DNA of 64,000 nt from Pseudomonas rhizosphaerae (GTDB taxonomy: Bacteria; Pseudomonadota; Gammaproteobacteria; Pseudomonadales; Pseudomonadaceae): positions 1,240,001 to 1,304,000 of the forward strand of contig NZ_CP009533.1 of the NCBI RefSeq assembly GCF_000761155.1. Reading direction: 5' to 3'. The notes beneath the pieces were generated by a model that was given only the letters and a program-made list of their open reading frames with translations, had not been told where the DNA came from and ran no database searches. Below are positions 1 through 64,000 of the stretch, one piece after another. Position 1 is the stretch's first letter, and every line of letters starts with the position of its first letter. The position numbers and the translations under genes are program-made.

Positions 1-163
1 TGGACAGGGTGCTCTTGCCCACGGCGACGCTGCCGGCGATGGCCACCACGAAGGTGTGCCGATGGCCTTGATAGTGCTCGCGGATGTGTTCGCTGATCCA
101 GGCCAGCGGCGACTCGTCGCCGAACGCCATGGCGGGGTACTTGGTGTAGGCGTGGATGCTCAA
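1..163 (-). CDS. P-loop kinase, type I pantothenate kinase-like, N-terminal part (cut by window edge)
   Basis: Reading the minus strand from a TTG at 163 gives a protein start that runs off the left edge of the window. About 45 residues in, it contains the Walker A loop GSVAVGKST preceded by a hydrophobic strand (FVVAIA). That loop is typical of the CoaA/phosphoribulokinase/uridine-kinase fold, and the GSVAVGKST spelling is closest to type I pantothenate kinases. Only about 54 residues are visible, so the substrate is not settled; many pseudomonads use the unrelated CoaX for pantothenate. The frame is open straight after the wrbA stop, and no strong ribosome site decides between TTG 163 and an ATG near 130. 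It follows wrbA at a short distance and is probably in the same transcript. Confidence 0.5.
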   Translation of the reverse strand, partial: MSIHAYTKYPAMAFGDESPLAWISEHIREHYQGHRHTFVVAIAGSVAVGKSTLS

Positions 164-202
164 GCGTGGCCCGCCATCGTGCGATGCAACCTGCGATTCG
201 AC

Positions 203-1158
<956 letters not shown>

Positions 1159-1258
1159 GGGAAAAGTCGCCTCCGGCATCCAGTGGCGGGTATTCTAACC
1201 ACGTGGCGGTATTCGGTCGCCTTTTTCGCATGGCCGCAGGAATAAGGAAGGGTTAAGC

Positions 1259-1744
1259 ATGAGATGGCGTATCAAGGCCAACCTCGCCCAGTTGGCGGGC
1301 CTGCTGCTGGCAGCGGCGTTGCTGGGCGGTTGCGGGGCCGACTACGGGCCCGATCAGCATGGCAACCCGGTATCCGCCAAGACCCTGGACAAGCAGTGGC
1401 TGGTGGTCAACTACTGGGCGGTCTGGTGCGGGCCATGCCGTCGCGAGATTCCCGAACTCAACGCATTGTCGCAGAGCCTGCAAGGGCAGGGCGTCAGCGT
1501 CGTCGGTGTCAACTTCGACAACCTGCAAGGGGATGAACTGAAGGCGGCCGCCAGCACCCTGGGGATTGATTTCACCGTACTCGCCCAAGACCCGGCCCCC
1601 CGCTTCGACTTGCCCCGCAGCCAGGCCTTGCCGGTCACCTTCATCATCGATGCCCAAGGCAAGCTTCGCGATCAACTGATGGGTGAGCAGACCGCCGCAG
1701 GCATCGAGGCGCGCCTGGCGACATTGCAGGGCGGCGAACGGTGA
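1259..1744 (+). CDS. TlpA-like thioredoxin lipoprotein
   Basis: Membrane-anchored thioredoxin of 161 residues. Residues 1-24 form a lipoprotein signal peptide ending in the lipobox LGGC, so Cys25 would be lipidated and the protein would sit in the periplasm. The active site WCGPC is at 56-60, followed by the usual RREIPELN helix. The later LPVTFIIDAQGK segment is the cis-proline loop and strand of the TlpA/ResA/DsbE group. It is expected to reduce or shuttle disulfides in the periplasm, but no cytochrome c or other client gene is adjacent. A run GGAAGGG precedes the ATG at a good distance. Confidence 0.85.
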   Translation: MRWRIKANLAQLAGLLLAAALLGGCGADYGPDQHGNPVSAKTLDKQWLVVNYWAVWCGPCRREIPELNALSQSLQGQGVSVVGVNFDNLQGDELKAAASTLGIDFTVLAQDPAPRFDLPRSQALPVTFIIDAQGKLRDQLMGEQTAAGIEARLATLQGGER

Positions 1745-1955
1745 GCAGTCGTAGCAGGGCCTGGCGCGCGGCAATCCTTGTACGCGACCAGGCTCGGACG
1801 CGGTGTTACGCAGTTTGTAACTGAATTGACGTTGGTCATCAGCTCCGGTTCGGATGGCCTCGGTGCTAGCATTACCGATGGCCTCGCGAAAGTGCGAGAC
1901 TGATCGTGAGGATCAAGCAGGCCTCATGAGGATACTTGGATCAAGGATGATTATC
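1745..1955. other. Intergenic stretch, no gene seen
   Basis: The 211 bases between the thioredoxin gene and the AT-rich island contain no credible reading frame or terminator. Base composition drops from GC-rich to AT-rich near 1940, marking the left edge of the island. Confidence 0.5.
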
Positions 1956-2021
1956 TTGAGTGACAATACTATAGAGGCAATTTATGAGAAAATGTATGTC
2001 TATGAGGAAGAAATAAAAAAA
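1956..2021 (+). other. Probable displaced N-terminus of the downstream membrane protein
   Basis: A TTG at 1956 has a good ribosome site (AAGGA at 1943-1947, eight-base gap) and opens a peptide beginning MSDNTIEAIYEKMYVYEEE. It runs into a seven-A tract at 2015-2021. In this frame it then continues only to a stop at about 2114 and never reaches a membrane segment. Removing one A joins it to the frame that reads K-N-S-I-S-I-K-T-Q-L and straight into the first membrane helix of the next gene. The simplest reading is that this is the true 5' end of that gene, separated by a one-base insertion in the A tract (mutation, sequencing error or slippage). Confidence 0.5.
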
Positions 2022-2043
2022 CAGCATTTCCATCAAGACTCAG

Positions 2044-2802
2044 TTGATGTTCACCGCGATGTTTGCACTTTTGTCCGTTGCTGCCTATTTAGCCAGGTTT
2101 CTGGATTTTACTGAAAAACCCACGATAGCTTGCATTATTGCTTTTCTTGTATTTGGAGTGATTGCAATCGCTGCGGTTTCGGTTGATTTCAATTGCCGGG
2201 CTTTCAGTGGCTCTGAATTCAATAGAATGCCCTATGCCTCGGAAGTTAAGAAATACCATGACGATCAGTTAAGCTATAATGGCGAACTCACGGAGTACAA
2301 TCGTCAAGTAAAACCGGCGGAACAGCTGAAATGGGTCGACCCGGTGCATGAAACGCGGGCGTATATATCTGAAACCTATGTGCAGTGTGCAACCCATAAT
2401 GCGTTGGTCAATGAACAGCGTTCCCGATGGGTCTTCAAAGCAGTGGCCACTTTTTTGATTGCCTGCATACCGCTTATGTCGGCGAGCTTCTTGTTTGTGG
2501 TTTTTGATATGGATACATCCTCACCCAGAAAAAGTATCTCAGTCAGAGACAGTTATGTGGGGAATGAGATCGCGTCTTTGAAAGATAAGCTATTGATGAC
2601 CTCCGCTAATGCGCAGATGGCAGATTTGGAAAAAAGGACTATGATTCTGGAGGGTGTCCTTTTGGCAAAGAGGTCGGAAAACTTGAGCGAATCCAAAAAA
2701 ACCGCGAGTGAGCAAGCACCGAAGCCCACGGCTCCGGTCAAACCTGCGGCGCCTCCTCGCCGAATGACATTGGACGAAGCCCCTGCTGGAGAGAAAAAAT
2801 GA
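2044..2802 (+). CDS. Hypothetical membrane protein with three membrane helices and a charged C-terminal tail
   Basis: No recognised family. In the continuous frame (TTG 2044 or ATG 2047) the protein has two adjacent membrane helices at about residues 4-20 and 27-49. A cytoplasmic or periplasmic helical stretch of about 90 residues follows, with the polar motif QCATHNALVNEQRSRW, then a third helix at about 140-160. The tail is a likely coiled coil (about 175-220) followed by a Lys/Pro-rich end. The helix-pair plus helical-linker layout loosely recalls small membrane effectors, but no motif proves that. The true start is probably TTG 1956, with a one-base frameshift at 2015-2021. Codon use and GC are much lower than in the flanks, which suggests horizontal acquisition. 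The stop overlaps the next start (ATGA). Confidence 0.6.
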   Translation: MMFTAMFALLSVAAYLARFLDFTEKPTIACIIAFLVFGVIAIAAVSVDFNCRAFSGSEFNRMPYASEVKKYHDDQLSYNGELTEYNRQVKPAEQLKWVDPVHETRAYISETYVQCATHNALVNEQRSRWVFKAVATFLIACIPLMSASFLFVVFDMDTSSPRKSISVRDSYVGNEIASLKDKLLMTSANAQMADLEKRTMILEGVLLAKRSENLSESKKTASEQAPKPTAPVKPAAPPRRMTLDEAPAGEKK

Positions 2803-2936
2803 AACCGGAAAGCGAGCAGTCCAAACCGACCAGCCATATAAAGCCCGTTCCGCCACAGAAGCCGTCCGTGCCGGTAGTACGACGAGTGGTCAATGAAAAG
2901 GTGATCAACCGGCGTGACGTCGCGTTAGGTCGCTGA
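2799..2936 (+). CDS. Small proline/lysine/arginine-rich hypothetical protein (45 aa)
   Basis: The 45-codon frame starts at ATG 2799, overlapping the stop of the preceding membrane-protein gene by four bases (ATGA). GGAGAG lies seven to eight bases upstream, a good ribosome site. The peptide begins MKPESEQSKPTSHIKPVPP, continues with a second proline-rich run and ends in a basic segment (VVRRVVNEKVINRRD). It has no membrane helix and no known family. Overlap, ribosome site and shared low GC argue that it is real and made together with the membrane protein, perhaps as a partner. No function can be assigned. Confidence 0.55.
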   Translation: MKPESEQSKPTSHIKPVPPQKPSVPVVRRVVNEKVINRRDVALGR

Positions 2937-3074
2937 AAGGGCGTTTGAAACCCAATGGTAGTTGCCTGGTTCACTCAGTCATCGCCCACTATTAATAGAG
3001 GGGTCATAAGCCGGAGCGCGGCTATACGGCCATGCACCCGTTTCGATCCATCGCAGACTCCACCAGGCCGCTGC

Positions 3075-3107
3075 GCACGCAAGGTGCGTGGCGAGCACAA
3101 ACGGTGC
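3075..3107. promoter_or_regulatory. Two inverted repeats GCAC-N5-GTGC, candidate activator sites for nasA
   Basis: GCAC at 3075-3078 pairs with GTGC at 3084-3087, and GCAC at 3095-3098 pairs with GTGC at 3104-3107. The two copies are centred exactly 20 bases apart and lie about 80-110 bases upstream of the -24 element at 3184, the usual place for enhancer sites of a sigma-54 promoter. The classic NtrC site has seven bases between the GCAC and GTGC cores, so the five-base gap makes an NtrC assignment uncertain. Confidence 0.35.
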
Positions 3108-3181
3108 ACCGGCGCTGGCAACTGTCTGATCGACCCACGCTGCTCTCCCATGGTTCCGGCAACTCCCACGCCTCCCTGGCG

Positions 3182-3198
3182 TTGGCGCAGGTATTGCA
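3182..3198 (+). promoter_or_regulatory. Sigma-54 promoter of the nitrate reductase gene
   Basis: TTGGCGCAGGTATTGCA carries the GG (3184-3185) and GC (3196-3197) doublets exactly ten bases apart, fitting TGGCRC-N5-TTGCW. Transcription would start near 3209, giving a leader of about 117 bases before the ATG. Nitrogen-controlled sigma-54 transcription is what is expected for assimilatory nitrate reduction. Confidence 0.65.
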
Positions 3199-3208
3199 AG
3201 TACACGCC

Positions 3209-3302
3209 TACATAACGCAATCGATGCCGATTGCCCCCCACGACGACGGTGCCGTGCTGCCCGCTCTGATGAGCGAAGGGAGCCGGCGCCGTTTTTCGTT
3301 TT
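3209..3302 (+). promoter_or_regulatory. nasA leader: hairpins followed by attenuator-like terminator
   Basis: Just after the predicted start site is a perfect six-pair hairpin, GCAATC (3217-3222) with GATTGC (3229-3234). Next comes a possible hairpin 3239-3256 with hexaloop ACGGTG (A1, G4) and a two-base bulge. A long terminator-like stem then pairs CGGTGCCG (3247-3254) with CGGCGCCG (3284-3291), strengthened by inner pairs around a TGAT loop, and is followed by TTTTTCGTTTT. The second hairpin and the terminator cannot form together, as in ANTAR antitermination. The first loop (GATGCC) has G4 but not A1, so the match is less clean than in the nirB leader. Confidence 0.5.
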
Positions 3303-3325
3303 GTAGCCAGCAGCGAGGAGGGCCG

Positions 3326-6300
3326 ATGACCCGCACTTCAGTCCGTAGCGTGTGCCCCTACTGCGGCGTTGGCTGCGGGATCGTCATGACCGTCGAGAAC
3401 GATCGCGTGGTCAAGGTCAGCGGCGACAAGCAGCACCCGGCCAACGCCGGGCGCCTGTGCACAAAGGGCAGTACCTGTGCCCAGCCCCTGAGCGATCCTG
3501 GCCGTATGCAACAGGCCTACCTGCGCGAGGGCCGCAACCACGAGCCCGTACAGTCGAGCATGGACGCTGCCATCGTCGCCGCCGGCAGCCGCTTGCGGCA
3601 GATCCTCGATGAGCATGGCCCGGATGCACTGGCCTTCTACGTCTCCGGGCAGATGTCGCTGGAAGCCCAGTACCTGATCAACAAGCTCGCCAAGGGTTAC
3701 GTGCGCACGCGGCACATCGAGTCCAACTCGCGGCTGTGCATGGCCAGCGCCGGCAGTGGCTACAAGCTGTCGTTGGGCGCCGACGGCCCACCCGGTTCGT
3801 ACGATGATTTCGAGCAGGCCGAGGTGTTTCTGGTGATCGGCGCCAACATGGCCGACTGTCATCCGATCCTGTTCCTGCGCCTGCTCGATCGCCTCAAGGC
3901 AGGTGCTCGGTTGATCGTGGTCGACCCGCGGCGCAACGCCACCGCCGACAAGGCCGACCTGTTTCTGCAGATCAAACCCGGCACCGACCTGGCGCTGCTC
4001 AACGGCCTGCTGCACCTGCTGCATGCGAACGGCGCAACCGACGCCGCGTTCATCGCCGCGCACACCGAGGGTTGGGAGGAGCTGCCAGCGTTTCTGGCCG
4101 ACTACACCCCGGCTCGCGTGGCAGAAATCACCGGCCTCGAGGAATACGCCATTTGCCAGGCCGCGCAGTGGCTCGGCGGCGCCGCGAACTGGATGAGCTG
4201 CTGGACCATGGGGCTCAACCAGAGCATCCAGGGCACCTGGAACACCAATGCGCTGTGCAACCTGCACCTGGCCACCGGTGCCATCTGCCGTCCAGGCAGC
4301 GGGCCGTTTTCCCTGACCGGCCAGCCCAATGCGATGGGTGGGCGTGAAATGGGCTACATGGGTCCTGGCCTGCCCGGCCAGCGCTCGCTACTGGTGGCGG
4401 CCGATCGCGCCCATGTCGAAGCCCTGTGGGGCATTGCTCCTGGCAGCCTGCGTGAAGACGGCAACGCCGGCACCGTCGACCTGTTCCGGCAGATGGGCGA
4501 GGGCGCGATCAAGGCCTGCTGGATCATCTGCACCAACCCCGTGGCCAGCGTTGCCAACCGCCAGCAGGTGATCGATGGCCTGCATGCGGCCGAACTGGTC
4601 ATCACTCAGGACGCCTTTCTCGATACCGAAACCAACCGTTACGCCGACGTGCTGCTGCCTGCCGCGCTGTGGGCCGAGGGCGAAGGCGTGATGATCAACT
4701 CCGAGCGCAATATGACCTTGATGCCCAAGGCCGTAAATGCGCCGGGGCAGGCCTTGCCGGACTGGCAGATCATCGCTCGGGTGGCCTGCGCCATGGGCTT
4801 TCCCGAGGGCTTCGACTACACCAGCGCCGAGCAGGTCTATCAAGAGCTGCAACGCTTCGACAACCCCCAGAGTGGCTACGACCTCCGCGGCGCTGGCTAC
4901 GCGCAATTGCGCGAGCAGCCGCGCCAGTGGCCGGCGGCGCCTGGGCAGCACGCTGCGCGCAGCCCGATTCGCTACCTGACCGCCGACGGGCCGCGCTTTC
5001 CCACGCCCAGCGGCCGCGCACGGTTTTTCGCCCGTCCACACCTGCCGCCTGCGGACCTGCCCGACGCAGAATTCGCCATGGTGCTCAACACTGGTCGCCT
5101 GCAGCATCAGTGGCACACGCTGACCAAGACCGGCAAGGTCGCCACCTTGAATCGGCTCGACCCCGGCCCCTTCGTGGAGCTTCACCCCGACGACGCCGAG
5201 CGCCTGGGCATCGGCGAGGCCGATCAGGTTCAGATCCGTTCGCGGCGCGGCCGGGCGGTATTGCCAGCACGCATCAGCAGCCGGGTGCGGCCGGGCAATT
5301 GCTTCGCGCCGTTTCACTGGAACGACGTGTACGGCAGCGACCTGGCCATCAATGCCGTGACCAGCGATGCCACCGACCCGCTGTCGCACCAGCCGGCGTT
5401 CAAGTTCGCCGCCGTGGCGCTGCAACGCGTCGGCTCGCCGAAAATCGCCCTGCAGAACCTCGACCTCGAGGTGCCCGATGCGCTTGCACAGGTTGACCCG
5501 CAGACGGCAATCCAGGTGCTCTGGGCTTCGCAGACCGGCACCGCGCAAGCCATCGCCGAACGCTGCGCACACACCTTGCGCGAGCGTGGTGCGTCGGTGG
5601 AGCTGCGCGGCATGGACGAGGTCACGTCCGCCCAATTATTGGCTGCGCGTAGCGTGCTGCTGGTGACCAGTACCTTCGGCGATGGCGACGCACCGGACAA
5701 TGCCGCGTGTCTGTGGGCGCAATTGCAGGCCGAACGGATCGAGCCTTGCCCGGACCTGCGCTATGGCGTACTGGCATTGGGCGATTCCAGTTACGGACAG
5801 TTCTGCGGCTTTGCCCGCAAGCTGGACCAACGCCTGAACCAGCTGGGCGGGATGCGTCTGCTCGAACGGGTCGAGTGCGAACCCGATGATCAAGCGTTGG
5901 CCGAGCACTGGATGCAGGCAGTGGGCCTGCTGCTCGCCGGCCCATCCACTGCCCCGATGACAGCGCCCATGACAGCGGCGATAACGCCCGACCCGCCCCT
6001 GTATACGCGCAAACGACCGTGGCTGGCGCGGGTGCTGCACAATCAGGTGCTCAACGCTGCCGGTACCGAGAAGGAAGTACGCCACGTGGTGTTCGACCTC
6101 AAGGACAGCGGCCTGGTGTATGAAGCCGGCGATGCCCTTGGGGTGTGGCCAAGCAACTGCATGAGCCTGGTCGAAGAGCTGCTCGCCTGCCTGGGTCTGG
6201 ACAGCAGCGAGCGGGTGCTGCTCAAGGACCAGGGCGAGCAGCCGCTGGCAGTGGCGTTGCACAAGTACCTCGACATTACCCGGATCACCCCGCAGTGGCT

Positions 6301-7117
6301 GGCATTCCTGGCCGAGCGCTGCGCCGATCCGCTGCTGGCCTCGCTGCTCGAAGCGGACAATGCCAGCCAGCTGCAGCAGTGGTTGTGGGGCAAGCAACTG
6401 ATCGATCTGCTCGAGGCGTTCCCCATTACCCTGACCACGCAGGAATTGCTCGGCCTGCTCAAGCCGCTGCAGCCGCGGTTGTATTCCATCAGTTCCAGCG
6501 CCCGCACCGATCCGCAGCAGGTGCACATCACCTTGTCGACGGTACGCTACCGTTGCAACGAGCGCTTGCGCAGCGGGGTCTGCTCAGGCTTTCTTGCCGA
6601 CCGCTCGGCGGCGGCGCTGGTGCCGATCTTCGTGCACAAGGCCACCCAGTTCCGCGTACCCCGCCAAGCCGATACACCGATGATCATGGTCGGACCGGGT
6701 ACCGGCATCGCGCCGTTTCGCGCCTTCCTTCACGAGCGCCAGGCACTGGGGCACGGCGGCCGCAATTGGCTGCTGTTCGGCGAGCAGCGCGAACACAGCG
6801 ACTTCTACTACCGCGACGAGCTGCACGCCTGGCTGCGCAGTGGGCATCTGCATCGGCTGGACACGGCGTTCTCCCGGGATCAGGCGGAGAAAGTCTACGT
6901 CCAGGACAGGCTGCGCCAGCAGGGTGCCCAGGTCTGGTTGTGGTTGCAGCAAGGGGGGCACTTCTATGTGTGCGGCGATGCCAGCCGCATGGCCAAGGAT
7001 GTCGACGCTGTGCTGCGCGACGTGGTGGCGGAACACGGTGCCATGAGCACGCTGGAGGCCGAGGCCTATCTGGCGCAGTTGAGCCGGGACAAGCGTTATG
7101 TGCGGGATGTGTACTGA
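3326..7117 (+). CDS. nasA: Assimilatory nitrate reductase fused to sulfite-reductase-type flavoprotein
   Basis: Protein of 1263 residues reducing nitrate to nitrite in the cytoplasm. Residues 1 to about 700 are a molybdopterin oxidoreductase: a [4Fe-4S] motif with Cys10, Cys13, Cys17 and Cys45 (VCPYCGVGC ... LCTKG), then the Mo-bis-MGD domains and the C-terminal dinucleotide-binding barrel. From about 728 (LWASQTGTAQ) there is a flavodoxin domain. From about 890 there is a CysJ-like FAD/NADPH reductase, with PRLYSISSS near 1050 and the NADPH loop GPGTGIAPF near 1125. The fusion should let NADPH feed electrons straight to the molybdenum site. The start is ATG 3326 after GAGGAGG; the frame is open upstream to 3032, but the sigma-54 leader lies there. 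nirB and nirD follow with their own promoter. Confidence 0.9.
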   Translation: MTRTSVRSVCPYCGVGCGIVMTVENDRVVKVSGDKQHPANAGRLCTKGSTCAQPLSDPGRMQQAYLREGRNHEPVQSSMDAAIVAAGSRLRQILDEHGPDALAFYVSGQMSLEAQYLINKLAKGYVRTRHIESNSRLCMASAGSGYKLSLGADGPPGSYDDFEQAEVFLVIGANMADCHPILFLRLLDRLKAGARLIVVDPRRNATADKADLFLQIKPGTDLALLNGLLHLLHANGATDAAFIAAHTEGWEELPAFLADYTPARVAEITGLEEYAICQAAQWLGGAANWMSCWTMGLNQSIQGTWNTNALCNLHLATGAICRPGSGPFSLTGQPNAMGGREMGYMGPGLPGQRSLLVAADRAHVEALWGIAPGSLREDGNAGTVDLFRQMGEGAIKACWIICTNPVASVANRQQVIDGLHAAELVITQDAFLDTETNRYADVLLPAALWAEGEGVMINSERNMTLMPKAVNAPGQALPDWQIIARVACAMGFPEGFDYTSAEQVYQELQRFDNPQSGYDLRGAGYAQLREQPRQWPAAPGQHAARSPIRYLTADGPRFPTPSGRARFFARPHLPPADLPDAEFAMVLNTGRLQHQWHTLTKTGKVATLNRLDPGPFVELHPDDAERLGIGEADQVQIRSRRGRAVLPARISSRVRPGNCFAPFHWNDVYGSDLAINAVTSDATDPLSHQPAFKFAAVALQRVGSPKIALQNLDLEVPDALAQVDPQTAIQVLWASQTGTAQAIAERCAHTLRERGASVELRGMDEVTSAQLLAARSVLLVTSTFGDGDAPDNAACLWAQLQAERIEPCPDLRYGVLALGDSSYGQFCGFARKLDQRLNQLGGMRLLERVECEPDDQALAEHWMQAVGLLLAGPSTAPMTAPMTAAITPDPPLYTRKRPWLARVLHNQVLNAAGTEKEVRHVVFDLKDSGLVYEAGDALGVWPSNCMSLVEELLACLGLDSSERVLLKDQGEQPLAVALHKYLDITRITPQWLAFLAERCADPLLASLLEADNASQLQQWLWGKQLIDLLEAFPITLTTQELLGLLKPLQPRLYSISSSARTDPQQVHITLSTVRYRCNERLRSGVCSGFLADRSAAALVPIFVHKATQFRVPRQADTPMIMVGPGTGIAPFRAFLHERQALGHGGRNWLLFGEQREHSDFYYRDELHAWLRSGHLHRLDTAFSRDQAEKVYVQDRLRQQGAQVWLWLQQGGHFYVCGDASRMAKDVDAVLRDVVAEHGAMSTLEAEAYLAQLSRDKRYVRDVY

Positions 7118-7160
7118 AAGGGTGCGGTGTGCACTGGGGTGGGGCTTTTTATCAGGGAGG

Positions 7161-7259
7161 GCCTCTTCGCGGGCAGAGGGCTCGCCGCCCGCCCCGCTCC
7201 CACAATGGTCCGGCGAACGCATAGCAATGTGGGAGCGGGCTCTGCCCGCGAAGAGGCCC
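7161..7259. repeat. REP-like inverted repeat pair (type A)
   Basis: GCCTCTTCGCGGGCAGAG at the left and its near-complement CTCTGCCCGCGAAGAGGC at the right enclose GCTCCCAC/GTGGGAGC arms and an unrelated centre. A closely related pair lies at 10387-10485. These are the short palindromic repeats common between Pseudomonas genes. This one separates nasA from the nirBD promoter. Confidence 0.8.
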
Positions 7260-7284
7260 CAACTGACACCCCACCCAACAAACC

Positions 7285-7301
7285 CTGGCACGCAACCTGC
7301 T
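7285..7301 (+). promoter_or_regulatory. Sigma-54 promoter of nirBD
   Basis: CTGGCACGCAACCTGCT matches the -24/-12 consensus: TGGCACG is exact, the GG (7287-7288) and GC (7299-7300) doublets are ten bases apart, and only one base of TTGC differs. The start site would be about 7312, some nine bases before the first leader hairpin, so promoter and leader fit together precisely. Confidence 0.7.
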
Positions 7302-7320
7302 TCCACCCAGACACGTCCCC

Positions 7321-7383
7321 GGTGCTCAACGACGATCACCCCACCGGACACCCACATTTCGACGATCAGGCAAAGGCGCCTGG
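7321..7383 (+). promoter_or_regulatory. ANTAR-type two-hairpin antitermination element in nirB leader
   Basis: Hairpin P1 is GGTGCTC (7321-7327), loop AACGAC (7328-7333), GATCACC (7334-7340), with one C-U mismatch. Hairpin P2 is TCAGGC (7366-7371), loop AAAGGC (7372-7377), GCCTGG (7378-7383). Both are hexaloops with A at position 1 and G at position 4, the signature bound by ANTAR-domain antiterminators such as NasT/NasR. The 3' arm of P2 is part of the 5' arm of the terminator at 7377-7409, so the two structures exclude each other. The regulator gene is not in the window. Confidence 0.75.
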
Positions 7384-7409
7384 AGCATTCGCTCCAGGCG
7401 TTTTTTTTT
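7377..7409 (+). terminator. Leader attenuator terminator upstream of nirB
   Basis: A perfect ten-pair stem CGCCTGGAGC (7377-7386) / GCTCCAGGCG (7391-7400) has an ATTC loop and nine Ts (7401-7409). It sits 40 bases before the nirB start and 260 bases after the nasA stop, downstream of the nirB promoter. It is therefore best read as a conditional leader terminator rather than the end of nasA. Confidence 0.8.
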
Positions 7410-7449
7410 GCCCGATGGTCAAGACACCGTGACTCGCTTGGAGATACCT

Positions 7450-10011
7450 ATGAATGCGCTCGTGAACCTCAGGCCCCGGCAGAAACTCATCGTCGTCGGC
7501 AACGGCATGGTGGGGCATCACTGTGTCGAGCAGTTGATCGAGCGCAACGCGGTCGATCGCTACGAGATCCACGTCTTCGGCGAAGAACGTCAACGTGCCT
7601 ACGACCGGGTTCACCTGTCCGAATACTTCGGCGGCTCGTGCGCCGAAACCCTGGCCTTGGGCGACGCCCAGCTGTATGGCAAGCACGGCGTCACCCTGCA
7701 CCTGGGCCAGCCGGTGATCGAGATCGACCGCCAGGCCCGCGAAGTGGTAACCACCACCGGGCGGCATGCCTACGATGTGCTGGTGCTGGCCACCGGCTCG
7801 TTTCCGTTCGTGCCGCCGATTCCGGGCTGTGAGGGCAACGCGCGGCTGGTCTATCGCACCCTGGATGATCTGGACGCGATCCGCGCTGCGGCGGTTGGGG
7901 CGCGCCGTGGTGTGGTGGTCGGCGGCGGACTGTTGGGCCTGGAAGCGGCCAACGCTCTGAAGTCGCTGGGGCTTGAGGCCCACGTGGTCGAGTTCGCCCC
8001 GCGGCTGATGCCGGTGCAACTGGACGCCGATGGCGGCGCGGCCCTGCGTGCTCGCATCGAAGCCTTGGGCGTGGGCGTGCACACCTCGCGCGCCACTCAG
8101 AACGTAGAGGCCGGCGAGACTCATCGCTACCGGATGAACTTCGACGGCGGCGAGTTTCTGGAAACCGACCTGATCGTGTTTTCCGCCGGCATTCGCCCTC
8201 AGGATGCATTGGGTCGCGCCTGTGGGCTGGAAATTGCCGCCCGCGGCGGCATCGTCATCGACCCGCACTGCCGCAGCAGCGACCCGGCGGTGTATGCGAT
8301 CGGTGAATGCGCCTCCTGGAACGGCAGCATCTTCGGTCTGGTGGCGCCGGGCTACAGCATGGCTCGCAACGTCGCCTGCGAACTGGCAGGCGAGGCACCG
8401 GTGGCGTTCAGTGGTGCCGACATGTCTACCAAGCTCAAGCTGCTGGGCGTCGACGTGGGTTCCATCGGCGATGCCCATGCCAGCACGCCGGGGGCCAAGA
8501 GCTACCGCTTCATCGACGAAGCCAATGCCAGCTACCGGCGCCTGGTGGTGGACGCCACCGGCACTCAGGTACTGGGCGCCGTGCTGGTCGGCGACAACAG
8601 CTACTACGACACCCTGCTGCAATACGCGCAGAACGGCATCGCCTTGCCAGCCGACCCCTCGACGTTGATCCTGCCGCTGTCCGACGGCGCACCGGTTCTC
8701 GGCGCCGATGCGTTGCCCGACACGGCCATGATCTGCTCCTGCCACAACGTCAGCAAAGGCGCGATCTGTTCCGCCGTCGACGGCGGTTGCGGCGACCTCT
8801 CGGCACTCAAGTCGCAGACCAAGGCCTGCACCGGCTGTGGCGGCTGCGCGGCGCTGCTCAAGCAGGTGTTCGAGCACGAGTTGACGGCCCGTGGCGTCAG
8901 CGTCGACAAGAGCCTGTGTGAACACTTCGCCTACACCCGCGCTGAGCTGTACGCGCTGGCCCGTGTCGAAGGCATCGCCAGCTTCGAGGACATGCTCGCC
9001 CGCCACGGACGCGGTGCCGTGGGCTGCGACGTGTGCAAGCCCACCGTCGGCAACATCCTCGCCTCGTGCTGGAACCAGCCGATCATGGACCCTTCGCTGG
9101 TGCCGCTGCAGGACACCAACGACACCTTCATGGCCAACATGCAGAAGAACGGCACCTACTCGGTGGTGCCGCGCATTCCCGGCGGTGAGATCACCCCGGA
9201 CAAGCTCATCGCCATCGGCGTGGTGGCGAAGAAATACGACCTCTACACCAAGATCACCGGTGGCCAGCGCATCGACCTGTTCGGCGCGCAGTTGCACGAG
9301 CTGCCGGAGATCTGGAGCGAACTGATCGAAGCGGGCTTCGAAACCGGGCATGCCTACGGCAAGTCGACCCGCACCGTGAAGTCCTGCGTGGGCAGCACCT
9401 GGTGTCGTTACGGCGTGCAGGACAGCGTGGCCATGGCCCTGCGCATCGAGGATCGCTACAAGGGCTTGCGTTCGCCGCACAAGCTCAAGTTCGCCGTCTC
9501 GGGTTGCACCCGCGAGTGCGCCGAGGCGCAGAGCAAGGACATCGGCGTGATCGCTACGGAAAAGGGCTGGAACCTGTACGTGTGCGGCAACGGCGGCATG
9601 CGTCCGCGCCACGCCGAGCTGTTCGCCATCGACCTGAACGACGAACAGTTGATCCGCTACATCGACCGCATCCTGATGTTCTACATCCGTACCGCCGACA
9701 AGCTGCAGCGCACCTCGGTGTGGCGCGAAAACCTGGAAGGCGGCCTGGAATTCCTCAAGCAGGTGGTGCTGGAAGACAGCTTAGGTTTGGGCGCCGAGCT
9801 CGAAGCGCAGATGCAGCGGGTGGTCGATCACTATGAATGCGAATGGGCCAACGCCCTGAAGGATCCGGAAAAGCTCAAGCGCTTCCGCACCTTCGTCAAC
9901 GACAAGCGCGCGGACCCTGGCGTGCAGTTCGTCAAGGAACGCGGCCAGCGTCGCCCCGCCCAGGCCGGCGATGCGCTGGTAATGATCCCGGTAGTCGAGG
10001 AGGTGGTGTGA
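7450..10011 (+). CDS. nirB: Assimilatory nitrite reductase (NAD(P)H), large subunit
   Basis: Protein of 853 residues catalysing six-electron reduction of nitrite to ammonium. It begins with an FAD/NAD(P)H domain (IVVGNGMVG at about 14-22), with a second dinucleotide fold near 155. A BFD-like [2Fe-2S] domain follows, with CSC near 429-431 and CTGCGGC near 461. The C-terminal siroheme domain carries CVGSTWC (about 645) and CTREC (about 686), the four cysteines of the coupled [4Fe-4S]-siroheme site. The start is ATG 7450, with GGAG six bases upstream; the frame is open back to 7408, but that segment is terminator sequence. The last base of its stop is the first base of nirD. Confidence 0.93.
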   Translation: MNALVNLRPRQKLIVVGNGMVGHHCVEQLIERNAVDRYEIHVFGEERQRAYDRVHLSEYFGGSCAETLALGDAQLYGKHGVTLHLGQPVIEIDRQAREVVTTTGRHAYDVLVLATGSFPFVPPIPGCEGNARLVYRTLDDLDAIRAAAVGARRGVVVGGGLLGLEAANALKSLGLEAHVVEFAPRLMPVQLDADGGAALRARIEALGVGVHTSRATQNVEAGETHRYRMNFDGGEFLETDLIVFSAGIRPQDALGRACGLEIAARGGIVIDPHCRSSDPAVYAIGECASWNGSIFGLVAPGYSMARNVACELAGEAPVAFSGADMSTKLKLLGVDVGSIGDAHASTPGAKSYRFIDEANASYRRLVVDATGTQVLGAVLVGDNSYYDTLLQYAQNGIALPADPSTLILPLSDGAPVLGADALPDTAMICSCHNVSKGAICSAVDGGCGDLSALKSQTKACTGCGGCAALLKQVFEHELTARGVSVDKSLCEHFAYTRAELYALARVEGIASFEDMLARHGRGAVGCDVCKPTVGNILASCWNQPIMDPSLVPLQDTNDTFMANMQKNGTYSVVPRIPGGEITPDKLIAIGVVAKKYDLYTKITGGQRIDLFGAQLHELPEIWSELIEAGFETGHAYGKSTRTVKSCVGSTWCRYGVQDSVAMALRIEDRYKGLRSPHKLKFAVSGCTRECAEAQSKDIGVIATEKGWNLYVCGNGGMRPRHAELFAIDLNDEQLIRYIDRILMFYIRTADKLQRTSVWRENLEGGLEFLKQVVLEDSLGLGAELEAQMQRVVDHYECEWANALKDPEKLKRFRTFVNDKRADPGVQFVKERGQRRPAQAGDALVMIPVVEEVV

Positions 10012-10373
10012 TGCAGGCAGCCAACGCAGTGCAAGCGATGACCTGGCAAGCGGTGTGCGATCAGTCTGATCTGATTCCCAACTCCGGTGTGGTGGTGTGG
10101 CTGGACGGCGACCAGGTGGCGTTGTTCTACCTACCCGAGGCGGGCGAGGGCAGGGCGCTGCACGCCATCGACAACCACGATCCGCGCTCGGGCGCCAACG
10201 TGCTGGGACGCGGGATCGTCGGCTACCTGCAGGGAGAGTTGGTGGTGGCGGCGCCGCTGTACAAGCAGCATTACTGCTTCAGCGACGGGCGCTGCCTGGA
10301 GGCGCCGGATCAGCATGTCAGGGTCTGGCCGGTGCGCTTGAATGGGGATCGCGTGGAGATTGGCAGATTGTAG
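10011..10373 (+). CDS. nirD: Assimilatory nitrite reductase small subunit
   Basis: Protein of 120 residues with a Rieske-like fold but without the Cys/His cluster ligands, as is normal for NirD. The segment WLDGDQVALFYLP and later the HAIDNHDPRSGANVL and FSDGRCLEAPD stretches match the family. It completes the NirBD enzyme with the overlapping upstream gene; its start ATG 10011 lies one base into the nirB stop and GAGGAGG precedes it. It is translationally coupled and regulated with nirB. A REP pair follows 14 bases after the stop. Confidence 0.9.
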   Translation: MQAANAVQAMTWQAVCDQSDLIPNSGVVVWLDGDQVALFYLPEAGEGRALHAIDNHDPRSGANVLGRGIVGYLQGELVVAAPLYKQHYCFSDGRCLEAPDQHVRVWPVRLNGDRVEIGRL

Positions 10374-10386
10374 GTAGGTCTTGCTG

Positions 10387-10485
10387 GCCTCTTCGCGGGC
10401 AGAGAGCTCGCCGCCCGCCCCGCTCCCACACAATCGGAAGCGTCAGTTGAACTTGTGGGAGCGGGCTCTGCCCGCGAAGAGGCCC
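10387..10485. repeat. REP-like inverted repeat pair (type A)
   Basis: GGCCTCTTCGCGGGCAGAG on the left and CTCTGCCCGCGAAGAGGCC on the right, with GCTCCCAC/GTGGGAGC arms, form a long imperfect palindrome closely related to the one at 7161-7259. It fills most of the gap between nirD and the LysR gene. Confidence 0.8.
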
Positions 10486-10530
10486 TCACTACCAAAGCAA
10501 ACCCCATGGCCCAATGCTACGATTGGCGCC

Positions 10531-11466
10531 ATGAACCTCGACAGCCGCATCAAATTCCGCCACCTGCTGTGCTTTCTCGAAATTGCCCGCCAGGGCAGCT
10601 TCGCCAAGGCCGCCGACACCTTGTCCATCAGTCAGCCGGCGATCTCCAAGACCCTCAAGGAACTCGAAGACCTGCTGCAGACTCGCCTGTTCGACCGCGA
10701 CAAGAGCGGTGTCGAACTGACCGCCGCCGGTGTGCGCTTCATGCGCTACGCTGGCCCCTGCGTGCAGGCCCTGCGCGACGGCGTCAGCAGCCTGCGCGGC
10801 GAACCGCACGAAGCCCCGCAGGTGCGCATCGGTGTGCTGTCCACCGTGGAAAGCCAATTGCTGCCCGAGGTGCTCTGCCGCCTGCACGCGCGCCATGCCG
10901 CGCTGGTGGTCAGCGTCGCGACCGGGCCGGGGGCATACCTGTTGGCGCAACTGCATGTGGGCGAGCTGGACCTGGTGATCGGTCGCATGACCGACAGCCC
11001 GCAAATCCAGGGCTTGTCGTTCGAACACCTGTACAGCGAGTCGATGACCCTGGTGGTGCGCCCTGGCCATCCATTGCTGGAAGCCCGCCCGCTCAATGCC
11101 GAACAGGTCGGCGCCTGCCCGTGGGTGCTGCCATTGGCTGGGACGACCATCCGCAAACACGCCGACAGCCTTTTCGTGCAGTGCGCCATCACGCCCTCCG
11201 CGCAACGTCTGGAAACGCTTTCCCCGACCCTCAGTCGTCGCTACGTCGCCAGCAGCGACGCCATCTGGGTCGCGCCACGTGACGCGGTGCAGCGTGACAT
11301 CGCCACCGGCCAGCTCTACGAACTGGACCTGGGCGTGCACGAGCCGGGTGGTTCGGTAGGCATCTGCCGCAATGCCGCGCTGCCGCTGTCTTTGCCGGCG
11401 CAGTGGCTGTGTGAGGTGGTGCGCGAAGTGGCCGCGCAGTACGAGCAGTCCTCCACTGTCCCATGA
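10531..11466 (+). CDS. LysR-family transcriptional regulator, PcaQ/GbpR-like
   Basis: Regulator of 311 residues. The N-terminal winged helix (about 8-66) reads IKFRHLLCFLEIARQGSFAKAADTLSISQPAISKTLKELE, the classic LysR helix-turn-helix. From about 95 to 300 there is a periplasmic-binding-protein-like effector domain (VRIGVLSTVESQLLPEVL). The RIKFRHL start and overall sequence resemble PcaQ/GbpR regulators of aromatic or sugar catabolism. No pca or other catabolic gene is adjacent, so the target is unknown. The start ATG 10531 lies just past the REP pair; the frame extends upstream, but that part is repeat-derived. Confidence 0.8.
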   Translation: MNLDSRIKFRHLLCFLEIARQGSFAKAADTLSISQPAISKTLKELEDLLQTRLFDRDKSGVELTAAGVRFMRYAGPCVQALRDGVSSLRGEPHEAPQVRIGVLSTVESQLLPEVLCRLHARHAALVVSVATGPGAYLLAQLHVGELDLVIGRMTDSPQIQGLSFEHLYSESMTLVVRPGHPLLEARPLNAEQVGACPWVLPLAGTTIRKHADSLFVQCAITPSAQRLETLSPTLSRRYVASSDAIWVAPRDAVQRDIATGQLYELDLGVHEPGGSVGICRNAALPLSLPAQWLCEVVREVAAQYEQSSTVP

Positions 11467-11624
11467 CACATGTTTCATCCAGCCGCTGCCGAGCCAGTTT
11501 CCTTTTGCTGGCCTGAACTTATCGCCTTTTTGCCTCTCTCATGCCGGTAGCCATTGGTCGTGGCCGCCTGATAAGCTCGCGGCCTCATTCGATTGCCCTT
11601 ATGGCGCATGAACAAGGAAATAGC

Positions 11625-12386
11625 ATGAAACAGCATCGGTTGGCGGCGGCAGTCGCCTTGGTCACCCTGGTCCTCGCCGGTTGCGATTCCCAGACCAGCG
11701 TCGAGCTCAAAACCCCGGCGCAGAAAGCTTCCTACGGTATCGGCCTGAACATGGGCAAGAGCCTGGCTCAGGAAGGCATGGACGATCTCGACTCCAAGGC
11801 CGTAGCGCTGGGTATCGAAGATGCCGTCGGCAAGAAAGAGCAGAAGATCAAGGACGACGACCTGGTCGCAGCCTTCGCCGATCTGCAGAAGCGTGCCGAA
11901 GAACGCATGACCAAGATGAACGCCGAGGCGCAGAGCGCTGGCAAGAAGTTCCTGGAAGACAACGCCAAGAAAGACGGCGTGGTCACCACCGCTTCGGGCC
12001 TGCAGTACCAGGTCATCAAGAAGGCCGACGGCGCCCAGCCCAAGCCTACCGACGTGGTCACCGTTCACTACGAAGGCAAGCTGATCGACGGCAAGGTCTT
12101 CGACAGCTCCATCGAGCGCGGCGCCCCGATCGACCTGCCGGTCAGCGGTGTGATTCCGGGTTGGGTCGAAGGCCTGCAACTGATGCACGTGGGCGAGAAG
12201 GTCAAGCTGTTCATTCCAGCCGACCTGGCCTACGGCGCGCAGAGCCCGAGCCCGACCATTCCAGCCAACTCGGTGCTGGTGTTCGACCTCGAGCTGATCG
12301 CCATCAAGGACGCTGCCAAGGCTGCTGCCGACGCCGCTGCCGAAACCGACGACGCCGAAGTCGAAGAAGCCGCGCCCGCCAAGTAA
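11625..12386 (+). CDS. FKBP-type peptidyl-prolyl isomerase, lipoprotein (FkpA/Mip-like)
   Basis: Protein of 253 residues. The signal peptide MKQHRLAAAVALVTLVLAGC ends in a lipobox (LAGC, lipidation at Cys20), so it is an envelope folding factor. Residues about 30-130 are the helical FKBP_N dimerisation domain (KASYGIGLNMGKSL and a long charged helix). About 140-230 is the FKBP fold with VTVHYEGKLIDGKVFDSS and WVEGLQLMHVGEKVKLFIP. It ends in an Ala/Glu-rich tail. The start is ATG 11625 with AAGGAAA upstream, and a strong terminator follows. Confidence 0.88.
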   Translation: MKQHRLAAAVALVTLVLAGCDSQTSVELKTPAQKASYGIGLNMGKSLAQEGMDDLDSKAVALGIEDAVGKKEQKIKDDDLVAAFADLQKRAEERMTKMNAEAQSAGKKFLEDNAKKDGVVTTASGLQYQVIKKADGAQPKPTDVVTVHYEGKLIDGKVFDSSIERGAPIDLPVSGVIPGWVEGLQLMHVGEKVKLFIPADLAYGAQSPSPTIPANSVLVFDLELIAIKDAAKAAADAAAETDDAEVEEAAPAK

Positions 12387-12403
12387 ACGCTTGCGCTGCA
12401 ACG

Positions 12404-12429
12404 AACGCCCCGTCTCGACGGGGCGTTTT
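12404..12429 (+). terminator. Intrinsic terminator of the FKBP gene
   Basis: AACGCCCCGT pairs with ACGGGGCGTT around a CTCG loop, followed by TTTT. It lies 18 bases after the stop codon. Confidence 0.8.
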
Positions 12430-12597
12430 CGTTTGAACCGGGCTTTGGGCAACAGGTCTGATGTGGTGCTGCAGTAGCTGTTTTCATAACACTGCGTCAA
12501 GGAATTTCGTGGCTTTTTTGTGTGAGTAAAAAACGCCCGATTTGACCTCAGCCCTTGAAAACCGGGCAGGTCAGGCGTGAAAAGCGGCTCTGTTCAC

Positions 12598-12628
12598 AAG
12601 GTTATCCACAAATACTGTGGATAACCTT
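12598..12628. promoter_or_regulatory. Perfect inverted repeat built from two DnaA boxes
   Basis: AAGGTTATCCACA (12598-12610) and its exact complement TGTGGATAACCTT (12616-12628) flank a five-base spacer. Each arm contains a consensus DnaA box, TTATCCACA at 12602-12610 and its reverse at 12616-12624. The element ends 27 bases before the start of the DUF1232 gene. It could be a DnaA-binding control site. With no dnaA, dnaN or AT-rich unwinding region nearby, it does not look like a replication origin. Confidence 0.6.
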
Positions 12629-12655
12629 AAACCACCATTCGGCACCGGAGGGCTC

Positions 12656-13102
12656 ATGAAGGCACCTTGGAATTTCACCCGTTTTCTGCCCATTGCCGAA
12701 CGCATCCTGAGTCGGGGTCGCCTGCCGGCCTTGATCTTCGCCGTGGCGCGCAAGGGCAAGGGCTATCGGCTGGGCGCCCTGAAAGAAGACGTGCAATTGC
12801 TCCAGGCTCTGTGCCTGGCCTACTGGCGCGGCGAGTACCGCAACATCAGCCCCAAGGCGCTGCTGTCCATCGTCGCCGGGTTGGTCTACTTCGTCAGCCC
12901 CATCGACGCCATCCCCGACTGGCTGCTGGGCGTTGGCATGCTGGACGATATCGCCGTACTGGCGTGGGTCATGAAGACCCTGTCGGGCGAGCTGGACGCC
13001 TTCCGTGCCTGGCGTCAGCGCCAGTCCCCGGAAAAGCTGCGAGTGGTCGAGCGCTTGCCGGCATCTGAAAAAGATCTGGAGCTGGAAAAGTCCCACCGCT
13101 GA
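12656..13102 (+). CDS. DUF1232 (YkvA-like) family protein
   Basis: Protein of 148 residues with the DUF1232 signature SPIDAIPDWLLGVGMLDD at about 83-100, where the SPIDxIPD turn and the following hydrophobic helix define the family. The domain is thought to be membrane-associated; its biochemical role is unknown. The start is ATG 12656 with CGGAGGG upstream; the frame is open back to 12617, inside the DnaA-box palindrome. The C-terminus is charged. It stands alone, and the palindrome just upstream may control it. Confidence 0.8.
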   Translation: MKAPWNFTRFLPIAERILSRGRLPALIFAVARKGKGYRLGALKEDVQLLQALCLAYWRGEYRNISPKALLSIVAGLVYFVSPIDAIPDWLLGVGMLDDIAVLAWVMKTLSGELDAFRAWRQRQSPEKLRVVERLPASEKDLELEKSHR

Positions 13103-13216
13103 ATCTGCCTGCCGGCTGCGGTGCAGTTAACCCCCCGAAGCCGGCAATCCCCTGTTAACATTCCGTCATTATGGTTGCATCGCCCGATGTGATCGGTCAG
13201 TTTGCGGGAGGATGCA

Positions 13217-13588
13217 ATGGGGGTTCAGGTGATCAGCCGCGACGGCCAACCCGAATACGCGGTGCTGCCATGGGCTGAATATCAGCGGCTCTTGGCTGCA
13301 GCGGCTGCCGACCCGTTCGAGGCATCCCGTGCAGGTCACATGGCAGTCGATCAGCAGTCTGTCGCCGATCCCGCCACAGCGGCGGCTCAGGTGCCACCGC
13401 CAGCCTTCGCGCGTCTGCGCGAGCTGCGCGAGGCGCAAGGGTTACCGCTCGAGAGCCTGGCCCGTGCCGTCGGCATCAGCCCCTCCTATCTATCGATGAT
13501 CGAGACTGGCGAGCGTCAGCCCGATGCCGCCATCCGACGCAGCCTCGCCTGGGAATTGGGGGTGCCGGCCTGGAGCGACGCTTCATGA
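13217..13588 (+). CDS. XRE-family helix-turn-helix regulator with Phd-like N-terminus
   Basis: Protein of 123 residues. Residues 1-32 (MGVQVISRDGQPEYAVLPWAEYQRLL) resemble the N-terminal strand and helix of Phd/YefM-type antitoxins. Residues about 65-118 form a Cro/C1 helix-turn-helix (RLRELREAQGLPLESLARAVGISPSYLSMIETG). GGGAGG precedes ATG 13217. The stop overlaps the next start (ATGA), so the two are co-translated. The layout resembles an antitoxin followed by a partner, but the partner does not look like a known toxin. Most likely it is an autoregulator of the pair. Confidence 0.75.
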   Translation: MGVQVISRDGQPEYAVLPWAEYQRLLAAAAADPFEASRAGHMAVDQQSVADPATAAAQVPPPAFARLRELREAQGLPLESLARAVGISPSYLSMIETGERQPDAAIRRSLAWELGVPAWSDAS

Positions 13589-13956
13589 GCGTACGCATCA
13601 GTCGACAGCAATGGGAAGGCCTGCTCGGCGAGCTGGACCACGCCCGCCGTCAGCGGCAGTTGCTCACCTATCGCGCGTTGCTCGAACGCCTCGCACTGCC
13701 CACGCCCGCCATGCAGACCTTGACTGCGGCCCTGGAATACCTGGCCATGATCGACGCCCGCGCCGCTCAGCCATTGCGCAGTTCGCTGGTGATCAGCCAG
13801 GGTGCCAGCCGTCTGCCTCGTCCTGGTTTTTTCGAATGCGTGGAAAAGCTCGGACGCTTCTCCGGCCCGTCCGATGGTGTGGCAGCGGCCTCCTGGCATG
13901 CTGCCGAAGTGGTGCGGGTGTTCGAGTATGCGTACCCGGCCACTACCCAGGTATGA
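13585..13956 (+). CDS. Conserved hypothetical protein paired with the XRE regulator
   Basis: Protein of 123 residues beginning at ATG 13585, overlapping the XRE gene by four bases. It has a helical N-terminal half with LTYRALLERLALPTPAMQTLTAALEYL, then a segment RSSLVISQGASRLPRPGFFECV. I recall this general pattern (a winged-helix-like 'TY-ELAxxLGLP' part followed by 'SxLVxxxxxxxPGxGFF') from a widespread uncharacterised family, but cannot name it. There is no signal peptide or membrane helix. The gene ends five bases before the tail of the convergent EAL/GGDEF gene. Function unknown. Confidence 0.7.
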   Translation: MSVRISRQQWEGLLGELDHARRQRQLLTYRALLERLALPTPAMQTLTAALEYLAMIDARAAQPLRSSLVISQGASRLPRPGFFECVEKLGRFSGPSDGVAAASWHAAEVVRVFEYAYPATTQV

Positions 13957-13960
13957 ATTT

Positions 13961-15724
13961 CTAGGCCGGTTCAACGGCCTGGGTATCGATCACGTGTACG
14001 CTCGAACCCAGCACCGCCTTGGCTTGATGCTTGGCCTGGGAGGCCATTTCCGCCAGTTGGCTGCTGTCCATGAGCGGGCAGGCTTGGGGCCGCAAGTGAA
14101 CCACGCCGATGGACAGTGACAGCAACGCGAAGCGCTGCTGTTCGCCACGACGATCCTGCGCCAGAAAACTCCCTGCGCGCAGATCTTCGGCGCGATAGAA
14201 ACGCCGACACTGGTGTTGGAAATCCTCCTGCAGCTGGCTTAGGCGACGACACCACTCGGTTGGACTGATGGCCAGGATGAAATCGTCGCCACCAATGTGG
14301 CCGACGAAATCCCGACTCGGGTCGACCCGTTCGTTCAGGCATTGAGCCAGGCATAGCAGCACTTCGTCGCCGCGCGCATAGCCGTAGATATCGTTGAAGG
14401 GCTTGAAGTTGTCGATGTCGACGTAGCAGATGATCGCTTCGCGGCATTGCTCCAGCACCCGAGTCAGGCACTGCTGGATCGGCACGTTGCCCGGTAGCAG
14501 GGTCAAGGGGTTGGCATGCCGCGCCTGCTGGATCTTCAGTTCGGTGATCAGCTTCAGCACGTCGATGACCCGGCCCAGCCCCAGGTATCGACCACCCTGG
14601 ATGACCATGAAGTCTTCCTCGATCCTTTGCCGTGCGCGCCCGGTCAGCAAGCGGCTGACCTGCTGCAGGGATTGCTTGCTGTCCACCGCGAGGAAATCGG
14701 TGCTCATCAGACGGCTGATCGGCTTGCGTGCGAACAGGTCGGTGGCGAATGGCTTGAGCAAGGCCTCGGACAGCGAGTGACGATGGACGATGCCGCAGGG
14801 GCGCCGGTCGCTGTCGACGATGGCGAGGGTGTTCAGGTTGGCCTGCAGGCGAAAGGCTTCCAGGACCTGCTGCGTCGGGGTATCACAGTGTACTGCCGCC
14901 TGCTCGATGATCAGCGCAGCCAGGTCGCTGGCGTCGTCGCCGAGGGGAGGCGTGCTGCCCTCCAGCCGCGGGATCAGCCCACGCGCGTCCCGCGGCGGCT
15001 GCTCCTGCGGGCGGCAGAGCAGATAGCCCTGGACCAGGTCGACGCCCATCTCGATCAACACCAGCAGCTCTTCCACCAGCTCGATGCCTTCGGCGATCAC
15101 CTGCGCCCTCGACGCCTTGGCGATCTGCAAGATCGAGCCGACGAATTCGCGCTTGAGGGCGTCCTGGTGAATGCCGTCGATGAAGTGCCGGTCGATCTTG
15201 ACGTAGTCCGGGCGCAGCTCGGACCACAGGCGCAGGCTCGAATAACCCGCACCCAAGTCGTCCAGCGCAATCGAAAAACCCATGGCCCGGTAGTGGTGCA
15301 GCGCGTTGAACAACAGCTGGAAATCGTCGGTGGGGGTTTGCTCGGTGAGCTCGATGACCACTTGGCTCGGACTGATACCGTAGCGTTGCAACAGCTGCAG
15401 CGTGCGGCCGTCCTCGTGCAAGGGTTCGAGCAGCGACTCCGGCGAGACGTTGAGAAACAGTTTGCCGTTCAGGCGCTGTTCGCTGAACCGACGGCAGGCA
15501 GTCTCCCGGCACATCACTTCCAACTCATTGAGCCGACCGGCCTGGCGTGCGACGGCGAACAGATTGATCGGCGAGTGCAGCGGGCTGTTGGAAGGCCCTC
15601 GGCTCAACGCCTCGAAGCCCAGTATCTGCCGTTGGGACAGTGACACGATCGGCTGGAACAAGCTGTGCACACCACCTTGGGCGAGAATGCTGTCCAGGGC
15701 GCTGATCTGTTCAATGACGGTCAT
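13961..15724 (-). CDS. EAL-CBS-GGDEF cyclic-di-GMP turnover protein
   Basis: Protein of 587 residues with the EAL domain first (about 15-250), a CBS pair (about 280-400) and the GGDEF domain last (about 415-580). EAL residues needed for phosphodiesterase activity are present: FEALSRG (Glu38), FLNVSP, ELTE, LDDLGAGYSS, VKIDRHF, AEGIE and VQGY. The GGDEF signature reads GGDDF, a permitted variant, so diguanylate cyclase activity or GTP binding is possible. There are no membrane segments, so it is cytoplasmic and probably tuned by a nucleotide bound to the CBS pair. The start ATG 15724 removes a 30-residue upstream extension that lacks a ribosome site. Confidence 0.88.
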   Translation of the reverse strand: MTVIEQISALDSILAQGGVHSLFQPIVSLSQRQILGFEALSRGPSNSPLHSPINLFAVARQAGRLNELEVMCRETACRRFSEQRLNGKLFLNVSPESLLEPLHEDGRTLQLLQRYGISPSQVVIELTEQTPTDDFQLLFNALHHYRAMGFSIALDDLGAGYSSLRLWSELRPDYVKIDRHFIDGIHQDALKREFVGSILQIAKASRAQVIAEGIELVEELLVLIEMGVDLVQGYLLCRPQEQPPRDARGLIPRLEGSTPPLGDDASDLAALIIEQAAVHCDTPTQQVLEAFRLQANLNTLAIVDSDRRPCGIVHRHSLSEALLKPFATDLFARKPISRLMSTDFLAVDSKQSLQQVSRLLTGRARQRIEEDFMVIQGGRYLGLGRVIDVLKLITELKIQQARHANPLTLLPGNVPIQQCLTRVLEQCREAIICYVDIDNFKPFNDIYGYARGDEVLLCLAQCLNERVDPSRDFVGHIGGDDFILAISPTEWCRRLSQLQEDFQHQCRRFYRAEDLRAGSFLAQDRRGEQQRFALLSLSIGVVHLRPQACPLMDSSQLAEMASQAKHQAKAVLGSSVHVIDTQAVEPA

Positions 15725-15794
15725 CGGTTCGCTACCTTGCTGAAGGTCGTGCTGACCGATGCTTGAAACAGGTTGAAAGCACCGGGCCAGACGC

Positions 15795-15825
15795 AAAAAA
15801 AGACCCGCTGCCAAGGCAGCGGGTC
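15795..15825 (-). terminator. Intrinsic terminator of prc
   Basis: On the minus strand GACCCGCTGCC pairs with GGCAGCGGGTC, followed by seven Ts (the A run at 15795-15801). It lies 70 bases past the prc stop. Confidence 0.8.
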
Positions 15826-15894
15826 CCTATTTCACGACAGCTTCATTTCGGTTTGATGACGCAGGTGTCACTTTGCTGTCATTACTTACGTGGA

Positions 15895-17976
15895 TCAGTG
15901 CTTGGCCACCGACGTATTGAGTTTCAGGTAGTCGAGCAGGATGCGCCCGGTCTCTGCCAGGTAAGCGTCGTCTTCCGGTTTGGTCTTGTCCGGATCAGCG
16001 CCCAGGGCGTCCTCGTCTTCTTTCTTCAGCTCTTTGAGCGGCTCTTCGCCCTTGGCCTTGCGACGGGTGTTTTCCAGGGCCAGCTGCTTGGCTTCGATAT
16101 CGCTGTGCTGCGCGCGACGGTCGGCCTCGTTCAGGCTGACGGTCTTCTCTTTCATCAACTGCTCGGCCAAGGCCAGGCGATCGCGGATGTAGATGAATTC
16201 CGGGTCCTTGACGGTGCGCGCGTCATGGTCGGCGGTCAGCTTGGCCAGGTACGGCTTGAATGGATCGCTGGCTGGCTTGATGGCCGGGCGGATGGTGTCC
16301 CACGGCATCGCTTCGGGCAGGGCGCTCTCGCCAATTTCCTTGGTGTCGATGATCGACGGGTAGGCAATGTCCGGCAGCACGCCCTGGTGCTGGGTGCTCT
16401 GCCCGGAGACGCGGTAGAACTTGGCCAGGGTCAGCTTGAGCTCGCCGTGGTTGAGCGGCTGGATGGTCTGCACCGTGCCCTTGCCGAAGGTCTGTCCGCC
16501 AACGATCAGCGCGCGGTGGTAATCCTGCATGGCACCGGCGAAAATCTCCGAAGCCGAAGCGGACAGACGGTTCACCAGCAGCGCCAGCGGGCCTTTGTAG
16601 AACGCACCGGGATTTTCATCTTCCAGCACGTCGACACGGCCATCGGCGTTACGCACCAGCACGGTCGGGCCTTTCTCGATGAACAGGCTGGTCAGTTCGG
16701 TGGCTTCCTGCAGGGAGCCGCCGCCGTTGTTGCGCAGGTCGATGACCACGCCGTCGACTTTTTCCTTCTGCAGCTCGGTAAGCAGCTTGCGCACGTCGCG
16801 GGTGGTGGACTTGTAGTCCGGGTCACCCGCGCGGAACGCCTTGAAGTCCAGGTAGAAGGCAGGAATCTCGATCACGCCCAGCTTGTAGTCGCGGCCGTTT
16901 TCCTTGAGGTTGAGGATCGACTTCTTCGCCGCCTGTTCCTCGAGCTTGACCGCTTCGCGGGTGATCGAGACGATCTTGCTGGTCTGATCGTTGGGCGCAT
17001 TGGTGTGCGGAATCACTTCCAGGCGCACGGTGGAGCCTTTCGGACCGCGAATCAGCTTGACCACTTCATCCAAACGCCAGCCGACCACGTCGACCATTTC
17101 CTTGTCGCCCTGGGCGACGCCGATGATCTTGTCGGCAGGGGCGACCTGCTTGGTCTTGTCGGCAGGGCCGGCAGGCACCAGGCGGACGATCTTGACCTGG
17201 TCGTTGTCGCTTTGCAGCACCGCACCGATGCCTTCGAGCGACAGGCTCATATTGATGTCGAAGTTTTCCGCGTTGTCCGGAGACAGGTAGTTGGTGTGCG
17301 GATCGTACGACTGGGCAAAGGTATTGATGTAGGCCTGGAAGATGTCCTCGGCGCGGGTCTGGTCCAGGCGCGCAAGCTGGTTCTTGTAACGCTTGGACAG
17401 GGTTTCCTGAATCTGCGCGGCGTCTTTGCCGGCGATCTTCTGGCGCAGCACTTCATCTTTGACACGTTTGCGCCACAGGTCGTCCAGCTCGGCCTCGTTC
17501 TTCAGCCAGGGGGCGTCCTTGCGCTCGACCAGCAAGGTTTCCTTGGTGGTGAAGTCGAACTTGTCGACGCCCTTGTTCAGCTCGGTCAGGGCGAAGTCCA
17601 GGCGCGCCTTGACCCGATCCAGATACCGCTTGTAGATGATGAAACCAGGATCCAGGTTGCCGTTCTTCAGGAAGTCGTCGAACTGGGTCTTCCACTTGTC
17701 GAACTCAGCGATATCAGCGGCAGTGAAATAACTGCGCGAGGGATCGAGCAGCTTGATGTAGCTGTCGTAGATGATGACCGAGCGCGCATCGTTGAGCGGC
17801 GGCTTGCTGTAATGATGACGCTTGAGCAGCTCGACGACATTGAGGCTGGCCACCACTTCGTCGCGATCCGGCTGAAGTTTGTCCCAGCTGTTGGCAGCGA
17901 AGGTATTGGCCGACATCGACAAGGTGCCGAGGCCGATACACAGCGCCAGGGCACTGCCGGGAATGAAATGCTTCAT
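15895..17976 (-). CDS. prc: Tail-specific periplasmic protease Prc/Tsp (S41 family)
   Basis: Protein of 693 residues, close to the usual length for proteobacterial Tsp. The signal peptide is 1-28 (cleavage after TFA), so it acts in the periplasm, trimming proteins with non-polar C-termini and controlling cell-wall hydrolases. An N-terminal helical domain is followed by a PDZ domain (about 225-315) and the S41 protease. The catalytic Ser474 (LSASASEIF), Asp485 and Lys499 (FGKGTVQ) have the same spacing as in the E. coli enzyme. A C-terminal DUF3340 region is rich in Lys/Glu. ATG 17976 is chosen because it places the signal peptide at the N-terminus; an in-frame ATG at 18009 is possible. Confidence 0.93.
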   Translation of the reverse strand: MKHFIPGSALALCIGLGTLSMSANTFAANSWDKLQPDRDEVVASLNVVELLKRHHYSKPPLNDARSVIIYDSYIKLLDPSRSYFTAADIAEFDKWKTQFDDFLKNGNLDPGFIIYKRYLDRVKARLDFALTELNKGVDKFDFTTKETLLVERKDAPWLKNEAELDDLWRKRVKDEVLRQKIAGKDAAQIQETLSKRYKNQLARLDQTRAEDIFQAYINTFAQSYDPHTNYLSPDNAENFDINMSLSLEGIGAVLQSDNDQVKIVRLVPAGPADKTKQVAPADKIIGVAQGDKEMVDVVGWRLDEVVKLIRGPKGSTVRLEVIPHTNAPNDQTSKIVSITREAVKLEEQAAKKSILNLKENGRDYKLGVIEIPAFYLDFKAFRAGDPDYKSTTRDVRKLLTELQKEKVDGVVIDLRNNGGGSLQEATELTSLFIEKGPTVLVRNADGRVDVLEDENPGAFYKGPLALLVNRLSASASEIFAGAMQDYHRALIVGGQTFGKGTVQTIQPLNHGELKLTLAKFYRVSGQSTQHQGVLPDIAYPSIIDTKEIGESALPEAMPWDTIRPAIKPASDPFKPYLAKLTADHDARTVKDPEFIYIRDRLALAEQLMKEKTVSLNEADRRAQHSDIEAKQLALENTRRKAKGEEPLKELKKEDEDALGADPDKTKPEDDAYLAETGRILLDYLKLNTSVAKH

Positions 17977-18115
17977 GCTGATTCGACGTGGGGGCAATTG
18001 ATCACGCATATTAGGCCGTCTTTGAATTCGCCGGTTCCGTTGAAGCCGGACGCATAATGCGAAAAGCCCGGCGCCTAGGCGTCGGGCTCAGTCATGACTC
18101 AACTATGGAGGCACC

Positions 18116-19078
18116 GTGAAGGCATTGCAAGGCGTGGAAGGACATGTGGAGTGGCGCGAACAACCGAGCCCGACGTGTGACGTAGGTCAAGTGAAGATTC
18201 GGGTCGCTGCGGCCGGTCTCAATCGGGCCGACCTGATGCAGCGTGCCGGCCTGTACCCGCCACCACCGGGAGCCAGCGATATCCTGGGCCTGGAATGCGC
18301 AGGTGTCATCAGCGAAGTGGGCGTGGGTTCGTCCTGGCAGGTCGGCGACCGGGTGTGCACCCTGCTGGCCGGTGGTGGCATGGCCGAGGAAGTAGTAGTA
18401 GATGGCCGTCATGTACTGCCCGTGCCCGAAGGGCTGAGCCTGCATGAGGCCGCAGCCATCGTCGAAGTCTACGCGACGGTGTGGCTGAACCTGTTCCAGC
18501 TGGCCGAGCTGCAACCGGGCGAGAAGGTCCTGCTGCATGCCGGCGCCAGCGGCATCGGCTCGGCGGCGATCCAGCTGTGCAAGGCGTTCGGCAACCCGAC
18601 CTGGGTCAGCGTCGGTTCTGCCGAGCGCCTGGCCTATTGCGAAGCGCTGGGTGCCCAGGGCGGCGTGGTGCGCGGCGATGGCCTGGAGGGGTTGAAGGAC
18701 CTGGGTCCTTTCGATGTGATCCTCGACCCGGTCGGCGCCAATTACAGCGAGCTGAACCTGGACGTGGTGGCACTGGACGGACGTTGGGTGATGATCGGCC
18801 TGATGGGCGGCCGCCAGGCACAGTTCGACCTGGCCAAGGTGCTGAGCAAGCGCGTGCGCTTGCAGGGTTCGACGCTGCGCAGCCGCGACGATGCGTTCAA
18901 GGCCGACCTGCTCAGTGACCTGGGCCAGCAGGTGTGGCCGTTGTTCACCGAAGGGCGCTTGAAGCCGCAGCTGGCCAAGACGTTTCCAATCGCCGACGCG
19001 GAAGCTGCGTTCGAGGCGCTGGCAAGCAATCAGATTTCGGGGAAGGTCGTACTGGTGATCGACGAAACCCTGAGCTGA
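18116..19078 (+). CDS. Zinc-independent NAD(P)H quinone oxidoreductase, PIG3/QOR family
   Basis: Medium-chain dehydrogenase/reductase fold protein of 320 residues. The GroES-like N-terminal domain contains AAAGLNRADLMQRAGLYPPPPG and lacks zinc ligands, as in quinone reductases. The Rossmann half has the nucleotide loop HAGASGIGSAAIQL near 142-155. It is predicted to reduce quinones with NADPH in the cytoplasm. The start is GTG 18116 with TGGAGG five bases upstream. It is divergent from prc. No operon partner follows. Confidence 0.87.
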   Translation: MKALQGVEGHVEWREQPSPTCDVGQVKIRVAAAGLNRADLMQRAGLYPPPPGASDILGLECAGVISEVGVGSSWQVGDRVCTLLAGGGMAEEVVVDGRHVLPVPEGLSLHEAAAIVEVYATVWLNLFQLAELQPGEKVLLHAGASGIGSAAIQLCKAFGNPTWVSVGSAERLAYCEALGAQGGVVRGDGLEGLKDLGPFDVILDPVGANYSELNLDVVALDGRWVMIGLMGGRQAQFDLAKVLSKRVRLQGSTLRSRDDAFKADLLSDLGQQVWPLFTEGRLKPQLAKTFPIADAEAAFEALASNQISGKVVLVIDETLS

Positions 19079-19148
19079 TCCCAGGGTATTCGTCGTGCAA
19101 ATCCCGTGGCCGGCTGCGAACGAGCGGTCACGGGGTTCGCGTCGGCGA

Positions 19149-20507
19149 TCAGCGCATCTCTGGCAGGCGCGCTTCGCTCTTCACTTCGGTCAAGGCAACG
19201 GCTTCGGCTGGCAGGACCACGCGGGTCTTGGCCAGCAGCTCACCCATGCTCGAAAGCACGCGGTACATCGAGTATTCCTCGGTGTAGCGCACTTCGGCGT
19301 AGCGGGTGTTGGCGGTGTACAGCTCGTTCTCACTGTCGAGCACGTCGAGCAAGGTCCGCTGGCCCAGGCCGAACTGATCCTGGTAGGCCGCACGCACGCG
19401 CGTGGTGGTCTCGGCGTATTCACGGGCATACGGGATCTGCGTGCCTGCGTTCTTCATGGCGTTCCACGACAACGCCATGTTTTCGTTCAGCTGACGCAGG
19501 GCGTTGTTGCGAATGTCCATGGCCTGGTTGATGCGATGCGCGTCACCTTGCAAACGAGCCTTGTCGCTGCCGCCGCGGTACAGGTTGTAGCTCATGCTCA
19601 CGCCGGCGCGCCAGTCGGTGTTGTTGTGACCACGCTCGCCCGACAGATTGTTGTTGGCACCGGTAGCCAGCTCCGCATCGACCCGTGGGTAGAACGCGGA
19701 CTTGGCGCCTTGGTACTGGCTCTCGGCAGCCTGTACATCAGCCTGGGCCGATTTGAGGTATGGGTTGTTTTCCATCATGGACTGACGCGCGGCGTTCAGG
19801 TCGGCCGGCAGTTCGCCACGGATCGAAGGCAAGGGTTCCAGTTCGTCGGGCAGGCGGCCCACGGCGCTGAAAAATGCAGCTTCGGCATCGGCCAGGTTGA
19901 CCTGGGCGGTGTTGTAGTTGTTCTCGGCCAAGGCGCGACGGGCACGCGACTGATCAACGTCGGCGGTGCTGCCAACGCCACGTTCGCTGCGCAAGCCGAT
20001 CTGGTCGTTGACGCGCAGGTGCGCCTGCAGGTTGTTCTTGGCCAGAGTCACCAGTTCGCGGTTGCGCAGGACATCCAGGTACACCTGGACGGCGCGCAGG
20101 GCGAGGTCCTGGGCGGTGGCTTGAACATAATAGGCACGGGACGTGGCAGTCGAGCGGGTCCGGCTGATCTCGCTGGATGCACTGGAGCCGTCGAACAGCA
20201 TCTGGCGCAGACGCAGTTCCGATTGCGTGTAGTTCAGCGTTTCCTTGTTGTGATTGCCCCGCGCGCGGGTGTTCAGGTTGTCCGAACGCTCACGGCCGTA
20301 GCCTGCAACGAAATCGACGCTGGGGCGGTAGGCACCCTGAGCAATTTTCGCGTCCTCATCTGCGGCCAGGCGACTGTTGATGTTGGATGCCAGCTCAGGG
20401 TGGTTATCCACGGTGCTCTGGATCGCCTGGGTGAGCGACATGGCTTGCGCGTGCGAGCACGCCATGGCCAACAAAATCGCGCTGCAGATGGGGGTGAAAA
20501 CGCGCAT
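19149..20507 (-). CDS. TolC-family outer-membrane channel, AggA/LapE-like
   Basis: Protein of 452 residues with a signal peptide (1-22, cut after AQA) and two OEP repeats of long amphipathic helices, as in TolC. The sequence and length (452) fit the Pseudomonas agglutination protein AggA/LapE, the outer-membrane part of the type I secretion system that exports large adhesins such as LapA. The inner-membrane partners (LapB, LapC) and the adhesin are not in this window, so the link is by family only. It is transcribed away from the ybaN-yecA pair. The charged end KSEARLPEMR is typical of the subgroup. Confidence 0.85.
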   Translation of the reverse strand: MRVFTPICSAILLAMACSHAQAMSLTQAIQSTVDNHPELASNINSRLAADEDAKIAQGAYRPSVDFVAGYGRERSDNLNTRARGNHNKETLNYTQSELRLRQMLFDGSSASSEISRTRSTATSRAYYVQATAQDLALRAVQVYLDVLRNRELVTLAKNNLQAHLRVNDQIGLRSERGVGSTADVDQSRARRALAENNYNTAQVNLADAEAAFFSAVGRLPDELEPLPSIRGELPADLNAARQSMMENNPYLKSAQADVQAAESQYQGAKSAFYPRVDAELATGANNNLSGERGHNNTDWRAGVSMSYNLYRGGSDKARLQGDAHRINQAMDIRNNALRQLNENMALSWNAMKNAGTQIPYAREYAETTTRVRAAYQDQFGLGQRTLLDVLDSENELYTANTRYAEVRYTEEYSMYRVLSSMGELLAKTRVVLPAEAVALTEVKSEARLPEMR

Positions 20508-20997
20508 TCGGGTGCTTCTCCGTTATGTTTGAAGTCAGGCATACGCCAGAATGTTGGCGAATAACTCGGTTAAAAGTCCGTTTCAGGTGTGTAACAGGCG
20601 CAATCGCAGCGCCGAGAGCAGCGCTTTCAACGGAATTTTCACATGATATAGAGCAAAAAACAGTTATGCCATCATTCCTTTCGATGATGGCAAATAGATT
20701 TCACCGCCGCTGAGGCGCGCGCGGGGAGCGGGGTTGCGCAGGGTGTAAGGCTCAGGGCCAGCGTTTTGGGGGGTGTGAGGGGGTGCCAAAGCAAAGGCGG
20801 AAAATTGCAGTCAGATAGTGACGGAAAATTGTCACCTGGGAAGGGTGTTGTATCAGCCCTGATTCAGATGGGCATGAAGGATTAGATACTTGATTTAATT
20901 CAGGTTTTAGCGGGCAGTCACCGTTCGTCGCCGTCACGGCTTCGACCCCACTGACTTTTTGCGGCACATCGTGAAGTGCTCGATAGTGGATTTGCCA
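20508..20997. other. 490-base intergenic region
   Basis: No gene is visible. The right side of the tolC promoter region is AT-rich. At 20668-20691 there is an eight-pair hairpin (GCCATCAT with ATGATGGC, eight-base loop) without a T run. GCGGAAAATTG-like words occur twice near 20795-20840. The part near 20900-20990 would be the untranslated 3' side of ybaN. No terminator or known RNA was recognised. Confidence 0.4.
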
Positions 20998-21378
20998 TCA
21001 GGTACGGGTTTTCTGTCGGGCAATATAAACCGTTACTGCCAGCGCGACGGCGACCAGCAGCACGCGTACCCAGGGCCATGGCACGAACCAGCAGGACACT
21101 GCGATGCTGACCCACATCGAACCGATGGAAAGCACCTTGGCCTTCAAGGGGATGCCTTCGCCGTTCAGATAGGACTTCAGCAGTGGCCCCAGCTGCGGAT
21201 GGTTCAGCAGCCACGCGTGGAAGCGTGGCGAGCTGCGTGCAAAGCATGCGGCGGCGAGCAGGAGGAAAGGGGTAGTGGGCATGATCGGCAGGAACACGCC
21301 GATAACGCCCAGACAGACACTTGCGCAACCGACGCCCAGCAGCAGGTAGCGCAACCAGGCGGACTTGGCCTGATGCAC
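20998..21378 (-). CDS. YbaN/DUF454 inner-membrane protein
   Basis: Small membrane protein of 126 residues. Two helices near the N-terminus (LRYLLLGVGCASVCLGVIGVFLPIMPTTPF) carry the family motif G-x-FLPxxPTTPFLLLAAxCFARSS. After a short loop (SPRFHAWLLNHPQLGP) two more helices end the protein. DUF454 proteins are widespread in proteobacteria and have no established function. The gene follows yecA after a ten-base gap on the same strand, so they are probably co-transcribed. Confidence 0.85.
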   Translation of the reverse strand: MHQAKSAWLRYLLLGVGCASVCLGVIGVFLPIMPTTPFLLLAAACFARSSPRFHAWLLNHPQLGPLLKSYLNGEGIPLKAKVLSIGSMWVSIAVSCWFVPWPWVRVLLVAVALAVTVYIARQKTRT

Positions 21379-21388
21379 GACCCCAGCC

Positions 21389-21976
21389 TTAGTGATGGCG
21401 CGGCTTGAGGATCGCCGGTTTTTCGTCCGGGGCGTTGCACAGCAGGTACAGGGCAGTCAGCGCTTCGGGAATCTGCACGATCATGTCGTCCATCAGATTG
21501 GCATCGGCGGCGATGTCGGCAAACTCCGGCTGCTCGTCGAACAGGCCCGAACCGACCATGATCGGCAGCAGCATCTCGCTGACTTCATCCTCGGCGGTTT
21601 CGAACCAGGCCGACTCACGCAGGAACACCCCCTCCATGAAGCCGATGCACCAGCCGCGCAGGTCGGAATCATCAGGTTCCTCGCCCAGGTCGAGATCGCA
21701 GGGCAGCTCGAACTCTTCGTCGCTGGCCAGTTGGCGAGCGATATGCGCCTTGAGCTGGATCAGGGTGCCTTCGATCTCTTCGCGCTGGGCGTCATCGCTG
21801 TAGTGCGGCGGCTCGGCGAACAGCGCATCGATCCACTCGCGCTCCGGAACGTCCTCGGAACAGATCGACAGGGCGGTCAGGTAGCCATGCGCGGCGACGT
21901 AGTCCAGCGCCTCGTCATGCAGCTCGTCGGCGTCGAGGAAGGCTTGCAGGCGGGTCAGTTGCTCGGCGAAGGACAT
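21389..21976 (-). CDS. YecA/UPF0149 family protein
   Basis: Acidic cytoplasmic protein of 195 residues of the YgfB/YecA (UPF0149) family. The pattern LHDEALDYVAAHGYLTAL near the start and RGWCIGFMEGVFLRESAWFE in the middle (about 110-130) define the helical family domain. Conserved Asp/Glu patches are visible, but the SEC-C zinc tail found in longer YecA proteins is absent. Function is unknown; a family member (YgfB) affects antibiotic tolerance in P. aeruginosa. It is divergent from recQ and upstream of ybaN, an order familiar from other pseudomonads. Confidence 0.85.
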   Translation of the reverse strand: MSFAEQLTRLQAFLDADELHDEALDYVAAHGYLTALSICSEDVPEREWIDALFAEPPHYSDDAQREEIEGTLIQLKAHIARQLASDEEFELPCDLDLGEEPDDSDLRGWCIGFMEGVFLRESAWFETAEDEVSEMLLPIMVGSGLFDEQPEFADIAADANLMDDMIVQIPEALTALYLLCNAPDEKPAILKPRHH

Positions 21977-22234
21977 TAACAGGTTACCTTGGAAGACTAT
22001 GCGGATAGTGAATTCTAGGCCTTGTTAGGGCCTGTGCGCCACCCAAGGGGCTAAATGGCAGGATGTCCGGGTGCCGCGCGACGTTGCGGGCACTGGGGTA
22101 TACTGCCGCGGTCTTTCGCTCAGGCCCCGAGTTCACGGGGCGGTAACCCCCGCTTACGCAAAGGCGGATGCGGCAAAAGCGCTTTTCATCCAGCCTGTGC
22201 GGCCCGGGTGGTTTTACGATTTCTGGAGTGACCC

Positions 22235-24376
<2,142 letters not shown>

Positions 24377-24420
24377 ACCAGGCAGCTACTGGGCATGAGT
24401 CTTGCCTGTGTGCCAAGGTC

Positions 24421-24440
24421 ATGATTAGCTGACTAATCAT
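24421..24440. promoter_or_regulatory. Perfect palindrome, likely MarR operator
   Basis: ATGATTAG (24421-24428), spacer CTGA, CTAATCAT (24433-24440) is an exact inverted repeat 58 bases before the MarR gene. Palindromes of this size in the promoter are typical self-binding sites of MarR/SlyA regulators. Confidence 0.65.
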
Positions 24441-24498
24441 CAGCTCGGGCCTTGACGCAGGTGCTGCTTGCGCGAGGCTGTTTTTTCAAGAGAGATCT

Positions 24499-24936
24499 AT
24501 GCCGTTAACTGATCAACATCGCTTTGGAATGCAGCTGGCGCACATGTCCCGTGGTTGGCGGGCCGAGCTGGATCGCCGACTGGCGGGCCTGGGATTGTCG
24601 CAGGCACGTTGGCTGGTGCTGCTGCACCTGGCGCGATTCGGCGAACCGCCGACCCAGCGCGAGCTGGCCCAGAGCGTCGGCGTCGAAGGGCCGACCCTGG
24701 CCCGGCTGCTGGACAGCCTGGAAGCGCAAGGCCTGGTCGAGCGTCAGGCCGTGGTCGAAGACCGTCGGGCCAAGAAGATCATGCTCTGCCCCTCGGCCCG
24801 GCCGCTCATCGAGCAGATCGAAACCATCGCCAACGCCTTGCGTGTCGAGCTGTTCATGGGGGTCGACGAAGAAGAACTGAGCACCGCCATGCGGGTACAC
24901 AGCCGTATTCTGGCGAATCTGGAAAAGAAATCCTGA
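24499..24936 (+). CDS. MarR/SlyA-family transcriptional regulator
   Basis: Winged-helix dimeric regulator of 145 residues. The DNA-binding part reads PTQRELAQSVGVEGPTLARLLDSLEAQGLVERQ (about 53-85), followed by the wing VVEDRRAKKIMLC. The N-terminal helix GMQLAHMSRGWRAELDRRLAGLGLSQARWLVL is SlyA-like. These regulators respond to small phenolic or oxidising ligands. A perfect palindrome upstream suggests autorepression. The fimV-like gene follows about 80 bases later on the same strand; a functional link is not evident. Confidence 0.83.
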   Translation: MPLTDQHRFGMQLAHMSRGWRAELDRRLAGLGLSQARWLVLLHLARFGEPPTQRELAQSVGVEGPTLARLLDSLEAQGLVERQAVVEDRRAKKIMLCPSARPLIEQIETIANALRVELFMGVDEEELSTAMRVHSRILANLEKKS

Positions 24937-25018
24937 AGTCAACGGGCCGTCACCCGCTTGGAGCAAGTGGGCCGCACGGGCTATAAAGTTATTGGATGTC
25001 GGTTTTCAAGGGATTCCC

Positions 25019-27169
25019 ATGCAAGTGCGTATACCGTCGCGTTCAAGGTTTGCCTCGCTTCGCCTGCTGGCGCCGATATGGGCTGTGGCGCTGTGCTATT
25101 CCACGGCGGCTTCGGCCTTGGGCCTGGGCGAGTTGACTCTGCGCTCCTCGCTCAACCAGCCGTTTCGCGCCGATATCGCCTTGCTCGACACCGCAGGGCT
25201 GGAACAGGACGACATCCGTGCCAGCCTGGCGACGGCCGAAGAATTCGCCAGGGCGGGGGTGGAACGCAGTTTCTTCCTCAACGACTTGAAGTTCTCGCCC
25301 GATTTCAGTGGCGGTCGCAAGGTCATTCATGTCAGCTCGAGCAAGGTGGTGACCGAGCCGTTCATGAGTTTCGTGATACAAGTCGGCCGGCCGAATGGGC
25401 AGTTGCTGCGCGCTTTCACGGTGTTGCTCGATCCACCGGGAATGGGCCCAGGCTTGGCCGAACGCGCACCGCAGCGCACACCGGTCGCGCAAGCCACTGC
25501 CCAGCCGCCCACCCAGGCGGCTGCCGCGCCCAGAACGCCCTCGGCATCTGCGCCATCGAATGAGCCGGCGAAACAGGCGCCGGCCAAGGCCGCTGCGCCG
25601 ACACCTTCCCAGGATGCTGCGCAGCTCGCAGCCGCTGCCCTGGAAAACCAGCAGCTGCAGAAAAGCTTCGATGAGGTGCAGACGCGTCTGCAAAACCTGG
25701 AGACGCAGGTCGCCGACAAGGACAAGCAGGTCGCCCAGCTGCAGGCACGTTTGGCCGAAACCCCGCCCGTCCAGCCTGGATCGCCTGTGCCTGCACCTGC
25801 CGTACCGACGGCTGCAAGCGCGACGACCGACCCCGCGCTTCCAACGCCAGCGCCCACCGCGGCGGCACCTGCACCCGCACCTGCGCCCGTTACCACCACA
25901 GTACCCACGGCCCCGGTGGATACCGGCAGTTGGCTGAACATCCTGGCCCTGGTCGCCGCTCTGTTGCTGGTCATCGCTCTGTTGCTGCTGTTGCGTCGTC
26001 AACGGCAGCGCAAGGCGGCCGGATTGCAAGACACGTTCGAGCCGGTCATCACCCAACCGGCGCAGCCAGCAGCGCTCGCTGCCGCGCCAGCCATGGCGGT
26101 GGCAGCTGCCGCGCCGCCGATGCGCGCCGAGCCTGCGCCGGTACCTCGCCGGGAAGCCCCGACCGCCACCGATGCCCTCGACGGCGCGAGTATCTATATT
26201 GCCTACGGCCGTTTCAACGAAGCTCTGGGCATTCTGCGCGACGGTCTGGCCAAGCAACCGGAACGGACCGACCTGCGTGTGCGTATGCTCGAAGTGCTGG
26301 GCCAGCAGGGCAATGCCAAGGGGTTTGCCGAACAGGAGGCCCTGCTGCTGGCCGCAGGCTTCAACCCGGTGACCCTGGCCGAGATACGTGGCCGCTTCGT
26401 CAATCTGGAACCTGCACCGACCCCCGCCCCGAAGGCCCCCGAACGCGCGGCACCTATCGCCGCTGCCGCTGCACTGGCGACGGGCGTGGCGGCCGCCGCG
26501 TCTGTGCAGTCCGCGCCCACGCTCACACCAGAATCCGCGCCAGAGCCCGAACCGGAGCCTGAGCCGGAACCCGATTTCGACTTGCCTGATTTCGATCTGG
26601 AGGCGTCCGACACGCCCGCCCGGCCTGCCACGTCGCAGGAGCAGGATGACGAATTCCAGCTCAACCTCGACGACCTGTCGATGGACGCCGATTGGGCGTT
26701 GGTCAGCCCGTTCGGCGATACGCCGGCGCCCAAGGGCAAGCCAACGGTGAGCCCGGCGGAGCCGGACGATACGATGGACCCGGCCTTCACCAGCAACTTG
26801 AAGGAACTGCCGGAAGTCTTCGAGATGCCCGAAGAGCAGTTTCTCAGCGACTTTGCCAATGTCGAGGAGGAACCGTTCCTCCAGCAAGACGACGTGCCAG
26901 TTGGGAAGAGCCAGGATGACATCGACAACGATTTCCTCGACAGCTTCATCGCCGACAGCGACCTGCCCGAGCTGGATGCCCTGACCGTCGACTTCGACGA
27001 TCTGGAACTGCAGCACGCCTCGGCGCAGAAACTCGACCAGGCCCAGCAGTTGCTCGACGAAGGCGATACCTTCGAAGCCAGCACTTTGCTTCATGAACTG
27101 CTGAGCGAAGGCGACGAGTCCTGCAAGCAGGCAGCGCGGCAGTTGCTGGCACGGATGGGGGAGGCATGA
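25019..27169 (+). CDS. FimV-like polar/pilus-assembly protein lacking a clear LysM domain
   Basis: Protein of 716 residues. The signal peptide (1-34, through ASA) is followed by the FimV N-terminal domain LGLGELTLRSSLNQPFRADIALLD and IQVGRPNGQLLRAFTVLLDPPG. An Ala/Pro-rich linker, a coiled coil (about 205-250), one membrane helix (about 302-322, NILALVAALLLVIALLLLL), a TPR-like cytoplasmic segment (about 385-460), a long acidic linker and the FimV C-terminal motif (LDQAQQLLDEGDTFEASTLLHELL) complete it. FimV organises type IV pili and the cell pole. The usual LysM peptidoglycan-binding motif after the N-terminal domain is not visible, so it is likely a paralogue. The stop overlaps the next gene. 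Confidence 0.78.
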   Translation: MQVRIPSRSRFASLRLLAPIWAVALCYSTAASALGLGELTLRSSLNQPFRADIALLDTAGLEQDDIRASLATAEEFARAGVERSFFLNDLKFSPDFSGGRKVIHVSSSKVVTEPFMSFVIQVGRPNGQLLRAFTVLLDPPGMGPGLAERAPQRTPVAQATAQPPTQAAAAPRTPSASAPSNEPAKQAPAKAAAPTPSQDAAQLAAAALENQQLQKSFDEVQTRLQNLETQVADKDKQVAQLQARLAETPPVQPGSPVPAPAVPTAASATTDPALPTPAPTAAAPAPAPAPVTTTVPTAPVDTGSWLNILALVAALLLVIALLLLLRRQRQRKAAGLQDTFEPVITQPAQPAALAAAPAMAVAAAAPPMRAEPAPVPRREAPTATDALDGASIYIAYGRFNEALGILRDGLAKQPERTDLRVRMLEVLGQQGNAKGFAEQEALLLAAGFNPVTLAEIRGRFVNLEPAPTPAPKAPERAAPIAAAAALATGVAAAASVQSAPTLTPESAPEPEPEPEPEPDFDLPDFDLEASDTPARPATSQEQDDEFQLNLDDLSMDADWALVSPFGDTPAPKGKPTVSPAEPDDTMDPAFTSNLKELPEVFEMPEEQFLSDFANVEEEPFLQQDDVPVGKSQDDIDNDFLDSFIADSDLPELDALTVDFDDLELQHASAQKLDQAQQLLDEGDTFEASTLLHELLSEGDESCKQAARQLLARMGEA

Positions 27170-27471
27170 GCGAGGTCGTCGCAAGCAAGCCTGCCGTGGT
27201 GATCACCTACTGCACCCAGTGCCAGTGGTTGCTGCGTGCGGCATGGCTGGCTCAGGAGCTGCTCAGCACCTTCGGCGAGGACCTGGGCCAGGTTGCCCTG
27301 GCGCCAGCCAGTGGCGGTACCTTTCACATCACCTGTGACGGTGTGCAGGTCTGGGAGCGCAAGGCCGACGGTGGCTTTCCCGAAGCGAAGGTGCTCAAGC
27401 AGCGCATTCGTGACCTGATTGATCCGGCGCGCGACCTGGGGCACAACGAGGCCACGCGCTCGGCGCCCTAG
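27166..27471 (+). CDS. SelT/SelW/SelH (Rdx) family thioredoxin-like protein
   Basis: Protein of 101 residues with the redox motif CTQC (Cys16, Cys19) right after the first strand (AVVITYCTQCQWLLRAAWLAQELL) and the family's GGTFHITCDGVQVWERKADGGFPE block. It uses cysteine where animal selenoprotein W has selenocysteine. Rdx proteins are thought to act in thiol redox reactions; the bacterial role is not established. It overlaps the fimV-like stop by four bases (ATGA) and ends 22 bases before the convergent trkH. Confidence 0.85.
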   Translation: MSEVVASKPAVVITYCTQCQWLLRAAWLAQELLSTFGEDLGQVALAPASGGTFHITCDGVQVWERKADGGFPEAKVLKQRIRDLIDPARDLGHNEATRSAP

Positions 27472-27492
27472 AAACCCTTGGTTTCGCCTCTA

Positions 27493-28947
27493 TCAGTGCC
27501 GCCAGAATGCCGGCATGCAGAGGATCAGCACGGTGATGATTTCCAGACGACCCAGCAGCATGCCCAGGGCCAGTATCCACTTCGCAGCGTCCGGCAGCGT
27601 GGCGAAATTGCCCGCCGGGCCGATCACCTCGCCCAAGCCAGGGCCGACGCCGGAAACCGTACTGGCCGCGCCGGTCAGGGCCGTCATCCAGTCCAGTCCC
27701 AGCAGCGACAATGCCAGGGCGATGATGCCGACAGTGAAGCCGAAGAAGAACGAGAAGGTCAGGATCGAGCGGACGATCTCCTCGTCCAGGCGATGGCCGT
27801 TGTACTTCTGCTTGATCACCGCGCGCGGGTGGATCAGCTGGTTGAGGTTGGATTTGAGCAGGATATAGGCCACCTGAAAGCGGAAGATCTTGATCCCACC
27901 CGCAGTCGAGCCCGAACAGCCACCGATGAAGCCCAGATAGAAAAACAGCATCAGCGAAAAGTTGCCCCACAGGCTGTAGTCGCCCAGGGCGAAGCCCGTG
28001 GTGGTGACTACCGAGGTGACGTTCAGGGCCACGTGGCGGAACGCCGTCCACCATGGCAGCTCGGTGGTGGCCCAGTACCAGGTACCGAGCACCAGCCAAG
28101 TCACCACCAACAGCATCAGCATGCCCTGCACCTGCTGGTCGCGCAGCAGCGCCTGGCGGTTGCCGCGCAGGGTCGAGACGTAGAGTGCGAACGGCAGGCT
28201 GCCCAGAATCATCACCACGATCGCCACCCAGTGCACCGCCGGTTGCTGCCATTTGCCCAGGGACAGGTCGGAGGTCGAGAAGCCGCCGGTGGAAATCGCC
28301 GACATGGCATGGTTGACCGCATCGAACGGGCTCATCCCGGCCCACCAGAAGCCCAGGGTGCCCAGCGCAGTGAAGCCGACATAGACCAGCACGATGAACT
28401 TGGCGACCATGTGCGAGCGCGGCATGACCTTTTCCGAGCGGTCGCTGGATTCGGTCTGGAACAGGCGCATCCCACCGATGCGCAGCAGCGGCAGGATCGC
28501 CACGGCCATGCCGATGAAGCCGATGCCGCCCAGCCAGTGCAGCATCGAACGCCACATGAGGATGCCAGGTGACATCTCGTCCAGATGGCTGAGTACCGTC
28601 GAGCCGGTGGCGGTGATGCCCGACATGCTTTCGAAGAAGGCGTCGGTGTAGCTGATGTGCTGGGTCAGCAGGAAGGGCAGGGCGGCGAACACGCACACCA
28701 CCACCCAGCTGCTGACGGTGAGCAGGTACATGTCCCGCGGGCGCAGGTTGACGTTGTCGGGGCGCCCCGGCAGCACTAGCACCAGGCCTGCGACGAAGGT
28801 GATCAGGCTGGCCCAGAGGAACGACTGGATATCCTGGCTACGTTCGAACACCACCAGTGTGCCCATGGGCACGACCATGCTCATGGCCAGGGTGATCAGG
28901 AAGATGCCGATAATGAAACCGATGATGCGCAGGGTCGGCAACGCCAT
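27493..28947 (-). CDS. trkH: Trk-type potassium uptake protein TrkH/TrkI
   Basis: Inner-membrane potassium transporter subunit of 484 residues with four channel-like M1-P-M2 repeats. Filter-loop segments such as GITATGSTVL, FSTSDLS-bearing GGF, TTTGFALGDY and STVSGVGPGLG are visible, each with the glycine that lines the pore. It works with the NAD-binding regulator TrkA, not present here. ATG 28947 is chosen because the protein then begins MALPTLRIIGFIIGIFLI, the first membrane helix; longer frames add an unlikely leader. It is convergent with the SelW-like gene. Confidence 0.9.
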   Translation of the reverse strand: MALPTLRIIGFIIGIFLITLAMSMVVPMGTLVVFERSQDIQSFLWASLITFVAGLVLVLPGRPDNVNLRPRDMYLLTVSSWVVVCVFAALPFLLTQHISYTDAFFESMSGITATGSTVLSHLDEMSPGILMWRSMLHWLGGIGFIGMAVAILPLLRIGGMRLFQTESSDRSEKVMPRSHMVAKFIVLVYVGFTALGTLGFWWAGMSPFDAVNHAMSAISTGGFSTSDLSLGKWQQPAVHWVAIVVMILGSLPFALYVSTLRGNRQALLRDQQVQGMLMLLVVTWLVLGTWYWATTELPWWTAFRHVALNVTSVVTTTGFALGDYSLWGNFSLMLFFYLGFIGGCSGSTAGGIKIFRFQVAYILLKSNLNQLIHPRAVIKQKYNGHRLDEEIVRSILTFSFFFGFTVGIIALALSLLGLDWMTALTGAASTVSGVGPGLGEVIGPAGNFATLPDAAKWILALGMLLGRLEIITVLILCMPAFWRH

Positions 28948-29071
28948 GGGGTCAGCTCTGGCCAGGAAGGAAAGGGCCGCCATTCTACCTGCGGGCCACA
29001 GCATGTAAACCCGGCAGGCGAAGGCTGCTTGGGTCTAGAATAGCGGCTTATCGTTCGACAGGAGGTTGCCC

Positions 29072-29629
29072 ATGGAGGCGCTCGAGGTTTTGCTCAATCG
29101 TGTTTCCGCTCCCCGGCTCATGGAGCCCGCGCCGACGGCTGCACAGCGTGAAGTGCTGTTCCAGGCCGCCCTGCGCGCGCCCGACCACGGCCAGCTGCGG
29201 CCGTGGCGTTTTCTGACCGTTGAAGGCGAAGGTTTGCAGCAGCTTGGCGAAGTCCTGGCCGAGGCCACCGCGCTCAACCCTGAGGCGGGTGAAGCGGCGC
29301 TGGAGAAAGCGCGCAACATGCCGTTGCGCGCGCCCCTGGTCGTGGTGGTGATCGCCCGTTTGCAAGCGCATCGCAAGGTGCCGCAGAGCGAACAGCTGCT
29401 GGCGGCCGGCTGCGCCGCCCATGGTATTCTGCTTGCGGCCAATGCCCAGGGCCTGGGCGGCGTCTGGCGCACCGGCGAGTTGTCCTATGCGCCCTATGTC
29501 GCCGACAAGCTGGGCCTGACCGAGGGCGAGCAGGTCATCGGTTTCCTGTACCTGGGCACGCCTGCGCGCGAATTGCGCGAGGCGCCAGCGCTGGCCACTG
29601 CCGACTTCGTTCAGGCGTGGGGCGCCTGA
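29072..29629 (+). CDS. YdjA-type nitroreductase family flavoprotein
   Basis: FMN-dependent nitroreductase-fold protein of 185 residues. The short N-terminal part LLNRVSAPRLMEPAPT, the segment ALRAPDHGQLRPWRFLTVEGEG and the C-terminal GLGGVWRTGELSYAPYV match the minimal YdjA-like group, which binds FMN at a dimer interface. The physiological substrate is unknown. ATG 29072 has AGGAGG six bases upstream, which decides the start over a TTG at 29066. It is divergent from trkH and convergent with cpxA ten bases away. Confidence 0.87.
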   Translation: MEALEVLLNRVSAPRLMEPAPTAAQREVLFQAALRAPDHGQLRPWRFLTVEGEGLQQLGEVLAEATALNPEAGEAALEKARNMPLRAPLVVVVIARLQAHRKVPQSEQLLAAGCAAHGILLAANAQGLGGVWRTGELSYAPYVADKLGLTEGEQVIGFLYLGTPARELREAPALATADFVQAWGA

Positions 29630-29639
29630 TCATGCTCGG

Positions 29640-30974
29640 CTAGGCCACCACGACAGGTACCGGTGGCAGGTCCAGGGTCGCGATCAAGCCACCCTGGGCA
29701 TGGTTTTCCAGCTGCAGGCTGCCGCCGTGGCGCTCGGCAGCACGGCGGGCAATGGCCAGGCCCAGTCCGTGGCCGGCGGCGCTCTGCCCCGGCGCGCGGA
29801 AAAACGGCTCGCTCAGGCGCGCCAGGTGTTCGTCGGCCACGCCTGGGCCGTGATCGCGGACGCTGATCCGCACCCGCCCATCCACCGGCTGCGCCGACAG
29901 CACCACGGGTGACGCCGCGGGGTTGAAACGCAGGGCGTTGCGCAACAGGTTGTCCACGGCCCGTTCGATCATGGTGGGCCAGCCTTGCAGCGCAAGGTGC
30001 GGGGCGATGTCCAGTTCGATGGATTGCTCCGGCACGGCAACCAGAGCGTCCTTGCGCACGGCTTGCAGCAGCGCTGGCAAATCGACGTCTTCGGCCGTGG
30101 CCTGTTCCGCGTCGACCCGCGCCAGCACCAGAATCTCGCTGATCAGGGCTTCCAGACGGTCGCACTCACGGGTCAGGCACGGCCACAGCAGGTCACGCTG
30201 GGCAGGCTCGGCACGTTCGGCCAAAGCCAGGGCGATGCGCAGCCGGGCCAGGGGCGAGCGCAGTTCGTGGGACACGTCGCGCAACAGCTGCCGCTGGCTG
30301 CCGATCAGGCTCTGCAGGCGCGCGCCCATGCGGTTGAAATCGCGGGCCAGCACACCGAATTCGTCGCGACGACTGGCCAGTTGCGCCAGGCTGTTCTGCT
30401 GATAGGTGGTCTGCCCCAATTGATGCACGGCGCCGCGCAGACGGCTCAGGGGGCGGGTAATGGACAGCGTCACCATCAGGCTGAACAGCGTCAGCACGAC
30501 CAGCGCGATCACCAATGCACTGATGGGCATGAGCAGGGAGTCGCGGTGCCAGGAGTCGAGTTCGGGGTGGGGAATGCGGTAGATCAGCAGGTAGGTGTCG
30601 CCTGTGGTGGGGCTGGTGTAGTCCGCCGTCAGCCGGCGCCATGGCAGGTCGCGATCGGCTTCGTTGTGGCGCGCCTCGAAGGCTTCGGCACGGCGTGGAA
30701 ACGTCCCCGGCACGACCGCCTCGCCGGCTTCGTTGAGCACCTGGGTGTCGATGCGATAGCGACGCTTGCGCTGTTCGAGCAGATCCTGGGCGGCCTCGGC
30801 ACCCTTGCTTTCATAGCGCTCCACCCAATCCTGGGCGAAATGCTTGACCGCCGGGTGCCGACTGAGGATCCAGGTGTCCTGGTTCAACATGTGGCCCAGC
30901 AGCACCGACAGGCCGGCTACCAGGGCGATGGCCAGCCAGAAGCTGGCCAGGATGCGCCAGAACAATGAACGCAA
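29640..30974 (-). CDS. cpxA: Envelope-stress sensor histidine kinase CpxA-like
   Basis: Membrane kinase of 444 residues. Helix 1 (about 8-28) and helix 2 (about 150-172) flank a periplasmic sensor domain. A HAMP domain (ITRPLSRLRGAVHQLG) is followed by the phosphoacceptor box VSHELRSPLARLRIAL near 235 and an ATPase with N-box NLLRNALRFN, RDHGPGV and GLGLAIARR motifs. Its partner regulator and a Spy-like gene lie just upstream on the same strand, and a CpxR-type box is present. This is the gene order of the Cpx system in pseudomonads. It monitors envelope protein folding. Confidence 0.85.
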   Translation of the reverse strand: MRSLFWRILASFWLAIALVAGLSVLLGHMLNQDTWILSRHPAVKHFAQDWVERYESKGAEAAQDLLEQRKRRYRIDTQVLNEAGEAVVPGTFPRRAEAFEARHNEADRDLPWRRLTADYTSPTTGDTYLLIYRIPHPELDSWHRDSLLMPISALVIALVVLTLFSLMVTLSITRPLSRLRGAVHQLGQTTYQQNSLAQLASRRDEFGVLARDFNRMGARLQSLIGSQRQLLRDVSHELRSPLARLRIALALAERAEPAQRDLLWPCLTRECDRLEALISEILVLARVDAEQATAEDVDLPALLQAVRKDALVAVPEQSIELDIAPHLALQGWPTMIERAVDNLLRNALRFNPAASPVVLSAQPVDGRVRISVRDHGPGVADEHLARLSEPFFRAPGQSAAGHGLGLAIARRAAERHGGSLQLENHAQGGLIATLDLPPVPVVVA

Positions 30975-31041
30975 GGCTGATTCCTCAATGAACGAAGCCC
31001 GGTACGCGTGAGCGTACCGGGCTGGGGGGCTTGCGCCGATA

Positions 31042-31479
31042 TTACTGGGTTTTCTTGCCTTGCTGGGCTTTCCAGGCCTGGAATTCGGCCCATTCGGCGC
31101 GGCGCTCTTCCTGGGTCTTCTTCATCTCGTCGAACTGCTTCTGCTGCTCGGGCTTGAGCACGGCACGGACGTCGGTCTGGGCCTTGTCGTGGTTGGCCTT
31201 GATTTCATCTTCCATTGCCTTGCGATCGGCTGCTGGCAGCTTGTCCAGGTACTTCTTGGTGATTTCGCGCTGCTGGTGGCGTTCTTCACCCATCAGTTTG
31301 CCAACCTGGGTACGCTGCTCGTGGGTCAGGTCGAGCTGGGCAAACGGCTCGCCGCCACGAGGGCCTGGGCCGCCTTTGCCTGGGCCAGGGCCGAAACCCT
31401 CAGGGCCGCCTTGTGGCATGGCCATGGCCAGGGTAGGCAGGGTGGCGGCGAACAGCATTGCGAGGGTGGTCTTGCGCAT
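31042..31479 (-). CDS. Spy/CpxP-like periplasmic stress protein
   Basis: Protein of 145 residues with a signal peptide (1-20, cut after AMA), then a Gly/Pro-rich stretch and a highly charged helical body. The LTxxQ motif occurs as LTHEQRTQVGKLMGEE (about 51-66), and a related LKPEQQKQFDEM lies near 108-119. This is the curved all-helical fold of CpxP/Spy, which acts as a chaperone or a brake on CpxA. The start ATG 31479 follows GGAGAT. It sits between the response regulator and the kinase, and a GTAAA-N6-GTAAA box lies 82-97 bases upstream. Confidence 0.85.
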   Translation of the reverse strand: MRKTTLAMLFAATLPTLAMAMPQGGPEGFGPGPGKGGPGPRGGEPFAQLDLTHEQRTQVGKLMGEERHQQREITKKYLDKLPAADRKAMEDEIKANHDKAQTDVRAVLKPEQQKQFDEMKKTQEERRAEWAEFQAWKAQQGKKTQ

Positions 31480-31560
31480 GGTGAATCTCCTGTCTGGTTC
31501 CCGGTCGTTACCGGATGTGCCCAGTTTAGGGAGATCAAGGTCAGGCACGGTCAGGGCCGC

Positions 31561-31576
31561 GTAAAGCTTGTGTAAA
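31561..31576. promoter_or_regulatory. CpxR-type binding box
   Basis: Two direct GTAAA words at 31561-31565 and 31572-31576 are separated by six bases. This matches the CpxR pattern of tandem GTAAA with a short spacer. It lies in the promoter region of the spy-like gene and downstream of the regulator gene itself, implying feedback control of the last two genes by the regulator. Confidence 0.55.
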
Positions 31577-31648
31577 GGGATGACGCAGGGGGGTGCTGAC
31601 AAATCGTTGCGCGTTCAGTGCACGTAGCGGCTGTGCGCACTTGTACCG

Positions 31649-32326
31649 CTATTGCGCATAGAAGTACCCGCGACTGCGCAGGGCCATGATGCGCGGCCGG
31701 CCGTCGGCATGGGGGCCGATCTTCTTGCGCAGGTTGCTGACATGCATGTCCAGGCTGCGATCGTAGAGGGTCAGTTTGCGACCCAGGGCAATTTGCGCCA
31801 GTTCCTGTTTTTCCAGCGGCTCGCCCGGTTGGCGCATGAGCGCTTCGAGCAGGCGGCTTTCGGAAACGGTCAGGTTGATGTCGTGCTGGTCGATGCTGAC
31901 CACGCCGCGGGCCGGGCTGAAGCACAGGTCGCCCAGCTCCATCTGGCCCGCCACTGCGGTCGGATGGCTGCGACGCAACACTGCCCGCAGGCGGGCCGTC
32001 AGCTCGCGCGGATCACAGGGTTTGGCCAGGTAATCGTCGGCGCCCAGTTCCAGGCCCAGGATACGGTCCAGCGGCTCGCCCCGGGCCGAGAGCATCAGCA
32101 CGGGCAACTCGGCATGTTCGCTGCGCAACTGCTTGAGCAGCTCCAGGCCGCTGCCGTCGGGCAGCATGACGTCGAGCACGACGGCCGCCGGGGCCTGCTC
32201 GGCCAGGGCCTTGCGTGCGCTGCTGCCGTCGTGGCAGGCCCGGACCTGAAAACCTTCCTGGCTCAACCAGCTGTTCAGCAGCTCGCACAGCTCGACGTCA
32301 TCGTCGATCAGTAGCAGATCGCTCAT
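31649..32326 (-). CDS. cpxR: OmpR-family response regulator CpxR-like
   Basis: Regulator of 225 residues. The receiver domain (1-115) has the acidic pair DDD near 8-10, the phosphoacceptor Asp in VLDVMLPDGSG (about 52) and the lysine of LAKPCDPRE (about 102). The winged-helix DNA-binding domain (about 130-225) ends YDRSLDMHVSNLRKKIGPHADGRPRIMALRSRGYFY. It is partnered with the downstream kinase, and the intervening Spy-like gene has a CpxR-type box. It starts eight bases after the yciI stop, so read-through from yciB-yciI is likely. Confidence 0.88.
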   Translation of the reverse strand: MSDLLLIDDDVELCELLNSWLSQEGFQVRACHDGSSARKALAEQAPAAVVLDVMLPDGSGLELLKQLRSEHAELPVLMLSARGEPLDRILGLELGADDYLAKPCDPRELTARLRAVLRRSHPTAVAGQMELGDLCFSPARGVVSIDQHDINLTVSESRLLEALMRQPGEPLEKQELAQIALGRKLTLYDRSLDMHVSNLRKKIGPHADGRPRIMALRSRGYFYAQ

Positions 32327-32334
32327 CTAAACCT

Positions 32335-32643
32335 TCACTCGGGTGCAGGCAGGGTCTGCTTGAACGGTTTGACCAGCACATGCTCGTACACGCCGGCCGC
32401 AACGAATGGGTCGGCCTGGGCCCAGGTCTGGGCTTCGGCCAGCGATTCGAAACGCGCGACGATGAGGCTGCCGCTGAAACCGCTGGCGCCGGGGTCGTTG
32501 CTGTCGATGGCAGGGTGTGGCCCGGCCAGGACCAGGCGTCCGGCCGCTTCCAGCTGTTTCAGGCGGTCCAAATGCTCGGGCCGTGCGGCCAGGCGTTTTT
32601 CCAAAGAATCGGGCGTGTCGGTGGCGATGATGGCGTAGAGCAT
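32335..32643 (-). CDS. yciI: YciI-family protein
   Basis: Protein of 99 residues of the YciI/YCII dimeric alpha-beta barrel family. Features are [33 protein letters not shown] and the conserved His/Asp-containing [17 protein letters not shown]. The fold is related to muconolactone isomerase and the family may be enzymatic, but no reaction is proven. ATG 32643 gives the family N-terminus; the frame is open a little further upstream, overlapping yciB. It lies two bases past the yciB stop. Confidence 0.87.
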
Positions 32644-32644
32644 G

Positions 32645-33241
32645 TCAATCCTCGGTTTTTGGTGTTGTACGATCGGAATCATGCAGGTGGCGGGACAGGT
32701 AGATGCCCTGGGCCACCAGGAACAGCAAGGTCATGGCCAGGCTGCCGAACACTTTGAAGTCGACCCAGAACTGCTCGTAGGTGAATGCCACGAACAGGTT
32801 GGCCGCGCCGCAGAACAGAAAGAAGACCACCCAGGCGACGTTGAGTTTCGCCCAGATCGGGTCGGGCAGGGTCAGCGCGTGGCCCATCATGCGCTTGATC
32901 AGCAGCTGCTTGCCGATGAAGTGACTGCCGGCGAACGCCAGGGCAAACAGCCAGTTGACCACCGGCGCCTTCCACTTGAGGAAGGTTTCGCTGTGGAAGG
33001 CCAGGGTCAGGCTGCCGAACACCAGGCAGGCGATCAGGGTCAGCCACTGGCCCTTTTCCAGCTTGCGCTGCTTGAGGAACAACAGGCCGTAGACGATCAC
33101 GGAGCTGGCGATGAGCACCTTGGTGGCGCTGAAGATGCCGCCCAGTTCGAAACTGTGGCCGGCCAGGTCGACCATCCGGGGATCGGTCTTGTAGACGATG
33201 AGGAACAGGAGCAGCGGGATGAAATCGATCAATTGTTTCAC
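32645..33241 (-). CDS. yciB: Inner-membrane septation protein A (YciB/IspZ)
   Basis: Polytopic membrane protein of 198 residues with five to six helices. The start region [18 protein letters not shown] and later [31 protein letters not shown] are characteristic of YciB. The protein affects envelope integrity and septation and interacts with elongation and division proteins in E. coli. The best start is GTG 33241, giving the family-standard (M)[10 protein letters not shown]-terminus; an upstream ATG at 33280 adds an atypical leader. It heads the yciB-yciI-cpxR run. Confidence 0.88.
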
Positions 33242-33306
33242 AATGGCAGCCAGAAGCAGGATGTGACGGCATAATAACAAACATCAATGACTGCGAAAGC
33301 GCCACT

Positions 33307-34167
33307 ATGAATGTTGACCTGCACTGCCACAGCACCGCTTCCGACGGCGCCCTTGCGCCTGCCGTCCTGGTGCAGCGAGCCTTCGATCACGGCGTGCAGA
33401 CCCTGGCGTTGACGGACCATGACACCCTGGAAGGCCTGCCAGAGGCCCGCGCGGCGGCGACAGCACTGAACATGCAGTGGGTCAGTGGTGTCGAGATGTC
33501 GTGCACTTGGGGCGGCGCGACCATCCACGTGCTCGGTTACAATTTCGACCTGGAGGCGCCGCCCCTGGTCGCTGCGCTCGACAGCCTGCACCACGGTCGC
33601 TGGCTACGTGCCGAGGAAATCGACCGACGCCTGGCGCTCAAGGGCATGCCCGGTGCATTGGAGGGCGCGCGCGCCATCCAGCAGGGCCTGGGCGACAGCG
33701 GTAATGCGCCGGCCCGTCCGCACTTCGCCGATTTTCTGGTGCAGCAGGGGCATGTGAAAGATCGCCAGGAGGCGTTTCGCAAATGGCTGGGGGCGGGCAA
33801 GCTGGGTGACGTCAAGCAGCACTGGCCCACCCTCAAAGACACCGTGCGCACGTTGCGCGAGGCCAAGGCCTGGATCAGCCTGGCGCACCCGTTGCACTAC
33901 GACTTCACCCGCAGCAAGCGGCGCAAGCTGATCGGCGACTATATTCAAGCGGGTGGCCATGCGATCGAAGTGGTCAACGGCATGCAGGCGGCCGAACAGG
34001 TCGGCACGCTGTCCATTCTGGCTCGCGAGTTCGGCCTGATGGTCAGTGCCGGCAGCGACTTCCACGGGCCGGGGACGTGGGGCGAAATCGGTGTCTATCG
34101 ACCTCTGCCCGTAGACCTGCCGCCGTTGTCCGCGCGGTTCAAGCACGACCCGTCAATCTCCGCCTGA
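33307..34167 (+). CDS. rnm: PHP-domain 5'-3' exoribonuclease / nucleotide phosphatase (RNase AM, formerly TrpH/YciV)
   Basis: PHP-fold phosphoesterase of 286 residues. The metal ligands are visible in DLHCHSTASDG (His6, His8), LTDHDTLEG, GVEMSC, SLAHPLHYD and AGSDFHGPG. Family members remove 5' nucleotides from small RNAs and 23S/16S/5S precursors and hydrolyse 3',5'-nucleoside bisphosphates. It is divergent from yciB and is followed at 13 bases by yciO, then scpA and scpB, forming a conserved four-gene run. Confidence 0.87.
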   Translation: MNVDLHCHSTASDGALAPAVLVQRAFDHGVQTLALTDHDTLEGLPEARAAATALNMQWVSGVEMSCTWGGATIHVLGYNFDLEAPPLVAALDSLHHGRWLRAEEIDRRLALKGMPGALEGARAIQQGLGDSGNAPARPHFADFLVQQGHVKDRQEAFRKWLGAGKLGDVKQHWPTLKDTVRTLREAKAWISLAHPLHYDFTRSKRRKLIGDYIQAGGHAIEVVNGMQAAEQVGTLSILAREFGLMVSAGSDFHGPGTWGEIGVYRPLPVDLPPLSARFKHDPSISA

Positions 34168-34180
34168 ACAGGATGCAAAC

Positions 34181-34810
34181 GTGAGTCAATTCTTTCAGAT
34201 CCATCCGCAGAATCCGCAGCCGCGGTTGATCAAGCAAGCGGTCGAGATCATTCGTGGCGGTGGCATCGTGATCTATCCCACCGATTCTTCCTACGCCATC
34301 GGTTGCCAGATCGGCGACAAGAGCGCGGTGGAGCGGGTGCGGCGCCTGCGACAGCTGGACGACAAGCACAACTTCGCGATCATCTGCTGCGACCTGTCGC
34401 AGCTGGGTCTGTTCGCCAAGGTCGATACGGCGGCGTTCCGCCTGCTCAAGGCGCACACGCCCGGGCCCTACACCTTCATCCTCAGCGCCACTCGAGAAGT
34501 GCCGCGGCTGCTGTTGCACCCCAAGCGCCGCACCATCGGCCTGCGCGTGCCCAGCCACCCGATCGCCCTGGCGTTGCTGGAAGAGCTGGGCGAGCCGTTG
34601 ATGAGCGTGAGCTTGATCATGCCCGGCGAAAAGGAGCCGCTCAGTGATCCGTACGAGATGCGCCAGTTGCTGGAAAAACACGTCGACCTGATCATCGACG
34701 GCGGCTTCGGCGGTACCGAAGCTTCAACCGTGATCAACCTGGCCGATGGCGATCCGCAGGTGGTACGCGTGGGTTGTGGTGACCCTGCACCCTTCGCGGC
34801 CATGGCGTGA
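34181..34810 (+). CDS. yciO: YciO/Sua5/YrdC-family L-threonylcarbamoyladenylate synthase-like protein
   Basis: Protein of 209 residues of the YrdC fold. KQAVEIIRGGGIVIYPTDSSYAIGC (substrate-binding strand), the K(R)RRTIGLRVPSHP block and the SVSLIMPGE stretch identify the YciO branch. TsaC/Sua5 enzymes make threonylcarbamoyl-AMP for tRNA t6A; YciO is a paralogue with weak or different activity, so the name does not prove that function. The start is GTG 34181. The stop overlaps the scpA start (GTGA). Confidence 0.85.
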   Translation: MSQFFQIHPQNPQPRLIKQAVEIIRGGGIVIYPTDSSYAIGCQIGDKSAVERVRRLRQLDDKHNFAIICCDLSQLGLFAKVDTAAFRLLKAHTPGPYTFILSATREVPRLLLHPKRRTIGLRVPSHPIALALLEELGEPLMSVSLIMPGEKEPLSDPYEMRQLLEKHVDLIIDGGFGGTEASTVINLADGDPQVVRVGCGDPAPFAAMA

Positions 34811-35643
34811 GTGATCTGAGCGCGGTTGAAAACCCGCCGTCGAGCATCGCTCTGGAATCACCCGAGCAGTTGCAACTGGCCCTGGTCTACGGTCAGGCGT
34901 TCACGCAGATGCCGCAGGACCTGTACATCCCGCCGGACGCACTGGAAGTGTTTCTGGAAGCGTTCGAAGGCCCGCTCGACCTGCTGCTTTACCTGATCCG
35001 CAAGCAGAACATCGACATTCTCGACATTCCCGTGGCCGAGATCACTCGCCAGTACATGGGTTATGTCGAGCTGATGAAAACCGTGTGCCTGGAGTTGGCC
35101 GCCGAGTACCTGGTGATGGCGGCCATGCTCGCCGAGATCAAGTCGCGCATGTTGCTGCCGCGCAGCGCCGTGGTCGAGGACGAAGAACATGATCCGCGTG
35201 CCGAGCTGATTCGTCGCCTGCAGGAATACGAGCGCTTCAAGGCCGCCGCCGAAGGCATCGACACCCTCAAGCGGGTGGGCCGCGATCTCCATGTGCCCAA
35301 GCTCGATGCCCCCCAGGCCAAGGTGCGCAAGCTGTTGCCCGAGGTCAGCCTGGAAGAGCTGTTGATGTCGATGGCCGACGTGCTGCGGCGCAGCGACATG
35401 TTCGAAAGCCACCAGGTCAGCCGCGAGGCGCTGTCGACCCGCGAACGCATGAGCCAGGTGCTCGAACGCCTGCGCGGTGGCGGCTTCGTGCCCTTCGTCG
35501 AACTGTTCGGCGCCGAGGAGGGCAAGCTGGGTGTGGTGGTGACCTTCATGGCCATCCTCGAACTGGTGAAGGAGCAACTGATCGAACTGGTGCAGAATGA
35601 CGCCTTTGCAGCCATCCATGTGCGTGCCCGAGCCGAACAATGA
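34807..35643 (+). CDS. scpA: Segregation and condensation protein A
   Basis: Kleisin subunit of 278 residues of the SMC-ScpAB chromosome-condensation complex. The N-terminal motif FEGPLDLLLYLIRKQNIDILDIPVAEITRQY (about 53-83) and the following EYLVMAAMLAEIKSRMLLPR helix contact the SMC neck. The C-terminal winged helix binds the other head. A roughly 45-residue N-terminal extension precedes the core, as in other Pseudomonas ScpA. The start is GTG 34807, overlapping the yciO stop; its own stop overlaps scpB. No smc gene is in the window. Confidence 0.9.
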   Translation: MSDLSAVENPPSSIALESPEQLQLALVYGQAFTQMPQDLYIPPDALEVFLEAFEGPLDLLLYLIRKQNIDILDIPVAEITRQYMGYVELMKTVCLELAAEYLVMAAMLAEIKSRMLLPRSAVVEDEEHDPRAELIRRLQEYERFKAAAEGIDTLKRVGRDLHVPKLDAPQAKVRKLLPEVSLEELLMSMADVLRRSDMFESHQVSREALSTRERMSQVLERLRGGGFVPFVELFGAEEGKLGVVVTFMAILELVKEQLIELVQNDAFAAIHVRARAEQ

Positions 35644-36395
35644 ATTTGACTGACCCGCGCGATCTGGCGCCGTTGCTCGAGGCCTTTCTGCTGGCCTCCG
35701 GAAAACCTCAATCCCTCGAACGTCTGCATGAACTGTTCGAGGAGGCCGAACGGCCCGAACCGGCGGTGTTCAAGAAGGCTCTGGAAGTGCTCGGCAAGTC
35801 CTGCGACAAGCGCGCTTTCGAATTGGTTGAAGTAGCGTCCGGTTACCGCCTGCAGATTCGCGAGAAATACGCGCCGTGGGTGGGCCGTCTGTGGGAGGAG
35901 CGGCCGCAGCGCTATTCCCGTGCCCTGCTGGAAACCATGGCGTTGATTGCCTATCGCCAACCCATTACCCGCGGCGAGATCGAAGACGTGCGTGGCGTCG
36001 CGGTGAACAGCAATATCGTCAAGACCCTGGTGGAGCGTGAGTGGATCCGTGTGGTGGGTTATCGCGACGTACCGGGTCGGCCGGCGATGTTCGCCACCAC
36101 CAAGGCGTTTCTCGATCACTTCAACCTCAAGAGTCTCGACGAATTGCCGCCGCTGGCGGTTCTGCGCGAGATGGAACCCGAGTCGATCCTCGACGACCAC
36201 GACGAAGACGCGCCGGTGCCCGCTCATCTGCAGGCGTTGGCCGATGCCAGCGAAGAGGGCGAAGGCGAAGCGCCCGTCAAGGACGAAACCAGCTTCCGTT
36301 CGCTGCTGGTGGAGCTCGATTCGATGGAGCAGGGGCTCAAGATCGACTTCGATGATCTGCTCCAAGATCCTGCCAAGACTGACGACGATCGCTGA
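35640..36395 (+). CDS. scpB: Segregation and condensation protein B
   Basis: Protein of 251 residues with two winged-helix domains (LLEAFLLASGKPQSLERLHELF and ALLETMALIAYRQPITRGEIEDVRGVAVNSNIVKTLVEREWIRVVGYRDVPGRPAMFATTKAFLDHFNL). These dimerise and bind the middle of ScpA. An acidic C-terminal tail of about 70 residues is typical of the genus. The start is ATG 35640, overlapping the scpA stop. A REP pair begins shortly after the stop, marking the end of the rnm-yciO-scpA-scpB operon. Confidence 0.9.
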   Translation: MNLTDPRDLAPLLEAFLLASGKPQSLERLHELFEEAERPEPAVFKKALEVLGKSCDKRAFELVEVASGYRLQIREKYAPWVGRLWEERPQRYSRALLETMALIAYRQPITRGEIEDVRGVAVNSNIVKTLVEREWIRVVGYRDVPGRPAMFATTKAFLDHFNLKSLDELPPLAVLREMEPESILDDHDEDAPVPAHLQALADASEEGEGEAPVKDETSFRSLLVELDSMEQGLKIDFDDLLQDPAKTDDDR

Positions 36396-36401
36396 TACCG
36401 C

Positions 36402-36486
36402 GCTGCGCTTTTCGCGGCCACTGACCGCTCCTACAGAGGATGGGGGTATTACGGTAGGAGCGGTCATCGGCCGCGAAAAGGGCAGC
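36402..36486. repeat. REP-like inverted repeat pair (type B)
   Basis: GCTGCGCTTTTCGCGGCCA...TGACCGCTCCTAC on the left pairs with GTAGGAGCGGTCA...GGCCGCGAAAAG...GCAGC on the right. The same type B unit recurs at 44396-44482 and 60937-60994. Confidence 0.8.
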
Positions 36487-36634
36487 GCGGTGTGTCAGGT
36501 TGAGCTGCGGTGCAGTCGCGATCCATGCTCCGCTTGAGTGCATCTGAGGCCTGCAATACCTGAACGACACCCGCCGCCCCACACATTTCCTACCTCTGCT
36601 AGACGCACCAATGCGGACATGGATCGCCCTCCAA

Positions 36635-36692
36635 TGAAGCATTTAATTCATTTAAATTAATTCTTGAAGTATTTGATTCTGAGCTCTAGTCT
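36635..36692 (+). promoter_or_regulatory. Candidate promoter and operator of the 36.7-44.4 kb operon
   Basis: Direct repeats TGAAGCATTTAATTC (36635-36649) and TGAAGTATTTGATTC (36665-36679) differ at two bases and start 30 bases apart, three helical turns. The second copy overlaps a promoter-like pair, TTGAAG (36664-36669) and TAGTCT 17 bases later. The stretch is AT-rich, unlike its surroundings. Repeats overlapping a promoter suggest an operator; the RpiR regulator encoded in the operon is the natural candidate. The rest of the 36487-36759 gap shows nothing else. Confidence 0.45.
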
Positions 36693-36759
36693 CGTTCTCG
36701 ACAGGCCTGCGCAAGCACCCAGGCCGCCATTGGCACTGACGTGAATCGGGGAGCTAGAC

Positions 36760-37536
36760 ATGAGCGTGAAAGTACTTTTGAGCATGGCCATGGCCACTGC
36801 GTTTTCGGCCTCGGCACTGGCGGCCGATTGGACCGTCGGTGCCAACGTCGGCAACGTCCCTTGGGAGTTCCAGGACGCCAAAGGCGACATCGTCGGCTTC
36901 GAAGTCGATGTGGTGAAAGAAGTCGCCAAGCGCGCCGGCAAGACTGTGGAGTTCGTCAACATCCCCTTCAATGGCCTGTTCAGCGCCGTGCAGTCCAAGC
37001 GCGCCGACATCGCCATCTCCTCCATCACCATCACCCCCAAGCGACTTGAATCGGTAGGGTTCGCCCAGCCGTACTACGACAGTGACCAGTCGCTGTCGGT
37101 GCTGACCAAGTCCGGCATCAAGGGTCTGGACGACATGAACGGCAAGGTGGTGGGCGTGGACACCGGTTCGACCGGCGACATGTGGGCCGCCAAGCACCAG
37201 GGCGAGTACAAGTTCAAGGACATCTCGCGCTACGAAGGGCTGTCGCCGGCCATGCTCGATCTGGCGTCCGGGCGCATGGATGGCTACATCAGCGACATTC
37301 CCGCCGTGCTCTATTACATCAAGGACAAGCCGCAGTATGCCGTGGTCGCGCGCATTCCCACTGGCGAGAAGTACTCGCTGATGCACGCCAAGGGCTGGGC
37401 CGAAGGCGAACGCGTGAACACGATCATCAGCGAGATGAAAAAAGACGGCGTGATCGCCGACCTGCACAAGAAGTGGTTCGGTGCAGCCGCCGCGGACGAT
37501 TCCAGCACCGTGAAGGTCGTCGACGTACCCAAGTAA
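36760..37536 (+). CDS. ABC transporter amino-acid-type substrate-binding protein
   Basis: Periplasmic solute-binding protein of 258 residues (SBP family 3, as for polar amino acids). The signal peptide is 1-21, cut after ALA. The mature protein starts ADWTVGANVGNVPWEFQDAKGDIVGFEVDVVKEVAKR, and the family signature GFEVDVVKEVAKRAGK is clear. The ligand is not deducible; substrate lobes of this family bind amino acids, opines and related small cationic or zwitterionic compounds. The start ATG 36760 follows GGGGAG. It heads an operon with permease, ATPase and catabolic genes. Confidence 0.87.
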   Translation: MSVKVLLSMAMATAFSASALAADWTVGANVGNVPWEFQDAKGDIVGFEVDVVKEVAKRAGKTVEFVNIPFNGLFSAVQSKRADIAISSITITPKRLESVGFAQPYYDSDQSLSVLTKSGIKGLDDMNGKVVGVDTGSTGDMWAAKHQGEYKFKDISRYEGLSPAMLDLASGRMDGYISDIPAVLYYIKDKPQYAVVARIPTGEKYSLMHAKGWAEGERVNTIISEMKKDGVIADLHKKWFGAAAADDSSTVKVVDVPK

Positions 37537-37587
37537 GTTCAGCCTTTCGCCCCGCCCGCTACCGGCTCACGACCAAGGGATCCGTTC

Positions 37588-38265
37588 ATGGAGTTGCTAC
37601 ACACATTCTTCAACTGGGACGTGTTCGTCGATGCGCTGCCGTTGATGCTGCGCGGCCTTGGCGTGACCATCGTGCTGGGCGTGGTGAGTATCGTGCTGGG
37701 CCTGGTCGGCGGGTTGCTGCTGGCCATGCTCAGGCTGTATGGCTACACCCCCGTGCGCTGGCTGGCACGGGTCTACATCGATGTTCTGCGCTCGATCCCG
37801 CTGCTGGTATTGCTGGTGCTGATCTACTACGCACTGCCCTTCGTCGGCATTCGCCTGTCTTCCTTCGCTGCCGCGGCGGCCGCGCTGTCTTTGGTGTCGT
37901 GCGCCTATTCGGCGGAGATATTCCGCTCTGGCATCGAGGCCATCCCCAAGGGGCAGTTCGAAGCGGCGGCCTCCCAGGGCATGAGTTTCTTCAACACCAT
38001 GCGTGATGTGATCCTGCCCCAGGCCATGCGCATCGTCCTGCCGCCCATGACCAGCAATTGCATCAACGTCATGAAGGACACCGCGCTGGCCTCGGTGGTG
38101 GCCATGCCCGACCTGCTCAAGCAGGCCACCCAGGCCCAGGCGCTCTCGGCCAATCCCACACCGCTGGTGGGGGCGGCGATCATGTACCTGTTGTTGCTGC
38201 TGCCGCTGGTGCAACTGGTCAGCTGGGTCGAGCGGCGCAACGGCAACGGAGGCAAGCGCACATGA
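37588..38265 (+). CDS. ABC transporter permease, polar amino acid type
   Basis: Integral membrane permease of 225 residues of the HisM/HisQ/GlnP type. About five helices are visible, with [29 protein letters not shown] near the start. The EAA-type loop [37 protein letters not shown] (about 114-150) contacts the ATPase. Only one permease gene is present, so it probably works as a homodimer. It lies 51 bases after the binding-protein gene and its stop overlaps the ATPase start. Confidence 0.88.
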
Positions 38266-38996
38266 GCAACGTCATCGAAATCGAACGGCTTGACAAATTC
38301 TACGGGCCTTTCCAGGCCCTCAGCGATATTAACCTGACCGTCGCCCAGGGCGAGGTGGTGGTGATTCTCGGGCCATCGGGGTCGGGCAAATCCACCCTGA
38401 TCCGCTGCATCAACCTGCTCGAACCCTATCAGGGCGGCGATATCCGGGTGTCCGGACAACGCGTGGAAACCGGCGCCAAACTCGCCGGGATCCGCTGCGA
38501 AGTGGGCATGGTCTTTCAGAACTTCAACCTCTATCCGCATCTCACCGTGCTGGCCAACGTGGTCCTGGCACCGGTGCGGGTGCGCGGCATGAATCGACGC
38601 GATGCACAGGAGCGCGCGCGGCTGCTGTTGGAAAAGGTCGGCATGGCCGCTCACGCCGACAAGTATCCCAGCCAGTTGTCCGGCGGCCAGCAACAGCGGG
38701 TCGCGATTGCTCGGACCATGGCCATGGAGCCGCGGGTGATCCTGTTCGACGAACCGACCTCGGCGCTGGACCCGGAGATGGTCGGCGAAGTGCTCGACGT
38801 GATGCAGAACCTGGCGCGCTCCGGCGTGACCATGATCGTGGTGACCCACGAGATGGGCTTCGCGCGCAAGGTCGCCGACCGGGTGATCTTCATGGAAACC
38901 GGCCGCATCATCGAACAGAACGCTCCGCAGGCATTCTTCACTGCGCCGCAGGAACCTCGAACCCAGGCATTCCTGCAGGCCATCCTGCACCACTGA
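38262..38996 (+). CDS. ABC transporter ATP-binding protein, polar amino acid type
   Basis: ATPase of 244 residues. Walker [10 protein letters not shown] is near 39-47, the Q-loop ([13 protein letters not shown]) near 86, the signature [13 protein letters not shown] near 141-153, Walker [15 protein letters not shown] near 161-174 and the switch His in VVTHEMGF near 198. This is the GlnQ/HisP group. ATG 38262 overlaps the permease stop by four bases. It energises uptake of the operon's unknown substrate. Confidence 0.92.
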
Positions 38997-39033
38997 AATG
39001 CTCGGCACCCAACAAGCAACCGGGAGACTCACT

Positions 39034-40281
39034 TTGACTGCCCTCGATATCGACTACGTTCGTAGCCAATTCCCTGCACTCGCCGACGGCTACGGCTACC
39101 TGGACAATGCCGGCGGCTCGGCGGTGCTCAAGCCGGTGGCCGAGCGCATCACCGAGTACCTGCTCAACCACGCGGTGCAACTGGGCGCCTCGTACGCGCC
39201 ATCGGTCAAGGCCGGTGAGAAAGTGCTGGAAGCACGCGCTTCGGTGGCCCAGCTGATCAACGCCCGGCATTCGGAAGAGTGTGTGATGGCTGGTTCGACC
39301 ACGCTGCTGCTGCAGTTGCTGGCACGGGCCATTGCGCCGTCGATCGGCGCGGGCAACGAGATCATCGTCACCCACAGCGATCATGAAGCCAATATCGGCC
39401 CATGGCAGCGTCTGTGCGAAGAACGCGGGGCTACGCTGCGCGTATGGTCGGTGGATTCGTCCACGCTAGAGCTGGAGCTGCAAGACCTGGAGGCACTGCT
39501 GGGACCGCGCACCCGTTACGTGGCGATGACCCACGCGTCGAACATTCTGGGCAGCGTCAACCCTGTCGCCCAGGTCGCCGAGCGTGTGCACGCCTGCGGT
39601 GCGAAGCTGGTGGTGGACGCGGTGGCGTACGCCCCGCACCGCCTGGTCGACGTGCAGGCCAGCGGCGCCGACTACTACGTGTTCAGTTTCTACAAGGTCT
39701 TCGGCCCGCATTTCGCGGTGCTGTGGGGCAAGCGCGAACTGCTGCTGGAACTGCCCAGCCTCAACCACTTCTTCATCGGCCAGGACGTGCTGCCCTACAA
39801 ACTGCAGCCGGGCAACGTCAACTACGAGTTGTCTTACGGCTGCATGGGCATCAGCGACTACCTGCTCGACATCGGCCAGCGCCTGGGCGCCGAAGGCAGC
39901 GAGCGGCAGATCATGCAGGCAGCCTTCGATGCGTTCGAAGTGCAGGAGAACGGGCTCGCCGAGATTCTGCTGGGCTATCTGCGCGAGGCCGACGGCGTAC
40001 GCATCATCGGCAAGCCGCGCGTGACCGCAGGTGGCCGGGTGCCGACCATCAGTTTCGTGGTCGAGGGCGTGCAGTCCGAAGCGATCGTGCGTCGGGTCGA
40101 TGCAGCGCGAATCGGCATCCGTTTTGGTGACTTCTACGCCCGTCACTTGATCGAAGCACTGGGCCTGGCGCCTCAGGGCGGGGTGGTGCGTGTTTCCATT
40201 GCGCACTACAACACCGTCGACGAAATGACCCGGCTGGTGGAATGCCTGGCCCATGCCATCGCAGAACTGCGTCCGCGCTGA
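39034..40281 (+). CDS. Class V aminotransferase-fold PLP enzyme (cysteine desulfurase-like)
   Basis: PLP-dependent enzyme of 415 residues. YGYLDNAGGSAVLKPV near the start, the cofactor aspartate in VVDAVAYAPHR (about 206) and the Schiff-base lysine in SFYKVFGPH (Lys221) place it in the NifS-like fold, in the 'cysteine desulfurase-like' group whose members include lyases and epimerases. The catalytic desulfurase loop cysteine of true NifS/IscS is not obvious, so the reaction is open. The likely start is TTG 39034, with GGGAGA six to seven bases upstream; an in-frame ATG at 38998 has no ribosome site. It lies within the transporter/hydantoinase operon. Confidence 0.8.
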   Translation: MTALDIDYVRSQFPALADGYGYLDNAGGSAVLKPVAERITEYLLNHAVQLGASYAPSVKAGEKVLEARASVAQLINARHSEECVMAGSTTLLLQLLARAIAPSIGAGNEIIVTHSDHEANIGPWQRLCEERGATLRVWSVDSSTLELELQDLEALLGPRTRYVAMTHASNILGSVNPVAQVAERVHACGAKLVVDAVAYAPHRLVDVQASGADYYVFSFYKVFGPHFAVLWGKRELLLELPSLNHFFIGQDVLPYKLQPGNVNYELSYGCMGISDYLLDIGQRLGAEGSERQIMQAAFDAFEVQENGLAEILLGYLREADGVRIIGKPRVTAGGRVPTISFVVEGVQSEAIVRRVDAARIGIRFGDFYARHLIEALGLAPQGGVVRVSIAHYNTVDEMTRLVECLAHAIAELRPR

Positions 40282-40286
40282 CCGTC

Positions 40287-40334
40287 ATCGAGCTACCGAA
40301 CCATTGAGCCATAGAACCATCGAGCCACAGAACC
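40287..40334 (+). repeat. Three tandem 16-bp repeats ending at the rpiR start codon
   Basis: The unit ATYGAGCYAYMGAACC occurs at 40287-40302, 40303-40318 and 40319-40334; the next base is the A of the ATG. The array fills the whole gap between the aminotransferase stop and the regulator and provides no Shine-Dalgarno sequence. Confidence 0.8.
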
Positions 40335-41192
40335 ATGCCATTACCGCACACCCTTGAAGAGCTGCGCAGCGCCATCGCCGTCGGCCAGGACAAACTCACC
40401 GCGCGCATGCGCGATGCCGCGCAGTACGTGATCGAGCACCCCCATGACGTGGCGCTCAACACGGTCGCCGCCCTGGCGACGCGTTCGCAGATTCCCGCTT
40501 CGGCGTTCATTCGCCTGGCCCAGGCCCTGGGCTATGGCGGCTTCAGCGACCTGCAGCGCGTGTGCAAGGCGCCGTTGGAAAAGGCCGGGCAGGGCAGCTT
40601 CAAGGAGCGTATCCGCCACTATCGCGGCGAGCAGTTGCTGGACGATCCGACCGACGTGGGCGCCATGCTGGGCGCCTTCAGCCGGGCCAATATCGTCTCC
40701 CTCGAACACCTCGCCGAAGGGCAGCAGGCGCAGGCGCTGGAACAGGCCATCGCCCTGCTGCAGCAGGCGCGGACCACCTTCGTGGTGGGCATGCGCCGCT
40801 CGTTTCCCATGGCCGCCTACCTCAGCTATGCCTTGAGCCGGGTCGGCCGCCGCGCCGTGCACATCAGCGGCCTGGGCGGCAGCCTGCGCGAGCAGGTGGG
40901 GGCGCTGCATGGCGACGACGTGCTGGTGGCCGTCAGCTTTCCGCCCTATGCCCAGGAAACCATCGACGCCTGCAACCAGGCAGTGGCTGCCGGCACGCCG
41001 ATCGTCGCCATCACCGACAGCCTGCTCAGCCCTATCGGCCAGTGCGCTTCGGTGATGATCGAAGTCGACGACGCCGAACTGCTCGGGTTCCGCTCGCTGA
41101 CCGCGGCGTTCTGCGTCGCCCAGACACTGGCCATGGGCCTGGCCTTCGGTGATGGCCGCGACCATGAAGCCCTGAAAGACATCGACTGCTGA
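40335..41192 (+). CDS. MurR/RpiR-family transcriptional regulator with SIS domain
   Basis: Regulator of 285 residues. The N-terminal helix-turn-helix (about 1-75) reads KLTARMRDAAQYVIEHPHDVALNTVAALATRSQIPASAFIRLAQALGYGGFSDLQ. The SIS domain (about 125-255) has TTFVVGMRRSFPMAAYLSYAL and VSFPPYAQETIDACNQAV. SIS domains usually sense phosphosugars, but RpiR proteins also control amine and amino-acid catabolism. Its place inside the operon argues that it controls the surrounding genes, and the direct repeats at 36635-36679 are the candidate sites. No ribosome site precedes the ATG; tandem repeats abut it. Confidence 0.86.
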   Translation: MPLPHTLEELRSAIAVGQDKLTARMRDAAQYVIEHPHDVALNTVAALATRSQIPASAFIRLAQALGYGGFSDLQRVCKAPLEKAGQGSFKERIRHYRGEQLLDDPTDVGAMLGAFSRANIVSLEHLAEGQQAQALEQAIALLQQARTTFVVGMRRSFPMAAYLSYALSRVGRRAVHISGLGGSLREQVGALHGDDVLVAVSFPPYAQETIDACNQAVAAGTPIVAITDSLLSPIGQCASVMIEVDDAELLGFRSLTAAFCVAQTLAMGLAFGDGRDHEALKDIDC

Positions 41193-41237
41193 GGCCCCAG
41201 GCCCGGTATTTTGCCCAACCTGCTGGAGAGCCGTACC

Positions 41238-42146
41238 GTGACATCACCCCTCAGAGACTTGGTCGGTTATGGCCAGCAACGCCCCCAAGGTACCTGGCCC
41301 AATGGCGCCCGGCTGGCGATCAGCCTGGTCATCAACTATGAGGAAGGCTCCGAGCGTTCCCTGGCCATGGGCGACCCTGACCAGGAGAGCATGACCGAGT
41401 GGGGCAGCTATCAGTTTCCCGATGGCGTACGCAACCTAGCCATGGAGTCGATGTACGAATACGGTTCGCGGGTCGGCATCTGGCGAATTCTGGAGATTTT
41501 GCGGAAGGCCGACGTGCCGTCCACCTTCCATGCCTGCGCGGTGGCGTTCGAGCAGAATCCCGACGTCGCCCGCGCGGCGGTCGAGCTGGGTCATGAAGTG
41601 TGCAGCCACGGCTACCGTTGGGAAGAAGTGTTCCGCCTCACCGAAGACCAGGAGCGAGAGCACATCCGCCTGGCCATCGAATCGTTCCAGCGCACCTGTG
41701 GCAAGCGTCCGGTGGGCTGGTACTGCCGCTATGGCGCCAGCGTGCGGACCCGTCGCCTGGTGGCCGAGGAGGGCGGTTTCCTCTACGACTCGGACGCCTA
41801 CAACGATGACGTGCCGTACTTCGTCGACGTGGAAGGCAAGCGCCACCTGGTGGTGCCGTACACCAGTGACGTCAACGACTTCCGTTACTGGAATTCACCG
41901 GGCCTTTCCCAGGCTTCGGATTTTCTCGAGTACATGAAGGAAAGCTTCGAGGTGCTGCACGAGGAGTCCGCGAATGGCCTGCGCATGATGTCCGTCGGCC
42001 TGCACCCGCGCATGGTCGGACGCCCAGGCCGGGTGCGCGCCCTGCAGAAGTTCATCGAATACGCCCAGGGCCATGAAGGCGTCTGGTTCGCCACCCGCGA
42101 ACAGATCGCCCAGGCCTGGCTGGAACGCGATGCCGCTGGGGTGTGA
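41238..42146 (+). CDS. PuuE-like polysaccharide-deacetylase-fold amidohydrolase (allantoinase/imidase group)
   Basis: Protein of 302 residues. PLRDLVGYGQQRPQGTWPNGARLAISLVINYEEGSERS is the N-terminus of the PuuE group, and LGHEVCSHGYRWEEV carries the metal-site histidine region of the deacetylase (CE4-like) fold. Known relatives open allantoin (PuuE) or cyclic imides. With a hydantoinase encoded next door and no other purine genes, an imide or hydantoin ring is a more likely substrate than allantoin; this is inference. The start is GTG 41238 with GGAGAG nine bases upstream; an in-frame TTG at 41211 lacks a site. Confidence 0.8.
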   Translation: MTSPLRDLVGYGQQRPQGTWPNGARLAISLVINYEEGSERSLAMGDPDQESMTEWGSYQFPDGVRNLAMESMYEYGSRVGIWRILEILRKADVPSTFHACAVAFEQNPDVARAAVELGHEVCSHGYRWEEVFRLTEDQEREHIRLAIESFQRTCGKRPVGWYCRYGASVRTRRLVAEEGGFLYDSDAYNDDVPYFVDVEGKRHLVVPYTSDVNDFRYWNSPGLSQASDFLEYMKESFEVLHEESANGLRMMSVGLHPRMVGRPGRVRALQKFIEYAQGHEGVWFATREQIAQAWLERDAAGV

Positions 42147-42210
42147 ATTCACGCCGTGGTGAATCGGACACGGCGTGCGCCGTCTCGGCTACTGCTTGAA
42201 GAGGCTTGAT

Positions 42211-43647
42211 ATGCAACCTTTCGATACGGTTATTCGCAACGCTCGCGTGGTCACTGCCGCAGACACCTTCACCAGTGACATCGGCATTCGCGACGGGCGC
42301 ATCGTCGCCCTGGCGTTGGACTTGCCCCCAGGCCTCAAGGAAATCGATGCCGCAGGTCGGCATGTGACCCCAGGCGGCATCGACAGCCATGTGCACCTGG
42401 ACCAGCCCACCGGTGACGGCTCGGTCATGGCCGATGACTTCTTCAGCGGCACGGTGTCCGCAGCCTGTGGCGGAACCACCACGGTGATTCCGTTCGCCTG
42501 CCAGCAAAAGGGCGAAACCCTGCGCGCGGCGGTGGACGACTACCATCGTCGTGCCGGCGACAAACCGGTGATCGACTACGCCTTCCACCTGATCGTCACC
42601 GACCCCACCCCCGAGGTCTTGCGTGAAGAACTGCCCGCGCTGATTGCCGAAGGCTACACTTCGTTCAAGATCTACATGACCTACGACGCGCTGAAACTGA
42701 GCGATCGGGAGATTCTCGAAACCCTCTCCGTGGCGCGCCGCGAAGGCGCCATGGTCATGTTGCATGCCGAGAACAGCGACTGCATCGCCTGGCTCACCGA
42801 GCGCTTGCTGGCGGCCGGGCTCAGCGCGCCGCGCTACCATGCCAGCTCCCGGCCGATGCTGGTGGAGCGCGAGGCCACTCATCGCGCCATTGCCCTGGCC
42901 GAACTGGTGGATGTGCCCATTCTGATCGTGCACGTGTCAGGTCGCGAGGCCGTGGAGCAGATTCGCTGGGCGCAGAGCCACGGCTTGAAGGTCTACGCCG
43001 AAACCTGCCCGCAATACCTGTTCCTGACCGCCGATTCTCTGGGCTGCGACGACAGCTTCGAAGGCGCCAAATGCATCTGCAGCCCACCGCCGCGTGATGC
43101 CGCGAACCAGCAGGTGATCTGGGATGGGCTGGAAAACGGCTCGTTCGAGATCTTCTCGTCCGACCATGCGCCGTTTCGCTACGACGGTCCCGACGGCAAG
43201 AAGGCCCATGGCGAGCACGTCTCGTTCGACAAGGTCGCCAACGGTATTCCCGGCGTCGAAACGCGCATGGCGCTGTTATGGTCCGAAGGTGTGCGCACTG
43301 GCCGCATCACCCCGCAGAGCTTCGTCGCGCTGACCTCGACCAATGCGGCGAAGATGTACGGGCTGTACCCGCGCAAGGGCAGCATCGCCATCGGCGCGGA
43401 TGCCGACCTGGTGATCTGGGATGAAGGGCAGCCGGTGTCGATCAGCAACGAGATGCTGCACCACAACGTCGACTACACCCCCTACGCCGGCATGCAGCTG
43501 AGCGCCTGGCCGGCCATCACGCTGTCGCGCGGCGATGTAGTGTGGGACGGCGAGCCTCGCGGCGAAGCGGGCCGTGGCCAGTTTCTGCCGTGCGAGCGTC
43601 CGGCCCCGGCGCAGGTCCGCCGGCGCAAGACCGAGTTGCCGCTGTGA
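42211..43647 (+). CDS. Dihydropyrimidinase / hydantoinase
   Basis: Amidohydrolase of 478 residues with a binuclear metal centre. HxH is His60/His62 in GGIDSHVHLDQP, the carbamylated lysine is Lys153 in SFKIYMTYD, further metal histidines are in MLHAENSD and LIVHVSG, and the catalytic Asp is in SSDHAPF. Enzymes of this family hydrolyse six- and five-membered cyclic ureides and some cyclic imides. The N-carbamoyl-amide hydrolase usually found next to hydantoinases is absent, so the product fate differs from standard pyrimidine breakdown. The start is ATG 42211 with GAGG upstream. The stop overlaps the next GTG start. Confidence 0.88.
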   Translation: MQPFDTVIRNARVVTAADTFTSDIGIRDGRIVALALDLPPGLKEIDAAGRHVTPGGIDSHVHLDQPTGDGSVMADDFFSGTVSAACGGTTTVIPFACQQKGETLRAAVDDYHRRAGDKPVIDYAFHLIVTDPTPEVLREELPALIAEGYTSFKIYMTYDALKLSDREILETLSVARREGAMVMLHAENSDCIAWLTERLLAAGLSAPRYHASSRPMLVEREATHRAIALAELVDVPILIVHVSGREAVEQIRWAQSHGLKVYAETCPQYLFLTADSLGCDDSFEGAKCICSPPPRDAANQQVIWDGLENGSFEIFSSDHAPFRYDGPDGKKAHGEHVSFDKVANGIPGVETRMALLWSEGVRTGRITPQSFVALTSTNAAKMYGLYPRKGSIAIGADADLVIWDEGQPVSISNEMLHHNVDYTPYAGMQLSAWPAITLSRGDVVWDGEPRGEAGRGQFLPCERPAPAQVRRRKTELPL

Positions 43648-44390
43648 GCGCGGTGCAGCAGGTAGCAGCCAGCCTGATTCGTGCCTGGCAGACGCACCAG
43701 CGCCAGCCCACCGAAGGCCTGCTGCTGGATAACGAGGGCCAGGCTTATGAAGTGCAGCGGCAGGTGGCCGCTGCACTGGGGTGGTTCGACCAGGCCCCCG
43801 CGCGCGCGTGGAAACTGGGCGGCGCGCCAGGCGGCTTGATCAGCGCCGCGGGCGTGCCGGCTGATGCCGTGCATCCCTCGGGCTGGCAGGTGCCCCCGGG
43901 CCATTGCCACGGCTTGGGTATCGAAGGCGAACTGTTCGTGCGGTTGTCCCGGGATCTGGACGAGCACACCGATCTGGCGACGGCCTACGCCGCCATCGAT
44001 GCCTGGATGCCGGGCATCGAGTTGTGCGACACACGCTGGGTGCAGGGCGCGCAGGCCGATGCGCTGCTGCGCCTGGCAGATCAACAGCTGAACCGCGCCT
44101 TGATCGTCGGTGAGCCGGTGTCGCTGTCGGCGCTGCCCGACTGGACCGTGCAGAGCGCGACCCTGAGCGTCGACGGCGAACAGGTGGTTGTGAGCAGCGG
44201 CAGCCATCCGTTCGTCGAACCGCTGAACTCCCTGCCTTGGCTGGCACGGCATGCCGCTGCCTTGGGCAATCCACTGCGAGCAGGCGATCTGATTGCGACT
44301 GGAAGCTGGACCGGCATCCATTGGGCACACATAAACGCCCAGATAAAAGTCGAATTCCCCGGCATCGGCAGTGTGACGCTCGCCACCTGA
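43644..44390 (+). CDS. FAH-fold 2-keto-4-pentenoate hydratase-like protein
   Basis: Protein of 248 residues. The N-terminal part resembles the cap of 2-oxopent-4-enoate hydratases (ASLIRAWQTHQRQPTEGLL). The core has GLGIEGELFVRLSRDL (metal-binding Glu), MPGIELCDTRW and a terminal GDLIATGSWTGIH, the family's GT-G loop. Relatives add water to or decarboxylate 2-oxo acids. The start is GTG 43644, overlapping the hydantoinase stop (GTGA). It ends the operon; a type B REP pair starts six bases later. The role in this pathway is unknown. Confidence 0.78.
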   Translation: MSAVQQVAASLIRAWQTHQRQPTEGLLLDNEGQAYEVQRQVAAALGWFDQAPARAWKLGGAPGGLISAAGVPADAVHPSGWQVPPGHCHGLGIEGELFVRLSRDLDEHTDLATAYAAIDAWMPGIELCDTRWVQGAQADALLRLADQQLNRALIVGEPVSLSALPDWTVQSATLSVDGEQVVVSSGSHPFVEPLNSLPWLARHAAALGNPLRAGDLIATGSWTGIHWAHINAQIKVEFPGIGSVTLAT

Positions 44391-44395
44391 CACTC

Positions 44396-44482
44396 GTGGG
44401 AGCGGTCATCGGCCGCGAAAAGAGCACCGCGTAGTACCTGACCGGCTGCGGTGAGCCCTTCGCGGCCACGGACCGCTCCCAC
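44396..44482. repeat. REP-like inverted repeat pair (type B)
   Basis: GTGGGAGCGGTCATCGGCC with GCGAAAAG on the left and CTTCGCGGCCACGGACCGCTCCCAC on the right, oriented opposite to the pair at 36402-36486. It follows the last gene of the operon. Confidence 0.8.
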
Positions 44483-44574
44483 AGGAGCTCGGTTTCCACC
44501 GGTCACCGCCCCCGCGCATTCGCCGATAAAAAAGAGTAGAGTGGCGCGCTTTTCCGATCTGCCCAAAGTTTTTC

Positions 44575-44868
44575 ATGAAAAGTTCAGCTCCCGCTGCACC
44601 CAAGCGTTTCACCCTCAAGGTCGCCCTCTGGCTGCTCGACAGCCCCCGCCTGGGCCACAAGGCCAATGTCAAACACCTGGCCGGGCGCATGCTCAAGCAA
44701 CCTGCGCGCGAAGGCGTGGTGGTCGCGCAAAGCCGTCTGGGCCAGTTGATGTGCCGCGACTGCGGCAACGCCCGCGACCAGCGCATCGGCCAGGAACTGC
44801 TGCGCCAGGCTGCCCGCGCCGGCGATCCGGGTGCCCAGACCGCACTGAGCCATCTGCGCCGCAGCTGA
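44575..44868 (+). CDS. Small Sel1-repeat-like protein
   Basis: Basic protein of 97 residues. The segments GVVVAQSRLGQLMCRDCG and IGQELLRQAARAGDPGAQTALSHL resemble Sel1-type helical repeats, which mediate protein contacts. There is no signal peptide. No clear ribosome site precedes ATG 44575, which lowers certainty about the start. It stands alone between the REP pair and rmuC. Function unknown. Confidence 0.65.
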   Translation: MKSSAPAAPKRFTLKVALWLLDSPRLGHKANVKHLAGRMLKQPAREGVVVAQSRLGQLMCRDCGNARDQRIGQELLRQAARAGDPGAQTALSHLRRS

Positions 44869-44936
44869 CAGCCGGTTTGCCCCGAACGGCCAATGGCCTC
44901 AGACTGCCGCTCATCGAATCTGCATGAGAGCACACC

Positions 44937-46457
44937 ATGGCCCTGGACGTGACCAGCCTCTTGATCGGCCTGCTGGCGGCCGCCTTGCCGTGCCTGGCAC
45001 TGGCCTGGCAGCTACAGCGCAAAAGCACCGCCGCTATGGCCCAGGTCGCCTTGCTCGACGAGCGCCTGAGCAACGCGCAGTTGGCCCAGGATGGACTGAG
45101 CGCGCAACTTGATGCCTGCCGCGACGAGGTCAGCGACCTGGGCCAGGCCAACTCGGCCAAGCAAGCCGACTTGGCCGGCCTGCGCCGCGAGGTCGAGCTA
45201 CTGCAGAACGAGCGCGACAACGCCCGCGATGCCGCCCACGCCTGGAGCATCGAGCGCAGCACCCGTGAAACCGAGCTGCGCCGCCTGGATGCGCAATGTG
45301 CCGGGCTCTCCGCGGAATTGCGCGAACAGCAGGACAGCCACCAGCAGCGCTTGAACGACCTGCAAGGGTCAAGGGACGAACTGCGCGCCCAGTTCGCCGA
45401 GCTGGCCGGCAAGATCTTCGACGAACGCGAGCAACGCTTCGCTGAAAACAGCCAGCAACGTTTGGGTCAACTGCTCGATCCGCTCAAGGAGCGCATCCAG
45501 TCGTTCGAAAAGCGCGTGGAAGAGAGCTACCAGAACGAAGCCCGCGAACGCTTCTCCCTGGGCAAGGAGCTGGAGCGCCTGCAACAGCTGAACCAGCGCC
45601 TGAGCACCGAAGCCACCAACCTGACCCAGGCCCTCAAGGGCCAGAAGACCCAGGGCAACTGGGGCGAGCTGATCCTGGAGCGGGTGCTGGAGCATGCCGG
45701 GCTGGAGAAGGGCCGCGAGTACCAGACCCAGGTCAGCCTCAAGGGGCCGGACGGCGAACGTTTCCAGCCCGACGTGCTGATCATGCTGCCGGGCGACAAA
45801 CAGGTAGTGGTCGACTCCAAGGTCAGCCTCACCGCCTACCAGCAGTACATCGCCGCCGAAGACGGCGCCATTGCCCAGGCTGCACTCAAGCAACACGTGC
45901 TGTCGCTGCGCAATCACGTCAAGGGCCTGTCCGGCAAGGACTACAGCCGCCTGGACGGCCTGCACAGCCTGGATTTCGTCCTGCTCTTCGTGCCCATCGA
46001 AGCGGCGTTCTCCGCCGCCCTGCAGGCCGAGCCCAACCTGTTTCAGGAAGCCTTCGACCGGCAGATCGTCATCGTCAGCCCGACCACACTGCTGGCCACC
46101 CTGCGCGTCATCGACAGCCTCTGGAAGCAGGAGCGGCAAAGCCAGAATGCCCGTGAAATCGCCGAGCGCGCCGGGTGGCTGTACGACAAATTCGTGCTGT
46201 TCATCCAGGACCTTGACGAAGTCGGCAACCGCCTTCAGCAACTGGACAAGGCCTACGGCGCGGCGCGCAACAAGCTTACCGAAGGGCGCGGCAACCTGGT
46301 CAGCCGCAGCGAACAGCTCAAGCTGCTTGGCGCCCGTGCCAGCAAGAGCTTGCCGCCTGACCTGCTCGAACGCGCCATGACCGAAGCCCATCAGGACGCC
46401 GGCGCCGAGGCCGACGCCGACGGCGTATCAGTGCCGGCCCAGGTACCGGTTGAGTAG
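44937..46457 (+). CDS. rmuC: DNA recombination protein RmuC
   Basis: Protein of 506 residues. A membrane-spanning segment (about 6-26) is followed by a long coiled coil (about 35-190) and the RmuC nuclease-like domain (QGNWGELILERVLEHAGLEKGREYQTQ, QPDVLIMLPGDKQVVVDSKVSLTAY), where the D-(x)n-DSK pattern resembles PD-(D/E)XK nucleases. In E. coli it limits recombination at short inverted repeats. The 3' end overlaps the convergent sensor-kinase gene by 30 bases. Confidence 0.9.
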   Translation: MALDVTSLLIGLLAAALPCLALAWQLQRKSTAAMAQVALLDERLSNAQLAQDGLSAQLDACRDEVSDLGQANSAKQADLAGLRREVELLQNERDNARDAAHAWSIERSTRETELRRLDAQCAGLSAELREQQDSHQQRLNDLQGSRDELRAQFAELAGKIFDEREQRFAENSQQRLGQLLDPLKERIQSFEKRVEESYQNEARERFSLGKELERLQQLNQRLSTEATNLTQALKGQKTQGNWGELILERVLEHAGLEKGREYQTQVSLKGPDGERFQPDVLIMLPGDKQVVVDSKVSLTAYQQYIAAEDGAIAQAALKQHVLSLRNHVKGLSGKDYSRLDGLHSLDFVLLFVPIEAAFSAALQAEPNLFQEAFDRQIVIVSPTTLLATLRVIDSLWKQERQSQNAREIAERAGWLYDKFVLFIQDLDEVGNRLQQLDKAYGAARNKLTEGRGNLVSRSEQLKLLGARASKSLPPDLLERAMTEAHQDAGAEADADGVSVPAQVPVE

Positions 46458-49400
46458 CGCCCGCAAGGCCGCCGGTTTGACCGGCTTGGCCAGATAGTCC
46501 AAGCCTGCGGCATGCACCTGAGCGACGGTTTCGGGGCGCACGTCGGCGCTGATCACCACGCCCGGCACCGGCTCGGCCAGCGCAGTGCGCAGCCAGGCCA
46601 TCAGGTGCGTCCCGGTCTCGCCTTCGTCCAGATGGTAGTCGACCAAGGCCAGTTGCGGACGCTTGCCTTGGGCCAGCAGCGCCGCACACTCCTGGCGGTT
46701 GCGCGCGGTCCACACCTCGCACCCCCAGCGGCTGAGCAGGCTGTGCATGCCCAGCAGGATGCTGTCTTCGTTGTCGACGCACAGCACTCGCGCCCCGCCC
46801 AGCGGCTGGCTCACGGGCGCCGGAGCGGGCAGGGCGTTCTGGGTGTCGACGCCGGCCAGCGGGACCGTCACGCTGAACACGCTGCCATGACCCGGCCAGG
46901 AGCGCACCTGCAGCGGATGGCCGAGCACCCGGCACAGCCCGTCGGCAATCGCCAGGCCCAGGCCCAGACCCTTTTCGGCCCGGGTCTGGTGGCTGTCCAG
47001 GCGCTTGAATTCCTCGAAGATCGTTTCCAGCTTGTCACGGGCGATGCCCGGGCCGCGGTCCCACACCTCGAGGCTCAAGGCGCCGGGCTTGCGCCGCACC
47101 CCCAGCAGGATCGGCCCGCGGCCGTAGCGGAACGCGTTGGTGAGGAAATTCTGCAGCACGCGGCGCAACAGCTTGATATCGCTGTCCACCCGCAAGCGGC
47201 TGCCGCGCACGCGGAAATCCAAGTCCTGTTCGCGGGCCTGGGCCTTGAATTCCGGCCCCAGCCCATCGAACAGTTCGCTGAGGGCGAAGCCCTTGCGATC
47301 CGGGCTGATCTTGCCGTTCTCCAGGCGGGAGATATCCAGCAGATCGCTGATCAGGTCTTCCGCCGAGCGCAGTGAATGGTCCATATGCTGCACCAGTTGG
47401 CTGGCCTCGGTCGATAAACCGGGCTGGTGCGACAGCGCGGCGGAGAACAGCCGTGCGGCATTGAGCGGCTGCATCAGGTCATGACTGACCGCGGCCAGGA
47501 AACGGGTCTTGGACTGGTTCGCCGATTCGGCATGACCCTTGGCTTCGGTTAGCGCCTGGTTCAATTGCGACAGTTCATGGGTGCGCTCGGCGACCCGCTG
47601 TTCCAGTCCCTCGTTGGCGTCCTTGAGTGCCTGCGCAGCCTCGCGGTAGGCGGTGATGTCGGTGAAGCTCATGACGAAGCCGCCGCCCGGCATCGGGTTG
47701 CCGATCAGTTCGATCACCCGACCATTGGGAAACAGCCGCTCAGAGGTGTGCGCGCGACCCTGGCGCATCCAGTGCAGGCGCCGGGCAACATGCACCTGCG
47801 CTTCACCGGGTCCGCACAGGCCGCGCTCGGCGTTGTAGCGGATGATGTCGGCAATCGGCCGACCCACGCTGATCAAGCCGTCCGGGTAATTGAACAGCTC
47901 CAGATAGCGGTGGTTCCACGCCACCAGGCGCAGCGACTGATCGATCACGCTGATGCCCTGGGTGATGTTTTCGATCGCGCCCTGCAACAGCGCGCGGTTG
48001 AATTGCAGCACCTCGCTGGCTTCGTCGGCGATGCGCACCACGTCTTCGAGTTGCATGTCACGACCTTCGATGGCCGCCTTCACCACCGCGCGGGTCGATG
48101 AACTGCCCAGTACGCCCGCCAGCAGCCGTTCGGTATGGGCGATCCACTGGCCGTCGGCGTTCTGGTTGGGGTTGAAGCCCTTGCCCTGGCGGTAGGCGTA
48201 GCGAAGAAAGCTCTGCCGGGCGCGTTCTTCACCCACGAAGCGCGCGGCCAGGTTGAGCAGGTCGTTGATCTGCACCGCGAGCAGCGAGCGTCCATGGGGT
48301 CCGGCGTTGATCTCCTGACCGATGAAACGCCCGGCCTGCCAGTGCTCGCTGACACGGGTGCGCGACAGCACCGAAACCCAGGCGAAGAGGATGAAGTTAC
48401 CGGCCAGCGACAACACCACACCTTGGGTCAACGGGGTGATCGGCAAACCGAAGGGGTTGCCGTGGATCCAGGCCAGGCCGGGAAAGAGGTTCAGCGGCAG
48501 GTTCAGGCTGTGCGCCGCGACCGGCAGCACCAGGGTGTAGAACCAGAGGAAGATACCCACCGCCAGCCCGGCGAAAACCCCGCGCCGATTGGCCTGCTTC
48601 CAGTACAGCGCACCGAGCATCGCCGGCGTCAGTTGGGTCACGGCGGCGAAGGCAATCTGGCCGATGGTGGCCAGGCTGGCGGTGGAGCCGAGCAGGCGAT
48701 AGCTGACGTAAGCCAGCAAGAGGATCACCACGATGCTCAGCCGGCGTACGCTGAGCATCCACTGGCGAAACACTTCGAAAGGCCGCTCCGCACTCTGCCG
48801 ACGCAACAGCCATGGCAGCAGCATGTCGTTGGAGACCATGGTCGACAGCGCCACGCTGGCGACGATGACCATGCCGGTGGCCGCCGATGCGCCCCCGATG
48901 AACGCCAGCAAAGCCAGGGCCGGGTGGGCTTCGGCCAGGGGCAGGCTGATGACGAACGAATCCGGAATCACCGAGCTGGGCAGCAGCATCTGCCCGGCCA
49001 GCGCAATCGGCACCACGAACAGCCCGGCCAGGATCAGATAGGCGGGAAACACCCAGCGTGCCAGGCGCAGGTCCTGCGGGTCGGTGTTCTCCACCACGGT
49101 GACGTGGAACTGCCGGGGCAGGCACAGGATGGCCATCATGGCCACGCCGGTCTGCACCACCATCGAAGGCCAGTTGATGGTTTCCTTCCAGTACGCTTCC
49201 AGGCGTGGCGCTAGCATGGCTTGATCGAGCAGGTCATCGAAACCGTCGTACAGACCGTAGGTGACGAAGATGCCCACGGCCAGGAATGCGAACAGCTTGA
49301 CCAGCGCTTCGAAGGCGATGGCCAGGACCATGCCGCGGTGGTGCTCTGTGACGTCCAGCGTGCGCGTGCCGAAGAGGATGGTGAACAGCGCCAGCACCAG

Positions 49401-49898
49401 GGTCACCACCATGGCAGTGTCCTGCACACGGGTGCCGGTGGCGTCGGCACCGGCACCGATCAGCAGGTTCACGCCCAGCACGATGCCCTTGAGCTGTAGG
49501 GCGATGTAGGGCAGCACTCCGATCAGACAGATCAGCGCGACCACCACCGCCAGGCTCTGCGATTTGCCGTAGCGCGCCGCGATGAAGTCGGCGATGGAGG
49601 TGATGTTCTCCTGCTTGCTGATCATCACCATCTTCTGCTGCACCCAGGGCGCCAGCAGCATCAGCAGTACCGGCCCCAGGTAGATTGGCAGGAACGCCCA
49701 GAGCTGCTCGGCCGCTTGGCCCACCGCGCCGAAGAACGTCCAGCTGGTGCAGTACACCGCCAGCGACAGGCTGTAGACCCAGGCCCGCAGCCGGGGTGGC
49801 AGGGGCGTGCTGCGGCGGTCGCCATAGAAAGCGATGGCGAACATCACGGCCATGTAGGCCAGGGCGACAGTGGCGATCAATCCGCTGGACAACGACAT
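46428..49898 (-). CDS. Sodium/solute-symporter-linked PAS hybrid sensor histidine kinase
   Basis: Membrane sensor of 1156 residues. The first 560 or so residues form a PutP-like Na+/solute symporter with about 13 helices. A linker and PAS domain (about 640-760) are followed by the phosphoacceptor box VSHDLMQPLNAARLFSAAL near 800, an HATPase (GVRRKPGALSLEVWDRGPGIARDKL; GLGLGLAIADGL) and a receiver domain (about 1040-1156) with VLCVDNED, LALVDYHLDEG and LAKPVKP. This is the CbrA/NahK-like hybrid type that couples solute sensing to phosphorelay; the signal is unknown. ATG 49898 gives the first helix directly. Confidence 0.88.
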   Translation of the reverse strand: MSLSSGLIATVALAYMAVMFAIAFYGDRRSTPLPPRLRAWVYSLSLAVYCTSWTFFGAVGQAAEQLWAFLPIYLGPVLLMLLAPWVQQKMVMISKQENITSIADFIAARYGKSQSLAVVVALICLIGVLPYIALQLKGIVLGVNLLIGAGADATGTRVQDTAMVVTLVLALFTILFGTRTLDVTEHHRGMVLAIAFEALVKLFAFLAVGIFVTYGLYDGFDDLLDQAMLAPRLEAYWKETINWPSMVVQTGVAMMAILCLPRQFHVTVVENTDPQDLRLARWVFPAYLILAGLFVVPIALAGQMLLPSSVIPDSFVISLPLAEAHPALALLAFIGGASAATGMVIVASVALSTMVSNDMLLPWLLRRQSAERPFEVFRQWMLSVRRLSIVVILLLAYVSYRLLGSTASLATIGQIAFAAVTQLTPAMLGALYWKQANRRGVFAGLAVGIFLWFYTLVLPVAAHSLNLPLNLFPGLAWIHGNPFGLPITPLTQGVVLSLAGNFILFAWVSVLSRTRVSEHWQAGRFIGQEINAGPHGRSLLAVQINDLLNLAARFVGEERARQSFLRYAYRQGKGFNPNQNADGQWIAHTERLLAGVLGSSSTRAVVKAAIEGRDMQLEDVVRIADEASEVLQFNRALLQGAIENITQGISVIDQSLRLVAWNHRYLELFNYPDGLISVGRPIADIIRYNAERGLCGPGEAQVHVARRLHWMRQGRAHTSERLFPNGRVIELIGNPMPGGGFVMSFTDITAYREAAQALKDANEGLEQRVAERTHELSQLNQALTEAKGHAESANQSKTRFLAAVSHDLMQPLNAARLFSAALSHQPGLSTEASQLVQHMDHSLRSAEDLISDLLDISRLENGKISPDRKGFALSELFDGLGPEFKAQAREQDLDFRVRGSRLRVDSDIKLLRRVLQNFLTNAFRYGRGPILLGVRRKPGALSLEVWDRGPGIARDKLETIFEEFKRLDSHQTRAEKGLGLGLAIADGLCRVLGHPLQVRSWPGHGSVFSVTVPLAGVDTQNALPAPAPVSQPLGGARVLCVDNEDSILLGMHSLLSRWGCEVWTARNRQECAALLAQGKRPQLALVDYHLDEGETGTHLMAWLRTALAEPVPGVVISADVRPETVAQVHAAGLDYLAKPVKPAALRALLNRYLGRH

Positions 49899-50143
49899 CG
49901 ATGACTCCGGAACGGGACGGGCAGGCGCCTGCGAGAAGGGCGCCCGCCAGTCTCGCACGGCCAGCGTTGCGCCGTCAGTGCCGACCATGGTCGCAGCCGC
50001 TGTCATCAAGTTGGGCAGTGGGTGGTATAGGGTTATGCTGTGCGCCAACGACGACAGCTCGATCCTGGGCATCGTTGTCACGTCAAGCCACGCCACATCA
50101 CAGACCCGCCCAGCCCACCCGGCATCATGCAGGTACCGCATCG

Positions 50144-51460
50144 ATGAGTCAGCCGTCGCAGTTCGCCTTGCTTGGCAAGCGCCGTTTCCTGCCTTTTTTC
50201 GTGACCCAGGCCCTGGGTGCGTTCAACGACAACATCTTCAAGCAATCGTTGATCCTGACCATCCTCTACAAGCTCGCCATCGAAGGCGACCGCAGTGTCT
50301 GGGTCAACCTCTGCGCACTGCTGTTCATTCTGCCGTTCTTCCTGTTCTCGGCGCTGGCGGGTCAACTGGGCGAGAAATTCCCCAAGGATCGGCTGATCCG
50401 TGCGATCAAGCTGGCCGAGATCGTCATCATGGCGGTGGGCGCGGTAGGCCTTGCGTTCGACCAACTGGGGTTGATGCTAGCCGCGCTGTTCGCCATGGGC
50501 ACCCATTCGGCGCTGTTCGGTCCGGTCAAGTACTCGATCATGCCCCAGGCCCTGCGCCCCGAAGAACTGGTGGGTGGCAACGGCCTGGTGGAAATGGGCA
50601 CGTTTCTGGCGATCCTGGCCGGCACCATCGGTGCGGGCGTGATGATGTCGTCGGCCAACTACGCCGGCGTCGTGGCCACCGCCGTGCTGCTGGTGGCGCT
50701 GTTGGGCTATCTGGCCAGCCGCGCCATTCCGCCGGTCAGCGCTGCCAACCCGGCGCTGGTGCTGGACTGGAACATTGCCCGGCAGACCTGGGTCACCCTG
50801 CGTCTTGGCCTGGGGCAGACCAAGGCGGTCTCGCGCTCGCTGGTCGGCAACTCCTGGTTCTGGTTCGTCGGCGCCGTCTACCTGACCCAGATTCCCGCCT
50901 ACGCCCAGCAGTGGCTGGACGGCGACGAAACCGTGGTCACCCTGATCCTCACCGTGTTCTCGGTAGGCATCGCCTTGGGTTCGATGCTGTGCGAGCGATT
51001 GTCTCGGCACAAAGTCGAAATGGGCCTGGTACCACTGGGCGCACTTGGGCTGACGCTGTTCGGGCTGCTGCTGTGGTGGCATTCGAACGGCCTGGTGCCA
51101 ACGGCGCAGCCTCAAGGCTGGCTGGCGGCGCTGGGCCATGCCCAGAGCTGGTGGGTATTGCTCGATATCCTCGGGCTGGGCGTCTTCGGCGGGTTCTACA
51201 TCGTTCCGCTGTACGCCTTGATCCAGTCACGCACCGCTCAGGATCAGCGCGCCCGAGTGATCGCGGCCAACAACATTCTCAACGCGCTGTTCATGGTGGT
51301 CTCGGCAATCATCTCGATCCTGTTGCTCAGTGTGGCGAAACTGAGCATTCCCCAACTGTTCCTGGTGGTGTCGCTGGCGAACATCGTGGTCAACGCCTAC
51401 ATCTTCAGCGCCGTGCCGGAGTTCCCCACGCGTTTCATCCGCTGGTTGCAGGGTCGCTGA
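50144..51460 (+). CDS. MFS transporter, LplT-like
   Basis: Membrane protein of 438 residues with about 12 helices. RRFLPFFVTQALGAFNDNIFKQSLILTILYKL is the N-terminal signature of the lysophospholipid transporter LplT and of the transporter domain of Aas fusions. The acyltransferase and acyl-ACP synthetase parts found in such fusions are absent here. Transport of lysophospholipid is the best guess. ATG 50144 is favoured by similarity to the family N-terminus; the upstream open frame is antisense to the kinase gene. Its 3' end overlaps the convergent GntR gene by 26 bases. Confidence 0.82.
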   Translation: MSQPSQFALLGKRRFLPFFVTQALGAFNDNIFKQSLILTILYKLAIEGDRSVWVNLCALLFILPFFLFSALAGQLGEKFPKDRLIRAIKLAEIVIMAVGAVGLAFDQLGLMLAALFAMGTHSALFGPVKYSIMPQALRPEELVGGNGLVEMGTFLAILAGTIGAGVMMSSANYAGVVATAVLLVALLGYLASRAIPPVSAANPALVLDWNIARQTWVTLRLGLGQTKAVSRSLVGNSWFWFVGAVYLTQIPAYAQQWLDGDETVVTLILTVFSVGIALGSMLCERLSRHKVEMGLVPLGALGLTLFGLLLWWHSNGLVPTAQPQGWLAALGHAQSWWVLLDILGLGVFGGFYIVPLYALIQSRTAQDQRARVIAANNILNALFMVVSAIISILLLSVAKLSIPQLFLVVSLANIVVNAYIFSAVPEFPTRFIRWLQGR

Positions 51461-52181
51461 TCGCCGGGGCGGCCTGGCCGAGCACCACGCTGAGCGCATT
51501 GCGTGCGTCGTCCAGTTGAACCAGCGTAGCGTGCCGGGCGCCGAGCGCGTCGCGGTTCTCGATGGCGGTCAGGATTGCCTTGTGCCGCGGCAGAGCCAAC
51601 TCGTGCAGGTTGGGCCGCTGGTTGGAATGACGCAGGGCCTCGCGCAAGGCCAGCGACAGCATGTTGCACAAGTGCGCGAGCAGGTCGTTATGGGTGGCAT
51701 CGGCGATGCGGCTGTGGAAATCCAGGTCTGGCTGCAGCACGTCATCGATCGACTCGGCCGCTTCCATGCGCTGGTAGGCCTCGCCGATCGAAGCGACCTC
51801 GGCTTCGGTGGCATGCTGGGCCGCCAGCGCCGCCGCCGCTGGCTCGATGATGGTCCGCACGCTGGTCAGCAGGGCGAAGAACTCGTTCTGTGGTGTGCTC
51901 TGCATCACCCAATGGAGCACGTCGGGGTCGAGCATGTGCCATTCGCGGCGCGGCTTGACCACCGAGCCTACACGTGGCTTGGAGTACACCAGGCCCTTGG
52001 CCACCAACACCCGCGTCGCCTCACGCAGCACCGGACGGCTGACCGCGTACTCTTCACACAGCAGGGCTTCGGCGGGCAAACGGTCGTCGGGTTTGAAGCG
52101 GCCGGAGACGATTTGCATCCCCAGTTCCTGGACGATCCGCGAGTGCATGCTTTTGCGATCTGAAGGCTTGCGATAATCCAT
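51435..52181 (-). CDS. GntR/FadR-family regulator (FCD domain), DgoR-like
   Basis: Regulator of 248 residues. The winged helix (about 10-75) contains IVSGRFKPDDRLPAEALLCEEYAVSRPVLREATRVLVAKGLVYSKPRVGSVV. The FCD all-helical ligand domain (about 95-235) has the metal-site pattern DLDFHSRIADATHN with further histidines near RHKAIL and GARHATL. The sequence recalls the galactonate repressor DgoR, but no galactonate genes are present. The start could be ATG 52181 or 52190. Confidence 0.83.
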   Translation of the reverse strand: MDYRKPSDRKSMHSRIVQELGMQIVSGRFKPDDRLPAEALLCEEYAVSRPVLREATRVLVAKGLVYSKPRVGSVVKPRREWHMLDPDVLHWVMQSTPQNEFFALLTSVRTIIEPAAAALAAQHATEAEVASIGEAYQRMEAAESIDDVLQPDLDFHSRIADATHNDLLAHLCNMLSLALREALRHSNQRPNLHELALPRHKAILTAIENRDALGARHATLVQLDDARNALSVVLGQAAPAISDPATSG

Positions 52182-52253
52182 GGGGCGCATTCGGTCCTTG
52201 GGGCAGGTAATGCGCGATGATAGCACCTGCGCGCCACGTCATTGGATGGGGCT

Positions 52254-52724
52254 TCAGAGCCCTTGCTGCAGGTTCTTGCGCAGGCTCAACAAGCTGACCT
52301 GCAGGGCACGCAGCTCTTCGACGCTATGGCCGGTTGCCTTGACGATGTTAAGCGGCACCGACCCGGCCTTGTCGCGCAGGGCGCGGCCCTGCGGCGTCAG
52401 CTCGACGATCACCACGCGCTCGTCTTCCTTGCTGCGGGTACGGCTGAGCAGACCTTCGACTTCCAGGCGCTTGAGCAGAGGGGTCAGCGAGCCCGGATCG
52501 GTCAGCAGTCGGGTGCTGATTTCGCCCACGGTCATGCCGTTCTTTTCCCACAACACCATCATGGTCAGGTATTGCGGGTAGGTCAGCCCCAGGGCGTGCA
52601 ACAAGGGCTTGTACACCTTGGTCATCAACAGCGATGTGGAGTACAACGAGAAGCACAGCTGATTATCCAGCAGCAGGCTGTCGTCCGCGCTGACTGCCCT
52701 GTCGTGAGTGGATTCCGTGTTCAT
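52254..52724 (-). CDS. OhrR-like organic-peroxide-sensing MarR regulator
   Basis: MarR-family protein of 156 residues. LLDNQLCFSLYSTSLLMTKVYKPLLHALGLTYPQYL carries the reactive cysteine (Cys24) and the tyrosine partners that define OhrR. The wing segment SLTPLLKRLEVEGLLSRTRSKEDERVV binds DNA. OhrR represses the peroxidase gene ohr until the cysteine is oxidised. No ohr gene is adjacent, so either the target lies elsewhere or the protein is a paralogue. It is read away from the TauE gene. Confidence 0.83.
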   Translation of the reverse strand: MNTESTHDRAVSADDSLLLDNQLCFSLYSTSLLMTKVYKPLLHALGLTYPQYLTMMVLWEKNGMTVGEISTRLLTDPGSLTPLLKRLEVEGLLSRTRSKEDERVVIVELTPQGRALRDKAGSVPLNIVKATGHSVEELRALQVSLLSLRKNLQQGL

Positions 52725-52809
52725 GCTGATCCTTTTTCCAATGGTGCGAGAGCATTACGCGATCCGCCGTACGCTGGCTTGGCCATTCGCTCGGTGCGTC
52801 ATGAAGCCG

Positions 52810-52829
52810 TTGTAGATTTCGAGCTACAA
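52810..52829. promoter_or_regulatory. Inverted repeat upstream of the OhrR-like gene
   Basis: TTGTAG (52810-52815) and CTACAA (52824-52829) flank eight bases, between the divergent ohrR-like and tauE-like genes. It may be an operator, but the sequence does not match the usual OhrR box (TACAATT-AATTGTA) closely. Confidence 0.35.
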
Positions 52830-52937
52830 ACACCTCGCATAGTTCGTTCCAGGTTGTGCAGCACTTCTACATCCATCGGCAGTGGTCACACTGGTAGGAT
52901 GCAGGGCGCAATGGTGCAGTGTGAAGGGAGAAGCGGT

Positions 52938-53687
52938 ATGTTGGAAACAGTGCTGTACATTGCATTGGGCGCGGCGATGGGTACGCTGGGTGGCGTGTTC
53001 GGCATCGGCGGGGGCCTGATCGCGATCCCGGCACTGGGTCTGCTGTTCGGCGTCGACCAGCAGCTGGCTCAGGGCACATCGTTGGTCATGGTGGTGCCCA
53101 ATGTGCTGCTGGCCATGTGGCGCTATCACCAACGTCGTCCCATTCCCTGGCGGCACGCCTTGCCCCTGGCCGGCGGCGGCCTGGTCTGCGCCTGGCTTGC
53201 CTCCATGCTCGCGTCCGGGCTGGATCCGGCATCGATGCGAGTGGGCTTCGTGGTCTTCTTGTTGGCACTGGTGGTCTACAACGTTGCGCAGATGTTCCTG
53301 CGGCCGGTAAGCGGTACAGGCGAGATGCGCTATGCCTGGCCATGGCTGGGCGTGCTGGGTGGCTTTTCCGGAGTGATCGGCGGCTTTTTCGGCGTCGGTG
53401 GCGCGGTGCTGGCCACGCCCGTGCTGACCAGCGTCTTCGGCACCACGCAGATCATGGCCCAGGGCTTGTCACTGGCGCTGGCCGCGCCCAGTACCAGCGT
53501 GACCCTCTTGACCTATGCCGTGCACGATCACGTCGACTGGGCCATGGGCATACCGATGGCCATCGGCGGCCTGCTGAGCATCAGCTGGGGCGTGAAGATC
53601 GCCTATAGCCTGTCGGAAAAAGCCCTGCGTGGCAGCTTCTGCGTGTTCCTTCTGCTCTGTGCGATCCTGCTGCTGTTCAAGGTCTGA
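52938..53687 (+). CDS. TSUP/TauE-family membrane permease
   Basis: Membrane protein of 249 residues with about eight helices and two homologous halves, each with a glycine-rich loop: GTLGGVFGIGGGLIAIPAL near 15-33 and GVIGGFFGVGGAVLATPVL near 143-161. The family exports or imports sulfite, sulfoacetate and other small sulfur anions; the substrate here is unknown. ATG 52938 follows GGGAGAAGC. It is followed by a spermidine-synthase-fold gene after 41 bases, but a shared role is not apparent. Confidence 0.85.
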   Translation: MLETVLYIALGAAMGTLGGVFGIGGGLIAIPALGLLFGVDQQLAQGTSLVMVVPNVLLAMWRYHQRRPIPWRHALPLAGGGLVCAWLASMLASGLDPASMRVGFVVFLLALVVYNVAQMFLRPVSGTGEMRYAWPWLGVLGGFSGVIGGFFGVGGAVLATPVLTSVFGTTQIMAQGLSLALAAPSTSVTLLTYAVHDHVDWAMGIPMAIGGLLSISWGVKIAYSLSEKALRGSFCVFLLLCAILLLFKV

Positions 53688-53728
53688 CCGCGAATCGATT
53701 TCACGGGGTGCCCGGCGCGGGAGGTTTA

Positions 53729-54547
53729 ATGCCACAATCGCCGCTTCAATTCGCCGTGACGAGCCTTCAGGTGGAAGACCAAGACGCCCTGCAACCCCAC
53801 GAACGCACCGAGCACGTACTGGCCGAGGTGCACGACGCCTGGGGCATGATCCGTGTACTGGAAGTCGCGGACTACCGTTTCCTGGAGTTCGGCGACGCCA
53901 TCGAACAGAGCTGCACCTTCACCGCCGACCCCAGCTGGCTGGAATACGACTACACCCGGGCCATGCTGGTAGGCGCGCTGTGCCATGGCCAGCCTGAAAG
54001 TGCATTGTTCCTGGGGCTCGGCGCCGGCACCCTGACTCAGGCGTGTTTGAAGTTCCTGCCTCTGGAAGACGTCGAATGCATCGAACTGCGCCCTGACGTA
54101 CCTCGTCTGGCGACTCAATACATGGGCCTGGAAGACGATCCGCGTTTGTACATCCGGGTGGGCGACGCCCTGGAACTGCTGCCCAGTGCCGAAAGCGCCG
54201 ACCTGATTTTCGTCGACCTCTATACCGATCACGGCCCGGCGCCTGCGCACCTGGCCTGGCGCTTCCTGGAACAATGCCAGCAGCGCCTGAATCCTCAGGG
54301 TTGGCTGATCATCAACCAGTGGGCCGGCAACGACGGCAAGCCGCTCGGGGCCGCATTGCTGCGCGGGCTCTATCACCGCCATTACTGGGAGCTGCCGGTC
54401 AAGGAGGGCAACGTGATCGTCATGGTGCCGGCCGATATCGAACAAGCGCTGGACATGCCCGGCCTGCGGCAGCGCGCCGAAACCCTTGCGCCGCAGTTGG
54501 GTTACTCCCTGCAGGGCCTCATAGACGCGATACGCCCGGCGACCTGA
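53729..54547 (+). CDS. Spermidine/polyamine synthase-like methyltransferase-fold protein
   Basis: Rossmann-fold protein of 272 residues. ALFLGLGAGTLTQACLKF (about 91-108) is the glycine-rich loop, VECIELRPDVPRLATQYMGL supplies the acidic ribose-binding residue and DLIFVDLYTDHG corresponds to the active-site loop of aminopropyltransferases. The polyamine-binding residues of true SpeE are not all evident, so it may be a SpeE-like protein of other function. ATG 53729 follows GGGAGG. Confidence 0.72.
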   Translation: MPQSPLQFAVTSLQVEDQDALQPHERTEHVLAEVHDAWGMIRVLEVADYRFLEFGDAIEQSCTFTADPSWLEYDYTRAMLVGALCHGQPESALFLGLGAGTLTQACLKFLPLEDVECIELRPDVPRLATQYMGLEDDPRLYIRVGDALELLPSAESADLIFVDLYTDHGPAPAHLAWRFLEQCQQRLNPQGWLIINQWAGNDGKPLGAALLRGLYHRHYWELPVKEGNVIVMVPADIEQALDMPGLRQRAETLAPQLGYSLQGLIDAIRPAT

Positions 54548-54621
54548 GACGTGGCGCGCGGTCGCCTTGCCGGCTCCTGCCCACGCTGAGTTGCGCGGTG
54601 TGGTGCGCGCCGATTTCCCGA

Positions 54622-55413
54622 TTATTTCCCGGCAAACAGGGCAGGGCGCTGCTGCTGCATGGCCGCCAGCCCCTCCTGCGCGTCCTCGCTGGCGAACAGG
54701 CGGCCGGTGGTGGCTGACAGTTGGCGGCTGGCGGCGACTTCGCCTTCGCTGATGGCCAGGCGGGCCGATGCCAAGGTCGCCTGCACGCCCAGCGGTGCCT
54801 GCCGGGCAATCCGCTGAGCCAGCGCGAGGGCGTTGGGCAGCAAGTCTTCGCTGGCCATGACTTCCTGGACCAGGCCCAGGCGCAAGGCCTCATGGGCATC
54901 GAATTCATCGCCGGTGAGCAGCCAGCGCATGGCATTGCCCCACCCGGCGATCTGTTGCAGGCGCAGGGTGGCGCCGCCGAAAGGAAAGAGTCCGCGCTGC
55001 ACTTCCATCTGGGCAAACCGGGTATTGCTGGCGCACAGATTGATGTCGGCCGCGAGCATCAGTTCGATGCCCACGGTCAGGCAGTAACCTTGGGCTGCGA
55101 CGATCACCGGCTTGCTGACCACAGGCCCGGCCGACACCCGCCAGGGATCGCAGCCGCCGGGGGGTACCTGCCAGCCCTGGGTCAGGCGCGTGCTGACCGC
55201 CGCCAGGTCGAGCCCGGCGGTGAAGTGCTCGCCATGGCAGAACACCAGCGCCACCCGCGCCGCCGGCTCGCGTTCGAACGCGCCATAGGCCAGGCTCAGT
55301 TCATCGAGCATGGGCAGGTCGAAGGCGTTGCGTTTGGCAGGACGGTCGAGGCCGATGAGCATGACGTGCTCGCGCAACTCGCAGCTGACCTTGCCGGGGC
55401 AGGGGGTAGGCAT
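54622..55413 (-). CDS. Enoyl-CoA hydratase/isomerase (crotonase) family protein
   Basis: Crotonase-fold protein of 263 residues. The oxyanion-hole segments are FTAGLDLAAV (about 66-75) and EVQRGLFPFGGATLRLQQIAGWGNAMRWLLTG (about 140-170). LMLAADINLCASNTRFAQMEV is the typical preceding helix. The catalytic Glu of hydratases in the G-x-x-P-G-G loop region is replaced by FPFGG here, so hydratase activity is not certain. ATG 55413 is chosen for the family-like N-terminus; a longer frame to 55539 overlaps the helicase promoter region. The CoA substrate is unknown. Confidence 0.82.
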   Translation of the reverse strand: MPTPCPGKVSCELREHVMLIGLDRPAKRNAFDLPMLDELSLAYGAFEREPAARVALVFCHGEHFTAGLDLAAVSTRLTQGWQVPPGGCDPWRVSAGPVVSKPVIVAAQGYCLTVGIELMLAADINLCASNTRFAQMEVQRGLFPFGGATLRLQQIAGWGNAMRWLLTGDEFDAHEALRLGLVQEVMASEDLLPNALALAQRIARQAPLGVQATLASARLAISEGEVAASRQLSATTGRLFASEDAQEGLAAMQQQRPALFAGK

Positions 55414-55578
55414 GACGGCATCCTCGGAACGTTTTGAGTGAAAGGTTTCAGCCGCCGCACCTGCGCAGGCGCCCCTGCTAAAATAGACCGTGTCGCCGAT
55501 TCGCGCAAAGCCCGCGTGGCTCTGCCGTTCACGCAGCATGAAGGTTCAAAAAAGTCTCACGTCGCGGTCATTTTCAGG

Positions 55579-55800
55579 TATAGTGCGCGCCGGTCTTTAA
55601 CCAGGCCGCGTTTAGGTAGCGCAATCCCCCGAAGACAGCTTCGGCTGCACGTCCGTTCCGCGGACTCTCCCTAACGATTCTTTCATTCAATCGTTTTCGC
55701 AAATCCCCGCCGACAAAGCTGCCAGGGTGACTCTCGAGTCTTACAAGGCATGCGCAGCTTTGGAGCATGGGTCTTTGCGGATGCACTTAGAGGCAGACCC
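55579..55800 (+). promoter_or_regulatory. Promoter and structured leader of the DEAD-box helicase gene
   Basis: A -10-like TATAGT lies at 55579-55584, 216 bases before the start codon, with only a weak -35. The transcribed leader contains three consecutive hairpins: CCGAAG/CTTCGG (55629-55644, ACAG loop), GTCCG/CGGAC (55651-55665) and AACGATT/AATCGTT (55673-55695). Long structured leaders are typical of cold-inducible helicase mRNAs. No reading frame is evident in it. Confidence 0.45.
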
Positions 55801-57471
55801 ATGACCCAGGAAACCGGCGGCTTCGCCGCTCTCGAACTTCATCCGAACATTGTTGCTGCTGTAGTCGCTACCGGCTACGAAGAGCCTTCGGCTATCCAGT
55901 ACCAATCGATCCCGATCATCCTTGCCGGTCATGACATGATCGGCCAGGCGCAGACAGGCACCGGCAAGACCGCGGCCTTCGCTCTGCCGATCCTGCATCG
56001 TATCGACCCGAGCAAGCGCGAGCCGCAAGCCCTGATCCTGGCGCCAACCCGTGAGTTGGCGCTACAAGTAGCCACTGCATTCGAAACCTACGCCAAGCAG
56101 ATGCCTGGCGTTACCGTAGTGGCCGTGTATGGCGGTGCCCCGATGGGCCCGCAATTGAAAGCCATCCGTAACGGCGCGCAAATCGTCGTCGCCACCCCCG
56201 GCCGTCTCTGCGACCACCTGCGTCGCGACGAGAAAGTCCTCGCCACCGTGAACCACCTGGTGCTCGACGAAGCCGACGAAATGCTCAAGCTGGGCTTCAT
56301 GGATGACCTGGAAGTCATCTTCAAGGCCATGCCCGAGACTCGTCAGACCGTACTGTTCTCGGCAACCTTGCCGCAGTCGATCCGCGCCATCGCCGAGCGT
56401 CATCTCAAAGACCCCAAGCACGTCAAGATCCAGACCAAGACTCAGACCGTCACCGCGATCGAGCAGGCTCACCTGCTGGTTCACGCCGACCAGAAGACCT
56501 CGGCTGTCCTGCGCCTGCTGGAAGTCGAAGAGTTCGATGCGCTGATCGCCTTCGTGCGCACCAAGCAAGCCACCCTCGACCTGGCCAGCGCCCTTGAAGC
56601 CAAAGGCTACAAGGCTGCGGCACTCAACGGTGACATTGCCCAGAACCAGCGCGAGCGCGTCATCGACTCGCTCAAGGATGGTCGCCTGGACATCGTCGTC
56701 GCCACCGACGTCGCTGCCCGTGGCCTGGACGTACCGCGCATCACCCACGTGTTCAACGTCGACATGCCGTACGACCCCGAGTCCTACGTGCACCGCATCG
56801 GTCGTACTGGCCGTGCCGGTCGTGAAGGCCGTGCTCTGTTGCTGGTGACTCCACGTGAGCGTCGCATGCTGCAGGTCATCGAGCGTGTGACCGGCCAGAA
56901 GGTCGCCGAAGTTCGCCTGCCAGATGGCCAGGCTGTACTGGATGCGCGCATTCGCAAGCTGACCAACAGCCTGGCGCCGTTGGTAGGTGATGCCGAAAGC
57001 ACCCACGGCGATTTGCTGGATCGCTTGACGGCCGACATCGGTTGCAGCCCGCGCGCCTTGGCCGCAGCCCTGCTGCGCAAGGCCACCAATGGCCAGGCGC
57101 TGACCCTGGATGCCGTCAACAAGGAGCAGCCGCTGGTTCCGACCAGTGCTCCGCGCGAACGCACCAGCAGTGGTGATCGTCCAGAACGCAGCGGCGACCG
57201 TGAGCGCCGTGCGCCCATGCCGCTGGGTGAAGGCCGCGCTCGCTGCCGTACCGCGCTGGGTGCGCGTGACGGCATCGCTGCCAAAAACCTGCTCGGCGCT
57301 ATCCTCAACGAAGGCGGCTTGGCCCGCGAAGCCATCGGCCGCATCCAGGTGCGCGACAGCTTCAGCCTAGTCGAGCTGCCGGAAGAGGGTCTGGAAAGTC
57401 TGCTGAGCAAGCTCAAGGACACCCGCGTCGCTGGCAAGCAACTGAAGCTGCGTCGCTATCGCGAAGACTGA
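55801..57471 (+). CDS. deaD: ATP-dependent RNA helicase, DeaD/CsdA-like
   Basis: DEAD-box helicase of 556 residues that unwinds structured RNA in ribosome assembly and mRNA decay, especially in the cold. The Q motif region GYEEPSAIQYQSIP, Walker A AQTGTGKT (50-57), APTRELALQ, LDEADEML (about 155-162), SATLP, VATDVAARGLDVP and HRIGRTGRAGREGRALL are in order. After the helicase core there is a DbpA-type RNA-binding domain at the C-terminus (GARDGIAAKNLLGAILNEGGL ... IGRIQVRDSFSLVELPE). The start ATG 55801 matches the family; the frame is open back to 55750, inside the leader. Confidence 0.92.
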   Translation: MTQETGGFAALELHPNIVAAVVATGYEEPSAIQYQSIPIILAGHDMIGQAQTGTGKTAAFALPILHRIDPSKREPQALILAPTRELALQVATAFETYAKQMPGVTVVAVYGGAPMGPQLKAIRNGAQIVVATPGRLCDHLRRDEKVLATVNHLVLDEADEMLKLGFMDDLEVIFKAMPETRQTVLFSATLPQSIRAIAERHLKDPKHVKIQTKTQTVTAIEQAHLLVHADQKTSAVLRLLEVEEFDALIAFVRTKQATLDLASALEAKGYKAAALNGDIAQNQRERVIDSLKDGRLDIVVATDVAARGLDVPRITHVFNVDMPYDPESYVHRIGRTGRAGREGRALLLVTPRERRMLQVIERVTGQKVAEVRLPDGQAVLDARIRKLTNSLAPLVGDAESTHGDLLDRLTADIGCSPRALAAALLRKATNGQALTLDAVNKEQPLVPTSAPRERTSSGDRPERSGDRERRAPMPLGEGRARCRTALGARDGIAAKNLLGAILNEGGLAREAIGRIQVRDSFSLVELPEEGLESLLSKLKDTRVAGKQLKLRRYRED

Positions 57472-57510
57472 TTGCACATAGTCTGAAGGCATAGTCTGAA
57501 GGCATAAAAA

Positions 57511-57539
57511 AATCCCCGACTGGTTCGGGGATTTTTTTT
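57511..57539. terminator. Intrinsic terminator after deaD
   Basis: AATCCCCGA (57511-57519) pairs with TCGGGGATT (57525-57533), with a run of Ts after and a run of As before it, so it could also stop transcription on the other strand. A 13-base direct repeat (CATAGTCTGAAGG, twice) precedes it. Confidence 0.8.
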
Positions 57540-57575
57540 GTCTCGATCGCGGCTCGGTCATCGCAAGGTCAAGCT

Positions 57576-57608
57576 CGCCCCTGAGGGGCGGGCTCTGCCC
57601 GCGAAGCA
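57576..57608. repeat. Partial REP-like element (type A half)
   Basis: GGGCGGGCTCTGCCCGCGAAG is the conserved half of the type A repeat seen at 7161 and 10387, without its partner arm. It lies between the deaD terminator and the small lipoprotein gene. Confidence 0.55.
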
Positions 57609-57623
57609 GGCGCCGCCGATTTA

Positions 57624-57920
57624 TTAGTTCTTCGCTGGCGGCACTTGGGTAGCAGGGGTGGTACCTGGTGCTACTGGCATGCTCGAATCAGACTTGGAAG
57701 CTTCTTGAGCTGCAGCCTTGTTCGACTCCATGGCCGCTTCGTTGGCCTTGGCGTTTTCCTTGGCGGCATCGTTCATCTTGTCTTGAGCCGAATCCATTTT
57801 CTCTTGCGCTTCCTGACGGTGCTCAGCAGCGTCCTGGGCCTTGTCTTCGGATTTCTTGTCGCAAGCGGCCAGACCAAGGGTGGCAGCCAGCATCAGGGAG
57901 TAAGCGAGTGTCTTGCGCAT
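57624..57920 (-). CDS. Small coiled-coil lipoprotein
   Basis: Protein of 98 residues. The signal peptide ends in the lipobox LAAC (Cys20 lipidated: MRKTLAYSLMLAATLGLAAC). The mature part is a strongly charged Ala/Lys/Glu helix (DKAQDAAEHRQEAQEKMDSAQDKMNDAAKENAKANEAAM), probably a coiled coil, and ends with a Pro/Thr-rich tail. It resembles stress-induced small lipoproteins in its make-up, but no named family is recognised. GGAGAAACACC precedes the ATG. It is divergent from htpG. Confidence 0.75.
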   Translation of the reverse strand: MRKTLAYSLMLAATLGLAACDKKSEDKAQDAAEHRQEAQEKMDSAQDKMNDAAKENAKANEAAMESNKAAAQEASKSDSSMPVAPGTTPATQVPPAKN

Positions 57921-58125
57921 GGTGTTTCTCCTTATTGGGTATCTACGAGGCTAAGAGGCCAGCCGCCGGATATAAGTTCCATCACTGCGGTTATATAAGT
58001 ATCGGATCGCAATGAGTTTTTTCCGCAGCCTTGCTGTAACGGTCAAGCAGCCGACCGGTTTTCAGGTCGGCAAGCGGTGAAAGGGTTCATTCACGTGCGC
58101 GTGTCCATCGGCGCACCGGGCAACC

Positions 58126-58153
58126 CTTGAAATACCGATTGGCGGCCCCATCT
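58126..58153 (+). promoter_or_regulatory. Sigma-32 heat-shock promoter of htpG
   Basis: CTTGAAA (58126-58132) and CCCCATCT (58146-58153) match the sigma-32 -35 and -10 consensus exactly, with a 13-base spacer. Transcription should start near 58160, giving a leader of about 50 bases. This supports heat-shock control of htpG. Confidence 0.8.
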
Positions 58154-58210
58154 CCTTGTCATCCCGCCGCTCACCGGCGGCACCTGCCATCTGATTGGAG
58201 TTTGATGACC

Positions 58211-60115
58211 ATGAGTGTGGAAACTCAAAAGGAAACCCTGGGCTTCCAGACCGAGGTGAAGCAACTGCTGCACCTCATGATCCATTCGCTGTATTCCAAC
58301 AAGGAAATCTTCCTTCGCGAATTGATCTCGAACGCCTCCGACGCCGTCGACAAACTGCGTTTCGAAGCGCTGGCCAAGCCTGAGCTGCTCGAAGGCGGCG
58401 GCGAGCTTGGCATCCGTATCAGCTTCGACAAGGACGCCAAGACCGTCACCCTAGAAGACAACGGTATCGGCATGAACCGCGACGATGTCGTGACCCATCT
58501 GGGCACCATCGCCAAGTCCGGCACTGCCGACTTCATGAAGAACCTCACCGGTGACCAGAAGAAGGACTCGCACCTGATCGGTCAGTTCGGCGTGGGCTTC
58601 TATTCGGCGTTCATCGTCGCCGACCAGGTCGACGTCTACAGCCGTCGTGCCGGCACCGCTGCCAGCGAGGGCGTGCACTGGTCGTCCAAGGGCGAGGGCG
58701 AGTTCGAAGTCGCCAACGTCGAGAAAGCCGAGCGCGGTACCCGTATCGTGCTCCACCTCAAGAGCGCTGAAGATGAGTTCGCCGACGGTTACCGCCTGCG
58801 CAACATCATCAAGAAGTACTCCGACCACATCGCCCTGCCGATCGAGCTGCCCAAGGAAAGCACGCCGGCCGAAGGCGAAGAGGCACCTGCGCAGGAATGG
58901 GAGACCGTTAACCGCGCCAGCGCCCTGTGGACCCGTCCGCGTACCGACATCAAGGACGAGGAATACCAGGAGTTCTACAAGCATGTCGGTCACGACTACG
59001 AGAACCCGCTGAGCTGGAGCCACAACAAGGTCGAAGGCAAGCTGGAATACACCTCGCTGCTGTATGTACCTGCACGTGCCCCGTTCGATCTGTACCAGCG
59101 CGAAGCACCGCGTGGGCTCAAGCTCTACGTGCAGCGCGTATTCGTGATGGATCAGGCCGAATCCTTCCTGCCGTTGTACCTGCGCTTCATCAAGGGCGTG
59201 GTCGACTCCAACGACCTGTCTCTGAACGTGTCGCGTGAGATCCTGCAGAAGGACCCGATCATCGACTCGATGAAAACGGCCCTGACCAAGCGTGTTCTCG
59301 ACATGCTGGAGAAACTGGCCAAGAACGAGCCTGAGCAGTACAAGGGTTTCTGGAAGAATTTCGGCCAGGTCCTCAAGGAAGGTCCGGCCGAAGATTTCGC
59401 CAACAAGGAAAAGATCGCCGGCTTGCTGCGCTTCGCTTCCACCAGCGACGACAGCGGCGAACAGAGTGTTGGCCTGGCCGACTACTTGGCACGCGTCAAG
59501 GAAGGCCAGGACAAGGTCTACTACCTGTCCGGCGAGTCTTACGCGCAGGTCAAGAACAGCCCGCACCTGGAAGTCTTCCGCAAGAAAGGCATCGAAGTGC
59601 TGCTGCTGACCGATCGCATCGACGAGTGGCTGATGAGCTACCTGACCGAATTCGACGGCAAGGGCTTCGTCGACGTCGCCCGCGGCGACCTCGACCTGGG
59701 CAAACTGGATTCCGAGGAAGACAAGAAAGCCCAGGAAGAAATCGCCAAGGACAAGGAAGGCCTGGTCGAGCGCTTGAAGGCGGCGCTGGGTGATTCGGTC
59801 AGCGAAGTGCGGGTTTCCCACCGCCTGACCGATTCGCCGGCGATCCTGGCCATCGGCGAGCAGGACCTCGGCTTGCAGATGCGCCAGATCCTGGAGGCCA
59901 GCGGCCAGAAGGTTCCGGATTCCAAGCCGATCTTCGAGTTCAACCCCAACCACCCGCTGATCGCCAAGCTGGACGTGGAGCAGAGCGAAGATCGTTTCGC
60001 CGACTTCTCCCATATCCTGTTCGATCAGGCGGCCCTGGCTGCAGGCGACAGCTTGAAAGACCCGGCAGGCTACGTTCGACGCCTGAACAAGTTGCTGGTC
60101 GAGTTGTCCGTTTAA
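58211..60115 (+). CDS. htpG: Chaperone HtpG (bacterial Hsp90)
   Basis: ATP-driven chaperone of 634 residues, the standard length. The N-terminal GHKL ATPase has [20 protein letters not shown] (Mg/ATP-binding Glu and Asn), [15 protein letters not shown] and [15 protein letters not shown]. The middle domain carries the catalytic arginine segment and NLSREI-like [13 protein letters not shown], and a C-terminal dimerisation domain follows. ATG 58211 gives the usual [23 protein letters not shown] 58205, two codons upstream, is also possible (GGAG is four bases from it). A consensus sigma-32 promoter lies just upstream and a terminator follows the stop. Confidence 0.95.
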
Positions 60116-60126
60116 ACAGTCCAGGT

Positions 60127-60151
60127 AAAAGCCCGCTTCGGCGGGCTTTTT
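60127..60151 (+). terminator. Intrinsic terminator of htpG
   Basis: GCCCGC, loop TTCG, GCGGGC followed by TTTTT, 12 bases after the stop codon. Confidence 0.85.
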
Positions 60152-60183
60152 CGTTTTCAGCCATGACCTTTTGGGAAACAAGC

Positions 60184-60912
60184 ATGAGCACATTGACCGT
60201 TCAATCCGTGGTCTACCAGATCGACGGGCAGGCGTACGAAAGCCGCCTGGTGTACGACGCCGATATCGTTTCCCCACGTCCGGGGTTGGTAATGGCGCCC
60301 AATTGGATGGGCGTCAGCGAAGGTGCCGAGCGTATCGCCCAGTCGGTGGCCTCGAAGGGCTACGTGGTGCTGCTGGTCGACCTCTACGGTCAAGGCGTAC
60401 GGCCAGGCAACAACGACGAAGCGGCCGCAGCCATGACCCCGCTGAAGAATGACCGTGCCTTGCTGCGCAAGCGCATGCAAGTGGCCCTGCAGCAGTTGCA
60501 CGAGCAGGCCCATGCCGCTGTCGATCCGGCACAGTCGGCGGCCTTCGGTTTCTGCTTTGGTGGCTGTTGCGCATTGGAGCTGGCCCGCACCGGTGCGGCG
60601 CTCAAGGCCGCCGTGTCGTTCCATGGCACCCTGGATACGCCGAATCCGGCCGATGCCCACGACATCAAGGGCTCGGTCCTGGTCCTGCACGGCGATGCCG
60701 ATCCGCTGGTGCCAGCCGAGCAGTTGCCCGCGTTCCGTTCCGAGATGAACTCGGCGGGTGTGGATTGGCAATTGACCAGCTACGGTGGCGCCTACCATTC
60801 GTTCACCGATACCGAGGCCAATAACCCCGGTGTGCAGATGTACGATGCCAAGGTTTCGGCGCGCGCGTTCCAGGCCATGCACAATCTGCTCGAAGAAGTG
60901 TTCCAGGCCTGA
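60184..60912 (+). CDS. Dienelactone hydrolase family protein
   Basis: Alpha/beta-hydrolase of 242 residues. The nucleophile is Cys124 in GFCFGG, the catalytic Asp is in LHGDADPLVPAEQL and the His in GGAYHSFTDTE, the Cys-Asp-His triad of dienelactone hydrolases. It is not in an aromatic-degradation operon, so the natural ester is unknown. ATG 60184 is chosen over 60163, which lies close to the htpG terminator. Confidence 0.87.
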   Translation: MSTLTVQSVVYQIDGQAYESRLVYDADIVSPRPGLVMAPNWMGVSEGAERIAQSVASKGYVVLLVDLYGQGVRPGNNDEAAAAMTPLKNDRALLRKRMQVALQQLHEQAHAAVDPAQSAAFGFCFGGCCALELARTGAALKAAVSFHGTLDTPNPADAHDIKGSVLVLHGDADPLVPAEQLPAFRSEMNSAGVDWQLTSYGGAYHSFTDTEANNPGVQMYDAKVSARAFQAMHNLLEEVFQA

Positions 60913-60936
60913 GTCAGCATGTGCCTGTGAATGCCT

Positions 60937-60994
60937 GTTCGCGGCCACTGGCCGCTCCTAGGAATTGCGTAGGAGCGGTCATTGGCCGCGAACA
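60937..60994. repeat. REP-like inverted repeat (type B)
   Basis: TGTTCGCGGCCACTGGCC...GCTCCTA and TAGGAGC...GGCCGCGAACA form a near-perfect palindrome with a nine-base centre. It belongs to the same family as the elements at 36402 and 44396 and lies between the convergent hydrolase and OsmC genes. Confidence 0.8.
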
Positions 60995-61002
60995 CCTGCC
61001 AG

Positions 61003-61410
61003 TCAAGCCTCCGCCAGGTACGTCTCTATATCGATCACGGCGCTGGTCATCAGCTTGTGTATCGGGCAGTGGTCGGCGACTCGGTCCAGGTCATGACGCT
61101 GTGCTTCCGTCAGGTTGCCCAGCAGTGTCAGCTTGACCCGCAAGCCGTACTTGCCGGTGGGTTCCTGGCTATTGTCCCGTTTGACCTCGATGTTCACCCC
61201 GGTCAGCGGGATGTTTTTCCGCTGAGCGTAGAGCTTGAGGGTCAAGGCTTTGCAGGCGCCCAGTGCGGCGTCGAAGTAGTCGTGAGGAGAGGGGGCGGAA
61301 TCTGCGCCGCCCAAGGCTTCGAGCAGGTCGGTATGGAATGAGTGGCGGGCATCGATGTCGATGCGGTGGCGAAATCCGTCGCCGGGTTCGGTAGTCACGG
61401 TGATAGACAT
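61003..61410 (-). CDS. OsmC-family peroxiredoxin-like protein
   Basis: Protein of 135 residues of the OsmC/Ohr fold. The two reactive cysteines are Cys53 (LGACKALTLKLYAQR) and Cys115 (DHCPIHKLM), and the central AA(L/M)xACxALT helix is typical of the YhfA-like group. Such proteins reduce organic hydroperoxides through a dithiol site. The start ATG 61410 has GGGATCTCC upstream; a longer frame to 61476 is possible. Confidence 0.85.
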   Translation of the reverse strand: MSITVTTEPGDGFRHRIDIDARHSFHTDLLEALGGADSAPSPHDYFDAALGACKALTLKLYAQRKNIPLTGVNIEVKRDNSQEPTGKYGLRVKLTLLGNLTEAQRHDLDRVADHCPIHKLMTSAVIDIETYLAEA

Positions 61411-61502
61411 GGAGATCCCTTCGTTAGAGTGCACAAACCACACTGTATAGAGGCTTGTGCCGCCAAAGGGGTTCAACTGTCGTCAGCCGACCGACTACAG
61501 GC

Positions 61503-61535
61503 AAAAAAAACGGCGCCCGCAGGCGCCGTGTTTTT
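61503..61535 (-). terminator. Intrinsic terminator after fabB
   Basis: CGGCGCC (61511-61517), loop, GGCGCCG (61522-61528), with eight Ts following on the minus strand (A run 61503-61510). It lies 23 bases past the fabB stop; T-rich sequence on the other side may make it bidirectional. Confidence 0.8.
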
Positions 61536-61550
61536 GTGAGGCTATGAACC

Positions 61551-62771
61551 TTACTGGCCAGTCCAGCGCTTGAGCACCAACGTAGCGTTGGTGCCGCCGA
61601 AGCCGAAGCTGTTGCTCATCACGGTGTTGATTTCGACGTTTTCCTGGGTGACGGTCTGCACGGGCAGATCAGCTACGGCAGGGTCCAGTTCGTCGATGTT
61701 CGCCGAACCGGCGATGAAATTGCCTTCCATCATCAGCATGCAGTAAATCGCTTCGTGAACGCCTGCGGCGCCCAGGGAGTGACCGGACAGGCTCTTGGTC
61801 GAACTGATGGCTGGGTACTTGCCAGCGAAGACCTCGCGCACACCTTTCATCTCGGCCACGTCGCCCACAGGCGTCGAAGTGCCGTGGGTGTTCAGGTAGT
61901 CGATCGGGGTGTCGACGGTGGACAGCGCCTGCTGCATGCAGCGGATGGCGCCTTCGCCGCTCGGCGCGACCATGTCGTAGCCATCGGACGTCGCGCCGTA
62001 GCCGACGATTTCGGCATAGATGTGCGCGCCGCGGGCCAAGGCGTGTTCCAGTTCCTCGACCACCACCATGCCGCCGCCGCCGGCGATGACGAAGCCATCG
62101 CGATCGCTGTCGTAGGCACGCGAGGCTTTCTCGGGGGTGTCGTTGCGCTTGCTGGACAATGCGCCCATGGCGTCGAACAGGAACGACTGGGTCCAGTGCT
62201 CCTCTTCACCACCACCGGCGAACACGACGTCCTGCTTGCCCATCTGGATCTGTTCCATGGCCGTGCCGATGCAATGAGCGCTGGTGGCGCAGGCCGAGGC
62301 GATGGAATAGTTCAGGCCCTTGATCTTGAAAGGGGTGGCCAGGCAAGCCGACACGGTGCTGCTCATGGTCCGGGTGACACGATACGGGCCGACGCGCTTC
62401 ACGCCTTTCTCGCGCAGGATGTCCAGCGCTTCCATCTGGTTCAGGGTGGAGGCGCCGCCGGAGCCTGCGATCAGACCGGTGCGCGGGTTGGAAACCTGCT
62501 CGTCGGTCAGGCCGGAATCCTTGATGGCATCCTGCATGGCCAGGTAGGCGTACGCTGCGGCGTGGCCGACGAAGCGGTATACCTTGCGGTCGATCAGTTC
62601 TTCCAGGTTGAGGTCGATGGAACCGGAAACCTGGCTACGCAGACCCATTTCGGCATATTCCGGGTTGAAGCGGATGCCAGGGCGGCTTGCACGCAGGTTT
62701 GCGGAGACGGTGTCTTTGTCATTGCCCAGGCACGAAACGATGCCCAGACCAGTGATAACAACGCGGCGCAT
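61551..62771 (-). CDS. fabB: 3-oxoacyl-ACP synthase I
   Basis: Condensing enzyme of 406 residues that elongates acyl chains and is essential for unsaturated fatty acids. The catalytic cysteine is Cys161 in SACATSAHC, with His296 ([11 protein letters not shown]), Lys326 and His331 ([15 protein letters not shown]). The start ATG 62771 gives [17 protein letters not shown], 11 bases after the fabA stop. fabA and fabB together make the anaerobic unsaturated-fatty-acid pathway and are co-transcribed here. Confidence 0.96.
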
Positions 62772-62782
62772 GCGGATAACCC

Positions 62783-63298
62783 TTAGAAATTTTCGGTGGA
62801 TGTAAAGACGCCAACCCGAAGGCCGTCGGCGGTGTAGATCTCGCGGCCGTCGACACTGACCGAACCATCGGCGATGGCCATGTTCAGCTTGCCCTTGAGC
62901 ACGCGCTTGATATGAATGTTGTACGTGACCTTCTTGGCGGTCGGCAGCACTTGGCCGAAGAACTTCACTTCGCCCGAACCCAGCGCACGACCACGGCCCG
63001 GCAGGTCCTGCCAGCCCAGGAAGAAACCGACCAGCTGCCACATGGCATCCAGGCCCAGGCAGCCCGGCATCACCGGATCGCCCTCGAAGTGGCAGGCGAA
63101 GAACCACAGGTCCGGGGTGATATCCAGCTCGGCGACCAATTCACCCTTGCCATACTTGCCACCTTCGGCGCTGATATGGGTAATGCGGTCCACCATCAGC
63201 ATGTTCGGGGCGGGCAATTGCGCGTTACCTGGGCCGAACAGCTCGCCACGACTGCAGCGCAGCAGATCTTCCCGGGTAAAGGCGTTTTGTTTGGTCAT
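62783..63298 (-). CDS. fabA: 3-hydroxydecanoyl-ACP dehydratase/isomerase
   Basis: Bifunctional enzyme of 171 residues that dehydrates 3-hydroxydecanoyl-ACP and isomerises trans-2- to cis-3-decenoyl-ACP, the branch point to unsaturated fatty acids. The active-site His70 ([14 protein letters not shown]) and Asp84 (GLDAMWQ) occupy the same positions as in the E. coli enzyme. It is the first gene of fabAB. The promoter region at 63430-63454 has a -10 TATAAT and an adjacent palindrome-like site. Confidence 0.96.
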
Positions 63299-63429
63299 GC
63301 GAGCTCCTCAATAGTCCCTGGTGGCAGGGGGCAAATCTTCCCGACCGACCAGAAGGATCAACACCTGGGTCGGCAGCCTACACATAGACTATTGCGTTGT
63401 AGTGAAAGTCACAGCGCAAGCGATACGGA

Positions 63430-63454
63430 AGTACACTTGTTCACTGAAATTATA
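63430..63454 (-). promoter_or_regulatory. fabAB promoter with candidate DesT/FabR-type operator
   Basis: On the minus strand a perfect TATAAT (63454-63449) is followed after three bases by AGTGAACAAGTGTACT (63445-63430), an imperfect palindrome. It resembles the GTGAACA-type sites of TetR repressors (DesT/FabR) that control unsaturated fatty acid genes. It would cover the transcription start. The leader to fabA is about 140 bases. Confidence 0.45.
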
Positions 63455-63568
63455 ATGCCAGACAGCAGGCTTTGTCCGAATGGATGTACAAGACTGCCGC
63501 ACTTTAGCATTTCTTGCCAGCAACGGGCGCTATCCAGGGGACATCTGGTAGCCAATTCCCCGCGTCTT

Positions 63569-64000
63569 TCAGTCCCTCCAGCGGTGCAATACCTGCTGCA
63601 GGTCGGCACGTTTGAATGGCTTGGCCAGGTAATCGTTCATTCCGGCGGCCAGGCAGGCATCGCGGTCGCCCAGCAGGGCGTTGGCGGTCAGGGCGATGAT
63701 CGGCAGCTCGGTGCGGCCGGGAATCAGGCGAATCTGCCGGGAGGCTTCATAGCCGTCGAGCACGGGCAGGCGGCAGTCCATCAGGACGGCTGAATACAGG
63801 TGCTCGCGCACCTGGTCGACTGCCTCGGCGCCGTCGCTCACCACATCGACGTCGTAGCCCAGGCTGCGCAGCATCGCCTCGATCACGGTCTGGTTGACCG
63901 GGTTGTCTTCCACCAGCAAAACCCGGTGGCCGGCACCGTCTTCGTGTCCGCAGGTATTGGGCACCGGTGCCGGGCGTGTCAGGCTCTGCTGGCTCACGGC
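63569..64000 (-). CDS. C-terminal receiver domain of a hybrid sensor kinase (cut by window edge)
   Basis: About 143 residues are visible, open to the right edge of the window. A receiver domain has HRVLLVEDNPVNQTVIEAMLRSLGYDVDVV, the phosphoacceptor Asp in AVLMDCRLPVLDGYEASRQIR, IIALTANAL and the lysine in NDYLAKPFKRADL. The 'EDNPVN ... TANA' style is that of receivers at the end of hybrid histidine kinases, which is the usual neighbour of fabAB in Pseudomonas. An internal GTG at 63997 could start a stand-alone regulator, but a truncated hybrid kinase is more likely. Confidence 0.75.
   Translation of the reverse strand, partial: AVSQQSLTRPAPVPNTCGHEDGAGHRVLLVEDNPVNQTVIEAMLRSLGYDVDVVSDGAEAVDQVREHLYSAVLMDCRLPVLDGYEASRQIRLIPGRTELPIIALTANALLGDRDACLAAGMNDYLAKPFKRADLQQVLHRWRD

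Follow-up and report, generated by a model that had tools for sequence, protein, structure and literature searches.

The window, by which we mean the whole 64-kb stretch of Pseudomonas rhizosphaerae DNA analyzed here, carries nasA, nirB and nirD on one strand, with a leader in front of both nasA and nirB. The features to which we refer are the following.

3182–3198, plus strand: sigma-54-like nasA promoter TTGGCGCAGGTATTGCA, its aligned position kept in relatives.
3217–3234, plus strand: nasA leader hairpin P1, GCAATC[GATGCC]GATTGC, loop A1 changed to G (direct reading, fold, relatives).
3239–3256, plus strand: nasA leader hairpin P2, CACGAC[GACGGT]GCCGTG, loop A1 changed to G (direct reading, relatives).
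3246–3296, plus strand: nasA leader terminator, ACGGTGCCG...CGGCGCCGT followed by a T run (direct reading; fold z -7.66).
3326–7117, plus strand: nasA, a fused nitrate reductase-flavodoxin-reductase, likely start ATG 3326.
7110–7126, plus strand: predicted NtrC-like site TGTACTGAAAGGGTGCG, matching 10 of 13 specified positions; it overlaps the nasA stop codon.
7130–7146, plus strand: predicted NtrC-like site TGCACTGGGGTGGGGCT, 11 of 13.
7285–7301, plus strand: sigma-54 (-24/-12) promoter of nirBD, CTGGCACGCAACCTGCT (direct reading, genome pattern count, relatives).
7321–7340, plus strand: hairpin P1, GGTGCTC[AACGAC]GATCACC (direct reading, fold, covariation).
7366–7383, plus strand: hairpin P2, TCAGGC[AAAGGC]GCCTGG, overlapping the terminator 5' arm (direct reading, conservation).
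7377–7409, plus strand: intrinsic terminator, ten pairs with an ATTC loop (7377–7400) and nine Ts (7401–7409) (direct reading, fold).
7450–10011, plus strand: nirB, nitrite reductase large subunit (TIGR02374 match above cut-off).
9837–10373, plus strand: frame containing nirD (Rieske_2/nirD_assim_sml match at residues 69–175).

The nasA frame opens at 3032, which we judge too long; the ATG at 3326, behind GAGGAGGG, fits the conserved start. The true nirD start lies inside its frame, since the domain match covers only residues 69–175.

Direct reading of the nirB leader (7285–7409) reveals a sigma-54 promoter, two hairpins with hexaloops AACGAC and AAAGGC, and a terminator that ends 40 nt before the nirB ATG. 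The original prediction had placed exactly these elements here, i.e., a near-consensus -24/-12 promoter, two hexaloops with A at position 1 and G at position 4, and a ten-pair terminator with nine Ts whose 5' arm overlaps the second hairpin, and we find all of them at their coordinates. Scored against the sigma-54 consensus TGGCACGN4TTGCW, CTGGCACGCAACCTGCT deviates once, with C replacing the first T of the -12 element; its GG and GC elements are correctly spaced and conserved, a sigma-54-like site was scored in the 79 nirB leaders described below, and the pattern YTGGCACGNNNNYTGCW finds 14 matches in the 4.685-Mb genome vs. 3 for a reversed-pattern control. The two NtrC-like sites upstream are spaced by 20 bases; scored against the NtrC consensus, the best site reaches at least 10 of 13 positions in 66 of 79 nirB upstream regions vs. 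9 of 79 once-shuffled regions. Inverted repeats (7152–7178/7240–7266 and 7193–7207/7225–7239) also lie upstream of the promoter. P1 forms six of seven possible pairs, with a C.U mismatch at the third pair counted from the loop, and is seated on a lower helix, GTCC/GGAC; P2 has six pairs, one of them G.U, and shares bases with the terminator hairpin, so that the two pairings are mutually exclusive. The folded RNA (7310–7412) gives z = -4.95, with none of 200 shuffles equally stable. A home-made hexaloop-plus-terminator scan returned 0.0 matches per shuffled window (20 shuffles), yet it found the nrtA leader alone and lends no support to the nirB leader, because the real nirB and nasA leaders escaped it.

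Conservation was examined in the NirB loci of 80 named genome contigs, the 80 best-ranked among 589 confirmed relatives; they include P. baltica, and the nearest of them is 97% identical. Two contigs stop short of the leader and were dropped, leaving 78 relatives plus the window, or 79 leaders. Every one has a P2 whose loop reads AAAGGC or AAAGAC, followed by a terminator. For P1, we find 34 double-change cells vs. 13.6 on average and never more than 25 when partners were shuffled 500 times, a count that kinship inflates and that was taken over the 40 distinct P1 sequences from the 67 of 79 leaders fitting a fixed inner pattern. This covariation supports P1 only, as the P2 structure is nearly invariant. 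In all 28 short leaders compared (duplicates and five leaders with P1 missing or odd spacing excluded), the lower helix of P1 reaches four or more Watson-Crick pairs, co-changing among GTCC/GGAC, GTTC/GAAC and GCCC/GGGC; the longest helix averages 4.43, a value that none of 500 partner shuffles attains (maximum 4.21). A strict P1 rule rejects the window's own P1 because of its mismatch, while the two nearest relatives (L021 and L022) form all seven pairs. Longer leaders, found in many other Pseudomonas and in Stutzerimonas, carry an additional hexaloop hairpin between P1 and P2, making three in succession. Judged from its sequence and conservation, the nirB leader is real and functional-looking.

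No Rfam family reaches its gathering level anywhere in the 64-kb window, nor does RF03032 (narK RNA) in the P. rhizosphaerae genome. RF03032 scores 18.8 bits in the window (E = 0.12), below its cut-off of 43.2, so the leader is not a member; its consensus is nonetheless like the leader in GGCAC-N5-UUGCU, in a hairpin with loop AACGGC and in CGAC[AAAGAC]GUCG, and unlike it in spacing. A survey of 369 genomes of the class yields 16 RF03032 matches in 15 genomes, two of them above the family's cut-off. On visual inspection, 14 of the 16 consist of one or more hexaloop hairpins and a terminator in front of narK-, nrtA-, nasA-, nirB-like or related genes, one with a weak second hairpin (L180) and one before an outer-membrane-like protein (L183); the other two (L181 and L185) resemble coding sequence. 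A sigma-54-like site is visible at nine matches, and the cmscan structure line pairs P1 alone. RF03032 reads as a sigma-54 promoter plus an ANTAR target, apparently the same module as the window leader. The motif was reportedly described in one earlier paper, and a link between narK RNA and ANTAR proteins was not found among the open-licence papers listed. Membership in ar14 was rejected (26.4 vs. 58.8 bits, many broken pairs, alignment mainly on the terminator), and Esr41, P11 and other sub-threshold Rfam matches were not accepted as family members.

Which protein reads this leader is a separate question. The P. rhizosphaerae genome is a single contig of 4.685 Mb, estimated as 100% complete, and the Pfam ANTAR profile finds two proteins in it. 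One is AmiR-type, with an AmiR_N domain. The other is a 471-residue NIT-ANTAR protein that carries the only NIT match in the genome; both of its domains align with those of K. oxytoca NasR (4akk; E = 1.7e-47), making it a NasR-related NIT sensor fused to ANTAR. Its gene, at 1.631 Mb and 385 kb from the nirB leader, lies upstream of nrtABC, whose products are a TAT-type binding protein and proteins matching the permease and ATPase families of nitrate ABC transporters. No NasT-like ANTAR protein, as a NalA leader under NasS-NasT would need, is found by this profile, which a highly divergent NasT would escape. The original prediction had invoked a NasT-type regulator, and this part of it is not supported. 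Control of the leader by NasS-NasT, known from P. putida and P. aeruginosa, would fit a leader plan shared with NasT genomes, and NasT deletion in P. putida abolishes nitrate use according to PMC7261876; against it stand this single-contig genome and its nearest relatives (L021/G001 and L022/G002), which likewise have only a NIT-ANTAR and an AmiR-like match, and we regard it as very improbable. The AmiR-type protein, as the sole other ANTAR match, could in principle cross-act on the leader, but its gene adjoins a Peripla_BP_5 periplasmic-binding-protein gene in an amidase-system arrangement, and among eight named relatives with NIT-ANTAR only, G001 and G002 alone have such a match, making its action on nirB exceedingly improbable. 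The regulator of the nirB leader is likely the NIT-ANTAR (NasR-type) protein; because the leader is conserved while the regulator differs, the leader alone does not reveal its reader.

The same protein may serve two further leaders in this genome. A degenerate second leader precedes nasA (3182–3296), in which G opens both loops and neither matches the A1/G4 hexaloop. RNAfold favors a seven-pair tetraloop form of its P1. The P2 loop is AACGGT in L021 and L022 and AAAGGC in a third relative (L023), and NasT-class relatives have AACGNN/AAAGGC loops. Either the protein accepts G1 or antitermination at nasA is weak in this strain. The third leader lies between the NIT-ANTAR gene and nrtABC, with a sigma-54 site TTGGCACGCAATCTGCT and one hexaloop hairpin, TGGAC[AACGGT]GTCCA, in whose loop the 5' arm of a terminator begins (fold z -5.81). 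A P2-plus-T-run pattern search of the genome, which is not a leader census, finds this nrtA leader only (six overlapping matches at one place vs. one in the control); the nirB leader was missed because its spacing is outside the pattern, and nasA because its loop is different.

Across the genus, 21 of 398 evenly sampled genomes, P. rhizosphaerae among them, have a NIT-ANTAR match at E ≤ 1e-30. An ANTAR search of these 21 finds 15 without and four with a NasT-like match, where "NasT-like" denotes the shape of the ANTAR match (usually profile positions 5–54, or 4–54 in Stutzerimonas) plus frame length rather than a NasT-specific model. Two of the 15 (G514 and G843) have extra ANTAR proteins of another kind; of the last two genomes, G526 has a NasT-like match and a NIT-ANTAR match without an ANTAR match, and G789 has no ANTAR match. 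Of 20 other genomes searched, 19 have a NasT-like match and one (G449) has none. All 78 named genomes have an ANTAR match, and 21 of the 50 searched for NIT are positive, 17 of these with NIT and ANTAR in one frame; the remaining 28 were classed as NasT by the ANTAR match alone.

Retention of P1 in nirB leaders varies with these classes. We required a hairpin before P2 with an A1/G4 loop closed by a C-G pair and no more than one of five inner pairs missing, and counted each distinct spacer once, leaving out duplicate genomes as well as six NirB relatives at ≈36–37% identity. Hexaloop conservation had been set beforehand as a check on the original prediction, and it brings no refutation: P1 is kept in 66 of 66 NasT-class leaders. 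It is also kept in 11 of 11 leaders from genomes with both proteins and in 9 of 19 with NIT-ANTAR but no NasT-like protein, the window's leader being one of these nine; shuffling predicts 3.9, 1.0 and 0.5, respectively. Fisher's exact p for loss vs. class is 8e-9, a value that ignores kinship, as the ten losses amount to about three groups by leader similarity (no tree): seven alike (L058, G804, G802, G828, G840, G593 and G447), the pair L025 and L027, and L099 alone. In nasA leaders, P1 is kept in 25 of 31 NasT-class cases, 1 of 1 with both proteins and 1 of 7 with NIT-ANTAR only; these counts depend on the rule, since the six failing NasT-class leaders all keep the loop as C[AACGTC]G, with outer pairs present and two inner mismatches. 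Four of the seven NIT-only nasA leaders carry GATGCC or GACGCA, with A1 changed to G. Leaders of nrtA were located at 17 of 27 NIT-ANTAR loci, and only two of the 17 show a candidate P1, cctggc[AAGGAG]gcaggc, in G828 and G840. Both nasA and nrtA leaders were located by the P2 motif, so P2 is present by construction and the P1 counts are free of that bias.

These patterns may mean that in several Pseudomonas lineages a one-component NIT-ANTAR protein replaced NasS-NasT on inherited leaders, whereupon the first hexaloop became dispensable and eroded to leave a single P2 hexaloop; the window clade, with its dual-loop nirB, A1-to-G nasA and single-loop nrtA leaders, would be an intermediate. We hold this tentatively, at somewhat less than an even chance, and give comparable weight to P1 loss through shared ancestry rather than a change of regulator, as the collapse of ten losses into about three groups and a Fisher value blind to kinship would suggest. 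Ancestry accounts less readily for the L025/L027 pair being affected at both nirB and nasA, for A1-to-G changes at nasA also in the window clade and G514, and for several lineages whose nrtA leaders have no P1. P1 loss in some NIT-ANTAR lineages and the A1-to-G changes in both nasA loops of this strain also bear on whether the nirB leader is itself a relic, or a plain attenuator free of protein control in this lineage. We regard this as very improbable: in the window clade both hexaloops of the nirB leader are intact, and ten terminator pairs followed by nine Ts, left to themselves, would stop most transcription of a step that nitrate use cannot do without.

We consider it probable that the nirB leader is a nitrate/nitrite-responsive transcription attenuator, with a sigma-54/NtrC promoter and antitermination by the NIT-ANTAR (NasR-type) protein, a model built on the established DNA elements and their conservation, the P1 covariation, the exclusive P2 and terminator pairings and the absence of a NasT-like ANTAR match. 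Under nitrogen limitation, NtrC would activate sigma-54 RNA polymerase, with transcription starting near 7312 as deduced from the promoter position. Without nitrate or nitrite, the terminator at 7377–7400 would form and the RNA would end before nirB. With either present, the NIT-ANTAR protein encoded at 1.631 Mb would sense the signal and bind one or both hexaloops, and a closed P2, by occupying bases of the terminator 5' arm, would let polymerase continue into nirBD. We propose that this protein also acts on the nasA and nrtABC leaders. An attenuator of ANTAR type that follows a sigma-54 promoter, with NtrC-like sites upstream, still leads naturally to the original prediction of two controls, nitrogen limitation and nitrate/nitrite, with the NasT-type antiterminator set aside.

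The window leader is of the NalA type already described. In P. aeruginosa and P. putida, the review PMC12830290, which cites Romeo 2012 and Nie 2024 as primary papers, describes NalA as the nirB leader RNA with NasT, sigma-54 and NtrC, and the same dual-control logic; with this plan the window shares the sigma-54 promoter, the terminator in the leader and the nirBD target and, by prediction, NtrC and ANTAR antitermination. NalA, however, uses NasS-NasT, whereas the candidate here is a one-component NIT-ANTAR protein in a genome with no NasT-like protein. The likeness in candidate regulator is to the K. oxytoca NasR/nasF leader, which shares a NIT-ANTAR protein, adjoining nitrate transport genes with an intervening leader, A1/G4 hexaloops and a terminator. 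As reported in PMC7496416, which also analyzes NIT-ANTAR proteins as a class, Klebsiella NasR requires nitrate or nitrite to bind leader RNA, with an affinity of about 1 µM for P1P2 and 12 µM for P2 alone, so that full affinity takes two loops. In contrast to nasF, the units here have sigma-54-type promoters, nasA, nirBD and nrtABC are separate, and nrtA leaders mostly have one hexaloop. EutV leaders (PMC3369931, PMC8934654) likewise pair two hexaloops with a terminator overlapped by the second, but use a two-component regulator and an ethanolamine signal. A Pseudomonas NIT-ANTAR regulon was not found among the open-licence papers listed.

The nirB leader was known before; our additions are the proposed reassignment of its regulator, the regulator-linked loss of P1 and the single-loop nrtA leaders. 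RF03032, a family defined by its downstream gene, gains a mechanism of promoter, hexaloop pair and terminator. Single- and dual-loop leaders within one genome pose directly the question of whether the second loop is needed, on which models of a dimer on two loops and of one loop at a time disagree. If the regulator replacement is correct, these natural single-hexaloop attenuators would be a test of whether an ANTAR dimer requires one loop or two.

Within the same genome, we find that nasA is preceded by a second leader composed of a sigma-54 promoter, hexaloop hairpins and a terminator (window 3182-3296), and that a third precedes nrtABC (genome 1631200-1631327, corresponding to L004:9201-9328, - strand). 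The first loop base is G, not A, in both hexaloops of the nasA leader, while the nrtABC leader contains one clear hexaloop with A at loop base 1 and G at base 4 (A1/G4). The gene for the NIT-ANTAR protein, the NasR-type candidate regulator of these leaders, lies immediately upstream of the nrtABC leader. The genome's other ANTAR match, an AmiR-type protein (L002, genome ~338-341 kb), has a protein of the Peripla_BP_5 family as a neighbor, together with an iron-type alcohol dehydrogenase. Three exact matches to the sigma-54 pattern fall inside ~7 kb elsewhere (L014-L016, genome 2679034-2686101).

Nested inverted repeats, which we take to resemble Pseudomonas REP elements, occupy window 7152-7266, between nasA and the nirB promoter. 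At the nirB leader itself (window 7280-7406), the Rfam matches to ar14 (26.4 bits, E 0.0019; cut-off 58.8 bits) and Pseudomonas P11 (16 bits) are sub-threshold and were rejected, with both probably driven by the terminator; we presume that P11 may nonetheless be related to nirB leaders.

Among relatives, long nirB leaders, e.g., L064, L074, L092 and L096, carry three A1/G4 hexaloop hairpins in a row. From their sequences, most of the 16 matches to RF03032 (narK RNA; L171-L186, 15 of 369 genomes of the class) can be read as a sigma-54-like promoter, a hexaloop pair and a terminator.
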